From the NCBI GenBank assembly GCA_025350245.1, contig JANXYG010000073.1, positions 1 through 44,183 on the forward strand: 44,183 nucleotides of DNA, given 5' to 3'. A model generated the notes under the pieces. The model did not search any database, was not told where the DNA came from, and worked only from the letters and a program-made list of their open reading frames with translations. The first letter of the stretch is position 1. Every line of letters starts with the position of its first letter. Shown here one piece after another: positions 1-44,183 of the stretch. The stretch comes from Betaproteobacteria bacterium (GTDB lineage: Bacteria > Pseudomonadota > Gammaproteobacteria > Burkholderiales > Ga0077523). Position numbers and translations under genes: made by a program.

Positions 1-2
1 TC

Positions 3-131
3 GGGTTATCCATCGTGCGCGAGATCGCGCGTGCGCATGGCGGTGAGGCGAGGCTCGACAACGCCGCCGACGCTACCGGCACTCGGGTGCGGGTGACTTT
101 TCCGATCGCCGCGTTGGCGGGGCGAGACTAA
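3..131 (+). CDS. Sensor histidine kinase, C-terminal end only
   Basis: The reading frame enters from the left edge and gives 42 residues before a TAA stop. It opens with GLSIVREIARAHGGEARL, the G2-box pattern of the HATPase_c ATP-binding domain, and ends in a beta strand (TRVRVTFPI) typical of the last part of such kinases. The protein would autophosphorylate a histidine and pass the phosphate to a response regulator, which should lie outside the window. Input domain, membrane segments and the catalytic histidine are not visible. The gene ends 7 bases before the stop codon of the convergent HDOD-like remnant. Confidence 0.8.
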   Translation, partial: GLSIVREIARAHGGEARLDNAADATGTRVRVTFPIAALAGRD

Positions 132-137
132 AGACCA

Positions 138-593
138 CTAACCGCGACAAAACGCCGAGAGCTTGCACAATCCCTTGTCGGTGATGGTCAGGCAGGCGGC
201 ATAGCGAACTTCGAAGGCCATCATGGCATCCCGCCGGTTGGCGGTTGGCGGTTGGCGGTTGGCGGTTGGCGGTTGGCGGTTGGCGGTTGGCGGTTGGCGG
301 TTGGCGGTTGGCGGCATGACCGCAAGCTCGCACAGTTCGTTGGTGAAGATCGCCATCATCCGCATGCGGTCGAAGAGGTTCTCCAGTTTGGCGAGCGGCG
401 CCTCGCCGGCGGCGTTACTGTCGTCGGCGGTCAGACGATTGATGACCACCAGATTGTTCGAGAGCGCCGGGAAATTCTGCTTGCGCGACATGCGCCGCAA
501 CAGGAACTCGACCGTGCCGTGATTAGCGGCCTGCGCGGTGGCGCGCGGGCGGCGCCGAGCGCCGGGAGTGCCGCCCTGCTCATCGGCACCCAC
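138..593 (-). pseudogene. HDOD-type signalling protein, internally deleted remnant with repeat expansion
   Basis: The 151-residue frame contains VEFLLRRMSRKQNFPALSNN followed by VVINRLTADDSN, which resembles the start of the HDOD domain in a betaproteobacterial family of signalling proteins. It then jumps to MRMMAIFTNELCELAVM, which resembles a segment that lies more than 150 residues further on in full-length members. The HDOD core (KLLKLVNS-type helices) is absent, so an in-frame deletion is inferred. After it come 25-26 residues of PPTANRQ repeats encoded by the heptanucleotide array, then a short tail. Full-length relatives are several hundred residues long. The family assignment is from memory of motifs and is moderate; the start codon is uncertain. 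Confidence 0.4.
236..312. repeat. Perfect 11-copy heptanucleotide tandem repeat (GGTTGGC)
   Basis: Eleven uninterrupted copies of GGTTGGC fill 77 bases. On the minus strand every reading frame through the array is open and encodes the same cyclic heptapeptide (PPTANRQ). Because the unit is 7 bases, gaining or losing one copy shifts the downstream frame, so the tract could act as a slippage switch on the HDOD-like frame that runs through it. The perfection of the copies points to recent or ongoing slippage. Confidence 0.95.
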
Positions 594-600
594 GTGAGCC

Positions 601-2421
601 TCACGCCGCTATCGCCTCGCCTTCCTCCTGCTGCTGCAAGCGCCACATCTGCGCGTAGGTGGCGTCTTTCTCCAGCAGTTCGCGGTGGGTGCCGCGCTCG
701 ACGATGCGGCCATGTTCCATCACCAGGATCTGGTCGGCGTCGACGATGGTCGAGAGGCGGTGCGCGATGACCAACGTGGTGCGGTCGGCGGCGATGCGGG
801 CGAGTTCTTCCTGGATCGCCTTCTCCGATTTCGAGTCGAGCGCGCTGGTGGCTTCGTCGAAGATCAGGATGCTGGGATTCTTGAGGATCGCGCGGGCGAT
901 GGCGACGCGCTGCTTCTCGCCACCCGAAAGCTTGAGGCCGCGCTCGCCGACGCCGGTCTCGTAGCCGTCCGGCAGCGTGACGATGAAGTCGTGGATGTGG
1001 GCTGCACGAGCGGCTTCGAGCACTTCTTCGCGCGTGGCCTCGGTGCGACCGTAGGCGATGTTGTAGAAGATGGTGTCGTTGAACAACACGGTGTCCTGCG
1101 GGACGATGCCGATGACCGCGCGCACGCTCTTCTGCGTGACCAGCCGGATGTCCTGGCCGTCGATGGCCACGCGACCGAGCTGCACGTCGTAGAAGCGGTA
1201 GAGCAACCGCGCCAGGGTCGACTTGCCTGAGCCGCTGGTGCCCACCACCGCCACGGTCTTGCCGGCACCGATCTCGAAGCTCACGTCGTGCAGGATCTGA
1301 CGCTTGGGGTCGTAGAAGAAATCCACGCGCTCGAAACTCACCTTCGCGCCGCGCAGGGCCAGATCGGGCGCGCCCGGCGGATCGGCGATCTCGCGGTTTT
1401 CCTTGAGCAGACGGAACATCTTGTCCATGTCGGTGAGCGACTGCTTGATCTCGCGATACACCATGCCCAGGAAGTTGAGCGGAATGTAGAGCTGGATCAG
1501 CAGGCCGTTGACCAGCACCAGGTCGCCCAGGGTGAGCTTCTTCTCGACCACGCCCTGCGCGGCCAGCACCATCAACAACGTAACCGCACAGGCGATGATC
1601 AGGCTCTGGCCGATGTTGAGCAGGCCGAGCGAGGCCTCGTTGCGCACTTCGGCGGACTCGAATTTGCGCAGATTCTCGTCGTAGCGGCCGGCCTCGAATT
1701 CCTCATTGTTGAAGTACTTCACCGTCTCGTAGTTGAGCAGGCTGTCGATGGCGCGCGAGTTGGCCTTGGAGTCGAGTTCGTTGGCGCGGCGCCGGATGTC
1801 CATGCGCCATTCGGTGACCCAGAAGGTGAAGCCGATGTAGATGGCCACCGCCGCGAACGTCACTGCCGGAAAGCGCCAGTCGAACTTGGTGAGCAGCACC
1901 ACCGCCACCAGGCCGAACTCCAGGATCACCGGGATGATCGAGAACAGCATGTACGACAACATGGTCGAGATGCCGCGGGTGCCGCGCTCGATGTCGCGCG
2001 AGACCCCCCCGGTCTGGCGCTCGAGGTGGAAGCGCAGCGACAGCGAGTGCAGATGCCTGAACACCTGCAGCGCCGCCCGCCGGATGGCGCGTTTGGCCAC
2101 GCGCACGAATACGATGTCGCGCAGCTCCGCGAACAGCGTGGTCGACAGGCGCAGCAGCCCGTACATCAGCAGCAGGGAGAACGGCAGCACCAGCACGGCG
2201 GTCGAGGCGTCGAGCGAATCGATGATGCGCTTCATCACCAGCGGCACGCCGACGTTGGCAACCTTGGCCGCGATCAGGAAGCCGAGCGCGAGGGCGACGC
2301 GACCCTTGAACTCGAGCAGATACGGCAGCAGCATGCGCACCACGCGCCAGTCGCTGCGTTGCTTGACTGCGGGCGACCCGGCGACGGGCACTGCGGCGGG
2401 AATGGCGGAATGGGGATTCAT
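601..2421 (-). CDS. Atm1-type ABC exporter, fused permease and ATPase (half-transporter)
   Basis: This 606-residue protein has an N-terminal six-helix ABC exporter domain (about residues 30-330) and a C-terminal ATPase. Visible motifs are Walker A GTSGSGKST near residue 392, signature LSGGEKQR near 497, Walker B ILIFDEATSALD near 518 and the H-loop VIAHRLSTI. The segment GLLNIGQSLI followed by QLYIPLNFLGMVYREIKQ is characteristic of the Atm1/HMT1 branch, which exports glutathione-linked or metal-linked compounds across the inner membrane as a homodimer. Start ATG 2421 (MNPHSAIP) is chosen because the upstream 300 bases in frame look non-coding and overlap the integrase stub. It is a single gene; the next gene on this strand is the HDOD remnant 7 bases downstream. 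Substrate is not deducible. Confidence 0.88.
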   Translation of the reverse strand: MNPHSAIPAAVPVAGSPAVKQRSDWRVVRMLLPYLLEFKGRVALALGFLIAAKVANVGVPLVMKRIIDSLDASTAVLVLPFSLLLMYGLLRLSTTLFAELRDIVFVRVAKRAIRRAALQVFRHLHSLSLRFHLERQTGGVSRDIERGTRGISTMLSYMLFSIIPVILEFGLVAVVLLTKFDWRFPAVTFAAVAIYIGFTFWVTEWRMDIRRRANELDSKANSRAIDSLLNYETVKYFNNEEFEAGRYDENLRKFESAEVRNEASLGLLNIGQSLIIACAVTLLMVLAAQGVVEKKLTLGDLVLVNGLLIQLYIPLNFLGMVYREIKQSLTDMDKMFRLLKENREIADPPGAPDLALRGAKVSFERVDFFYDPKRQILHDVSFEIGAGKTVAVVGTSGSGKSTLARLLYRFYDVQLGRVAIDGQDIRLVTQKSVRAVIGIVPQDTVLFNDTIFYNIAYGRTEATREEVLEAARAAHIHDFIVTLPDGYETGVGERGLKLSGGEKQRVAIARAILKNPSILIFDEATSALDSKSEKAIQEELARIAADRTTLVIAHRLSTIVDADQILVMEHGRIVERGTHRELLEKDATYAQMWRLQQQEEGEAIAA

Positions 2422-2689
2422 CGGTAGACGATTGGGTCGGCAACCGGACATTGAAAGGGCGCACAGTCGATGCACGCCCCGATGCCGGGTGCCCGTGGAT
2501 CGGACACCTCGCATTATGACCGACCCGATCGGCGACCGACCTACTCGACCGCGGATGTTGCCCGGTGCCGCGGCAGTCGCACCTCGATACCGCGCCCGCG
2601 CTGGTCCAGCCAAGGTCTCACCCCTCCGCCGCGCGCCACCGAGAGGATCATCCCCCTCGCGAGCACCCTCGAGCCCGGTCGAGGTGCCG

Positions 2690-2810
2690 ATTTTCGGTGC
2701 GGATGGAGTAGTGTTTTGACCTGAGAGCGTCACCTACTCACGGAAGTGGCGTGGGTTGCGGTGCAACAAGATTCGACACGGTGGCGGCGAGGTGCGTGGC
2801 GGTATTTCAT
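2690..2810 (-). pseudogene. intI: 5' stub of an integron integrase (intI) gene
   Basis: On the minus strand, bases 2731-2693 encode DALRSKHYSIRTE, matching the N-terminal core-binding-domain signature of integron integrases (typically R.RHYSLRTE near residues 20-35). The match ends after about 14 residues (then NRHLDR), and no catalytic RHRY residues follow before the ABC exporter gene. An ATG at 2810 directly after the SOS box would place the motif at the expected distance, but it is in another frame and a TGA sits just upstream of the motif, so at least one frameshift and a large 3' deletion are needed. The motif is short, so this call leans on context: divergent orientation to the cassettes and the SOS box. 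Confidence 0.5.
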
Positions 2811-2813
2811 GAA

Positions 2814-2829
2814 CTGTTTTTGTATACAG
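2814..2829 (-). promoter_or_regulatory. LexA (SOS) box
   Basis: CTGTTTTTGTATACAG has the CTGT-N8-ACAG form of the proteobacterial LexA operator. Read on the minus strand it is CTGTATACAAAAACAG, one base away from the known umuDC operator core of Escherichia coli. It lies 4 bases upstream of the ATG at 2810, so LexA bound here would block transcription toward the integrase stub. LexA control of intI is established for several integrons. Confidence 0.6.
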
Positions 2830-3239
2830 CTATCTGGTCCGATACTCGGCGTCAAACGACGCGGCGTTTTGCCCCATTTCAGTCCGACATTTCGTAGGGC
2901 GTTGCGCCGCACGAGATCTGAAGCACTTGGCCGGTAGGCATCCTCGCTTCGTTTCACCAGATTGGCGGCTTCCCGTCCGCGGCGCGTATCGGCGGCGGGC
3001 CAGGTGTTCAGTTGGTGTCGCGCCGCTCGTCGTGTCCCCGACCTTTCGCCAATCACCAGCATCGCGTTCGCTGCCAGCAATCCGTCTCCGTTTCGGCGCC
3101 TCGGCAATGCTGCCGCCGAGCGTCTGCGACCATCACCCCGGCACCGTGCCGGTTCGGTGTTCCTCGCGACGTGCAGTCGCACTATTCTTCCGGCATGCAC
3201 AGCCTCGCTTTCCACTATCCAGGCTTCAATGCTGTCCGA
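2830..3239. other. Non-coding stretch between SOS box and first attC-like site
   Basis: These 410 bases hold no recognisable gene. A minus-strand frame stays open through most of it but has no SD-like start and an arginine-rich composition typical of antisense GC-rich DNA. No GTTRRRY core that could mark attI or an earlier attC was found on the plus strand. It would be the position of attI and a first cassette in an intact integron; if one was there it is no longer recognisable. Confidence 0.5.
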
Positions 3240-3330
3240 GCCCAACCCGGCGCTCGGGCGGACTCGCGGAGCAGGGCGTTTCCTCTACGGGTGGCATTCC
3301 GTCGCGCGCCGCACAGCTCAAACGTTGGGC
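3240..3330 (+). other. attC-like recombination site 1
   Basis: The 91-base segment starts with the inverse core GCCCAAC (3240-3246) and ends with the core GTTGGGC (3324-3330), exact complements of each other and both matching the attC consensus (RYYYAAC ... GTTRRRY). Inside, GGGCGGACTCGCG and its partner CGCGCGCCGCAC form an imperfect inverted repeat, as expected of the L''/L' boxes of an attC hairpin. It precedes the ParE-type cassette. Confidence 0.65.
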
Positions 3331-3391
3331 GTCTTAAGAATACCGTCACCAATCGGCGTAGAGTTAACGCGGTATTTTGGAGGCCTTGAAA

Positions 3392-3616
3392 ATGGAAACC
3401 CAGCTAGAAATCTTGGAATCAGAGGCACTAAAACTCACGCTTGGTGAGCGCGCTGCGCTCGCCCAACGACTTCTGGCCAGCCTCGACGAGGATTCGAAAA
3501 TCGAGGACGCGTGGGCGGCCGAGATCGAACGTCGCATCGCCGATGTCGAGAGCGGAGCGGTTCAGGTCATTCCGATCGCGGAGGCTCTGGCAAGGGTACG
3601 TGCCGCGCTGAAGTGA
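3392..3616 (+). CDS. Antitoxin of a ParE-type toxin-antitoxin cassette (addiction module component family)
   Basis: A 74-residue acidic protein starting METQLEILESEALKLTLGER and containing LLASLDEDSKIEDAWAAEI, the pattern of the short addiction-module antitoxin family (TIGR02574 type) whose members pair with ParE/RelE toxins. It should bind and neutralise the toxin encoded directly downstream and autoregulate the pair. Start ATG 3392 is favoured by GGAGG at 3379-3383, 8 bases upstream. The stop TGA overlaps the GTG start of the toxin. The gene sits 61 bases after attC-like site 1, as the first gene of an integron cassette. Confidence 0.75.
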   Translation: METQLEILESEALKLTLGERAALAQRLLASLDEDSKIEDAWAAEIERRIADVESGAVQVIPIAEALARVRAALK

Positions 3617-3906
3617 ATCTGGTCATTCTTCCACTCGCCTTTGGCGAGTTGCACGATGCCGCCGCCTTTTATGCCGTGAGCGCGAATACCGAGCTTGGCC
3701 TCGCGTTCGTCGCCGAGTTTCACCGAGCCGTAGATGCTATCTTGGCGAATCCCCTCGTCGGCGCAGTCTTCCGTGGGACCCGGCGCCGTTATGTTCTCCG
3801 CCGATTCCCCTACAGTGTTTTCTATCAAGTTACGTCCGAAGAAATTCGGGTTGTTGCGGTCGCTCATCACCGCCGGCGTCCTTCGTATTGGGCAGGTCGC
3901 AAGTAG
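3613..3906 (+). CDS. ParE/RelE-family toxin
   Basis: A 97-residue basic protein with the ParE/RelE fold pattern: an N-terminal strand and helix (LPLAFGELHDAAAFYAVSA), LGLAFVAEFHRAVDAILANP in the middle, then RRRYVLRRFPYSVFYQVTSE and IRVVAVAHHRRRPSYWAGR. ParE members poison DNA gyrase and RelE members cleave mRNA on ribosomes; the sequence does not decide between them. GTG at 3613 is the start that gives the usual length and translational coupling (GTGA overlap) to the antitoxin. The gene is followed after 27 bases by attC-like site 2, so antitoxin and toxin form one cassette. Confidence 0.78.
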   Translation: MNLVILPLAFGELHDAAAFYAVSANTELGLAFVAEFHRAVDAILANPLVGAVFRGTRRRYVLRRFPYSVFYQVTSEEIRVVAVAHHRRRPSYWAGRK

Positions 3907-3933
3907 CTCTCTGCAACGCGTGCCGGGCAAGAC

Positions 3934-4005
3934 GTCCAACCCTTCCATCGAGGGGGTGACTAAAAGGCTGCGCCTTTTAGTCACCCCTCATGTCAAACGT
4001 TGGGC
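3934..4005 (+). other. attC-like recombination site 2 with long perfect hairpin
   Basis: Begins with GTCCAAC (3934-3940) and ends with GTTGGGC (3999-4005). Between them lies a very strong inverted repeat, GGGGTGACTAAAAGG and CCTTTTAGTCACCCC around a 5-base loop (CTGCG). The flanking TCAAAC before the core is shared with site 1, as is the GTC after it. Size (72 bases), core sequences and single-strand folding potential all fit attC sites. It lies between the ParE-type cassette and the HicBA cassette. Confidence 0.72.
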
Positions 4006-4100
4006 GTCACCGCACTCGCCTTATGCTCTCCGGTGGAGGCTGCGTCCTGCGTAGGCCCGAAAGAGAGATAATTGCCTCTTCGGACATCCGGGAGCACCAC

Positions 4101-4307
4101 ATGGAACTGACCGCCGTTCTGACACATGCGGAAGAAGGCGGGTTCATCGCCCTCAATCCCGAAACGGGCACGACGACACAGGGTGAGACGATCGAGGAAG
4201 CGATCGACAATCTGAAGGACGCCACGGCTCTGTACCTGGCTGAGTTCCCCCTGACGAAAGGGGGCCATCCGGTCGTTACGATGTTTACAGTCCCCGTGAG
4301 TGCCTAA
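4101..4307 (+). CDS. hicB: HicB-family antitoxin
   Basis: A 68-residue protein reading MELTAVLTHAEEGGFIALNP, ETGTTTQGETIEEAIDNLKD and ATALYLAEFP, the degenerate RNase H-like fold of short HicB antitoxins. HicB masks the HicA mRNA interferase and often represses its own operon; the short form here lacks an added DNA-binding domain. Start ATG 4101 follows GGGAG at 4090-4094. The 3' end overlaps hicA by 8 bases. Order hicB-hicA is the reverse of the classical hicAB order but is common for this short family. Confidence 0.8.
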   Translation: MELTAVLTHAEEGGFIALNPETGTTTQGETIEEAIDNLKDATALYLAEFPLTKGGHPVVTMFTVPVSA

Positions 4308-4515
4308 GCTCCCGCGGGTCTCTGGTGCCGAAGCGATAGGGGCACTGAAAAGACTGGGTTTCGTGATGGTGCGCCAAAGCGGCAGTCACGTCGTTCTACG
4401 GCGAGACGGAATCGGTTGTGTGGTTCCCTTGCACCGCGAACTGAAAGTTGGGACCCTCGCGGGTGTACTGCGGCAGGCACAAGTTCACGCAGACGACTTC
4501 ATTGGGGCACTATGA
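4300..4515 (+). CDS. hicA: HicA-family toxin (mRNA interferase)
   Basis: A 71-residue protein with the dsRBD-like HicA fold: PRVSGAEAIGALKRLGFVMV, then RQSGSHVVLRRDG containing the catalytic histidine (SH), then VPLHRELKVGTLAGVLRQAQ. HicA cleaves mRNA until bound by HicB. The GTG start at 4300 lies inside the end of hicB, giving translational coupling. The stop codon is followed one base later by the inverse core GCCCAAC of attC-like site 3, so the hicBA pair fills a second cassette. Confidence 0.85.
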   Translation: MPKLPRVSGAEAIGALKRLGFVMVRQSGSHVVLRRDGIGCVVPLHRELKVGTLAGVLRQAQVHADDFIGAL

Positions 4516-4516
4516 C

Positions 4517-4607
4517 GCCCAACCGTGCGCTCGTTCGGACCGTCCGCCTGCGGCGTCCGGTTTGCAGCCGCGCGCTCGGCGTTTCGAAGCGCACCCTGGG
4601 GTTGTGA
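4517..4607 (+). other. attC-like site 3, left half good, right core degenerate
   Basis: Starts with the inverse core GCCCAAC (4517-4523) directly after hicA. An inner inverted repeat GTGCGCT/AGCGCAC (4525-4531 and 4587-4593) fits an attC stem. The expected right core is only GTTGTGA (4601-4607), two mismatches from GTTRRRY. It would be the terminal site of the array, where the bases after the crossover G derive from another site, or it has decayed. Confidence 0.45.
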
Positions 4608-4630
4608 CAAGAGCACAACCGTATCGACCC

Positions 4631-5200
4631 CTACCAGCCGAACCCCGGCGAGAACCCGAAACCGAGACCGCCATGCGGATGGCCCCAGCGAGGGCCCCAT
4701 CCGGGGCCGTAACCGTAACCCCAACCGGGCCCCCAGAACGGATCGTAGTAGCGCGGACCGCCGATCGAGTAACCCCACGAAAACTGGCTGCGGGGAGACA
4801 GGCGCGGCGCGGACTTGCGCGCTTCCTCCTGCTTGCGCAGCTCTTCGCGGGCAGACCAGTCGCGCTTCTCGGCGTCGAGCGCGCGCTTCTTCCAGTAGTC
4901 GGGGTCGTCGTCGCCATCAAGGGCCGAGGAGGTCTTGCCGCCACCCAGCTCCTGGGCCAGGCGGCGCCACTGGGCGGCCTGCTGCGGATCCTTCGCGGTG
5001 CCGAGGCCGCGCTCATGGATTTCGGCGAGCGCGGTCGCCGCCTGGGCATCGCCGGCATCCGCCGCCGCCACCAGCAGGCGCATCGCGGTCGGGAAGTCCT
5101 GGCGCAGATAGGCATCCCAGCCCTGCCGGTAGTCGGCGGTCTGGGCATTCGCGGCGGCGGCTGCCGCCAACAGCAGAAGAGAGGTGGCGATCCGGCGCAT
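4631..5200 (-). CDS. Exported protein with Sel1/TPR-like helices and a Gly/Trp/Tyr-rich tail
   Basis: A 189-residue protein with a clear signal peptide (RRIATSLLLLAAAAAANAQ) and predicted cleavage after NAQ. Residues about 25-85 (RQGWDAYLRQDFPTAMRLLV, then AAADAGDAQAATALAEIHER, then GLGTAKDPQQAAQWRRLAQE) look like one or two Sel1/TPR repeats. A charged stretch follows, and the last 45 residues are rich in G, W, Y, P and F (GPGWGYGYGPGWGPRWG). Similar small exported Sel1-like proteins occur in betaproteobacteria without known function; the tail suggests adhesion to membranes, polysaccharide or partner proteins. It is convergent with the integron relic and separated from it by only 23 bases. 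Function unknown. Confidence 0.7.
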   Translation of the reverse strand: MRRIATSLLLLAAAAAANAQTADYRQGWDAYLRQDFPTAMRLLVAAADAGDAQAATALAEIHERGLGTAKDPQQAAQWRRLAQELGGGKTSSALDGDDDPDYWKKRALDAEKRDWSAREELRKQEEARKSAPRLSPRSQFSWGYSIGGPRYYDPFWGPGWGYGYGPGWGPRWGHPHGGLGFGFSPGFGW

Positions 5201-5321
5201 GGGAGGGATCCCGGAGAGTCAAGTACCCATTCTGACCCAATGCACAAGGAAAGATTCGACTTCGAGGCACCCGGCCCAACGACTTCGCAGCCTTGGGGTG
5301 CCGAACGAAGGGCCTTCAGCA

Positions 5322-5406
5322 GCGAAGGGGCCCCGCCCACAGGGTCCCCCGAGGACGGGGCGCCCCCTCGAGGGGGAAGGCGGAGCGCAGCGCAGCCTGG
5401 GGGTGG
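5322..5406 (-). repeat. Dispersed intergenic repeat, copy 1
   Basis: Core parts are the end motif CTGGGGGTGG, a GC palindrome CCCCCTCGAGGGGG and a second arm TCCCCCGAGGACGGGG. On the minus strand its first bases directly continue the stop codon of the gene at 5410-5901, which ends GAGGTGACGTCCACC. The same unit recurs at 27516, 30079, 30171, 38297, 38389 and 41119. Confidence 0.9.
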
Positions 5407-5409
5407 ACG

Positions 5410-5901
5410 TCACCTCGCCATCAAGAGCAGCAGGCTGACGAATCCGCCGGCCAGCATGCTGCAAGAGATCAGGTACACGGCTGCACGCGGTTCGTGCACC
5501 CGCATGCGCACGTCGACGGCGGCGAGGTCGCGCGGTCCGCCACGGGTGTTGCCAGCGGAAAAGGCCTTGAGGCGGTAGTGCCCCGGGCGATCCACCTGCA
5601 GCCGGTCAACGGGCACGGCATCGATGCCGAACCGCAACTTCACGTCGCGGCTCCATAGCCAGCTGCCTTCGCGCTCGAGTTCGACCCTGACGTCGGTCTG
5701 TGAGTCCTGCCCGGGCCGGGCCCGCGCAATGATGCGCAGCGGGTTCATGCCGGGATCGATGTCGAACTGCGCTTCGCCCGGGACATCGCAGCGCGCGAGC
5801 AGGCGGGAACCGAAGAAGGTGCAAAAGATGTAGTAGCCGGCCGCAACGAGGAAGCCGGCGACGGTGATCGTGAACAGCAGCAGTGCAACAACGTGAGACA
5901 T
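5410..5901 (-). CDS. Conserved hypothetical inner-membrane protein, two membrane segments
   Basis: A 163-residue protein with one hydrophobic helix at the start (VALLLFTITVAGFLVAAGYY) and one at the end (VYLISCSMLAGGFVSLLLLM). The roughly 110 residues between them are hydrophilic with beta-strand character (MNPLRIIARARPGQ, VRVELEREGSWLW), likely a periplasmic or cytosolic beta domain. Start ATG 5901 (MSHVV) is used in preference to an in-frame TTG at 5910. I do not recognise the family. It lies 50 bases after the small gene at 5952-6071 on the same strand and probably shares its transcript. Its stop codon merges with repeat copy 1. Confidence 0.65.
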   Translation of the reverse strand: MSHVVALLLFTITVAGFLVAAGYYIFCTFFGSRLLARCDVPGEAQFDIDPGMNPLRIIARARPGQDSQTDVRVELEREGSWLWSRDVKLRFGIDAVPVDRLQVDRPGHYRLKAFSAGNTRGGPRDLAAVDVRMRVHEPRAAVYLISCSMLAGGFVSLLLLMAR

Positions 5902-5951
5902 GGCATGCAATGCGCACCGAGCAACCGGCGCGCTTCCTGGAAGATGGAGTC

Positions 5952-6071
5952 CTAGCGACGGCGGCGGGGGTCGCGCGTACGCACCGGCACCGGCGAGCGG
6001 TCACCGAACGGCGGGCGGACGGCGGTACGCACCAGATCCAGAAGCTTGCCGATCAGGGCGATGACGGACAT
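5952..6071 (-). CDS. Small hypothetical protein, 39 residues
   Basis: The minus strand from ATG 6071 encodes a 39-residue peptide: an amphipathic or hydrophobic helix (SVIALIGKLLDLVRTAV) followed by a proline- and arginine-rich tail ending RDPRRRR and TAG. It is probably a small membrane-associated peptide and would be first in a two-gene unit with the membrane protein at 5410-5901. Support is limited to an open frame with a good start, helix-like composition and position. Confidence 0.4.
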   Translation of the reverse strand: MSVIALIGKLLDLVRTAVRPPFGDRSPVPVRTRDPRRRR

Positions 6072-6197
6072 GAGTGACTCCATTGCGTGGGGTGACCCGC
6101 GGGACGCGGGGGTCGACATTCGCGACCGGGCATAGCTCTTCGAGCAGGTTGCATGCCACTAGTTCAGGTGGAAGACGGCGAATGCAACGGTGTCGCC

Positions 6198-6257
6198 GAC
6201 ATTCGACATTGCCAGCGGGCGACTGCCGACATTCGACATTGCCAGCGGGCGACTGCC
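6198..6257. repeat. 30-bp direct tandem repeat, two perfect copies
   Basis: Two identical adjacent 30-base units start GACATTCGACATTGCCAGCG and end GGCGACTGCC, followed by a third, degenerate partial copy (GAAATTCGCCATTGC). They lie in the divergent intergenic region between the small gene at 6071 and the gene at 6350, where promoters for both must be. Function as a regulator-binding array is possible but not shown. Confidence 0.9.
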
Positions 6258-6349
6258 GAAATTCGCCATTGCGGATGTCATCGTGCACCGTGCAAGACGG
6301 CTAGAATCCGGGGTTCATCGAGCACCATCGCCCCCGGAGAGCCCGCCAC

Positions 6350-6826
6350 ATGCAACAAAGCGCGAAGTCCAAGTCCTGGAAATGGCTGCTGTATCTGGTG
6401 GCCCTGCCCGTTGCCCTGTTCGTGCTCTACACCTGGATCGTGCTGAGCTGGACCTACTCCGAGGGTGAACGCGCGGGCTATGCCCAGAAACTGTCCAAGC
6501 GCGGCTGGCTGTGCAAAACCTGGGAAGGCGAGCTGGCGCTGGTGACGATGCCCGGCACCGTGGCCGAAAAGTTCTTCTTCACCGTCCGCGAGGAGGCGGT
6601 GGCCACGCGCATCAACCAGAGCATGGGGCGCCGGGTGACACTCGACTACCGCCAGCATGTCGGCATCCCGAGCAGTTGCTTCGGTGAGACCGGCTACTTC
6701 GTGAGCGATATCCGCGTGCTGGGGGAGCCGACGTTGACGCCCGACAACATGCCGGCCGCGGCACCGGCGCCAGCCGTGGCGCCTGCCCCGGCAGCGTCGG
6801 CCCCTGCGCCCGCCCCCTCGAAATGA
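6350..6826 (+). CDS. Conserved hypothetical protein with one N-terminal membrane helix and Ala/Pro tail
   Basis: The 158-residue protein has a single transmembrane segment (residues about 11-34, WKWLLYLVALPVALFVLYTW), then a conserved domain with two cysteines (RGWLCKTWEGELALV and GIPSSCFGETGYFV), then an AP-repeat tail (PAPAVAPAPAASAPAPAP). Proteins with this layout are common in Burkholderiales, often mislabelled as 6-phosphogluconate dehydrogenase; the true role is unknown. It precedes the SDR gene by 34 bases on the same strand and may be cotranscribed with it. Confidence 0.65.
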   Translation: MQQSAKSKSWKWLLYLVALPVALFVLYTWIVLSWTYSEGERAGYAQKLSKRGWLCKTWEGELALVTMPGTVAEKFFFTVREEAVATRINQSMGRRVTLDYRQHVGIPSSCFGETGYFVSDIRVLGEPTLTPDNMPAAAPAPAVAPAPAASAPAPAPSK

Positions 6827-6860
6827 CATCCGCCACCAACCACCCCCGAGGATCAATTCC

Positions 6861-7607
6861 ATGGACGATGTCCTGATCGTGACCGGCGCAGGCCGCGGAA
6901 TCGGCGCCGCCATCGCCCGGCTCGGCGCCACGTCCGGCTTCAAGGTGTGCGTCAATTACGCCCGCAGCCGCCAGCAGGCGGAGTCCGTGGTTGCCGACAT
7001 CCGCTCGGCCGGCGGCACTGCCATCGCCGTCCAGGCCGACGTGAGCGACCGCGCCGAGGCCAAGCGGCTGTTCGAGACGGTCGACCTGGAACTCGGTATG
7101 GTGACGGCACTGGTCAACAACGCCGGCATCACCGGCCCGTTGCGGGCCACCGCCGAGGTCGACAGCGAGCTGCTCGACCAGCTCTTCGCCACCAATGTCT
7201 ACAGCCTGTTCTGGTGCTGCGGCGAGGCGGTGCGACGCATGGCGCGCAAGCACGGCGGCAGCGGCGGGTCCATCGTCAACATCGGTTCGATCGCCTCGCG
7301 CTACGGCGGCATGGCCGGCATGGTGGCCTATGCCGCCTCGAAAGGCGCGCTCGACAGCTTCACTGCCGGGCTGGCCAAAGAAGTCGGGCACGAGGGCATC
7401 CGCGTCAACTGCCTGCGTCCCGGCACCACCCGCACCGACCTCCTGGGGCCGATCGGCGGCGACGAAATGGCTGCCCGCGTGGCGGCGAACACCCCGCTCG
7501 GCCGCCTCGGCGAGCCCGAGGAGATCGCCGAAGCGGCGATCTGGCTGGTATCCGGCAAGTCGTCGTTCACCCATGGCGCGGTGCTCGATGTCTCCGGCGG
7601 CCGTTAA
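6861..7607 (+). CDS. Short-chain dehydrogenase/reductase (SDR family)
   Basis: A 248-residue classical SDR. The NAD(P)-binding TGAGRGIG motif is at residues 8-15, NNAG at 86-89, and the catalytic serine, tyrosine and lysine are S143, Y157 and K161 (YAASK). The usual C-terminal pattern PLGRLGEPEEIAEAAIWLVS is present. It should oxidise or reduce a sugar, sugar acid or other small hydroxy compound with NAD(P). Start ATG 6861 gives the typical start right before the nucleotide fold. The gene is followed after 15 bases by an enolase-superfamily enzyme and then a metallo-hydrolase, suggesting a sugar-acid or related catabolic operon; the substrate cannot be named. Confidence 0.88.
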   Translation: MDDVLIVTGAGRGIGAAIARLGATSGFKVCVNYARSRQQAESVVADIRSAGGTAIAVQADVSDRAEAKRLFETVDLELGMVTALVNNAGITGPLRATAEVDSELLDQLFATNVYSLFWCCGEAVRRMARKHGGSGGSIVNIGSIASRYGGMAGMVAYAASKGALDSFTAGLAKEVGHEGIRVNCLRPGTTRTDLLGPIGGDEMAARVAANTPLGRLGEPEEIAEAAIWLVSGKSSFTHGAVLDVSGGR

Positions 7608-7622
7608 CCGGAGAATGGTCCG

Positions 7623-8723
7623 ATGACTAGTTCGCATACGACCATCAATGCTGTGGTCGGCGGTTTCTACCGCATCCCGCTGCCGGTGACGCTCACCGAC
7701 AGCACCCACGGCGAGATGACGCATTTCGAGCTGATCACCGCCCGGATCACCGCCGCCGACGGCACCGAAGGCGTCGGCTACACCTATACGGTGGGCACCA
7801 ACGGCGCGGCGATTCACGCCACCATCGAGCGCGACCTGGCGCCCGCGCTGCTCGGGCAGGACGCCGATCTGATCGAAGCCCTGTGGCAGAAGATGTGGTG
7901 GCGGATTCACTATGGCGGGCGCGGCGGCGCGGCCACGATGGCGATCTCGGCCATCGACATCGCCCTGTGGGACCTGAAAGCCAAGCGCCTGGGCACCCCG
8001 CTGTGGAAGCTACTCGGCGGCTTCGATGCGAAAGTTCCCTGCTACGCCGGCGGCATCGACCTCTGGTTCACCCTCGATGCCCTGCTGGCCCAGACCGACG
8101 GCAATCTGGCGAAGGGCTTCCGGGCCATCAAGATGAAGGTGGGCCGCCCGCGCCTGTCGGAAGACGTGGCCCGGGTACAGGCGATGCGCGCTCACCTCGG
8201 CCCCGACTTTCCGTTGATGGTGGATGCCAATATGCGCTGGAGCGCCGACGAGGCGATCCGGGCGGCACGGGCTTTCCAGCCGTCCCAGCCGGTCTGGCTG
8301 GAGGAGCCGACCATTCCCGACGACATCGCCGGCAACGCCCGCATCCTGCGCGAAGGCGGCCTGCCGCTCGCCACCGGCGAGAACCTGCACACGCTGCACG
8401 AGTTCCAGAACCTGATCGCCGCCGGCGCCGTGAGCTTTCCGGAGCCCGATGTCACCGTGTGCGGCGGCGTGACCACGTTCATGAAGATCGCCCGCCTGGC
8501 CGAGAGCTGCAACCTGCCGGTGACCTCGCACGGCGCCCACGACGTCACGGTGCACCTGCTCGCGGCATGCCCGAACCGCGCCTACCTCGAAGCTCACGGC
8601 TTCGGCCTCGACCGCTACATCGCCGAGCCGCTGGTCATCGAGGATGGCTTCGCCGTCGCTCCCGACCGGCCCGGCCATGGCATCGTATTCGACTGGAAGG
8701 GCCTGGAAGCTCTGAACTGCTGA
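7623..8723 (+). CDS. Mandelate racemase/muconate lactonizing enzyme family protein (enolase superfamily)
   Basis: A 366-residue protein with the complete enolase-superfamily layout. Visible residues are the KxK base pair K170/K172 (AIKMKVG), metal ligands D201 (VDANMRW), E227 (LEEP) and E253 (TGEN), and a His/Asp dyad candidate in D276 (PEPDVTVCGG) and H303 (TSHGAHD). This places it in the mandelate racemase subgroup, whose members racemise or dehydrate hydroxy acids such as sugar acids. The N-terminal capping domain (residues 1-130) contains THGEMTHFELITARI, which in this family sets substrate choice. Position between an SDR and a metallo-hydrolase suggests acid-sugar or lactone catabolism. 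Confidence 0.88.
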   Translation: MTSSHTTINAVVGGFYRIPLPVTLTDSTHGEMTHFELITARITAADGTEGVGYTYTVGTNGAAIHATIERDLAPALLGQDADLIEALWQKMWWRIHYGGRGGAATMAISAIDIALWDLKAKRLGTPLWKLLGGFDAKVPCYAGGIDLWFTLDALLAQTDGNLAKGFRAIKMKVGRPRLSEDVARVQAMRAHLGPDFPLMVDANMRWSADEAIRAARAFQPSQPVWLEEPTIPDDIAGNARILREGGLPLATGENLHTLHEFQNLIAAGAVSFPEPDVTVCGGVTTFMKIARLAESCNLPVTSHGAHDVTVHLLAACPNRAYLEAHGFGLDRYIAEPLVIEDGFAVAPDRPGHGIVFDWKGLEALNC

Positions 8724-8725
8724 GC

Positions 8726-9757
8726 ATGGCCTTGCTGCCCGCCAGCATCAGGGTCATCGTCCGCGACTGGCTCAACGCCAACCATGTGCTGCTGCTCGAC
8801 GGCGACGACAACGTCCTGATCGACAGCGGCTATGTGACCCACGCCGACACCACGCTGCGGCTGGTGCGCGAGCAGCTGGCGGGCCGCCCACTGCCGCGCC
8901 TGATCAACAGCCACTGCCATGCCGACCATATGGGCGGCAATGCGGCCGTGCAGCGCGTCTTCGGCTGCACGCTCTCGGTGCCGGCAGGTGAAGCGAACCT
9001 GATCGAGCGCTGGGACACACAGGCGCTGTGGATCGACTGGGCCGGCCAGCGGGCCGAGCGTTTTGCCTTCGACGCGGTGATCCGGTCCGGCGACCGGCTG
9101 CGCATGGGTGGGCTAGCCTGGACCGTGCTCGACGCCCCCGGACACGACATGGGTGCAGTCATGTTCTGGAACGCGGATCAGCGCATCCTGATCGCCGGCG
9201 ACGCGCTCTGGCAACGCGGGTTCGGCGTGGTGCTCCCCGGCCCTGGTTGGCGCGAGCGTCTGGCGGCCGCCCGCGACACCCTGCTTCGCATCCGGGCGTT
9301 GGCGCCGGCACACGTGATTCCAGGCCACGGGGCGGTGTTCGGCGATGTCGATACCGCCATCGCGACCAGCCTGGCACGCGTCGAGGGGTTCGAGAACGAT
9401 GAGGCACGGCTCGCGCGGCATGCGGTGAAGGTGATGTTCTCGTTCGCGCTGATGGATCTGGGCAGTCTCGACGAAGATAGCTTGCCCGACTACCTCGCCA
9501 CCGTGCCGGTCTACGGCGAGTACGACCAGGCGTTTCTCGGCCTGGGTTTCACCGGGCTCGCCGAATGGCTGGTGGCGGAGTTGTTGCGGGCGGGTGCGTT
9601 GTCGCGGCGGGCAGGAAAGATCGTGGCCGCCTGGAGGTTGCGGGTTCAGTCCCGGCGTCGCATGACCGACGAACCCGGCCCGGCGTCGAGGACATTGCGG
9701 GCATCCGGCGCCGGTCGTCGCCCCAGCGTGCAAAAGAAATCCCGCGCCAGCAGGTAA
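8726..9757 (+). CDS. MBL-fold metallo-hydrolase (metallo-beta-lactamase superfamily)
   Basis: A 343-residue protein with the metal-binding signature H63-x-H65-x-D67-H68 (NSHCHADHMGGN), a further metal-site region LDAPGHDMGAVMFW, and later GDALW and VIPGHGAVF. These are the five usual motifs of the superfamily, which hydrolyses lactones, thioesters, phosphoesters and similar bonds with zinc or iron. It begins 2 bases after the stop of the enolase-superfamily gene, so the three genes form one operon. The last 40 or so residues (after SRRAGKIVA) are arginine-rich and overlap the convergent CNP1-like gene by 112 bases, so the native protein may once have ended earlier. Confidence 0.82.
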   Translation: MALLPASIRVIVRDWLNANHVLLLDGDDNVLIDSGYVTHADTTLRLVREQLAGRPLPRLINSHCHADHMGGNAAVQRVFGCTLSVPAGEANLIERWDTQALWIDWAGQRAERFAFDAVIRSGDRLRMGGLAWTVLDAPGHDMGAVMFWNADQRILIAGDALWQRGFGVVLPGPGWRERLAAARDTLLRIRALAPAHVIPGHGAVFGDVDTAIATSLARVEGFENDEARLARHAVKVMFSFALMDLGSLDEDSLPDYLATVPVYGEYDQAFLGLGFTGLAEWLVAELLRAGALSRRAGKIVAAWRLRVQSRRRMTDEPGPASRTLRASGAGRRPSVQKKSRASR

Positions 9758-10230
9758 CGCGGCGCACCCGGCCCGGCTTCGTAGGTTGGTTGCCAACGGC
9801 CGGCATGGTTCGGCACCCAGCCGCCATCACCGCGGCCGAACGCATAGACCCGCCACTCGTTCGGTGCGCAGCGGATGCCCTCGAAAGTGGTCTGGCGCTT
9901 GCCGTCTGGCCCCACCACGACCATCACGTAACGCACGATGTCGTCGGGATCGACCGAGACGCTGGCGCGATCGATCGCTGCGGTACCGCCCTCGCCATGC
10001 AGCCATTCGACCGCCACCAGATCGTTCGAGATCGGCGTGCGCGGGGGTGGCGGCGGTTGTTCGGTGAGGCGCTCGGGCGGCTTCTGCGATTCGAGCGGTG
10101 CCCGCCTCGTCTCCACCTCGGTGCCGGGAATGACCTGGCCACCCCGGTCGTACTGTTGCGCCAGCGCCATGCCGGCGGCCAGGGCCGATATCAGCGCCCA
10201 GACACTCGACACCACGGTGATCCGGTTCAT
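9646..10230 (-). CDS. CNP1-like family exported protein
   Basis: Start ATG 10230 gives MNRITVVSSVWALISALAAG, a signal peptide with cleavage near ALAQQ, and a mature protein of about 170 residues (194 in total). The C-terminal half (VEWLHGEGGTAAID, YVMVVVGPDGKRQTTFEGIR, YAFGRGDGGWVP, YLLARDFFC) matches the CNP1-like family of uncharacterised betaproteobacterial periplasmic or outer-membrane proteins. A proline-rich linker (PPPPPRTP) precedes the domain. The gene is convergent with and overlaps the MBL hydrolase by 112 bases. Function unknown. Confidence 0.75.
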   Translation of the reverse strand: MNRITVVSSVWALISALAAGMALAQQYDRGGQVIPGTEVETRRAPLESQKPPERLTEQPPPPPRTPISNDLVAVEWLHGEGGTAAIDRASVSVDPDDIVRYVMVVVGPDGKRQTTFEGIRCAPNEWRVYAFGRGDGGWVPNHAGRWQPTYEAGPGAPRYLLARDFFCTLGRRPAPDARNVLDAGPGSSVMRRRD

Positions 10231-10601
10231 GGACGATACCTCGAAACAGACGCGAGACCGCCAGACTGCCAGACTGCCAGAGCCCGCCGCCTGCGAACAG
10301 ACTGTCGTCGATGGCCGATTCGAGGTCCTTGATGGCAGTGGTGCGCCGACTGCGAGAGGTTGAGCGGCATCGCCGCCGGCCCGGCCGACCGGCGACGAAA
10401 CCCGCCAGCGGTATCTGATGTTCCGATCGAGCCCTATCGAATAATAGGTCATTTCTATTACGATATGGATGGCATTTGATCGTTGACACCGTCATCGAGG
10501 CGTTGTGCCCGTGCACGATCGGTGCAGAAGCAGCAGCGCTGCATCACCGACCCAAAACGAACATTGACGCGACGCAACCACCGCGTTGCGGAGGAAGAGA
10601 C
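10231..10601. other. Intergenic region upstream of the carboxylase cluster
   Basis: The 371 bases between divergent genes hold no supported gene. A short AT-richer patch near 10435-10475 (ATAATAGGTCATTTCTATTA) is the most promoter-like part and could serve the carboxylase operon, though no clear -35/-10 pair was found. GAGGAAGAGA at 10591-10600 supplies the ribosome binding site of pxpA. Confidence 0.5.
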
Positions 10602-11360
10602 ATGACACTGGCGATCAACTGCGACATGGGCGAGGCCTTCGGGCTCTACAAGTGCGGCGACGACGAAGGCATCATGCCGTTCATCACGCTCGCCAACGTC
10701 GCCTGCGGCTTCCACGCGTCTGACCCAGTGGTCATGCGGCACACCGTTCGGCTCGCCCGACGGCATGGCGTCAAGGTCGGCGCGCATCCGTCCTACCCCG
10801 ATCTCCAGGGCTTCGGCCGGCGCGAGATGAAGATGACACGCGACGAACTCTCGGCCAGCCTGATCTACCAGGTGGGCGCGCTCAAGGCCTTTCTCGATGC
10901 CGAGGGCATGGCGCTCAATCACATCAAACCGCATGGCGCGTTGTATGGCGTGGCCGCGCGCGACGAGCAGGTGGCGCACGCTGTGTGCGACGCGGCCGAA
11001 GTGTTCGGCGTGGCGCTGCTCGGCATGGCCGGCACCCAGCACGAAAAGGTCTATTCGGCTCGCGGTGTGCCCTTCCTCGCCGAGTACTACACCGATCTCG
11101 ACTATGCCGACGACGGCTCGCTCATCATTACGCGCGAGCATCTCGCGCTCGACCCCGCAATGGTGGCGAAGCGCACGCTGCGCGCGGTGGCCGAAGGCCT
11201 CGCCACCTCCATCAACGGCAACGACATCCCGATGCGCGCCGACTGTATCTGCGTGCACTCCGACACCCCGGGCGCGGTCGACATCGCGCGCGTGGTGTTC
11301 GAGGCGCTGCAACCCTACCTCGGCAAGCCCGCCCCGCACGCGGCCGCCGCGGTCCACTGA
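10602..11360 (+). CDS. pxpA: LamB/YcsF family protein, 5-oxoprolinase subunit A
   Basis: A 252-residue protein beginning TLAINCDMGEAFGLYKCGDD, with LANVACGFHASDPVVM, VKVGAHPSYPDLQGFGRREM and HIKPHGALYG. These are the conserved blocks of the LamB/YcsF family, a beta/alpha barrel that with PxpB and PxpC forms the ATP-dependent 5-oxoprolinase opening pyroglutamate to glutamate. ATG 10602 follows GAGGAAGAG. It is the first gene of a six-gene run that also contains a BCCP and a biotin carboxylase, so it may act on a carboxylated intermediate, as in urea amidolyase-type chemistry. Substrate is therefore less certain than the family. Confidence 0.85.
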   Translation: MTLAINCDMGEAFGLYKCGDDEGIMPFITLANVACGFHASDPVVMRHTVRLARRHGVKVGAHPSYPDLQGFGRREMKMTRDELSASLIYQVGALKAFLDAEGMALNHIKPHGALYGVAARDEQVAHAVCDAAEVFGVALLGMAGTQHEKVYSARGVPFLAEYYTDLDYADDGSLIITREHLALDPAMVAKRTLRAVAEGLATSINGNDIPMRADCICVHSDTPGAVDIARVVFEALQPYLGKPAPHAAAAVH

Positions 11361-11385
11361 CCGGCACTGGTGCCGGCGCGATCCC

Positions 11386-11685
11386 ATGCCGAACATCCTG
11401 TACACCGGGCCGACCAGCCCGTTCGGGCGCATGACCTGCGCGGTGATCGGCAAGCTCGAAGCCCGCATCGATCGCGCGGTATCGCATCTCGAACCGGCGG
11501 CCCCGGTGCTGCCGCACGATGACGCCCGCATCGACGCCATCGCTATCGCCATCGCCCTTGAGTACACCGATTTCCGCTACGCGCGCGGCTGGCGCGAGCG
11601 CTGCCCGCGGCTCGGCGGCTGGCTTGCGCATTACGGCGAGCGGCCGAGCCTGGCGCAGACCCGTCCGCGCGACCTTCCACAGTAG
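11386..11685 (+). CDS. Glutathione S-transferase-like protein with internal deletion
   Basis: The 99-residue frame starts PNILYTGPTSPFGRMT, the first strand and turn of a GST thioredoxin fold, then passes directly to GKLEARIDRAVSHLEP, LEYTDFRYARGWRERCPRLG and YGERPSLAQTRP, which is the C-terminal helical domain of the same kind of GST. The middle of the fold (about 100 residues, including the rest of the glutathione site) is missing without a frameshift. Family members are about 200 residues. It is probably inactive. Genes for small GSTs do occur beside LamB/YcsF genes, so the position is natural and the deletion is likely to have occurred here. Confidence 0.55.
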   Translation: MPNILYTGPTSPFGRMTCAVIGKLEARIDRAVSHLEPAAPVLPHDDARIDAIAIAIALEYTDFRYARGWRERCPRLGGWLAHYGERPSLAQTRPRDLPQ

Positions 11686-11694
11686 GAGTCCGAG

Positions 11695-11940
11695 ATGCCC
11701 CAAGTCGAGATCCAGTGCCCGCTGCCGGGCACCTTCTACCGTAAGCCCTCGCCCGACACGCCGGCCTTCAAGAATGACGGCGACAGCGTCGCGATCGGCG
11801 AAGTGATCGGTCTGGTCGAAGTGATGAAGCAGTTCAGCGAGGTCCAGTCCGAGATCGCCGGTCGCATCGTCCGCTTCGTCGTCGGCAATGAGGCCCCGGT
11901 CGAGCCCGGCCAGGTGCTCGCGCTGGTCGAGACCGCGTGA
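11695..11940 (+). CDS. Biotin carboxyl carrier protein (BCCP-like)
   Basis: An 81-residue stand-alone biotinyl domain. The biotinylation site is K45 in VEVMKQF, equivalent to the EAMKM motif of acetyl-CoA carboxylase BCCP. The usual N-terminal linker of AccB is absent, so this is a short, dedicated carrier. It should shuttle CO2 between the biotin carboxylase encoded next and the carboxyltransferase halves encoded after it. Its stop codon overlaps the GTG start of the biotin carboxylase (GTGA), which implies translational coupling. Confidence 0.85.
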   Translation: MPQVEIQCPLPGTFYRKPSPDTPAFKNDGDSVAIGEVIGLVEVMKQFSEVQSEIAGRIVRFVVGNEAPVEPGQVLALVETA

Positions 11941-13298
11941 CCCGACCCATCCGCAAGCTGCTGGTCGCCAATCGCGGCGAGATCGCGGTGCGGGTGATTC
12001 GCGCGGCGCGCGAACTCGGCATCGCCACCGTGGCGGTGCATAGCGACGCCGACACCGACAGCCTCGCCGTGCGTCTCGCCGACCAGGCCGTGCACATCGG
12101 TCCGGCCCAGGCGGCAAAGAGCTACCTGAATGTCGCCGCGGTTCTCGACGCAGTCGCCAAATCGGGCGCGGATGCCGTGCACCCCGGCTATGGTTTCCTG
12201 TCCGAGAACGCCGCGTTCGCTGAAGCCGTCGAGGCGGCTGGACTGATCTTCGTCGGCCCCTCGCCGGCAGCGATCCGGGTGATGGGCAACAAGTCGCTCG
12301 CACGCGCGACCGCGATGAAGGCCGGCGTCCCGACCGTCCCCGGCAGCGACGGCGTGGTCGACACCGTCGAGCAGGCGGTCGAGGTCGCGGCCAGCATCGG
12401 TTACCCGATCATGATCAAGGCCTCGGCCGGTGGCGGCGGCCGCGGCATCCGCGTTGCCGCCGACGCCGCCGAGCTGCGCCAGCAGATGATGGTGGCCCAG
12501 ACCGAGGCGCAGGCCGCCTTCGGCGACCAGGCCGTCTATCTCGAGCGCTTCATCCGCCGCGCCCGCCATGTCGAGGTGCAGGTGCTCGGCGACGGCACCG
12601 ATGTGATCCACTGCTACGAGCGCGAGTGTTCGCTGCAGCGGCGCCGGCAGAAGATCCTCGAGGAAGCCCCTTCGCCCGCGCTCACGCCCGCGCTGCGCGA
12701 GCAGCTCTGTGCTTCGGCAGTCATGCTCGCGAAGTCGGTGCGCTACCGCGGCGCCGGCACGCTCGAGTACCTGTTCGACGACCAATCGTGCGAGTTCTTC
12801 TTCATCGAGATGAACACCCGCATCCAGGTCGAGCACCCGCTCACCGAGATGATCACCGGCGTCGACCTGGTGCGCGAGATGATCCGCATCGCCGGCGGCG
12901 AGCCGTTGCGGCTGAAGCAGTCCGACATCTCGATCCGCGGCGTCGCCATCGAGTGCCGCATCAACGCCGAAGACCCGGCGAAGAACTTCTTTCCGTCGCC
13001 CGGCAAGGTGGGCGCCGTGACACTGCCCGGCGGCCCCGGCGTGCGCATCGACTCGATGCTGTTTGCCGGCTACACCATTCCGCCCTACTACGACTCGCTG
13101 CTCGCCAAGCTGATCGTGCACGCCGAAGATCGCCCGGCGGCCATTGCGCGCATGCGGCGGGCGCTGGGCGAACTGAAGATCGAAGGCCCGAAGACCACCA
13201 TCGCCCTGCACCTCGCGCTGATGGACGACCCGCAGTTCCAGGCGGCACGATTCGATACCAACTGGCTCGAAGGCTGGCTCGCGCAGCGCGCGGGCTGA
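11937..13298 (+). CDS. Biotin carboxylase (AccC-like)
   Basis: A 453-residue ATP-grasp protein with the full AccC pattern: RKLLVANRGEIAVRVIRAAR at the start, GYGFLSENAAFAEAV, the glycine-rich ATP loop KASAGGGGRGIR, and EMNTRIQVEHPLTEMITGVD in the active site. It carboxylates biotin on BCCP using ATP and bicarbonate. The GTG start overlaps the BCCP stop. Because it lies in a PxpA-BCCP-BC-CT cluster rather than beside accB or an acyl-CoA carboxyltransferase, it most likely serves a dedicated carboxylase and not fatty-acid synthesis. Confidence 0.88.
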   Translation: MTRPIRKLLVANRGEIAVRVIRAARELGIATVAVHSDADTDSLAVRLADQAVHIGPAQAAKSYLNVAAVLDAVAKSGADAVHPGYGFLSENAAFAEAVEAAGLIFVGPSPAAIRVMGNKSLARATAMKAGVPTVPGSDGVVDTVEQAVEVAASIGYPIMIKASAGGGGRGIRVAADAAELRQQMMVAQTEAQAAFGDQAVYLERFIRRARHVEVQVLGDGTDVIHCYERECSLQRRRQKILEEAPSPALTPALREQLCASAVMLAKSVRYRGAGTLEYLFDDQSCEFFFIEMNTRIQVEHPLTEMITGVDLVREMIRIAGGEPLRLKQSDISIRGVAIECRINAEDPAKNFFPSPGKVGAVTLPGGPGVRIDSMLFAGYTIPPYYDSLLAKLIVHAEDRPAAIARMRRALGELKIEGPKTTIALHLALMDDPQFQAARFDTNWLEGWLAQRAG

Positions 13299-13317
13299 AA
13301 CTCACGGAGACCACCGC

Positions 13318-14202
13318 ATGACCATCGGCACTGCGCGCTACACCCCCGGCGGCGACGAGCACATCTTCGTCGAGCTGTCGGAGGAGATGTCGCTCGAAGC
13401 CTTCTTCAAGGGCATGGCGATCACCACGGCGCTGGCGCAGCAGAAGGTGCCGGGCGTGACCGAGATCTGCCCCGCCAACGCGTCCTACCAGGTGCGCTTC
13501 GATCCGGACGTGATCCATCCCGACGCGATGCTCGCGATCCTGAAGCGGGTCGAGGCCGAAGCCGGCAACGCCGAGCTCGATCTCGATACCCGCATCGTCG
13601 AGATTCCGGTGCTGTTCGACGACCCCTGGACCAACGAGACCCAGTTGCGCTTCCGCGAGCGCCACCAGGATCCGACGTCGACCGACCTGCAATACGCCGC
13701 CCGCATCAACGGCTACGCGAACGTCACCGATTTCATCGCGGCCTACAGCGGTTCACCCTGGTTCGTGTCGATGGTGGGTTTCGTCGCCGGGCTGCCGTTC
13801 ATGTTCCAGATGGTGGAGCGCGCCCGGCAGATCGAAGTGCCCAAGTATCTGCGCCCGCGCACCGACACCCCCAAGCTCACCATCGGCCATGGCGGCTGCT
13901 TCAACGCCATCTACTCGGTGCGCGGCGCGGGCGGCTACCAGATGTTCGGCATCACGCCGGCACCCATCTTCGATCCGGCGCAGGGCCTGCCCTACCTGAA
14001 GCACTTCATGGCGTTCTTCCGCCCTGGCGATATCGTCAAGTTCAAGTCCATCGACCGCGCCGCCTACGATGCGGCGCTCGATCAGGTCGCCGCGGGCAGC
14101 TTCGACCTGCGCATCCGCCCGGTGAAGTTCTCGCTGAAACAGTTCCTGGCCGATCCCGCCGCCTACAACCGCTCGCTGCTGGAGGTGCTGCATGGCAATT
14201 GA
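13318..14202 (+). CDS. pxpB: Carboxyltransferase subunit, PxpB/KipI-like (urea carboxylase CT domain type)
   Basis: At 294 residues it is longer than the usual 220-residue PxpB; the additional residues include a 110-residue N-terminal part (EHIFVELSEEMSLEAFFKGM, then VPGVTEICPANASYQVRFDP). The C-terminal half has the conserved allophanate hydrolase subunit 1 blocks: FIAAYSGSPWFVSMVGFVAG, LPFMFQMVERARQIEVPKYL, RPRTDTP and GYQMFGITPAPIFDPAQ. Together with the next gene it forms the two halves of a biotin-dependent carboxyltransferase related to urea carboxylase. It starts 19 bases after the biotin carboxylase gene and overlaps pxpC by 11 bases. Confidence 0.78.
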   Translation: MTIGTARYTPGGDEHIFVELSEEMSLEAFFKGMAITTALAQQKVPGVTEICPANASYQVRFDPDVIHPDAMLAILKRVEAEAGNAELDLDTRIVEIPVLFDDPWTNETQLRFRERHQDPTSTDLQYAARINGYANVTDFIAAYSGSPWFVSMVGFVAGLPFMFQMVERARQIEVPKYLRPRTDTPKLTIGHGGCFNAIYSVRGAGGYQMFGITPAPIFDPAQGLPYLKHFMAFFRPGDIVKFKSIDRAAYDAALDQVAAGSFDLRIRPVKFSLKQFLADPAAYNRSLLEVLHGN

Positions 14203-15166
14203 GGTCATCAAGCCGGGGCTCGCCACCACGGTTCAGGATGCGGGCCGGGTCGGCTATTACAACGTCGGCATCCCGCTCTCCGGCGCACTCGACCAGTATT
14301 CGTTCCGCGCCGCCAACCTGCTGGTGGGCAACGACGAGAACGCCGCCGTGCTCGAATGTTCGCTGCTCGGCCCCGAGCTGCGCTTTCTCGACGACGCCAT
14401 CATCGCCGTCACCGGGTCGACCATGACGCCGAAGCTCGACGGCACGCTCGCCGCCACCGGCGAAGCCATTGCGGTGCGCGCCGGCGCCGTGGTGTCGTTC
14501 GACTTCATGCGCGCCGGCGCCCGCGCCTACATCGCCGTGGCTGGCGGCATCGACGTGCCGGTGGTGCTGGGCAGTCGCTCCACCTACGGGCTCGGCGCGT
14601 TCGGCGGGTTTCTCGGGCGCAAGTTCGCCGCCGGCGACGTGCTGAAGACCGGCCCTGCACCCGCCGGTGCGCGCGCCGGACGCCGGTTGCCGGCCGAACT
14701 CGCCATGCCGCTGCCGAAGGAAGTGGAGCTGCGGGTCATGCCGGGCCTCTACTATCACCGCCTCACCGAGGCGTCAGCCGCGCGTTTCTTCGAAGACACC
14801 TGGACCGTGGCGCCCGAGGCCGATCGTATCGGCTACCGCTACCGCAACGGCCGCCCGCTCGAGTTCTGTCCGCGCCAGCAGCCGTTCGGCGCCGGCTCCG
14901 ATCCATCCAACATCGTCGACGCCGGCTACCCCTACGGTTCGATCCAGGTGCCGGGCGGCGTCGAGCCCATCATCCTGCATCGCGACGCCGTCTCGGGTGG
15001 CGGCTACGCCATGATCGGCACCGTCATCAGCGCCGACATGGACCGCATCGCCCAGATGCAACCCAACTACAAGGCCAGGTTCGTGAAGGTCGATCTCGAT
15101 ACCGCGCTCGCCGCGCGCGCGGATCGCCAGCAGCGGCTCGACCAGTTGCGCGCGGCGTTGCGTTGA
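14192..15166 (+). CDS. pxpC: Carboxyltransferase subunit, PxpC/KipA-like
   Basis: A 324-residue protein starting AIEVIKPGLATTVQDAGRVG, the standard start of allophanate hydrolase subunit 2/KipA proteins. It continues with SGALDQYSFRAANLLVGNDE and AAVLECSLLGPELRF, and later has LRVMPGLYYH and FGAGSDPSNIVDAGYPYGSI. It pairs with the preceding subunit as 5-oxoprolinase subunit C or as half of a biotin-dependent carboxyltransferase. It ends TGA at 15164-15166, and the very next bases belong to a different, truncated gene, so the original intergenic region downstream appears deleted. Confidence 0.85.
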   Translation: MAIEVIKPGLATTVQDAGRVGYYNVGIPLSGALDQYSFRAANLLVGNDENAAVLECSLLGPELRFLDDAIIAVTGSTMTPKLDGTLAATGEAIAVRAGAVVSFDFMRAGARAYIAVAGGIDVPVVLGSRSTYGLGAFGGFLGRKFAAGDVLKTGPAPAGARAGRRLPAELAMPLPKEVELRVMPGLYYHRLTEASAARFFEDTWTVAPEADRIGYRYRNGRPLEFCPRQQPFGAGSDPSNIVDAGYPYGSIQVPGGVEPIILHRDAVSGGGYAMIGTVISADMDRIAQMQPNYKARFVKVDLDTALAARADRQQRLDQLRAALR

Positions 15167-15173
15167 TGCGACG

Positions 15174-16741
15174 TTGTTCCCGTACAAGGCCGAAGTCACC
15201 GAGCCGCCATTCTCGGCCGACGGCAAGACCACGATGATCGACTACGTGCCGCTGCCGAAGGCGTCCAAGATCTTCCGGAGCATCATCAAGAATCGGGCGA
15301 AGGATGGCACGCCGTACTACGTGGATGCGATGATCGCGCCGATCATGGGCGAAAACGGCAAGCCCAAGAAGTACCTGGGCGTGCGCTACGACATCACGGA
15401 AGCCGAGATCGAGCGCCAGAATGCGCGCGGCGTCCTGGGGGCGATCGACGCGTCGTACGCCTACATCGAGTTCGATCTCACCGGCCACATGCTGCGGGCG
15501 AACAAGAACTTCCTGGACCTGATGGGCTACCAGATCGACGAGATCAGGGGCAAGCACCATCGCCTGTTCGTGGACCCGGTGCAGTCGGCCTCGCCGGCAT
15601 ATCAGCAGTTCTGGCGCGACCTCAATGCCGGCAACCCGCAGAGCGCGGTGTTCAAGCGCATCACCAAGGCCGGCCAGGAAGTGCCAAGGCCGGCCAGGAA
15701 GTGTGGATCCAGGCGATCTATACGCCGGTGAACGACGAGATGGGCCGGGTGGTGAAGATCGTGAAGATCGCCACCGACGTGACCCAGGCCCGATTGCAGG
15801 CGGCCGACAACGAAGGCCAGCTCCGGGTGATCAGCAAGGCCCAGGCGGTCATCGAGTTCACCCTCGAGGGCAAGGTGCTCACCGCGAACGACAATTTCCT
15901 GAACACGCTGGGATACTCGATCAACGATATCAAGGGTCAGCATCATTCGATGTTCGTCGATCCGGCTCACCGCAACACCGTGGAGTACCGGCAGTTCTGG
16001 GAAAAGCTCGGTCGTGGGGAATTCGACGCCGGGCAGTACAAGCGCATCGGCAAGGGCGGCAAGGAGATCTGGATCCAGGCGTCCTACAACCCGATCATGG
16101 ATCTGAACGGCAAGCCGTTCAAGATCGTGAAGTACGCCTCGGATGTCACCGCCGCCGTCGCCGTCGCCGTCGCCGCCAACATCATGCTGCGCGACGCCGT
16201 CGAGCAGGCGCAGAAGGTCACGTCCGCCGCTCGGGATGGCGACCTCACGCAGCGCATCCCGCTCGACGGCAAGTCGGGGCCGATCGAACTCCTGTGCCAG
16301 GGCGTCAACGCGCTCATGGAAACCAACTCGGTGATCTTTACCGATGTGGGCCGCTGCTTCGGTGCACTCTCCACCGGCGACCTCACGCAGCGGATCACCC
16401 GTGAAGCCGAAGGCATATTCGATCAGGTGAAGAACGACGCCAACACCAGCTCCGACAAGCTTTCCAGCATCATCGAGGAGGTGCGCGCGGCCGCGGCCGC
16501 CCTGACCGGTGCCGCCAACCAGGTGAGAGCCACCGCGCAATCGCTGTCGCAATCGGCCAGCGAGCAAGCTTCGTCGGTCGAGGAAACGACCGCATCGATC
16601 GACCAGATGTCCGCCTCGATCACGCAGAACGGCGCGCCACGTCCTCGCCGATGCGGGTGGCGGCAAGGGCCGAGACGGCACCATTGCGCGCAGCCACCGG
16701 CACCAACGGCAACTTTCGCCCGTACCAGGAGGCCGACATGA
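15174..16741 (+). pseudogene. PAS-containing methyl-accepting chemotaxis protein, multiply broken
   Basis: About 33 residues at the start (LFPYKAEVTEPPFSADGKTT) do not belong to a chemoreceptor and resemble the mature N terminus of a TorT-like periplasmic protein. At IIKNRAKDGTPYYVDAMIAP the frame enters a PAS domain, followed by a second (ASYAYIEFDLTGHMLRANKN) and a third (KAQAVIEFTLEGKVLTANDN). A 20-base tandem duplication at 15664-15703 breaks the frame inside the second PAS. The frame then resumes through a HAMP-like region (GDLTQRIPLDGKSGPIELL) to SEQASSVEETTASIDQMSAS and stops being a chemoreceptor at about 16630, before the CheA/CheW-contact hairpin. So the N terminus, one internal site and the signalling tip are all damaged. 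The protein would have sensed a small ligand or redox state. Confidence 0.8.
15664..15703 (+). repeat. 20-bp tandem duplication causing a frameshift
   Basis: The 20-mer CCAAGGCCGGCCAGGAAGTG occurs twice in a row. Removing one copy restores the reading frame as ITKAGQEVWIQAIYTPVNDE, exactly the sequence expected at the end of a PAS domain of this chemoreceptor type. The copies are identical, so the event is recent or an assembly error. Confidence 0.92.
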
Positions 16742-17253
16742 AGACCGACAAGGCTGCAGCCGAAGCCGCGGATGTGGCGGCGCAGTACCTCACCTTCACG
16801 CTCGGCGAGGAGGTGTTCGCGATGGACATCCGGACCGTGCGCGAGATCATCCAGTACGGTCCGATGACCACGGTGCCGCTCATGCCCGGCTTCGTGCGCG
16901 GCGTGATCAACCTCAGAGGCGCGGTGGTGCCGGTGATCGACCTGCAGGCGCGCTTCGGCCGGCCATCGGCACAGGTGGGCAAGAAGACCTGCATCGTGAT
17001 CTACGACACCGTCCGCGAAGGCGAGCGGGTCGAACTCGGCCTGCTCGTGGACGCCGTAAGCGAGGTGATCGAGATCGGCGCCGCGGCGATCGAACCGCCG
17101 CCCAACTTCGGCACCGGGGTGCAACGCGACTTCATCCGCGGCATGGGCAAGGTGGCGAACCGCTTCGTGATCATCCTGGAGCCGGACAAGGCCTTCGACG
17201 TCGAAGCCATGGCCGACCTGTGCGGTGCCACGCAGGACGCACTCGCCGCATGA
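16738..17253 (+). CDS. cheW: Chemotaxis coupling protein CheW
   Basis: A 171-residue protein with the CheW fold signature: YLTFTLGEEVFAMDIRTVRE, VPLMPGFVRGVINLRGAVVP, VIDLQARFG and later LGLLVDAVSEVIEI. CheW links chemoreceptors to the CheA kinase. ATG 16738 is chosen because AGGAGG lies at 16727-16732; the frame stays open upstream, but that part (ATGTNGNFRPY) looks like a chemoreceptor tail or non-coding junction. It is the only member of this chemotaxis cluster without a visible lesion. No cheA is in the window, so it would have to work with components elsewhere. Confidence 0.88.
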   Translation: MKTDKAAAEAADVAAQYLTFTLGEEVFAMDIRTVREIIQYGPMTTVPLMPGFVRGVINLRGAVVPVIDLQARFGRPSAQVGKKTCIVIYDTVREGERVELGLLVDAVSEVIEIGAAAIEPPPNFGTGVQRDFIRGMGKVANRFVIILEPDKAFDVEAMADLCGATQDALAA

Positions 17254-17369
17254 TCATCGCCGCGATCCGCTGCCCGCCGTCCATCGACGGGCAGCGCGAT
17301 TCGCGGTGACCATCCGGTCAGGCGCCGTGCTCCTCCCGTTCCCGATACCCGCCGCCCCACGGAGTCTCC

Positions 17370-18059
17370 ATGCCGATCCTGCGTGACCAGACTTTTCGCG
17401 ACATCACCGCGCTGATGCATTCGGCGATCGGACTCTCGTTCTCGGACTCCAAGAAACCCTTGATCTCGTCGCGCCTGGGTCCGCGCATCGAGCGCCTCGG
17501 GCTGGGCGACTTCGACGAGTACTTCGAGCTGATCTCGCGGCCCGACGATGGCCGCGAGTTCCAGATGGCCGTGGACCTGCTCACCACCAACGAGACCTAC
17601 TTCTTTCGCGAACCGGCGCATTACGAACTGCTCGAACGCGAGCTGACGAAGGCCAAGCCGCGCTCGCTCGCGGTGTGGAGCGCCGCGGCGTCGTTCGGCG
17701 ACGAGAGCTACAGCACCGCGATGCTGCTGGCCGACATGCAACAGCAAGGCCGCATCGGCAACGACTGGTCGATCATGGGCACCGACATCAGCGACCGCGT
17801 ATTGCGCAGCGCGATCCAGGCGGTGTACCCGGAAGACCGCCTGCGCGGGGTGTCGCCGGAGCGGCTCAAGCGCTACTGCCTGCGCGGTGAAGGCGAATCC
17901 GCGGGAATGGTGCAGATCAGCCCGCGCCTGCGCGAACGGGTGCTGCAGCACCTGCGACCCGGCGGTCTGTTCTTCATCGGCACCGCCGAAGGCCGCGTGC
18001 CGTGCAATACGCCCATCCAAATCCTGGCGCCGGGCGCCTTTCGCAAGGTGGTGGAATGA
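17370..18059 (+). CDS. cheR: Chemoreceptor methyltransferase CheR with internal deletion
   Basis: The 229-residue frame starts ILRDQTFRDITALMHSAIGL and has FQMAVDLLTTNETYFFREPA, AVWSAAASFGDESYSTAMLL (SAM-binding region) and IMGTDISDRVLRSAIQA, all CheR hallmarks. CheR methylates glutamates of chemoreceptors. From MVQISPRLRERV it passes straight to LQHLRPGGLFFIGTAEG, so about 45 residues around the conserved NVLIYF segment are absent; intact CheR proteins have 270-290 residues. The junction is in frame near base 17941. Activity is unlikely. It starts after a non-coding gap of 116 bases following cheW and overlaps cheD by 4 bases. Confidence 0.72.
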   Translation: MPILRDQTFRDITALMHSAIGLSFSDSKKPLISSRLGPRIERLGLGDFDEYFELISRPDDGREFQMAVDLLTTNETYFFREPAHYELLERELTKAKPRSLAVWSAAASFGDESYSTAMLLADMQQQGRIGNDWSIMGTDISDRVLRSAIQAVYPEDRLRGVSPERLKRYCLRGEGESAGMVQISPRLRERVLQHLRPGGLFFIGTAEGRVPCNTPIQILAPGAFRKVVE

Positions 18060-18348
18060 ACACCGCCACGGCAACATCGCCGGACCCGATCGCGGCTCCG
18101 CGATTCGATACGCGCCGCCTCCATCAATTGGACAACATGCGATCGACAACCACCCAGGCGGGTCCAGCCGTTGGCACCGTGCACACCCTGCACCCTGGAG
18201 ATCTGACCGGCGCCGAACGCGGCGATCGGCTCGAGCCCCTTCTGGGTTGCTGCATTGCCATCGTGCTCACCGACCCGAGGCGCACCATCGACGGGTGGCC
18301 TGGACCGTGGGCGTCGGGATGCCGGAAGTCGTATCGGTCGCGGTCTGA
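18056..18348 (+). pseudogene. cheD: Chemoreceptor deamidase CheD, large internal deletion with frameshift
   Basis: The N-terminal part from ATG 18056 reads VGTVHTLHPGDLTGAERGDR, then LEPLLGCCIAIVLTDPRRTI, the start of CheD with the catalytic cysteine in GCC. Near base 18285 it jumps, in a different frame, to VAWTVGVGMPEVVSVAV and TGA, the natural end of CheD. About 100 residues, including the catalytic histidine region (normally near GAMCHIV), are missing. CheD deamidates glutamines in chemoreceptors; this copy cannot. ATG overlaps the cheR stop codon. Confidence 0.72.
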
Positions 18349-18357
18349 GGAGGTCGT

Positions 18358-19414
18358 ATGGCAATCAAAGTGTATGTGGTCGACGATTCGGCAGTGGTCC
18401 GGCAGACCTTCCAGCACCTGCTCAAGAATGATCCCGAGATCGAGCTGATCGGCAGCGCGCCCAACCCCCCTCATCGCCGGGCCTGCCATTCGCAAGAACC
18501 GGCCCGACGTATTGCTGCTCGACATCGAGATGCCGGGCATGGACGGCCTGACCTTCCTGCGCCAGATCATGGCCGAGGCACCCATCCCCACGGTGATCTG
18601 TTCGACCCTGACCGCACAGGGCAGCAAGATGGCCCTGGATGCGCTGTCGTTCGGGGCGGTGGCCGTGGTGGAGAAGCCGCGCCTGGGACTCAAGCAGTTC
18701 CTCGAGGATTCGCGCCGGGACCTGGTGCAGACGCTCAAGACCGCGGCGCGGGCGCGCCCGCGTGCCACGTCCGCGGCATCGCGCCCGGTCGGCGCGGCGG
18801 CCCCGGTCCGCCCGCCGATCGAGGGTTTGCATGGGCTGTCGGTGAACAAGCCCGTGGTGATCGGAAGCTCCACCGGCGGCACCCAGGCGATCGAAGCGGT
18901 CCTCATGGGGCTGCCCGCCGACAGTCTGGGCATCGCCATCGTCCAGCACATGCCCGAGAAGTTCACCGCGATGTACGCGCAGCGGCTCGACGGCGTGTGC
19001 GCGATGAACGTGCGCGAGGCGAAGGACGGCGATCGGCTGGAGCGCGGGGTGGCACTGATCGCGCCGGGCGGGATGCACATGCAGATGCGCAAGGCCGGTG
19101 GCCAGTACTTTATGGTCGTGGCAGACGGACCGCCGGTGAACCGGCACAAGCCATCGGTGGACGTGCTGTTCCGCTCCGCCGCCAACTGCGCGGGCAAGGA
19201 CATCCTGGCGATCATCCTCACCGGCATGGGCGACGATGGCGCGCGCGGCATGAAGCTGCTGCACGATCGCGGCGCCCGCACCATCGCCCAGAACGAGGAA
19301 AGTTGCGTCGTGTACGGCATGCCGAACGAGGCCATCAAGCTCGGCGGGGTCGATCAGGAGATCCACCTCAACCAGATGGCCAACGCGATACGAAGTTTCG
19401 ACGCCAGAGGTTAG
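18358..19414 (+). pseudogene. cheB: Chemotaxis response regulator methylesterase CheB, single-base frameshift
   Basis: The first frame begins MAIKVYVVDDSAVVRQTFQH, the receiver domain with its DD pair, and runs to GSAPNP. At 18465-18470 a run of six C replaces an expected five, and the frame shifts. The rest is intact in the other frame: LLLDIEMPGMDGLTFLRQIM with the phosphoacceptor aspartate, then the methylesterase domain with GSSTGGTQAIEAVL (catalytic serine), IVQHMPEKF (histidine) and LTGMGDDGARGM (aspartate). CheB demethylates and deamidates chemoreceptors. A homopolymer error in sequencing could explain this lesion, unlike those in cheR and cheD. It starts 9 bases after cheD. Confidence 0.85.
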
Positions 19415-19592
19415 GTCCCCGGCAGGCTGCGCCGCGCTTCGCCCCCCCGCCGGGAGGGCCGGGCGAGCGCCGGCTCTCTGGGTCGCAAACTCCCGACTTC
19501 GCTTCGCAATCGTCCTTCCATCGCCACCACGGCGGCGGCCCGGCGGCGCATGGCCGATAATCGAGCTTGCTCACCCAGGTGTTCCTGCGACC

Positions 19593-20693
19593 ATGTCCGA
19601 CTCGCCCAAGCCCGATATCCCTGTCTTCGCGCCACACCTGAAGGCGCTGGTTCATGTCATTTTCGAGCGCGCCGGCTGGAATCAACGCGACGCCGCGCTG
19701 GCCGCCGATCATCTGGTTCTCGCCAACCTGAGCGGGCACGACTCGCATGGCGTCGGCATGGTGCCGCGCTACCTGCTTGCCGCCGCCAAGGGGCTGCTGA
19801 AGAGGGGCCCGACCATCACCACGGTGGTGGATGCCGGCGCCCTGCTGACGCTCGATGGCGGCATGGGGCTCGGTCAGGTGGTGGGCTTCGACGCCATGAA
19901 CCTCGCGATCGGGCGGGCGCGGATCCATGGCGTGTGCGTGCTCAGCCTGCGCAACACCCATCACCTCGGCCGCATCGGGCATTGGGGCGAACAGGTCGCG
20001 GCCGCCGGGCTGGTCTCGATCAGCTACGTCAACGTGATCGGCCGCCCGGCCCTGGTGGCCCCCTGGGGTGGCACCAGGGCCAGGTTCTCGACCAACCCGA
20101 TCTGCATCGCCATCCCGCGGGCCGATGCCGATCCGGTGGTGCTCGACTTCGCCACCTCGCGCATCGCCCACGGCAAGACCCGCGTGGCGTGGAAACGCGG
20201 CGTGCCGGTCGCCGACGGCAACCTGCTCGATCGCGATGGCAAGCCCACCAACGACCCGTCCGTCATGTGGGTGGAACCGCTGGCCGCCCTCCTGCCCTTC
20301 GGCGAACACAAGGGGTTCGGGCTGGGCTTCATGTGCGAACTGCTGGCCGGGGGCTTAAGCGGCGCGGGCACCATCCCCGGGCGCATGGACTGGGGCGTGA
20401 TCGACAACAACATGCTGAGCATCGTCATCGATCCCGCCCGGCTGGGCGGCGGCGCGAGCTATGCGGCGGAGACCGAACGACTCATCGAATGGGTGACATC
20501 GACGCCCCCGGCCGAGGGTTTCGACCGGGTCCGCATTCCGGGCGAACCGGAACGCGAGATGCGGGCACGGCGCGGCGCGAGCGGGGTTCCGCTGGATCCG
20601 ACCAGTTGGAGTGAGATCGTGGCGGCGGCGGTCGGTCTCGGGCTCACCCGCGAGGACGTGGCGCGAGTGGCGCGGGTGAACATCCCGGGGTGA
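19593..20693 (+). CDS. Ldh-family NAD(P)-dependent dehydrogenase (malate/L-lactate/ureidoglycolate type)
   Basis: A 366-residue protein with the family's catalytic histidine in LSGHDSHGVGMVPRYL, plus LRNTHHLGRIGHWGEQVAAA, SYVNVIGRPALVAPWGGT, FATSRIAHGK and LPFGEHKGFGLGFMCELLAG. Members oxidise or reduce 2-hydroxy acids such as malate, lactate, ureidoglycolate or sugar-derived acids with NAD(P). It stands alone between the chemotaxis cluster and the convergent hipA gene. The substrate cannot be told; ureidoglycolate would fit the nitrogen theme of the window but nothing else of that pathway is present. Confidence 0.85.
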   Translation: MSDSPKPDIPVFAPHLKALVHVIFERAGWNQRDAALAADHLVLANLSGHDSHGVGMVPRYLLAAAKGLLKRGPTITTVVDAGALLTLDGGMGLGQVVGFDAMNLAIGRARIHGVCVLSLRNTHHLGRIGHWGEQVAAAGLVSISYVNVIGRPALVAPWGGTRARFSTNPICIAIPRADADPVVLDFATSRIAHGKTRVAWKRGVPVADGNLLDRDGKPTNDPSVMWVEPLAALLPFGEHKGFGLGFMCELLAGGLSGAGTIPGRMDWGVIDNNMLSIVIDPARLGGGASYAAETERLIEWVTSTPPAEGFDRVRIPGEPEREMRARRGASGVPLDPTSWSEIVAAAVGLGLTREDVARVARVNIPG

Positions 20694-20722
20694 CGCCCGG
20701 GCACGAGAGTCGTCACGCCGGG
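20684..20722. terminator. Probable bidirectional hairpin between convergent genes
   Basis: CCCGGGGTGACG (20684-20695) and CGTCACGCCGGG (20711-20722) pair with one mismatch around a 15-base loop. It spans the stop codon of the Ldh-family gene and lies 58 bases from the end of hipA. There is no T run, so it would be a factor-aided or weak terminator. Confidence 0.4.
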
Positions 20723-20780
20723 TGGTCCGCACCACATCGACTGGTGCACGCGAATGGCGCGGACGGTGGTTCCGGCGGCG

Positions 20781-22058
20781 CTACAGCGAAGTGAGGTCGT
20801 CGCCGACGCGACGAATCTCGTCGGCAGGAAGACCGGCCTCGGCGCCGAATCGGGGCCAGTCGCGGACCGCTTCACGCACCGCATCGAGGGTCGCTTTCGC
20901 GCTCGGCACGCGAAAGCGGTCTGCCACCCGCAGCAGGTCGGCATGCGTGATGCCGATGAATTTGCCCTCCACGCTCATGAGGTGCTGATAAGTCCACTGA
21001 CCGCGGGGATTGAAGGCGTGGGTCACGTCGTAGGCGGGGGCTAGCGCCCAGGGCTTGCCCTGCTTGAGCAGGAACGCATGGTTCTTGGTGTGATCGTCGC
21101 AATTGGCCGCCATCACGTTGAAGGCGATGCGCCGAAACGCTTCCTGCCGAGCCGCATCACCGAGGCGCAGCGCGTCGATGGTCATCAGATACTGGCTGTA
21201 GTCGTGGGTACCGCGCTGATTGAAGTCCAGATGCGCGATGGCGCAAAGGCTTTGCAGATGATGCCTGACGTTGCCGGTGCGATCGAAGCGTCGCGTCATG
21301 AAGTGGGCGCGCCCGTTTTTCTCCAGCAGTCGGCAAGCGGACATCTCGATCCCGGCAGCAACCGCCATGCGGTGATAGGCGTACTCGATCCGACCGTAGT
21401 GCCGCGAGTCGCCGAGCTCGCTGTCGTTGCCAACGCCGTCGAACTTGAGCAGCCAGTGTTCGAACCCCGGTTCGACGTCGAACTGGCCGGTACGCACTTC
21501 TTCGGTCGCAGGGTTCCAGGCGATCGCCGCCTTGGCGCGTGCACCGCCCGCCGAGGTGCCGACCTGGATGATGTTCGCCAGTGCCGCCTTCGCTTGCGCA
21601 TCGCCCTCGAACGATCCTTGCACCGCCAGTCGGGCGCTGGTCACCAGTTCGTTCAGGTCGAGCGCGACCGATTTGCGCGCCGGCGGGCCGCGCAGCGGGC
21701 GGAACTCGAGCGCGCCGAAGCCACGCTGCCCCATGTAGGCCAGTCGGTCCAGCGCAGTGATATCGGCAGTGCGCATGCCCTCGCACTGGAGGTAGGCGTC
21801 CACCAGCGCGTTGCCGAAGCGGTCGGGCAGCGCGTCCGCGAGCATCGGCGGCAATCGTCGGTAGGTGTTTTCGGGTAACGACGGAAAGATGAACGAGGCA
21901 CGACCACGGGTCGTCGGCATCATCAGCGGTGCCAGTGCGATGCCGGTGGCGGCGAATGCCGGCTGGTACTCGAAAGCGTAATGGCCGAGCGGTGGATCGA
22001 GCGCCACGGCGCCGACCCGCATGCCCCAGATACGCACCTCGATCGCGTCAATCGTCAA
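20781..22058 (-). CDS. hipA: HipA-family serine/threonine kinase toxin
   Basis: A 425-residue protein of the HipA family. Visible blocks are an N-terminal subdomain (VEVRIWGMRVGAVALD-like start, SLPENTYRRLPPMLADALPD), VGTSAGGARAKAAIAWNPAT (ATP-loop region), HWLLKFDGVGND, the catalytic loop NVMAANCDDHTKNHAFLL (about residues 313-330) and the metal-binding ALAPAYDVTHAF (about 336-347). HipA phosphorylates translation factors such as glutamyl-tRNA synthetase and causes growth arrest unless held by HipB. The catalytic loop reads AANCDDH where GNTDDH is usual. Its ATG overlaps the stop of hipB (ATGA). Confidence 0.88.
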   Translation of the reverse strand: MTIDAIEVRIWGMRVGAVALDPPLGHYAFEYQPAFAATGIALAPLMMPTTRGRASFIFPSLPENTYRRLPPMLADALPDRFGNALVDAYLQCEGMRTADITALDRLAYMGQRGFGALEFRPLRGPPARKSVALDLNELVTSARLAVQGSFEGDAQAKAALANIIQVGTSAGGARAKAAIAWNPATEEVRTGQFDVEPGFEHWLLKFDGVGNDSELGDSRHYGRIEYAYHRMAVAAGIEMSACRLLEKNGRAHFMTRRFDRTGNVRHHLQSLCAIAHLDFNQRGTHDYSQYLMTIDALRLGDAARQEAFRRIAFNVMAANCDDHTKNHAFLLKQGKPWALAPAYDVTHAFNPRGQWTYQHLMSVEGKFIGITHADLLRVADRFRVPSAKATLDAVREAVRDWPRFGAEAGLPADEIRRVGDDLTSL

Positions 22059-22399
22059 TCGACTGCGCCATCACGTTTTTTCCGGGGAGCGTAGACACGC
22101 TGCCGGGGACGGGGGGCGCGGAGCATCTGCAGCGGGCTCACCGATACCGTCGGCGCCAGAGCGTCGAGCCAGTCGAGCCGGTCGAGCGCCTTGAGCACTT
22201 TCAGCAGGGTCTTGAGGGTCGTGCCCTTGCCCGCCTCGAGATTCTTCAGCGCGCTGAGACCGACGTTTGCCTTGGCCGCGAGGGCGCGCTGGTCGAACTG
22301 ATCACGGATCCGGAGTTCGCGGAAAGACGCGCCCAGCCGGGCTTCGAGTTCATCGATCGTATCGTAGTTGTCTATTGTTATAGATGTATATACATCCAT
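22055..22399 (-). CDS. hipB: HipB-type helix-turn-helix antitoxin/repressor
   Basis: A 114-residue protein from ATG 22399. An XRE-type helix-turn-helix spans residues about 25-75: FRELRIRDQFDQRALAAKAN, VGLSALKNLEAGKGTTLKTL. A basic C-terminal tail (RQRVYAPRKKRDG) follows. It should neutralise HipA and repress the operon. An in-frame TTG at 22429 is a less likely start because it lies inside the palindromic operator. hipB and hipA overlap by 4 bases. The first 40 codons and upstream region are far AT-richer than the rest of the window, which fits horizontal arrival of the module. Confidence 0.82.
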   Translation of the reverse strand: MDVYTSITIDNYDTIDELEARLGASFRELRIRDQFDQRALAAKANVGLSALKNLEAGKGTTLKTLLKVLKALDRLDWLDALAPTVSVSPLQMLRAPRPRQRVYAPRKKRDGAVD

Positions 22400-22408
22400 C
22401 AAGAGCAC

Positions 22409-22436
22409 GTTTTTCTTGAGTGGTTGCAAGAAAAAC
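22409..22436 (-). promoter_or_regulatory. Perfect inverted repeat upstream of hipB, probable operator
   Basis: GTTTTTCTTG and CAAGAAAAAC are perfect 10-base arms separated by 8 bases, ending 10 bases before the hipB start codon. Position and symmetry fit autoregulation by a HipB dimer. A second palindrome GATGTATATACATC (22383-22396) lies at the very start of hipB. Confidence 0.55.
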
Positions 22437-22458
22437 GATTCTACACAAATGATGAATT

Positions 22459-22490
22459 CTTACAAATTTTTTAAATACATCTGTTGTAAG
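22459..22490. repeat. AT-rich inverted repeat between yaeQ and hipB
   Basis: CTTACAA (22459-22465) and TTGTAAG (22484-22490) form inverted arms, extendable imperfectly to TGAATT and AATTCA. The CAAG/GTAAG-AAAA motif resembles the arms of the hipB operator 30 bases away, so this may be a second HipB site; it could also act as a terminator for yaeQ. Confidence 0.4.
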
Positions 22491-22561
22491 AAAAATTCAC
22501 AATTTAGCTTTATTTACAGATTTTAATGCAATGCCGAAGCATTGCAGCCCGCTGTCATCCT

Positions 22562-23107
22562 TCATGTCTCCTGCTGCAACACTTCCGGCTCGAGCGTCAC
22601 CCCGCCTGCCGCATTGCCCAGCCACACCTGTCCTTCCTGCACCGTGCACTGCAGGCGCATGTTGCGTTCGGCGAGCTTCGCCAACGCCTGGCTCGTTTCC
22701 GGCGCGAGCGTCTTCACCGTCAGATTCCTGAGGCGCGCCACGTCCGGCCCGGTCTGACGCCACCAGATGCCGGTGCCGCGGCCGCCATACGCATACACGA
22801 CCACCGCGCCGCTGCGGCCACTGGCCTTGCGCAGCCGGCGCTCGTCGGGCAAACCCACGTCGACCCAGAGCCGGATTGCCCCGGTGAGATCGCGCTGCCA
22901 GAGATCCGGTTCGTCGTCGGTGCTCAGGCCCCTGCCGAAGTCGAGCTGCTCGTGCGCATGCAGCGCGAAAGCGAGCACCCTGACCATCATGCGTTCATCG
23001 GTCTCGGACGGATGTCGGGCGATGGTCAGGGTGTGGGTCTGGTAGTAGCCGCGGTCGATGTCGGAGACGTCGAGTTCGGCCTTGAAGATCGTTGCCTTGA
23101 GTGCCAT
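22562..23107 (-). CDS. yaeQ: YaeQ family protein
   Basis: A 181-residue protein, exactly the family length, starting ALKATIFKAELDVSDIDRGY with YQTHTLTIARHPSETDERMM, VRVLAFALHAHEQLDFGRGL, STDDEPDLWQRDLTGAIRLW and VDVGLPDERRLRKASGRSG. YaeQ has a PD-(D/E)XK nuclease-like fold; its role is not established (it was once linked to RfaH suppression). ATG 23107 (MALKAT) matches the family start. It follows the VWA gene by 94 bases on the same strand and may be read from the end of the urea cluster. Confidence 0.88.
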   Translation of the reverse strand: MALKATIFKAELDVSDIDRGYYQTHTLTIARHPSETDERMMVRVLAFALHAHEQLDFGRGLSTDDEPDLWQRDLTGAIRLWVDVGLPDERRLRKASGRSGAVVVYAYGGRGTGIWWRQTGPDVARLRNLTVKTLAPETSQALAKLAERNMRLQCTVQEGQVWLGNAAGGVTLEPEVLQQET

Positions 23108-23201
23108 TGGCGGGACGGGAGGAGTTGGAAGGCAGGGCCCGAAGGACGGCCTGCCGTCCACGAAGGCCGCCATGTTCGCACGCGCGGCCGCAACCGCCCG
23201 G

Positions 23202-24983
23202 CTATCTGGTCAGGCGCAGGTACAACGCCGGCAGTTTTTCCGGGAGGCGTGCGATGTGGTCCACCACCGTGCTGTTGCGGGCGCCGAAAATCCGGCTCAC
23301 ATACTCGTCGGCCTTCGGATCGACGCTCATGCAATAGGTGAGGATGCCGAGCCGGCTCGCCTCCTCCACCGCCTTCTTCGCATCGAACTGCAGGTATTTC
23401 GGATCGTGCACGTCGATGTCGTGCGGCTCGCCATCGGTGATGAGCAGGATCAGTTTCTTGTCGCAACTGCGGTAGCGCAACCAGCTCGTGGCATGGCGCA
23501 ACGCGGCGCCCATGCGCGTGGACAACTGGCCGCGCATGCCGGCCAGGCGCGCCTTCACGTGATCGTCGAACGGCCAGCCGAAATCCTTGAAGCGCAGGTA
23601 GTTCACCTCCTCGCGGCCGTTCGAGCTGAAACCGTGGATCGCGAACTGGTCGCCGATCTGGTCCATGGCGGTGCCGAGCAGAACGGTGGCCTCGCGCGCG
23701 AGCTGGAGCACGCTGGTGTTGCTCACCTTGACCAGATCGTTGGTGGACTCCGACAGGTCGAGCAGCACCAGCACCGAGAGGTCGCGCTCGTGCCGGTCGA
23801 CCCGCGTGTGGATGCGCGGATCGGGCGAGCGCCGCAAGCGCACGTCGATCATCGCGTTCACCACGGCATCGAGATCGAAGCGGTCGCCCTCCATCTGCTT
23901 GCGCAGGCGCACCTGCTTGCGCAGTTCGCTGCCGCGAATCAGGCGGTCGAGCCGCCGCAGCAGGTCTTGGTTGCGTTCGATGATCGCGTCGACCAATGCC
24001 GGATCGCCAGGCTCGGGGCGCTGCTCCCGCACCGTTGCCCAGGCCGGCCGCGCGCGGCTGATGACGTAGTCCCACTCGGGATACCTGACGGTACGCAGGG
24101 CCTCGCCGGCAGCCGCTTCCGGGAGGTCTTCGGGGTCGCCGGCGCCGACCGGCTTCACGCCCTGATCCGATTCGCCCTCCTGCGGGTCGTCGACCACGTC
24201 GCCGTTGTCGTTCTCGACCACGTCGGGCTGCGCCACCATCACTTCCTCTTCCATCGGCATGCCGTCGTGGTCGGTTTCCCGTTGCCAGAGAAAGCTGTTG
24301 TCGTCGCGATACAGCGGTTCGATCACATAGGTCTTGGCGTCGAACTGCAGACGCATCTGGCCGATGTCGTTGCCGAGCAGGGATCCGAGACGGCGGCACA
24401 GGGTGGGATCGGTGAGGTCGTTGGCCGGATCGAGAAACAGCCGCCGCGCCTTCTGCACCCACGGGCTGTCGTCTTCGTAGCCGGGATCGAGGAGCGCCCG
24501 CGACAGGCGCACCGCGAGACCGGCAAAGGTAGCGGCGCCGTCGGCGCGCGCCACGTGAAACTTCAACCACAGGCGACGCAGGCCGGGCAGTTCGCGACAC
24601 GTGAGCAACTCCACGCGCGCATCTTCCAGCAGCCCGACCAGCACCAGCTGGATCGGCCGCAGGCCGCCACGCGGCATCGGGGCGCGCGGCGAAAAAGCGA
24701 GGTGCGCAGCCGCGTGCGCCGTCGCCGCCCGATACAGATCGCCGGCGGCCTCGCCCTGCACGGCGCGATACGCAGCCGGCAGGTGGATGCCGAACTCGGT
24801 GAGATACGGCCTGGTCGCCTGTAGCGACGCCGGAAACGCTCGCAGTTCGCTGCCGCTGTTCCACAGCACGCGCAGATACAGCACCAGCCGCCTGCGAACA
24901 TCGGCAAACGCCACGCCGTCGCTGTCCGCGTGCAGGAAGCCGCGCGCCTCCGGGGTCGCGAGGTCGACATGATCGCGGCTCAT
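23202..24983 (-). CDS. von Willebrand factor A domain protein, NorD/CbbO type
   Basis: A 593-residue protein. The N-terminal two thirds are helical (VRRRLVLYLRVLWNSGSELR, ELPGLRRLWLKFHVARADG), a very acidic linker follows (about residues 240-300, EEEVMVAQPDVVENDNGDVV), and the C-terminal third is a VWA domain with the MIDAS metal site DLSESTND near residue 409 and LILLITDGEPHDIDVHDPK. NorD and CbbO proteins work with a partner MoxR AAA+ ATPase as activases or metal-centre assembly factors (NorQD for nitric oxide reductase, CbbQO for Rubisco). The partner ATPase gene lies 67 bases upstream. With neither nor genes nor Rubisco nearby but a urease operon directly upstream, the target may be urease. 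Confidence 0.82.
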   Translation of the reverse strand: MSRDHVDLATPEARGFLHADSDGVAFADVRRRLVLYLRVLWNSGSELRAFPASLQATRPYLTEFGIHLPAAYRAVQGEAAGDLYRAATAHAAAHLAFSPRAPMPRGGLRPIQLVLVGLLEDARVELLTCRELPGLRRLWLKFHVARADGAATFAGLAVRLSRALLDPGYEDDSPWVQKARRLFLDPANDLTDPTLCRRLGSLLGNDIGQMRLQFDAKTYVIEPLYRDDNSFLWQRETDHDGMPMEEEVMVAQPDVVENDNGDVVDDPQEGESDQGVKPVGAGDPEDLPEAAAGEALRTVRYPEWDYVISRARPAWATVREQRPEPGDPALVDAIIERNQDLLRRLDRLIRGSELRKQVRLRKQMEGDRFDLDAVVNAMIDVRLRRSPDPRIHTRVDRHERDLSVLVLLDLSESTNDLVKVSNTSVLQLAREATVLLGTAMDQIGDQFAIHGFSSNGREEVNYLRFKDFGWPFDDHVKARLAGMRGQLSTRMGAALRHATSWLRYRSCDKKLILLITDGEPHDIDVHDPKYLQFDAKKAVEEASRLGILTYCMSVDPKADEYVSRIFGARNSTVVDHIARLPEKLPALYLRLTR

Positions 24984-25050
24984 GTCGGCGAGCGGCGACT
25001 GAACGTGTGGTGATCGAGGCCGGTGCGCGACATTTCGACCGACACCCGCC

Positions 25051-25881
<831 letters not shown>

Positions 25882-25921
25882 GGATGACTCCGGAAATGCT
25901 GTTGTTCGCCTGGTTGTTCGA

Positions 25922-26779
25922 TCACTTGCGACGCACGCCGGGCGGCGCACCGGTCAGCGCGATGCGCACGGCGACCCACGCAGCATGGACCACGGCGCGC
26001 AAGCCGATGGCGTCGTCGGCCAGAACCCGCAACCACGCTCCTGCCCCGTTGGGCAGCAGCGACGCGCCGGCATAGCCAGGGCTATCGGCGCGCAGCGATG
26101 CGCGCAACGCCTCGAGCACGAGATCAGGATCGGCACGGTGCACCACCATCAGGGTGGCCTGCGCGGTGTGGGGTCCGGTCAGGCCGGGGATGCGCGCCAC
26201 GATGGTTGCGCCTTCGACCCGGAACCGGTCGGCGGCGAGCAGGCCGCCGGCTTCGTCTTCGATCCGGGTTTCGGCGCGCAACCAGTCGAACGGCTCGTTG
26301 CGTGCCGCCGGGTCGTGCAACAGGAACGACTCGCACGCGATCACGCTGGCGCCGGGGTGCGCCCGGATGAGCAGCCGGGTATCGAGACGACTGCGGGGAA
26401 ACAGGATCAACGGGTCGGGCAGATACTCGGCGAACGCGTTTTCGCCGGCCGCGAGCAGCAGGTGCTGTTCGGCATGGCCGCGGTCCATGCTGTGGACGAT
26501 GGTCGAGGCGCCGGTGGTGATGTGCGCCTGCGCGTCGTCGGCCAGTTGCATCGATTGCAGCAGCCGGTCGTGCTGGAAGATGCCGCCCGCGCACGACTGG
26601 AGGTAGACCGTGCAGAACCCGGCCGGATCGCCGGGCATCTGCAGGGTGCGGCCGACGTGGAACGGATAAGCCACCCGTTGGCGTTGCAGAAAGGTGGGGC
26701 CGCCGTGGCGGCGCGCAAAGCCGAGCGCAAGCTGCTGCGCCGGCGACGCAACCAGGTCCGGCAGATCGACTGCTGTCAC
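25922..26779 (-). CDS. ureD: Urease accessory protein UreD (UreH)
   Basis: A 285-residue protein with the UreD blocks [73 protein letters not shown] and [16 protein letters not shown]. UreD is the scaffold that, with UreF and UreG, delivers nickel into apo-urease. The GTG start at 26779 overlaps the ureG stop (GTGA) and leads into [15 protein letters not shown]; a longer upstream frame would run over ureG and is rejected. Placement of ureD after ureG at the end of the cluster differs from the common ureDABCEFG order. Confidence 0.85.
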
Positions 26780-27468
26780 CGGCGATCCAGTGCGTCCATG
26801 CCGGACGATGCGGCGTCGAACAGCACCTCGCGCGCCAGGTGCTCGACCACCGCATCCACACCCTCGCCGGTGGCGCAGTTGGTGAGCAGCACCGGTCGGC
26901 CGCCGCGCACGTCGTTGGCCTCGCGGATCATGCGTTGCAGGTCGACGCGGACATATGGCGCAAGGTCGATCTTGTTGATGACGAGCAGATCGCAGCTCAG
27001 CACGCCCAGGCCGCGCTTGCGCGGGATGTCGTCGCCACCGGCCACGTCGATCACGAACATCCAGTAGTCGACCAGGTCGAGCGAGAACGACGAGGCGAGG
27101 TTGTCGCCGCCGGACTCGATCAGAATGAGTTCGAGCCCGGGGAACTTCGCGTCGAGCGCATCGGCGGCCTGGATGTTCAGCGTCGGGTCTTCGCGGATGG
27201 CCGAATGCGGACACGCGCCGGTCTCGACCGCCAGCACCCGGTCGGGCGCGATCAGGCCGCTGCGGCGGACTCGTTCGGCGTCTTCGCGCGTGGCGATATC
27301 GTTGGTGATGATCGCCAGATCGGTGCCCCGCCGCAAAAAGCGCGGAATGAGATTTTCGAGCAGCGCGGTCTTGCCGCTGCCGACCGGACCACCCACGCCC
27401 ACCCTGGCGGCGCCGGTGGGCCGGGAGGCGATCGGTGGCCGAAGGATTCCGGGGGCGACGGTGTTCAT
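26776..27468 (-). CDS. ureG: Urease accessory GTPase UreG
   Basis: A 230-residue SIMIBI-class GTPase. The P-loop GPVGSGKT is at residues 27-34, the nickel-binding Cys-Pro-His in [13 protein letters not shown], then [20 protein letters not shown] and [13 protein letters not shown], and [12 protein letters not shown] for guanine recognition. UreG hydrolyses GTP to drive nickel transfer to urease. ATG 27468 (NTVAPG) follows a GGTCTG-poor region but gives the normal family start. A dispersed repeat lies between ureC and ureG. Confidence 0.92.
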
Positions 27469-27515
27469 GGAACAGACCTCGAGTGGGCTGGTGGCAAACG
27501 AAGGAAACGGCTGAA

Positions 27516-27600
27516 GCGAAGGGGCAGCGCCCACAGGGTCCCCCGAGGACGCTGCGCCCCCTCGAGGGGGAAGGCGAAGCGCAGCGCAGCCTGGGGGTGG
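27516..27600 (-). repeat. Dispersed intergenic repeat, copy 2, inside the urease operon
   Basis: Same unit as copy 1 (CAGGGTCCCCCGAGGAC, CCCCCTCGAGGGGG, CAGCGCAGCCTGGGGGTGG). On the minus strand it starts 4 bases after the ureC stop, which reads CGGTGAGCG, so the TGA joins the repeat. Located between ureC and ureG; its hairpins could lower readthrough to ureG-ureD. Confidence 0.9.
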
Positions 27601-27604
27601 GCGC

Positions 27605-29317
27605 TCACCGGAGCATGTAGCGCTGCGCGAGCGGCACCACCTTGGCCGGCTCGCAGGTGATGATGTCGCCGTCGATCATCACGTCGAAGGTTTGGGGATT
27701 GACGGTGATGTTCGGGCAGGCGTCGTTGTGCAGCATGTCGTGTTTGCGCAGTTTGCGCGTGCCGTGCGCGCCCAGCATCATCTTGCGCAAGCCGAGTCGG
27801 CCGGCGATGTCGGCGTCGAGCGCTGCCTGGTTCACGAAACACGCCGAAAGCTGCTGTTTTGCGACACCGAACGCGCCCCACTGGGGTCGCATGATCAGCG
27901 GCTCGCAGGTCATCAGCGACGCGGCCGAATCGCCCATCGCCCCCCAGGCGATGAACCCACCCTTGACCACGACTTCGGGCTTGATGCCGAAGAACGCCGG
28001 CCGCCACAGCACGATGTCGGCGAGCTTGCCGGGTTCGAGCGAGCCGATGTGATCGGCGATGCCGAAGGTGCGGGCCGCGTTGATCGTGTACTTGGCGATG
28101 TAGCGCTTGATGCGCTCGTTGTCGCCGTTGCGCGTGGCCTCCGACGACAGCCGGCCGAACTGGTCTTTCATCTTCGACGCCAGTTGCCAGGTACGGGCGA
28201 TCACTTCGTTGATGCGCCCCATGCCCTGGCTGTCGGAGCCGAGCATCGAGATGGCGCCCATGTCGTGCAGCACATCCTCGGCGGCGATGGTCTGGGCACG
28301 GATGCGGCTCTCGGCGAAGGCGACGTCTTCAGGCACCGCCGGGTTGAGGTGGTGGCACACCATGATCATGTCGAGGTGCTCGTCGAACGTGTTCACCGTG
28401 TAGGGGTTGGTGGGATTGGTCGACGAGGGCAGGCAATTGGCCTTGCCGGCCACGCTGATGATGTCGGGCGCGTGGCCGCCGCCCGCGCCTTCGGTGTGAT
28501 ACATGTGGATGGTGCGGTCGCGAATGGCGGCGAGCGTGTCTTCGAGAAAGCCGGACTCGTTCAGCGTGTCGGTGTGCAACTGCACCTGGAAATCGAGCTC
28601 GTCAGCCACGCCCAGGCAGGTGTCGATCACCGCCGGCATCGCGCCCCAGTCTTCGTGGATCTTGAGGCCGAGGCAGCCGCCCGCCATCTGGCCGTACAGC
28701 GATTGCGGCTTGGACGAATTGCCGCGTCCGAGAAAGCCGAAGTTCATCGGCCAGTGTTCGGCCGCCTGAAGCATCTTGCCGACATTCCATTCGCCGCCAC
28801 AGTCGATGCCGACGGTGATGGGGCCGAGCGAACCGCCGATCATGGTGGTGAGGCCGGACGCGATCGCGTGCTCCACCAGTTGCGCGGAGTCGAAGTGCAC
28901 GTGCACGTCGATGCCGCCCGCGGTCGCGATCAGTCCCTCGCCATCGCGCACGGTGGTGGCAACGCCGCAGATCAGCTTCGGATGCACGCCGTCCATGATC
29001 TCCGGGTTGCCGGCCTTGCCGACGCCGACGATGCGACCGTCCTTGATGCCGATGTCGCCCTTCACCACGCCGAGCACCGGATCGATGATGACAACGTTGG
29101 AGATGAGCATGTCGAGCGCGCCGTCGGCGCTGTCGTAGCCGGCCTTGAGCCCCATGCCATCGCGCAGGGTCTTGCCGCCGCCATGCAGGCATTCGTCACC
29201 CGGCACCGCGTGGTCGTGTTCGATCACCGCGATGAGCGAGGTGTCGCCGAGCCTGACGCCGTCGCCGGTGGTCGGGCCATAGAGCTGGGCATATTCGCGC
29301 CGCGAAATGGTTGCCAT
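27605..29317 (-). CDS. ureC: Urease alpha subunit (catalytic)
   Basis: A 570-residue UreC, the normal length. The di-nickel site is complete: [18 protein letters not shown] supplies Hx[13 protein letters not shown] holds the lysine to be carbamylated (near residue 217), [12 protein letters not shown] and [14 protein letters not shown] supply further histidines, and the mobile flap [20 protein letters not shown] carries the catalytic histidine. It hydrolyses urea to ammonia and carbamate in the cytosol. ATG 29317 ([18 protein letters not shown]) is the family start, 4 bases after the ureAB stop. Confidence 0.95.
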
Positions 29318-29321
29318 CGGA

Positions 29322-30017
29322 TCAAGCCCCCTTGAAGCCGCGCTCACGCGCGAGTTTCAGTGCCGCTGCGCGAGCGGCATCGCTGCGGGTCTCGCCGTTG
29401 GTGAGCGCGTTCAGGCCGAACACCTCGCCACTGCCGCCGAAGCGGGTCAAGGCCACGATCCTGGCTGCGCCTGGTTCGAAGCGCACAGCGGTGCCCGCGG
29501 GGATGTCGAGGTGCATGCCGAATGCCTTTGCGCGCTCGAAGTCGAGAGCGCGGTTGGCTTCGAAGAAGTGATAGTGGCTGCCGATCTGGATCGGTCGGTC
29601 GCCGGTGTTGACCGCGCGCAGGCTGACCTTGGCACGGCCCGCGTTGAGTTCGATGTCACCTTCCGCCGGCAGGATCTCGCCAGGAACGACGCCCGCCGCC
29701 TGCACGGCAACGCCGGGGCGGATCGGCTCGTGGACCGTCACGAGCTTGGTGCCATCGGGAAAGGTGCCTTCGACCTGCAGCATCGGCAGCATCGTCGCGA
29801 CGCCGGGCATGACATCATCGGTGGTGAGCACGGTGGAGCCGAAGGCGATCAGCTCGGCTACCGAGCGGCCTTCGCGCGCGCCTTCGAGAATCTCGTCGGC
29901 GATGATGGCCGTGGCTTCTGGATGGTTGAGCTTGAGGCCACGGCCCCGGCGCTTGCGCGCCAGCTCGGCCGCCGTGTAGATGGTGAGGCGTTCGAGTTCG
30001 GTGGGTGTCAGCAACAT
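29322..30017 (-). CDS. ureAB: Fused urease gamma and beta subunits (UreA-UreB)
   Basis: A 231-residue protein. Residues 1-100 are the gamma subunit ([60 protein letters not shown]) and residues about 105-208 the beta subunit ([54 protein letters not shown]), ending in a 22-residue tail. Fusion of these subunits is best known from Helicobacter UreA but also occurs in other bacteria. It provides the non-catalytic frame around UreC. A clear start ATG at 30017 ([10 protein letters not shown]) is the family start. Confidence 0.93.
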
Positions 30018-30078
30018 ATCAGCCTCTCAACATGGGAGATGGAATCAATCGGACGCAGCGACCGGAGCGAACCCGGGA

Positions 30079-30247
30079 AGCGAAGGGGCAACATCCGCAG
30101 GGCTCCCCGAGGAATGTTGCGCCCCCTTGAGGGGGAAGGCGCAGCACAGCGCAGCCTGGGGGTGGTCGTCACAGCGCCCACAGGGTCCCCCGAGGACGCT
30201 GTGCCCCCTTGAGGGGGAAGGCGCAGCACAGCGCAGCCTGGGGGTGG
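30079..30247 (-). repeat. Dispersed intergenic repeat, copies 3 and 4 in tandem
   Basis: Two units (30079-30165 and 30171-30247), each ending CAGCGCAGCCTGGGGGTGGTCGTCAC-like (given here only in outline: GCAGCCTGGGGGTGG then TCGTCA). On the minus strand the first unit begins 8 bases after the ureF stop. They separate ureF from ureAB, an unusual place for a strong hairpin inside an operon. Confidence 0.9.
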
Positions 30248-30255
30248 TCGTCACC

Positions 30256-30936
30256 TCAGTTGGCGAACATGCGGCCTTGGCCGGTTTCATGACGCATCAT
30301 CGCGATCTCGGCGGCAGGTGCATAGGCGTGGAGTGCATCGGCAGCGACGGCATCGGTGGTCATGATGGCGGCGATGCGCTCGCGCTGCGACTGCAGAATA
30401 CGCTGGGCATCCACATGGCCGAGCAGCCCGATGCGCAAGCCGGCGCTGACGATGCTGAACCCGAGCTGGTAGGCCGACATGGCGCAGGTGGACGCCGCGT
30501 CCAGCCCAGTGGCGTGGCCGACGAATCCGTGCACCGCCGCCATCTGCCCGAAGGCCTCGCCGGCCGCGATCCGGTCGCGGTAGGCCGCAGCCCCCACGGT
30601 GCCCAGACCGTCGTGCACCTTGAGCAATGCGATACCGATGCGGCGAGCGCCTTCACGCGCCTCGCGCGACAAAGTGGCCGCATCGATCTCGCGATCGATC
30701 GTGCACAGCCGCTCGATATCACCGTGGGCGCGGAACGCGGCCAGCACCGCAGGCCGATCGAACTGCGACCAGCGCCGCGCGATCTGGCCGCCGACAAACG
30801 CCTCGACATCGGCCGCGCCGCGCAGCAAGCCGTCAGCCCGCAGGGTCTCGAGGCCCCACGAAAATGACGCGGCACCGCTCGGAAAGAAACTGTCGCCGAG
30901 TTGCAGCAGGGCGAGCGTGGCGCCGACGTCACTCAT
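30256..30936 (-). CDS. ureF: Urease accessory protein UreF
   Basis: A 226-residue all-helical protein with the UreF pattern: LLQLGDSFFPSGAASFSWGL, ETLRADGLLRGAADVEAFVG, EAREGARRIGIALLKVHDGL, YQLGFSIVSAGLRIGLLGHV and a C-terminal ADALHAYAPAAEIAMMRHET. UreF bridges UreD and UreG and gates nickel delivery. ATG 30936 overlaps the end of ureE by 8 bases, so the two are translated together. Confidence 0.92.
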   Translation of the reverse strand: MSDVGATLALLQLGDSFFPSGAASFSWGLETLRADGLLRGAADVEAFVGGQIARRWSQFDRPAVLAAFRAHGDIERLCTIDREIDAATLSREAREGARRIGIALLKVHDGLGTVGAAAYRDRIAAGEAFGQMAAVHGFVGHATGLDAASTCAMSAYQLGFSIVSAGLRIGLLGHVDAQRILQSQRERIAAIMTTDAVAADALHAYAPAAEIAMMRHETGQGRMFAN

Positions 30937-31378
30937 TGCCCACCACCTTCACTTTGCCGCCACCGACCAGATGCGCGATGCGTGCAAGGTAGGTATCGGC
31001 GGGCCCCTCCAGCGAGATGTGGAGGTACTCGCCGGCGAACCGCACCTTCCAGTGCATGTTGCCGCAGAAGTAGCCCAGTTCGAGAGCGCATGCGGCGTCG
31101 CGCGGCGCCAGCGCCAGCCATTGGGGTTCTTCCAGCCGCACCACCACGGCACGATCGTCGTCGAGCAGCAGCACCGCACCATTGGCGAGCCGCTCGCTGC
31201 GGTCGAGCATGATGCCGGCCTCGGTGCCGCGATCGGTGAACACATGCAGCCGCCGCCGCGCGGTGTCTTCCTTGCGCAGCGTGACGTACTCGACGGCACC
31301 GGCATGCGCCAGCACGTGCAGGCGTTCGGCAACGTGTTCGTCGGCGCTGGAACCGAGAATGCGGGTGAGCCGGAGCAT
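30929..31378 (-). CDS. ureE: Urease accessory protein UreE (nickel metallochaperone)
   Basis: A 149-residue protein with the UreE N-terminal substrate-binding-like domain (LRLTRILGSSADEHVAERLH, YVTLRKEDTARRRLHVFTDR) and metal-binding domain (LELGYFCGNMHWKVRFAGEY with the conserved histidine in GNMHW). The histidine-rich C-terminal tail seen in some enterobacterial UreE is absent, so nickel storage is unlikely and only transfer to UreG is expected. It overlaps ureF and starts 63 bases after amiE. Confidence 0.9.
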   Translation of the reverse strand: MLRLTRILGSSADEHVAERLHVLAHAGAVEYVTLRKEDTARRRLHVFTDRGTEAGIMLDRSERLANGAVLLLDDDRAVVVRLEEPQWLALAPRDAACALELGYFCGNMHWKVRFAGEYLHISLEGPADTYLARIAHLVGGGKVKVVGNE

Positions 31379-31441
31379 TGGGATCCGATATAGGCGACAG
31401 ACGTCCGGGCACCGGCCCGAACGTCTCTCGTGGTTGCGCTG

Positions 31442-32482
31442 CTACTTGTGGACCGGTTGCCTGGCGTTGGGAATGCCGGCAATCGGCGCCTCGTCGGTGC
31501 CGACGGTCGTGCGCGTCATCGCCTCGACCATCTCGCGGGTGGCTTCCGGATCGGTGATCCATTTCTTGTAGAAATCGAACGGGCAGGCCGCCACGCCCTT
31601 GTCGCCTTCGTGCGAATTGATCAGACCGGTGTAGCCACGATGCAGCAGCTTGAACAGGTGGTTCTCCGACTGCATGTTCTTGCGCGCATCGCGGATCAGG
31701 CCCTTGGAGAGCGCCGCGTACTGGATGCCGTAGTCTTCCTCGCCGCATTCGCCGAGCGTCCGGCCATCGAAACCGATGATCGCCGAATGGCCGAAGTAGG
31801 AATACACGCCGTCGAAGCCGGCGGCGTTGGCCACCGCGACGTAGCTGTTGTTGGCCCACGCCATCGCCTTCGCCATGATGATCTGCTGCTCTTTCGCCGG
31901 GTACATGTAGCCCTGGCAGCGGATGATGAGCTCGGCACCCTTCATCGCGCAGTCGCGCCAGATCTCCGGGTAGTTGCCGTCATCGCAGATGATGAGCGAG
32001 ATCTTCAGCCCTTTGGGACCATCGGACACATAGGTGCAGTTGCCCGGATACCAGCCTTCGATCGGCACCCACGGCATGATCTTGCGGTACTTCTGCACCA
32101 CCTCGCCCTGGTCGTTCATGAGGATGAGCGTGTTGTAGGGCGCCTTGTTGGGATGCTCCTCGTGCTTCTCGCCGGTGAGCGAGAACACGCCCCAGACCTT
32201 GGCCTTGCGGCAGGCGGCGGCGAAGATCTCGGTTTCGTCGCCGGGGCAGCTCGAGGCGGTGTCGTACATCTCCTTGCTGTCGTACATGATCCCGTGGGTG
32301 CTGTACTCGGGAAAGATGACCAGGTCCATGCCCGGCAGGCCGGTCTTCATGCCAACCATCATCTCGCCGATCTTGCGCGCGTTGTCGAGCACCTCGGCCT
32401 TGGTATGCAGGCGCGGCATCTTGTAATTGACGACAGCAACGCCCACGCAGTCGTTACTGCTGGAAATATCTCCGTGCATCAT
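31442..32482 (-). CDS. amiE: Aliphatic amidase AmiE
   Basis: A 346-residue nitrilase-superfamily protein of the AmiE type. Its start [20 protein letters not shown] is nearly the Pseudomonas AmiE start. The catalytic set is present at the expected numbers: E59 (VIFPEYS), K134 (QKYRKIMPW), E142 (PIEGWYPG) and C166 (LIICDDGN). It hydrolyses short aliphatic amides such as acetamide or propionamide to the acid and ammonia; a formamidase would be shorter in some blocks, but the two are close. It sits between urtE and ureE, so imported amides and urea are both turned into ammonia by one cluster. Confidence 0.93.
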
Positions 32483-32518
32483 TTTGGGTTCTCTCCTTGC
32501 TTGCTCATCGATGGACTG

Positions 32519-32596
32519 GGCGGCTTAAGCCGCCGCCGGTTCGAGCGCGGGTAACGCGCCAACTACCTCGCCGCACCCTTGCGGCAAGTACCGCAA
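32519..32596 (-). promoter_or_regulatory. Two hairpins between urtE and amiE
   Basis: A perfect 16-base palindrome GGCGGCTTAAGCCGCC (32519-32534) and a stem TTGCGG...CCGCAA (32579-32596) lie in the 125-base gap between the transporter genes and amiE. They may protect or attenuate the message at the junction between transporter and enzyme genes. There is no T run. Confidence 0.4.
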
Positions 32597-32607
32597 CAAC
32601 GGATCGA

Positions 32608-33297
32608 TCAAATGGTCAAGAAGGCATGAATCTTCGCGGTGTCGACGGTCGCCTTGCTCGCCTCGTAGACGAACTCACCCTTCTCGATGATCAGGAACCG
32701 GTCGGCGACTTCCATCGCGAACGACAGGACCTGCTCCGATACCAGCAACGAGAATCCGCGCTCCACCTTGAGCCGGTTGAGCGTGCGCGCGATGTCCTTG
32801 ATGATCGACGGCTGGATGCCTTCGGTCGGCTCGTCGAGGATCAGGACCTTCGGGTTGGTGACCATCGCACGCGCGATGGCGAGCTGCTGCTGCTGCCCGC
32901 CCGACAGATTGCCGCCGCGCCGCGCCTTCATCTCGAGCAGCACCGGAAACGTTTCGTAGATGTAGCCCGGCACCGTGCGATCGATGCTGTTCTCCATGCC
33001 GGTCAGGATGTTCTCCTCGACCGTGAGATACGGAAAGATCATGCGCCCCTGCGGCACGAAACCCATGCCTTTCGCGACCCGCTCGTAGGTGCGGGCGCGG
33101 TTCAGTTCGTTGCCATCGAGCTGCACCCGGCCACTGCGCGCGGGCAACAGGCCGATGAGCGACTTGAGCAACGTGGTCTTGCCCATGCCGTTGCGGCCCA
33201 TGATGGCGATGGTCTCGCCCGTGGCCAGCTCGAACGACACATTGCGCACCACATGGCTGTCGCCGTAGAAAACATTCAGACCCGAAACGCTCAGCAT
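32608..33297 (-). CDS. urtE: Urea ABC transporter ATP-binding protein UrtE
   Basis: A 229-residue ATPase of the branched-chain/urea transporter class: LNVFYGDSHVVRNVSFELAT, Walker A GRNGMGKTT near residues 34-42, signature LSGGQQQQLAIARAMV and Walker B VLILDEPTEGIQPSIIKDI. The EPTEGIQPSII motif is typical of UrtE. With UrtD it powers import through UrtB and UrtC. It lies 9 bases after urtD. Confidence 0.92.
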   Translation of the reverse strand: MLSVSGLNVFYGDSHVVRNVSFELATGETIAIMGRNGMGKTTLLKSLIGLLPARSGRVQLDGNELNRARTYERVAKGMGFVPQGRMIFPYLTVEENILTGMENSIDRTVPGYIYETFPVLLEMKARRGGNLSGGQQQQLAIARAMVTNPKVLILDEPTEGIQPSIIKDIARTLNRLKVERGFSLLVSEQVLSFAMEVADRFLIIEKGEFVYEASKATVDTAKIHAFLTI

Positions 33298-33306
33298 CGC
33301 TAGTGT

Positions 33307-34044
33307 CTAGTGTCCCAAGTACGTTTCGATGACGCGCTCGTCGGCCTGGACCTCGTCCATGGTGCCTTCGGCGAGCAGCTTGCCCTGATGCAGCACGGTC
33401 ACCTTGCGCGCGATCATGCGCACGAACGTCATGTCGTGCTCGATGACCACCAGCGAGCGCCCGGCGGTGATCTTGTTGAGCAGTTCGGCGGTGAGTTCAC
33501 GCTCGCGCGGGCTCATGCCGGCCACCGGCTCGTCGAGCAGCAGCAGCTCGGGCTCCTGCATCAGCAGCATGCCGATCTCGAGCCACTGCTTCTGCCCGTG
33601 CGACAGCAGCCCGGCCTTGGTGCGAAGCTGGTCGCGCAGGAAAATCTGCTCGGCCTGGGTCTCGATGCGCCCGGCGATCTCGTCGGTGCGGCGGAAGAAC
33701 AGCGAGCCGAACACGTTGCGCTTCTTCGGATACGAGATCTCGAGGTTTTCGAACACCGTGAGATCTTCGTAGACCGACGGATTCTGGAACTTGCGGCCGA
33801 CGCCCGCACGCGTGATCTGGTACTCGATCATCTCGGAAAGCTCGAGGTTGCGGAACTTGATGGTGCCGCTGCTGGGCTTGGTCTTGCCGCAGATCATGTC
33901 GAGCAAGGTGGTCTTGCCGGCGCCATTGGGGCCGATCACGCAGCGCAGTTCGTCCTGCTCGACATAGAAGTCGAGCCCGTCGACCGCCTTGAAGCCGTCG
34001 AACGACACGGTGAGACCGTCCACCTGGAGAATCAGCGCCGCCAT
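33307..34044 (-). CDS. urtD: Urea ABC transporter ATP-binding protein UrtD
   Basis: A 245-residue ATPase: LTVSFDGFKAVDGLDFYVEQ, Walker A GPNGAGKTT near residues 38-46, signature LSHGQKQWLEIGMLLMQEPE, Walker B LLLLDEPVAGMSPRERELTA. The LSHGQKQWLEIGM signature is diagnostic for UrtD. ATG 34044 shares one base with the urtC stop (TGATG), indicating coupled translation. Confidence 0.93.
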   Translation of the reverse strand: MAALILQVDGLTVSFDGFKAVDGLDFYVEQDELRCVIGPNGAGKTTLLDMICGKTKPSSGTIKFRNLELSEMIEYQITRAGVGRKFQNPSVYEDLTVFENLEISYPKKRNVFGSLFFRRTDEIAGRIETQAEQIFLRDQLRTKAGLLSHGQKQWLEIGMLLMQEPELLLLDEPVAGMSPRERELTAELLNKITAGRSLVVIEHDMTFVRMIARKVTVLHQGKLLAEGTMDEVQADERVIETYLGH

Positions 34045-35174
34045 CAGTTCCGATCCCGGCTGGCGCGGAAGCGGTCGAGCAAACCGGCGATGCCCTGCGG
34101 CAGGAACATCGTGACCAAGATGAACAGGCCGCCGATGAAATAGAACCAGTGCTCGGCGAAATTCTCGGAGAAGGTGGTCTTGGCGTAGCCCACGATCAGG
34201 GCGCCATAGACCGCACCGACCAGCGACAGGCGGCCGCCGACCGCGGCGTAGATGACCATCTCGATCGACGGCACGATGCCGACCAGCGATGGCGATGCGA
34301 GCCCGACCTGCATCGTGAACATCGCGCCACCGATGGCGGAGATCACCGCGCCGACGGCGAAGATGAAGGCCTTGAACATCGCCGGGTCGTAGCCGGAGAA
34401 ACGCACGCGATCCTCGCGGTCGCGGATGGCAACCAATACCTTGCCGAACCCGCTGCGGATGATGAACATGCCGGCCAGCACCGACAGCAGCAACAGCACC
34501 ACGGTGGTGAAATACATGCCGCGCTTGGCGCTTTCGGTATCGAGGTCGATACCGACAAACGTCTTGAAATCGGTGATGCCGTTGGCGCCGCCGGTCACCC
34601 CCTGCTGGCCGATGATGACGATCGCCATGATCGACGCCAGCGCGAGCGTGATGATGGAGAAATAGACGCCGCCGACGCGCTTGCGGAAGTTCGCATACGC
34701 GAGCGCGAACGCCACGACGGCGGGGATGATCACGATGGCGCCGAGCGTGAACCAGAGGTGATGGAACGGCAGCCACCACCAGGGCAGCGCTTCCACGCTG
34801 TTCCACACCATGAAGTCGGGCAGGTTGGAGCCGTAGAACTGCGACAGGGCGCTGCCGGTGTTGTCTTGTGCGGCCGCCTCGAGCTTGAGAAACATGGCCA
34901 TCATGTAGCCGCCCAGCCCGAAGAAGATGCCCTGGCCGAGGCTGAGGATGCCGCCATAACCCCAGATCAGCACGATCGCGACCGCGGGGAACGCCAGACA
35001 TAGATACTTGGCCGCCAGCCCCAGCCGGAAGTCACCGAGAAACGACGGTATCGCGATCAGCAACAGCGCCGCGAGGATCGGCAGGCCGAGCTTGAACAGC
35101 AGCGCGATCGGCGAGGCTCGCGGCGCTGGGGTTGCGGCGCCAGGCGGCGGCGGTTCGGCGATCCGGTTGGCCAT
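34044..35174 (-). CDS. urtC: Urea ABC transporter permease UrtC
   Basis: A 376-residue LivM-type permease with about 9-10 membrane helices. Family blocks are LAAKYLCLAFPAVAIVLIWG, GILSLGQGIFFGLGGYMMAM, RVGGVYFSIITLALASIMAI, QQGVTGGANGITDFKTFVGI and LPQGIAGLLDRFRASRDR. The proline-rich N terminus (IAEPPPPGAATPAPRASP) is not membrane. ATG 35174 overlaps the urtB stop by one base (TGATG). A longer frame upstream runs over urtB and is not real. Confidence 0.92.
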   Translation of the reverse strand: MANRIAEPPPPGAATPAPRASPIALLFKLGLPILAALLLIAIPSFLGDFRLGLAAKYLCLAFPAVAIVLIWGYGGILSLGQGIFFGLGGYMMAMFLKLEAAAQDNTGSALSQFYGSNLPDFMVWNSVEALPWWWLPFHHLWFTLGAIVIIPAVVAFALAYANFRKRVGGVYFSIITLALASIMAIVIIGQQGVTGGANGITDFKTFVGIDLDTESAKRGMYFTTVVLLLLSVLAGMFIIRSGFGKVLVAIRDREDRVRFSGYDPAMFKAFIFAVGAVISAIGGAMFTMQVGLASPSLVGIVPSIEMVIYAAVGGRLSLVGAVYGALIVGYAKTTFSENFAEHWFYFIGGLFILVTMFLPQGIAGLLDRFRASRDRN

Positions 35175-36076
35175 CAGCGTCGCACCTTGGCAGCGAACAA
35201 CCCGTTGGGACGGAAGTAGAGCGCGACGATCACCAGCAGCAGGATGGTGGCCTTGGCCATCGATCCGCTCAGGAGATACTCGAGGGTGGATTGCATCTGC
35301 CCGATCAGGAACGCCGAGGCGAACGTGCCGAGCAGACTCTCGACGCCGCCGAACACGACCACGATGAAGGTGTCGACGATGTATTGCTGGCCGGTCACCG
35401 GACCGGTCGAGGCGAGCATCGTGAACGACGAGCCGGCGATACCGGCAAGGCCACAACCCAGCGCGAACGACATGGCGTCCACGCGTTCGGTGTTGATGCC
35501 CGCGGCCCCGCTCATCGCGCGATTCTGGGTGACCGCGCGAATGCGCAGGCCCCAGCGGGTCTTGAACAGCAGCAGATAGACCGCCACCGATACGGCAAGC
35601 GTCAGCCCGACGATGAAGATGCGGCTCAGCGGCAACTGGATGTCACCGCTCACCTGCCACGCGCCCTGCAGCCAACTCACGGTCGGCACGCCGACTTCCT
35701 TGGGGCCGAACAGATGACGGAACACCTGCTGCAGCACCAGCGACAGGCCCCAGGTCGCGAGCATGGTGTCGAGCGGGCGCTGGTACAGGAAGCGGATGAG
35801 TCCGCGCTCGAGCAGGAAGCCGAAGATGAAGGTCACGGCAAACGCGAACACGATGCCCACGAGAAAGTAGATTCCCATGAACGAAGGCATGAACTTCGCG
35901 AACAACTGGGCGGTCGCGTAGGTGGTGTAGGCACCCATCGCCATGAGTTCGCCGTGGGCCATGTTGATCACGCCCATGAGGCCGAAGACGATGGCGAGCC
36001 CGAGTGCCATCAGCACCAGCACGGTGAACAACGACAGGCCGTTGAAAGCCTGCATGACGAAAATGTCGAACGTCAT
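35174..36076 (-). CDS. urtB: Urea ABC transporter permease UrtB
   Basis: A 300-residue LivH-type permease: FVMQAFNGLSLFTVLVLMAL, GLAIVFGLMGVINMAHGELM, AMGAYTTYATAQLF, LDTMLATWGLSLVLQQVFRH, LFGPKEVGVPTVSW and GGVESLLGTFASAFLIGQMQ. The AHGELM and LFGPKEVGVPTVSW stretches fit UrtB. ATG 36076 (TFDIFVMQ) gives the family start. The gene follows urtA after a 171-base spacer with a strong hairpin. Confidence 0.92.
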   Translation of the reverse strand: MTFDIFVMQAFNGLSLFTVLVLMALGLAIVFGLMGVINMAHGELMAMGAYTTYATAQLFAKFMPSFMGIYFLVGIVFAFAVTFIFGFLLERGLIRFLYQRPLDTMLATWGLSLVLQQVFRHLFGPKEVGVPTVSWLQGAWQVSGDIQLPLSRIFIVGLTLAVSVAVYLLLFKTRWGLRIRAVTQNRAMSGAAGINTERVDAMSFALGCGLAGIAGSSFTMLASTGPVTGQQYIVDTFIVVVFGGVESLLGTFASAFLIGQMQSTLEYLLSGSMAKATILLLVIVALYFRPNGLFAAKVRR

Positions 36077-36160
36077 CGCAGATGAAACCTGGTGCGCAAA
36101 TGAAAACTGGTGTCGAGGCGGAACCGCCGGATGCGTGATGGTGAATCGTGTTGCGGAATC

Positions 36161-36192
36161 CGGGCGGTGCCGACGTGAGCCGGCACCGCCCG
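36161..36192 (-). promoter_or_regulatory. Strong hairpin between urtA and urtB
   Basis: CGGGCGGTGCCG and CGGCACCGCCCG are perfect 12-base arms around an 8-base loop, 56 bases after the urtA stop. No T run follows on the minus strand, so it is more likely an mRNA-stabilising or partial-termination structure that keeps the binding-protein message in excess of the membrane components, as is known for many ABC importers. Confidence 0.55.
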
Positions 36193-36247
36193 GTCCTGCC
36201 ACCGGTCTTTGCCTCGACCGATGGCGCCGATTGCCTTCAAGACTGCA

Positions 36248-37438
36248 TCAGAGCTTCGGGAACGGATTCGGCTCGATCAGCGGCGACTCGAAGATCATGT
36301 CGATCTGACCATCCTTGCGGAAGGTGCCGATGCGGGCATGCTTGTACAGATGATGATTAGAGGCGTGGAACTTGATCTTGCCCTCCGGCCCTTCGAACTC
36401 GAGACCCGCGGAGGCCGCGACCACCGCCGGCACGTCGAAGCTCTTGGCCTTCTCGGCGGCGAGCTTCCACAGGTAGACCGAGGTGTAGCCGCAGGCAAGG
36501 GTGTCGCCGGTGACGCGGTTGGCGCCGTACTTGGCCTTGAACGCCTTCACGAACCTCTCGTTGGCGGGGTTCTTGAGACTCTGGAAGTAGCCCATGCACG
36601 ACAGGAAGCCTTCGAGGTTCTCGGGGCCGATGCCGGAGGCCTCTTCTTCGGACACGGCAAGCGCCAGCAGCGTCTGGTTCTTGCCGGTCAGGCCGGCGGC
36701 GACGAGCTGCTTGTAGAACGCGACATTGGAACCACCCACGACCGTGGACAGGATGACGTCGGGCTTGGCGGCCTTGATCTTGTTCACCTCGGAGGCGAAC
36801 TCGATCGAGCCCAGCGGATAGTAGCTCTCGCCGACCACGGTGCCGCCGGCCTTGGCGATGGTGGGCTTGGCGAGCTTGTTGGTGGTGCGCGGCCAGATGT
36901 AGTCGGAGCCGATCAGATAGAACTTCTTGCCCTTCTTCTCGGCCAGCCAGTTGACCGCCGCGACCACCGATTGCGTGGCTTCCTGCGCCGTGTAGAGGAT
37001 ATTGGGCGACTGCTCCAGGCCTTCGTAGTAGGTGGGGTAGTACAGCAGGCCCTTGAGTTTTTCGACCACCGGCAGCGTGGCCTTGCGCGAGGCCGACGTG
37101 TAGCAGCCGAAGATCGCGGCTACCTTGTCTTTCTCAAGCAGCTTGCGCGCCTTTTCGGCGAAGGTCGGCCAGTCGCTGGCGCCATCTTCGACGATGGTCT
37201 CGATCTGGCGGCCCATCACGCCGCCGGCCTTGTTGATCTCCTCGATCGCCAGTTTCTCGGCATCGACCACCGAAGCTTCGGCGATGGCGATGGTGCCGGT
37301 CAGCGAGTGCAGGATGCCGACCTTGACGGTCTCGGCGGCACCGGCGCTGCGGATGTTGATCATCGGGAACGGCAAAGCGCTCGCCGCGGCAACCACCCCC
37401 GAAGTCTTGATGAATTTACGTCTGTCGAAATTGCTCAC
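36248..37438 (-). CDS. urtA: Urea/short-amide ABC transporter substrate-binding protein UrtA
   Basis: A 396-residue periplasmic binding protein with a twin-arginine-type signal (SNFDRRKFIKTSGVVAAAS) and the mature UrtA sequence VKVGILHSLTGTIAIAEASV, DAEKLAIEEINKAGGVMGRQ, FGCYTSASRKATLPVVEKLK and LLYYPTYYEGLEQSPNILYT. It binds urea or short amides (the family includes UrtA and the amide-binding FmdD) and hands them to UrtBC. The GTG start at 37438 is chosen because AAGGGG lies 7 bases upstream and the family starts MSNFDRR; an ATG at 37459 would add 7 residues. First gene of the cluster. Confidence 0.92.
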   Translation of the reverse strand: MSNFDRRKFIKTSGVVAAASALPFPMINIRSAGAAETVKVGILHSLTGTIAIAEASVVDAEKLAIEEINKAGGVMGRQIETIVEDGASDWPTFAEKARKLLEKDKVAAIFGCYTSASRKATLPVVEKLKGLLYYPTYYEGLEQSPNILYTAQEATQSVVAAVNWLAEKKGKKFYLIGSDYIWPRTTNKLAKPTIAKAGGTVVGESYYPLGSIEFASEVNKIKAAKPDVILSTVVGGSNVAFYKQLVAAGLTGKNQTLLALAVSEEEASGIGPENLEGFLSCMGYFQSLKNPANERFVKAFKAKYGANRVTGDTLACGYTSVYLWKLAAEKAKSFDVPAVVAASAGLEFEGPEGKIKFHASNHHLYKHARIGTFRKDGQIDMIFESPLIEPNPFPKL

Positions 37439-37488
37439 GGTAACGCCCCTTCGCTTCATGGAAACGCGTTTATACGGATGACATTGTT

Positions 37489-37504
37489 TGCGGCACGGCT
37501 ACCA
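37489..37504 (-). promoter_or_regulatory. Candidate sigma-54 promoter of the urt-ami-ure cluster
   Basis: On the minus strand TGGTAGCCGTGCCGCA has the invariant GG and GC of sigma-54 promoters 10 bases apart and a TGG-N-A start, but matches only part of the TGGCACG-N4-TTGCW consensus. It lies about 50 bases before the urtA GTG. Nitrogen control through NtrC would suit the genes. Confidence 0.3.
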
Positions 37505-37524
37505 CGCTGCCTCCCAGCCGGAAA

Positions 37525-37567
37525 ATGAAAAAGCCCGCGGCCCGGCTCGTGGCCGATACACGGGCTT
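37525..37567 (-). terminator. Rho-independent terminator upstream of urtA
   Basis: On the minus strand AAGCCCG pairs with CGGGCTT (37561-37567 with 37531-37537), extended inside by CGGCC/GGCCG, and is followed by TTTTTCATTTT. It would end any minus-strand transcript arriving from the right and isolates the urt cluster. Confidence 0.7.
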
Positions 37568-38007
37568 CATTGCCAGTTGACCGTCAGGACATCCTGGTCC
37601 TCGCTCGATCGGGTTCCGACTGAATTCAATGAGCACACCGAGACGACCTGCTCTCCACAGACCGACTCCTGCTCTGGATACCAGAACTGCAAATCAAAGG
37701 CCATGCCGTGACCGGCGTTGTCCGACAACCTCGTAGACCGAGGCGAAGGCACTGATCAAAAAGAAAAACACACTGTCTCGACAGCCTTTGCCCGGCGCTG
37801 AAGCGGCTTGCGTCCGGGGGACGCATAATCCCGTATCGCACGGTGATGGTGCAGTAAAACCAGGGGTCACACAATACAGCGCCAGGGGAGCCTGCCAGCC
37901 GTCGAAGAAATCAACGCTTGATCGCCGAACCGGACGTGCACATCATTCTCGGCGGCTACCTGTCGAGCACGCGATGTCGAAACGACTGACCACCGAGGAA
38001 ATCGCCG
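37568..38007. other. Region between the urt cluster and a small hypothetical gene; possible gene remnants
   Basis: No firm gene. A minus-strand frame from ATG 37704 to the terminator encodes 45 residues (AFDLQFWYPEQESVCGEQVV) without a visible ribosome binding site. On the plus strand near 37895-37985 a short stretch reads VEEINA and, one base out of frame, LIAEPDVHIILGGYLSSTR, which looks like a fragment of a larger enzyme or binding protein with a frameshift. Both are weak. The stretch is less GC-rich than its surroundings near 37740-37770. Confidence 0.35.
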
Positions 38008-38271
38008 TTATTCGCCCGTCTCTTCCGCGTCTTCGACCAAGGGGCGCACCCGTTCGAGCGCTGCGGCGAGCGTATCTTCGGGCAGCTTGTTGAGCGTGTC
38101 AGCCAGCAATTCGGCCGCGCCGAGCGCCGCCTCGGGCAAATTGCCGGCCTCGAGATTGGCCACGAAGAACGACGCCGCACCGATGGTCGTGAGCAGAACC
38201 TCGCGCTCGGCGAGCAGCGACTCGACCCTGGCGCGCAGCGCCTCCAGTTGATCCGGTTGTTTCGATTCCAT
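38008..38271 (-). CDS. Small hypothetical helical protein, 87 residues
   Basis: From ATG 38271 the protein reads ESKQPDQLEALRARVESLLA, EREVLLTTIGAASFFVANLE, AGNLPEAALGAAELLADTLN and ends VEDAEETGE. It is acidic, predicted to be mostly helical with a short coiled-coil-like N terminus, and lacks a signal peptide or membrane helix. I do not recognise the family. The frame extends upstream through the dispersed repeats, but the ATG at 38271 avoids them. It stands alone on the minus strand. Confidence 0.6.
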   Translation of the reverse strand: MESKQPDQLEALRARVESLLAEREVLLTTIGAASFFVANLEAGNLPEAALGAAELLADTLNKLPEDTLAAALERVRPLVEDAEETGE

Positions 38272-38296
38272 GGCTGCATCCCGACTGAGTTGACGT

Positions 38297-38455
38297 CCAC
38301 CCCCACCCCCAGCCTGCGCTGCGCTGCGCTGCGGCTTCCCCCTCAAAGGGGCGCCCCGTTCCTCGGGGGACCCTGTGGAGAGGCGACGCCCCCCCCCAGC
38401 CTGCGCTGCGGCTTCCCCCTCAAGGGGGCGCCCCGTTCCTCGGGGGACCCTGTGG
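38297..38455 (+). repeat. Dispersed intergenic repeat, copies 5 and 6 in tandem, opposite orientation
   Basis: Two units (38297-38378 and 38389-38455) in reverse orientation to copies 1-4: CCACCCCCAGCCTGCGC, GGCTTCCCCCTCAAGGGG, GTTCCTCGGGGGACCCTGTGG. The first has an added CTGCGCTGCGCTGCG micro-repeat. No gene on the plus strand clearly ends at the left edge, although GAGTTGACG there resembles the stop-codon junction of other copies, so a lost gene is possible. Confidence 0.9.
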
Positions 38456-38612
38456 TGCGGACTGAACGCTACCATGTTGCCATAGCCGCAACTGCCGCGG
38501 CACGCAGATGACCTGGATCACCGGCAGTTGCTATACCACCTTCGGCGCACGGCGTCGCAAGCACATGCGGCATCACCTCGACCGCGCTGTGGACTGATAA
38601 CGACATTGGCAC

Positions 38613-39527
38613 GTGGCAACCTCCTTCCAGTCATCCCGCGCCATCGGCGCCATGCTCCTCGGCAGCCTGCTGTGGGGGCTCACCTGGTTGCCGATCAAGC
38701 ATTTCGGTGCGGTCGGCCTGACCGGCATCACGCTGACCCTTTGCACCTACGGCGTGATCGGGGCGCTGGCGCTGCCGTTCATCGCGCTGCGATTCCCGGC
38801 GTGGAAGTCGCAATCGGGTCTGCTGCTGCTGGCGGCGCTGTTCGGCGGCATCGCCAACAGCACCTTCGTCACGGCGCTGATGAATGGCAACGTCACGCGG
38901 TCGATGCTGCTGTTCTATCTGATCCCGGTATGGGGAGTGCTGGGCGGGCGCATCTTCCTGGGCGAAACGGTCTCCCGCACGCGCTGCCTGGCGGTTGTGC
39001 TGTCGATCGCGGGCGCCCTGCTGGTGCTCGGCGGGCCGCAAACCCTTTCCGGCCCTCTTGACGGCAACGACTTGCTATCGCTGGCGGCCGGATTCTTCTA
39101 CACCGCCCAGAACATCGCCTTCCGCGCCGCCGACCGGATACCGGCCACGATCAAGTCGATGGCGGTGTTTGCCGGTTGCGGCGTGGTCGCCGCGGCGGTG
39201 TTGCCCCTGACCAGCCACAGTCTGCCGCCAATCAACGCCGCGCTCGCGCTGCAGCTCGCCGCCTTCAGCTTCCTGTGGCTGTCGCTGGCGATGCTGGCAT
39301 CGACCTACGGCGTGTCGCATCTCGAGGCCGGCCGCGCAGCGGTGCTGGTGGTTTTCGAACTGGTCACCGCGGTGGTGTCCGCCATGGTGGTCGGTGGTGA
39401 ACGCCTCGACGCCATGGGCTGGATCGGCGCCGTGCTGATGGTGAGTGCCGCCCTGCTCGAAGCGCGGTCCGCTGCCGCCCCCACGCCCCATCCAACCCTG
39501 CTGCCGGCACCTGCCCGCCATGACTGA
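38613..39527 (+). CDS. EamA/DMT-family transporter
   Basis: A 304-residue membrane protein with ten hydrophobic helices in two repeats, each an EamA domain: GAMLLGSLLWGLTWLPIKHF, LPFIALRFPAWK, NVTRSMLLFYLIPVWGVLGG, RIFLGETVSRTRCLAVVLSI in the first; SMAVFAGCGVVAAAVLPLTS and LASTYGVSHLEAGRAAVLVV, FELVTAVVSAMVVGGERLDA in the second. Such proteins export amino acids or other metabolites. GTG 38613 is the start giving a short cytosolic N terminus; an internal ATG at 38652 would remove 13 residues. Substrate unknown. Confidence 0.85.
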   Translation: MATSFQSSRAIGAMLLGSLLWGLTWLPIKHFGAVGLTGITLTLCTYGVIGALALPFIALRFPAWKSQSGLLLLAALFGGIANSTFVTALMNGNVTRSMLLFYLIPVWGVLGGRIFLGETVSRTRCLAVVLSIAGALLVLGGPQTLSGPLDGNDLLSLAAGFFYTAQNIAFRAADRIPATIKSMAVFAGCGVVAAAVLPLTSHSLPPINAALALQLAAFSFLWLSLAMLASTYGVSHLEAGRAAVLVVFELVTAVVSAMVVGGERLDAMGWIGAVLMVSAALLEARSAAAPTPHPTLLPAPARHD

Positions 39528-39693
39528 AACCCTGATGAACCAGATGACCCAGTGACGAACAGCGGGCGCGGTGCGATGCAGGCCACGCCACTTCACCGAT
39601 CGGCAGCACGCGGCATATCCCTTGCTAAACTCGCCCATATCCGGTCACGCGCGCTCTTGACCGCTCCCGCCCTACCCGACCCTGGACCTTTCC

Positions 39694-41115
39694 ATGACCA
39701 TCACGCCCGTCATCCTGTGCGGCGGCGCCGGCACCCGCCTCTGGCCGTTGTCGCGCAGCACCTACCCGAAGCAGTTCCTGCGATTGACCTCCGAGCATTC
39801 GATGCTCCAGGAAACAGTTCTTCGTCTGGAAGGCGCCCCCGGGGTCGGTGCCCCGGTGGTCATCTGCAACCAGGAACACCGCTTTCTCGTGGCCGAGCAG
39901 TTGCGGGCGATCGGCGTCAAGCCGAAGCTGCTGCTGCTCGAACCGATCGGGCGCAACACGGCACCGGCCGTGGCGACCGCAGCCGTCAGGCTGGCCGAAG
40001 AAGACCCGGGTTCGCTGCTGCTGGTGCTGGCGTCCGACCACGTGATCCAGGACAAGGCGTCGTTTCACCGCGCCATCGCAACGGCAGCCACCGCGGCCCG
40101 GCAAGGGCTGCTCACCACCTTCGGCATCATCCCGAACAGTCCCGAGACCGGTTACGGCTATATCCGGCGTGGCGCCGCCATCCCCGATCTGGCCAACACC
40201 TTCGCGGTCGGACAGTTCATCGAGAAACCCGATCTCGTCAACGCCGAGCGCTTCGTCGCCGCCGGCGACTATTTCTGGAACAGCGGCATGTTCGTGCTGC
40301 GCGCCTCGTCCTACCTCGAAGAGCTGCGGCAGTTCCAGCCGGCGGTGCTGGCCGCGGCCCGCCAGTCGCTCGCGCTCAGCAAGATGGACATGGATTTCTG
40401 CCGTCTCGACGACGCCGCCTTCACTGCCTCGCCGTCGATCTCCATCGACTACGCGGTGATGGAGAAAACCCGGCTCGGTGCCGTGGTCCCGGTCGAGATG
40501 GGCTGGAGCGATGTCGGCTCATGGGATGCGCTGTGGGAGCTGCACCCCAAGACTGCCGACGGCAACGTCTGCGAGGGTGACGTGCTCGCCTCCGGCGTGA
40601 CCAACACCTTCATCAAGGCCGAGAACCGCATGGTCGCCGCGATGGGCGTCGAAGGCCTGGTCATCATCGAGACCGCCGACGCCGTGCTGGTCGCAAGCAA
40701 GAAATCGTCGCAGGACGTGAAGCTGCTGGTCGACCGGCTCAAGCTCGAGAAGCGCACCGAGCATGCGACCCACCGCCGGGTCTATCGTCCGTGGGGTTCC
40801 TATGAGGGCATCGATGCGGGCCCGCGCTACCAGGTCAAGCGGCTGACCGTGAACCCGGGCGCCAAACTGTCGCTGCAGATGCATCACCACCGGGCCGAGC
40901 ACTGGATCGTGGTGAGCGGCACCGCCAAGGTGGTGCGGGGCGAGGAGGAAATCCTGCTCTCCGAAAACCAGTCGACCTACATTCCGCTGGGCTACAAGCA
41001 CCGCCTGGAGAACCCCGGTCTGGTGCCGCTGCAGCTCATCGAGGTGCAGTCGGGTAGCTACCTCGGCGAAGACGACATCGTCCGCTTCGCCGACGACTAC
41101 AACCGAAACCAGTAA
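39694..41115 (+). CDS. manC: Mannose-1-phosphate guanylyltransferase / mannose-6-phosphate isomerase (bifunctional)
   Basis: A 473-residue protein. The N-terminal nucleotidyltransferase has PVILCGGAGTRLWPLSRSTY, PKQFLRL, GYGYIRRG, FIEKPD and FWNSGMFVLRAS; the C-terminal cupin isomerase domain (about residues 350-470) has YRPWGSYEGIDAGPRYQVKR, LSLQMHHHRAEHWIVVSGTA and IPLGYKHRLENPG. It makes GDP-mannose for exopolysaccharide, lipopolysaccharide or capsule. ATG 39694 begins directly before the pyrophosphorylase motif. The stop TAA is followed 3 bases later by a dispersed repeat. Confidence 0.93.
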   Translation: MTITPVILCGGAGTRLWPLSRSTYPKQFLRLTSEHSMLQETVLRLEGAPGVGAPVVICNQEHRFLVAEQLRAIGVKPKLLLLEPIGRNTAPAVATAAVRLAEEDPGSLLLVLASDHVIQDKASFHRAIATAATAARQGLLTTFGIIPNSPETGYGYIRRGAAIPDLANTFAVGQFIEKPDLVNAERFVAAGDYFWNSGMFVLRASSYLEELRQFQPAVLAAARQSLALSKMDMDFCRLDDAAFTASPSISIDYAVMEKTRLGAVVPVEMGWSDVGSWDALWELHPKTADGNVCEGDVLASGVTNTFIKAENRMVAAMGVEGLVIIETADAVLVASKKSSQDVKLLVDRLKLEKRTEHATHRRVYRPWGSYEGIDAGPRYQVKRLTVNPGAKLSLQMHHHRAEHWIVVSGTAKVVRGEEEILLSENQSTYIPLGYKHRLENPGLVPLQLIEVQSGSYLGEDDIVRFADDYNRNQ

Positions 41116-41118
41116 CGA

Positions 41119-41190
41119 CGCCCCCCCCCAGGCTGCGCTCCGCCTTCCCCCCACTGGGAGGCGCCCCGTCCTCGGGGGACCCTGTGGGCG
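41119..41190 (+). repeat. Dispersed intergenic repeat, copy 7
   Basis: CCCCCCCCCAGGCTGCGCTC, CGCCTTCCCCCCACTGGGAG and CCGTCCTCGGGGGACCCTGTGG start 3 bases after the manC stop codon. It lies between convergent manC and the isomerase gene, where it could stop transcription from the left. Confidence 0.9.
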
Positions 41191-41233
41191 GAGCCCTTTC
41201 TCTTGGGAGATTCCCTTCGTTGAACGAAGCCGA

Positions 41234-42133
41234 TTACTTGGGGGCGGTCTGCAGCTTGGTCAGCTCGGCTTCGTTGATGTTGACCGGGGTCTTGTTGGTC
41301 ATGAAGGTGAGGTAGGCCTGCTCGGTTTCCTGGGCCTTGCGCATGCGCATTGCCGCGGCGATCTGGTCACGCACCTCGGCCAGCGGGCGCGTGGATTTTT
41401 CGCGGACATCGTCGAGTCGCACCACATGCCATCCCTGGGGCGACTTGATCGGGCCGGCGATCTCGCCCTTGGCCATGCGGCTCACCGGCTCACGCAACTC
41501 GGGAATCAGGGCGTTTTCGGCAACCCAGCCCATGTCGCCGCCCTTGGCGGCGCTGTCAGCGTGTTCGGACGCTGTCTTGGCCAGCGCACCGAAGTCGGCG
41601 CCCCTGGCCTTGGCCTTGGTGGCCAGGTCGGCCGCCTTGCCCTGCGCCTTGGTCACCATGGCCTTGTCGGCATCCGCCGGCGTCAGCACGAACAACTGCG
41701 AGAGCCGGTATTGCTTCGGCACCGCAAACGACGCCGCATTCTGGTCGTAGGCGGCCTTGACCTCGGCATCCGACGGGAAGCCTTCGGGCGGACGGGCGAC
41801 GTTGTTCATATAGGTAGCAACCAGCATCTGCTCGCGCGCCCGCTCCATCTGCGACACCACCTCCGGCCGCTTGTCCCAGCCCTTGCCCCGCGCTTCGGCC
41901 GCCAGCGACCGGCGCAACACCTCGAGGCGGATGATCCGGGCGAGCTCCTGAGGCGCTGTCGCCAGTTGCGCCTTGGCTTCCGGCGGCAGCGACTCGATGA
42001 TCGCGCGCAATTCGTCGGCCCGCAACTCCACCTCCCCCATTCGCGCCACGACCCCGGCGGGCACCTTGTCGGCAGCGAACGTCGGCGTGAGCGCTAGCGC
42101 GAGCACCATGGATAGAACATCGCGTAACGACAT
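41234..42133 (-). CDS. Periplasmic peptidyl-prolyl cis-trans isomerase (parvulin/PpiC type)
   Basis: A 299-residue protein with a signal peptide (SLRDVLSMVLALALTPTFAA), an N-terminal chaperone-like helical part (VEL RADELRAIIESLPPEA; RPEVVSQMERAREQMLVATY) and a parvulin domain at about residues 150-245 (KQYRLSQLFVLTP, ADFGALAKTASEHADSAAKG, GDMGWVAENALIPEL, GPIKSPQGWHVVRLDDV). It should help fold exported proteins. The EpsD-type isomerases near exosortase loci are similar in size, and a PEP-CTERM gene lies divergently next to it, but no other exosortase gene is visible. ATG 42133 fits the signal peptide. Confidence 0.85.
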   Translation of the reverse strand: MSLRDVLSMVLALALTPTFAADKVPAGVVARMGEVELRADELRAIIESLPPEAKAQLATAPQELARIIRLEVLRRSLAAEARGKGWDKRPEVVSQMERAREQMLVATYMNNVARPPEGFPSDAEVKAAYDQNAASFAVPKQYRLSQLFVLTPADADKAMVTKAQGKAADLATKAKARGADFGALAKTASEHADSAAKGGDMGWVAENALIPELREPVSRMAKGEIAGPIKSPQGWHVVRLDDVREKSTRPLAEVRDQIAAAMRMRKAQETEQAYLTFMTNKTPVNINEAELTKLQTAPK

Positions 42134-42772
42134 GAAGTCTCCTTTGCAGAACTGGATCTTGATCCGGCCGGACCATAACCCGGCCATGTTACCGAATTCG
42201 AGCGCCGCTGCCGAAACCGGGATGGTGGCAAGCCGAACCCGCCCGGCGCCTGTGAAAACGTCATCGCTTCAATCTGTTGGCGCGCAAACCTCGACAGGTA
42301 TCGATTTTGCATCGCAACATATCAGCCCGTCATCGCCACCAGGCGCCTCGAATCGACCGCGGCATGAAATCTCCCTCAGTACCGGTCGGGTGCGCCCCGG
42401 GGAACCCTGAATCGACCTTGCCACATCCCTGAAACAGTGCCGCACATTGTCGTTTCGAGACCCGACATGTCGTCGAATAACGTCGATTTGTCATATAGTT
42501 GCAACATCGAAACGATTCGGACCACGGGTTCGAAAAAAGTTTGCATTTATCCAAAAAAATCGCTTGCATCGGTTGGCGGATCGTTGGTATCTTTCGGTCC
42601 AGAAAGCTCATGGTTTGTGATGTTCGGCTTCGGAGGATCCGAAGTTCCTAATAAGGGCGAAGTAATGCGCCCGTGCCGAACGGATCAATTTTCAGCCCGG
42701 ACCAGAGAGCCACTTCGGGGAGACGCCTCAAAAAGGTGTCTTCAAACGTGTAAATCCTTTGAGGAAACATCC
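42134..42772. other. Divergent intergenic region with hairpins in the PEP-CTERM leader
   Basis: These 639 bases hold no supported gene. The part from about 42510 to 42570 is AT-rich (ATTTATCCAAAAAAATCG) and probably holds the PEP-CTERM promoter, though no convincing -35/-10 or sigma-54 site was found. A perfect hairpin CTTCGGA-GGA-TCCGAAG lies at 42628-42644, and a second, AGACGCCT/AGGTGTCT with one wobble, at 42721-42741, about 30 bases before the start codon. They suggest a structured leader of over 100 bases. Confidence 0.45.
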
Positions 42773-43444
42773 ATGAAAATCAAAACATTTTTGGCAGCAG
42801 CAGCAGTAGCGGCTGGCCTGGCAACATCGGGTCTGTCGTCCGCGGCGGTCTATTCGTTCAATGGTGCGAACGATGTCGGCGCCGGCATTTCGTTCCTGGG
42901 TTCGCCGGCCCGCACGATCTCGTTCCCGAATCTGGGTACGTTCGACTTCGTGATCACCAGCAGCTCCGACGGCGCCGTCACCGGCCTGAAGGGCAACATG
43001 AATGGTGGTCCGGCGTTCACGGTTGGTCCCGTAACCATCTCCGGCCCACTGCAAACCGCTCCGGTCTCCGGCGTTGGTTCCTTCAGCGTCTTTGATGGCG
43101 TCAACACCCTGACCGCTGATGTCACCTTCGACGAAATCGTGTCGATCGGCACCACCGTTGGTCTGTCGTTCTCGACCACCATCAACATGTCGAACGTCGC
43201 CTACACCGGCAGCAACACCGGCCTCCTGCAAGTGCTGAACAGCATCGACCCGTCCCTGACGATCGCTGCCACGTTCAACCCGGGCAAGAGCCTGACCCAA
43301 CTGATGAAGAAGGGTGCCGAGAACACGACCTCCTACGCGATCGCGTTTGCCGGCCAGCCGGTTCCGGAGCCGTCCACGATGGCGCTGCTGACCGTCGGCC
43401 TCGGCATGGTGGGCTTCTCGCTCGCCCGTGGTCGTCGTCGCTAA
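42773..43444 (+). CDS. PEP-CTERM sorting domain-containing protein
   Basis: A 223-residue exported protein. It has a signal peptide (MKIKTFLAAAAVAAGLATSG, cleavage near SSAA), a beta-rich body without cysteines (FNLGTF-type strands, GSFSVFDGVNTLTADVTFD, GLSFSTTINMSNVAY), and the C-terminal sorting signal VPEPSTMALLTVGLGMVGFS followed by LARGRRR: the PEP motif, a membrane helix and a basic cluster. An exosortase would cut it and release or anchor it at the surface, usually in strains with exopolysaccharide. GAGGAAAC before ATG 42773 is the ribosome binding site. The longer frame to the left is not a gene. Confidence 0.93.
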   Translation: MKIKTFLAAAAVAAGLATSGLSSAAVYSFNGANDVGAGISFLGSPARTISFPNLGTFDFVITSSSDGAVTGLKGNMNGGPAFTVGPVTISGPLQTAPVSGVGSFSVFDGVNTLTADVTFDEIVSIGTTVGLSFSTTINMSNVAYTGSNTGLLQVLNSIDPSLTIAATFNPGKSLTQLMKKGAENTTSYAIAFAGQPVPEPSTMALLTVGLGMVGFSLARGRRR

Positions 43445-43460
43445 GCAACAAGTCGTTCTG

Positions 43461-43491
43461 AAAAAGCCGCTCTTCGGAGCGGCTTTTTTTT
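43461..43491 (+). terminator. Rho-independent terminator of the PEP-CTERM gene
   Basis: AAGCCGCTC and GAGCGGCTT form a perfect 9-base stem with a TTCG tetraloop, followed by eight T. It is 17 bases after the stop codon. Confidence 0.95.
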
Positions 43492-43713
43492 CGCATCAAC
43501 GCCACGATGGTGGCAACAGTTAGACGTCGTGGGCATGCTACGTGCACCCCAACACCCTGGCATCGCGCGCCTGCCCATCAGACGTCGCGGACCGGAAAAA
43601 TCTAACAGTTAACAGGTTTATCTGGCACACTCGGCAGTAGGAACTCCGTTCCGGCGGCGAGCGTCCCACCTTCAATTTTCCGTCTGAAACAAAGACCATC
43701 CAGCGAGGCTCTC

Positions 43714-44183
43714 ATGGCAATCATCATCGGCACACCCGTCGCAGACCAACTTTCGGGCACCGCGATCGCGGACACCATCAACGGCCTTGCGGGTAATGAC
43801 ACCATCGACGGCGGCGCTGGCGCTGACGCGATGACCGGTGGCGCGGGCAATGACGTCTACTTCGTGGACAACGTCGGCGACAAGGTCGTCGAGGCCGCGG
43901 GAGGCGGTACCGATCTCGTGAACGCTTCCGTGAGCTTCACCCTCGGCGCCAACGTCGAGAACCTCACCCTCACCACCGGCGCGGGCGACATCAACGGCAC
44001 CGGTAACAACCTTGCCAACATCATCACCGGCAACAGCGGCAACAACCTGATCAACGGCGTCAAGAACACCCTCCCCGCCACCGTCGACAACCTGACCGGC
44101 GGCGACGGCAACGACACCTATGTGTTGAACAACGCCGGTGACGTCATCACCGAACTGGTCAACCAGGGTAACGACACCCTGAG
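43714..44183 (+). CDS. RTX-type calcium-binding repeat protein, N-terminal part (runs off the window)
   Basis: The 156 visible residues start AIIIGTPVADQLSGTAIADT and hold hemolysin-type glycine-rich nonapeptides: GLAGNDTIDGGAGADAMTGG, then AGNDVYFVDNVGDKVVEAAG, and again GGDGNDTYVLNNAGDVITEL. Each bound calcium folds a beta-roll. Such repeats occur in proteins secreted by type I systems, which read a C-terminal signal lying outside the window. The 5' region 43492-43713 has no other gene. Length and enzymatic domain are unknown. Confidence 0.88.
   Translation, partial: MAIIIGTPVADQLSGTAIADTINGLAGNDTIDGGAGADAMTGGAGNDVYFVDNVGDKVVEAAGGGTDLVNASVSFTLGANVENLTLTTGAGDINGTGNNLANIITGNSGNNLINGVKNTLPATVDNLTGGDGNDTYVLNNAGDVITELVNQGNDTL

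Follow-up and report, generated by a model that had tools for sequence, protein, structure and literature searches.

The region at 2669-4560 carries two toxin-antitoxin (TA) pairs and sits between an exporter gene and a Sel1-like gene, which raises the question of whether it is what is left of a chromosomal integron and, if so, of which one. We addressed this question in a window (the whole stretch of DNA that was analyzed) of 44,183 nt from genome G000, a draft in 156 contigs. The features that we recognized are listed in Table 1. As detailed below, the region very probably derives by decay from a copy of the chromosomal integron native to the host lineage. Formally, the remnant is a CALIN composed of an attI remnant, a gene-less cassette, a PF09720/ParE cassette, and a HicBA cassette with a broken attC.

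Table 1. Features of the integron remnant and of its flanks, in coordinates of the window
Feature	Coordinates	Strand	Remarks
Atm1-type ABC exporter gene, native left flank	601..2421	-	PF00664, PF00005
intI 5'-end remnant	2669..2794	-	~45 codons with an internal stop and a 4-residue gap; start codon gone
Leader + attI	2798..2894	+	81% (78/96) to C67 over the 97-bp leader
LexA-type box, CTGT-N8-ACAG	2814..2829	.	between intI and attI; 8/8 core bases
Cassette 0, without convincing gene	2895..3324	+	
attC of cassette 0	3240..3330	+	R3 52.6 bits, E 7.4e-13 (whole-window search)
Cassette 1 (PF09720 antitoxin + ParE toxin)	3325..3999	+	limits are the G^TT points of the two full attC
PF09720 / TIGR02574 antitoxin gene	3392..3616	+	59.1 and 46.8 bits
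ParE toxin gene	3613..3906	+	PF05016 (ParE_toxin) 42.7 bits; start overlaps antitoxin stop (GTGA)
attC of cassette 1	3934..4005	+	R3 65.3 bits, E 1.8e-16 (whole-window search)
Cassette 2 (HicBA), 3' end lost	4000..4560	+	
HicB-like antitoxin gene	4101..4307	+	DUF7387 27.8 bits vs cut-off 27.9, just under
HicA toxin gene	4300..4515	+	PF07927 57.1 bits, over cut-off
attC of cassette 2, 5' half only	4517..4560	+	L' and R' missing
Sel1-like gene, native right flank	4631..5200	-	orthologs adjoin exporter at six congener loci examined

As for the attC sites, we searched for paired RYYYAAC and GTTRRRY boxes, with G-T pairing permitted. Both full sites adopt the canonical geometry, with 7/7 R pairs, 8/9 and 9/9 L pairs, spacers of 5 and 6, one extrahelical base, R and L boxes that pair as expected, and the conserved GTT in R'. 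In 100 first-order Markov shuffles of 44 kb, attC-like matches occur 0.52 times on average, with a maximum of 4, and 100 shuffles of 2.1 kb gave none. The covariance model R3, which was built without the window's sites and the C39 homologue while including relatives of the second site, finds both sites where the first-pass annotation had placed them. Scores obtained for the window with model R2 are not independent because R2 contains the window's own sites, and Rfam returned nothing at gathering scores. The second site folds much better than its shuffles (z -7.0 and -7.65), and the dfrB10 cassette of a class 1 integron, as found in one record, has an attC that shares 91.8% identity with 3938-4010. 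For the first site, folding energy gives no advantage over shuffles (z 0.29 and -0.72), and its case is therefore made by the covariance models. The half site annotated at 4517 resembles the 5' half of attC sites of congeners (93% identity over 44 bp to the attC of L221), but it is a weak relic, 4517-4580 scoring just 8.2 bits with R3 (E 3.1).

On the other side of the first cassette, the proposed intI motif divergent to the cassettes proved real. The remnant aligns with residues 2-47 of the IntI encoded on contig C67 of the same genome (50% identity in a 46-column alignment, E 9e-5), and its first codon is ACG. This protein match is weak on its own, and a genus-wide fragment search at 1e-5 did not list the remnant. 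Its identification therefore relies on the DNA match (79% identity between 2759-2895 and the C67 intI-attI region) and on its position adjoining attI. No further intI was detected in 2421-2670 above shuffles, 101 of 200 of which were equally good. Consequently, no intact intI adjoins attI at this locus. The only complete integrase of the genome over the TIGR02249 cut-off is on C67 (469 bits against 265, spanning the whole profile), a different contig of the draft assembly. The CTGT-N8-ACAG box that had been noted is present, and the intact C67 integron has a LexA-type box in the same relative place, likewise with 8/8 core bases. While leader and attI are homologous to C67, the attI crossover core is GTA instead of the expected GTT, and this attI is probably inactive. 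A promoter consensus scan of 2600-4700 found none.

The first-pass annotation held that only two addiction cassettes were left and that most cassettes had been lost. However, a third, gene-less cassette stands first, adjoining attI, and material loss is visible only in the truncated third attC. Cassette 0 resembles the first cassettes of two platforms in the same genome, C39 (79% identity over 426 bp) and C7 (78% over 266 bp, where the contig ends). A coding role for it is unconvincing, its stop-free frames being disrupted by single-base indels between copies. In cassette 1, both TA families score over their cut-offs and form one operon. In cassette 2, the antitoxin gene comes first; its HicB-like product is well under the cut-off for HicB_lk_antitox (14.1 against 27), and the gene is 78% identical to a cassette gene in L157. 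Contrary to the possibility, raised with the first-pass annotation, that the same sequences have no link to integrons, relatives of both pairs elsewhere adjoin attC sites. The antitoxin/ParE relatives lie between attC sites in L150 and ahead of one in L221. The HicBA relatives adjoin attC matches of uneven strength (30.7 and 14.9 bits in L157; 25.2 and a weak 13.7 bits in G010), the G010 cassette being 80% identical to cassette 2 over 537 bp.

All four TA genes are open frames, and the three that were compared with relatives show codon conservation, with differences at codon positions 1/2/3 of 12/10/39 for HicB, 22/10/41 for HicA, and 28/13/46 for the PF09720 antitoxin. Both pairs therefore probably still work, from what would be their own promoters. 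Flanked by two full attC, the ParE cassette might in principle be cut out in trans by the C67 IntI, which is intact. HicBA is predicted not to be excisable as a normal cassette because its attC has no R'. That the TA genes act as stabilizers of the remnant is plausible, but the relic does not by itself lend support to the stabilization idea, as the first-pass annotation had it, since other explanations exist for the retention of its cassettes.

We then compared the locus in six of 11 congeners. Exporter orthologs are 73-84% identical at the six loci examined (three are partial, at contig ends); in the window, the mechanical open reading frame of the exporter extends to 2733, its start at 2421 being set by homology. 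The distance from exporter to Sel1-like gene is 72-386 bp in these six congeners versus 2,209 bp in the window, and no convincing attC is found between the two genes in any of the six (best match 13.4 bits, E 0.52). The site is thus empty in all six. In 12 genomes of the genus, DNA of the left junction yielded only a 28-bp match, in one congener, and the intergenic DNA has diverged too far for exact insertion borders to be drawn. Together, the attI leader, the intI remnant, the two good attC, and the empty site in the six congeners examined uphold the earlier reading of an integron minus its integrase. In the scenario that we propose, a platform (5' intI, LexA box, leader, attI, and cassettes), presumably produced by duplication, would have inserted between the exporter and Sel1-like genes in this lineage. 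Of its intI, ~45 codons are left, its final attC has shed its 3' half, and three cassettes are still present.

The remnant has company in its genome. Truncated 5' intI ends are present at five other G000 loci (C155, C39, C7, C41, and C73), and the seven G000 sequences cluster in a tree with a support of 0.83 (0.90 without C41), although the position of the remnant inside the group has a support of 0.000. The remnant thus appears to be one of several copies, not the end state of the genome's sole integron. The divergence between copies is large, with leaders 67-87% identical among five G000 platforms, which would fit a laterally acquired integron that decayed here separately, the other G000 copies being independent acquisitions as well. 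We consider this unlikely because truncated copies cluster with the intact integron found in the same species or species pair, not only in G000 (0.83) but also in G005 (1.00) and G006/G007 (1.00).

Alternatively, the locus might be no relic but a working satellite platform, its cassettes being moved by IntI in trans. Two full attC in the window, an intact intI on C67, and evidence for trans use at other truncated platforms (see below) are in line with this idea. We nevertheless regard it as quite improbable, since attI has a GTA core, the array ends in a broken attC, and cassette 0 has diverged (81%) about as much as the leader (81%). More remote still is off-target insertion, in which an IntI encoded elsewhere set cassettes at a secondary site, creating a CALIN that never had its own integrase or attI. 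This is one proposed origin of CALINs, according to the sections of PMC8618304 consulted, and the genome has an intact intI. However, such an event would not bring a leader, LexA box, attI, and 5' intI remnant, which here are proximal and in the canonical divergent order, and the homology that links 2759-2895 with the intI-attI region of C67 runs directly counter to it. A decayed copy of the lineage's own integron thus remains our preferred interpretation.

Truncated platforms are not restricted to G000. Across the genus, there are 14 N-terminal-only intI fragments, 11 of which have attC arrays, versus no C-terminal-only fragments, although short C-terminal pieces may have escaped. This count leaves aside G004:C191, whose start coincides with a contig edge, the divergent C105 of G000, which lies in two frames, XerC/D-like matches, and the intI genes of G002 and G003 that are interrupted or split. 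As an order-level control, we used 80 genomes, 77 of them outside the genus. Among the matches listed for the latter, irrespective of contig ends, nine fragments are N-terminal-only versus five C-terminal-only; 5'-only fragments thus occur outside the genus too, with a weak asymmetry. Omitted here were genes in two adjacent pieces (G077, G034, G070, and G046), an internal piece (G022:C33), a G079 piece, near-full-length matches, low-identity other tyrosine recombinases, and matches ending near residue 322, which were taken as XerC/D.

Three truncated platforms in G006 and G007 share one common truncation, which points to a truncated ancestor, yet from the attI crossover on they have three different first cassettes. 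This suggests that their attI was used in trans after truncation. Arrays might also have been changed by homologous recombination or gene conversion between platforms, which we judge less likely because attI and attC have only a short core in common. When the flanks of G007 C22 were searched in G006, no flank match was found. It is therefore conceivable, though we put it forward only tentatively, that integrons of the genus repeatedly yield satellite platforms on which the single intact IntI of a genome acts in trans, and that the remnant in the window is a decayed member. Such platforms would retain the leader and attI, often together with the LexA box, whereas only the 5' end of intI is left. 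If this is true, a cell whose genome combines one integrase with several truncated attI platforms would have several cassette loci at the cost of a single integrase.

We also asked whether attI is conserved more than intI in truncated copies, and dropped this test, which comprised 14 pairs. Two pairs were intact-intact controls (P 0.53 and 0.57). P was low in G006C39 (6e-5) and G005C35 (0.02), 0.15-0.24 in the four further truncated copies tested from G005 and G007, and 0.52-0.92 for C155, C7, and C73 against C67 and for G008. Low values for the remnant and for C7 versus C155 are invalid, since the compared stretch overruns the end of homology.

Relics of this kind are already known, and the proposed pattern of satellite platforms is the novel part. 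Like CALINs in general, the window has at least two attC (both found by R3) and no intact integrase nearby. How a CALIN arose usually has to be deduced, whereas this one shows its origin by intI loss directly, because attI, the LexA box, and the 5' intI remnant are in place and the site is empty in the six congeners. IntegronFinder is described as detecting no attI outside class 1 integrons (PMC9024848, in part), and it would therefore list such platforms simply as CALINs, or miss them when they have fewer than two attC. TA systems are commonly found in cassettes, and excerpts of PMC8618304 and PMC7923331 describe a CALIN with five or six of them; in the window, a remnant of only three cassettes has the families PF09720/ParE and HicBA. 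According to the portion of PMC2426708 available to us, almost one-third of intI are pseudogenes, 20% of carriers have more than one intI, and many pseudo-integrons apparently arose by intragenomic duplication. However, interrupted or odd-sized intI were counted in that paper, whereas we describe short 5' ends with attI, several per genome. A further parallel is in Xanthomonas, for which the available text of PMC12444791 reports inactivated integrons with a deleted or truncated intI and a retained array and, in about half of the genomes, CALINs at a distance from the main locus. With two exceptions, that text places the Xanthomonas intI downstream of ilvD, whereas here several 5' truncated copies occur at different loci in addition to an intact one.

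Contig C97, which is the window, belongs to the draft genome G000, an assembly of 156 contigs totalling 3.99 Mb, with completeness 95.84% and contamination 1.05%. The two attC sites that the first-pass annotation had named there are present, as judged both by a scan for R''/R' boxes with L-box pairing and by a covariance model. The scan returned these two sites, the second on both strands; on 100 Markov shuffles it averaged 0.52 hits over 44 kb, with at most 4, and 0 over 2.1 kb. The covariance model, with which the whole window was searched, excluded the window's own sites and included relatives of the second (scores in the table). In an alignment of 13 attC sites, two rows of which are the window's own, 90.4% of cells are paired under the named attC structure; a shift of 1-3 columns lowers this to 23-44%. 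When compared with shuffles, folding was no better for the first site or for the third (4517 onward), and an Rfam search of the window gave no match at gathering scores. The 5' half of congener attC sites resembles 4517-4560 (93% over 44 bp with locus L221 of congener G002); beyond 4560 the third site diverges from them, and R' is absent.

Features of the window, including the decayed integron, and related loci
Feature	Position	Description
Short tandem repeats	138-333 and 6153-6290	seen as repeated peptides in several frames
intI remnant	2669-2794, minus strand	aligns to C67 IntI residues 2-47; 50% identity, one stop, 4-residue gap
Leader and attI	2759-2895	79% identity to C67 leader + attI, E 2e-27
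LexA-type box	2814-2829	8/8 core bases, likewise 8/8 in C67
Cassette 0	2895-3324	stop-free frames, disrupted between copies by single-base indels
First attC	3240-3330	52.6 bits
Cassette 1	3325-3999	PF09720 antitoxin and ParE toxin, ends overlapping
Second attC	3934-4005	65.3 bits
Cassette 2		distal cassette; HicB-like and HicA genes
Third attC	4517-4580	8.2 bits, E 3.1
Loci with short 5' intI ends	L206, L208, L209, L210, L212, L213, L214, L216, L024, L025, L027, L029, L204

The proximal end of the array aligns to contig C67 of the same genome, which carries an intact integron whose IntI scores 469 bits in a profile search (cut-off 265). The window's intI remnant is absent from the matches to an IntI query at 1e-5. 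The attI crossover core is GTA in the window and GTT in C67, C155, C7 and C73. Besides C67, 5' intI fragments occur in G000 on C155, C39, C7, C41 and C73, and a more divergent piece is found on C105. Past the 3' terminus of the intact C67 intI there is a PF09720 antitoxin relative (39%; L023:2250-2471).

Most gene-less Vibrio cassettes assayed show promoter activity, according to PMC11014356, so that cassette 0 may, by analogy, aid expression of the ParE cassette. Relatives of both toxin-antitoxin cassettes are cassettes elsewhere too. In a Gallionella MAG (L150), antitoxin/ParE relatives are flanked by attC sites of 30.7 and 41.8 bits, and in G002 (L221) they precede an attC of 51.7 bits. HicBA relatives adjoin attC matches of 30.7 and 14.9 bits in another MAG (L157) and of 25.2 and 13.7 bits in congener G010. 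The G010 hicBA copy looks decayed from its sequence, since hicB is interrupted early by a stop codon and the match to hicA is split in two; both genes are open in the window. Third codon positions hold most of the differences to relatives in the genes counted (HicB, HicA and the antitoxin). At positions 1/2/3, HicB differs from its L157 relative by 12/10/39 and HicA by 22/10/41, and the antitoxin differs from that of L221 by 28/13/46. On C100 of G000 (L223:5601-6269), a weak attC match is followed by another PF09720/ParE-like pair.

The array lies between an Atm1-type exporter and a Sel1-like gene, a locus that we compared in six of the 11 congeners (G004, G005, G008, G009, G010 and G011), chosen because the match to the Sel1-like protein reaches its last residues; it is partial in G002, G003, G006 and G007 and lacking in G001. 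In all six, 72-386 bp separate the two genes (2,209 bp in the window), and a search of the locus in these congeners found no convincing attC (best 13.4 bits, E 0.52). Therefore, the insert was most simply gained in the window's lineage. A second case is provided by G008, where a truncated platform (5' intI end, leader and attI) lies within a ~3.17 kb stretch; G009 has ~105 bp instead, with flanks 90-92% identical. G010 is less clean at this site, its left flank being followed by a 253-bp piece 74% identical to the inside of the G008 stretch.

Such truncated platforms recur across the genus. IntI query matches at 1e-5 were found in 12/12 genomes (in G001 by XerC/D-like matches only), intact-looking IntI in eight (G000 and G005-G011) and attC matches at E 0.01 in 11. 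We counted 14 N-terminal-only intI fragments (six in G000, three each in G005 and G007, one each in G006 and G008), always in a genome that also has an intact-looking IntI, and zero C-terminal-only fragments across the 12 genomes, although short C-terminal pieces may escape the search. The count leaves out G004:C191, which begins at a contig edge, the divergent, two-frame C105 of G000, the interrupted or split intI of G002 and G003, and XerC/D-like matches. Canonically oriented attC matches lie on the array side of 11 fragments, the exceptions being C7, whose contig stops within the first cassette, C41 and C73. Six fragments retain 8/8 core bases of the LexA-type box, and the rest retain 5 to 7. 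A FastTree analysis of the leader together with 5' intI clusters truncated copies with the intact integron from the species, or pair of species, in which they occur (support 0.83 for G000, or 0.90 without C41, and 1.00 for both G005 and G006/G007); G008C30 sits on a long branch next to the G008-G010 group (0.945). The genus is not alone in this pattern, since an order-level control has 5'-only intI fragments in other families as well.

The truncated platforms G006 C39, G007 C14 and G007 C46 are, by their sequences, descendants of one truncated ancestor, because their intI ends in the same non-intI sequence. Their first cassettes differ, the leader is retained up to the attI crossover in all three, and each genome has an intact intI elsewhere. 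The simplest reading of these sequences would be cassette exchange at attI after local intI loss; homologous recombination between platforms is its rival. The outer flank of G006 C39 matches G007 C14 (94.5% over 3,858 bp), while its platform plus ~230 bp more matches G007 C46 (92.8% over 698 bp), with which FastTree pairs it (0.97). Rearrangement or misassembly is possible at this joint because a many-copy repeat of G006 and G007 (~210 bp; L208:3689-3916) sits there, adjoining the truncated platform. The argument for attI exchange in trans is independent of orthology, since it needs the shared truncation alone. Within G000, cassette 0 homologues are the first cassettes of C39 (79%) and C7 (78%, truncated by the contig end). 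The C7 leader resembles the C155 leader (87%) more closely than the window's (72%), yet C7 has the cassette 0 homologue, so this cassette may have moved between platforms; its distribution would also be explained by its loss in C67 and C155.

Short 5' intI ends sit at several loci per genome, the majority alongside a leader, attI and an attC array, and one intact intI lies elsewhere. We found no description of several 5'-truncated attI platforms per genome in a search of open-licence literature, which already covers clusters of attC sites lacking an integron-integrase (CALINs), intI pseudogenes including intragenomic duplicates, CALIN mobilisation in trans, and toxin-antitoxin cassettes in arrays and CALINs (PMC2426708, PMC12444791, PMC9024848, PMC11023631, PMC8618304, PMC7923331, PMC12901181, PMC11014356). 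Among 72,556 plasmid records, 1,638 matched 2400-4700 of the window (eight at 90-95% and 1,630 at 80-90%), and the second attC is the matching segment in 20/20 of the matches listed, the top one among these reaching 91.8% over 3938-4010. In the one record inspected, a Pseudomonas plasmid (L001:4001-4073), the attC matched at 91.8% is that of the dfrB10 cassette of a class 1 integron, with aac(6')-Ib on its other side. This match ties an environmental chromosomal array to clinical cassettes.
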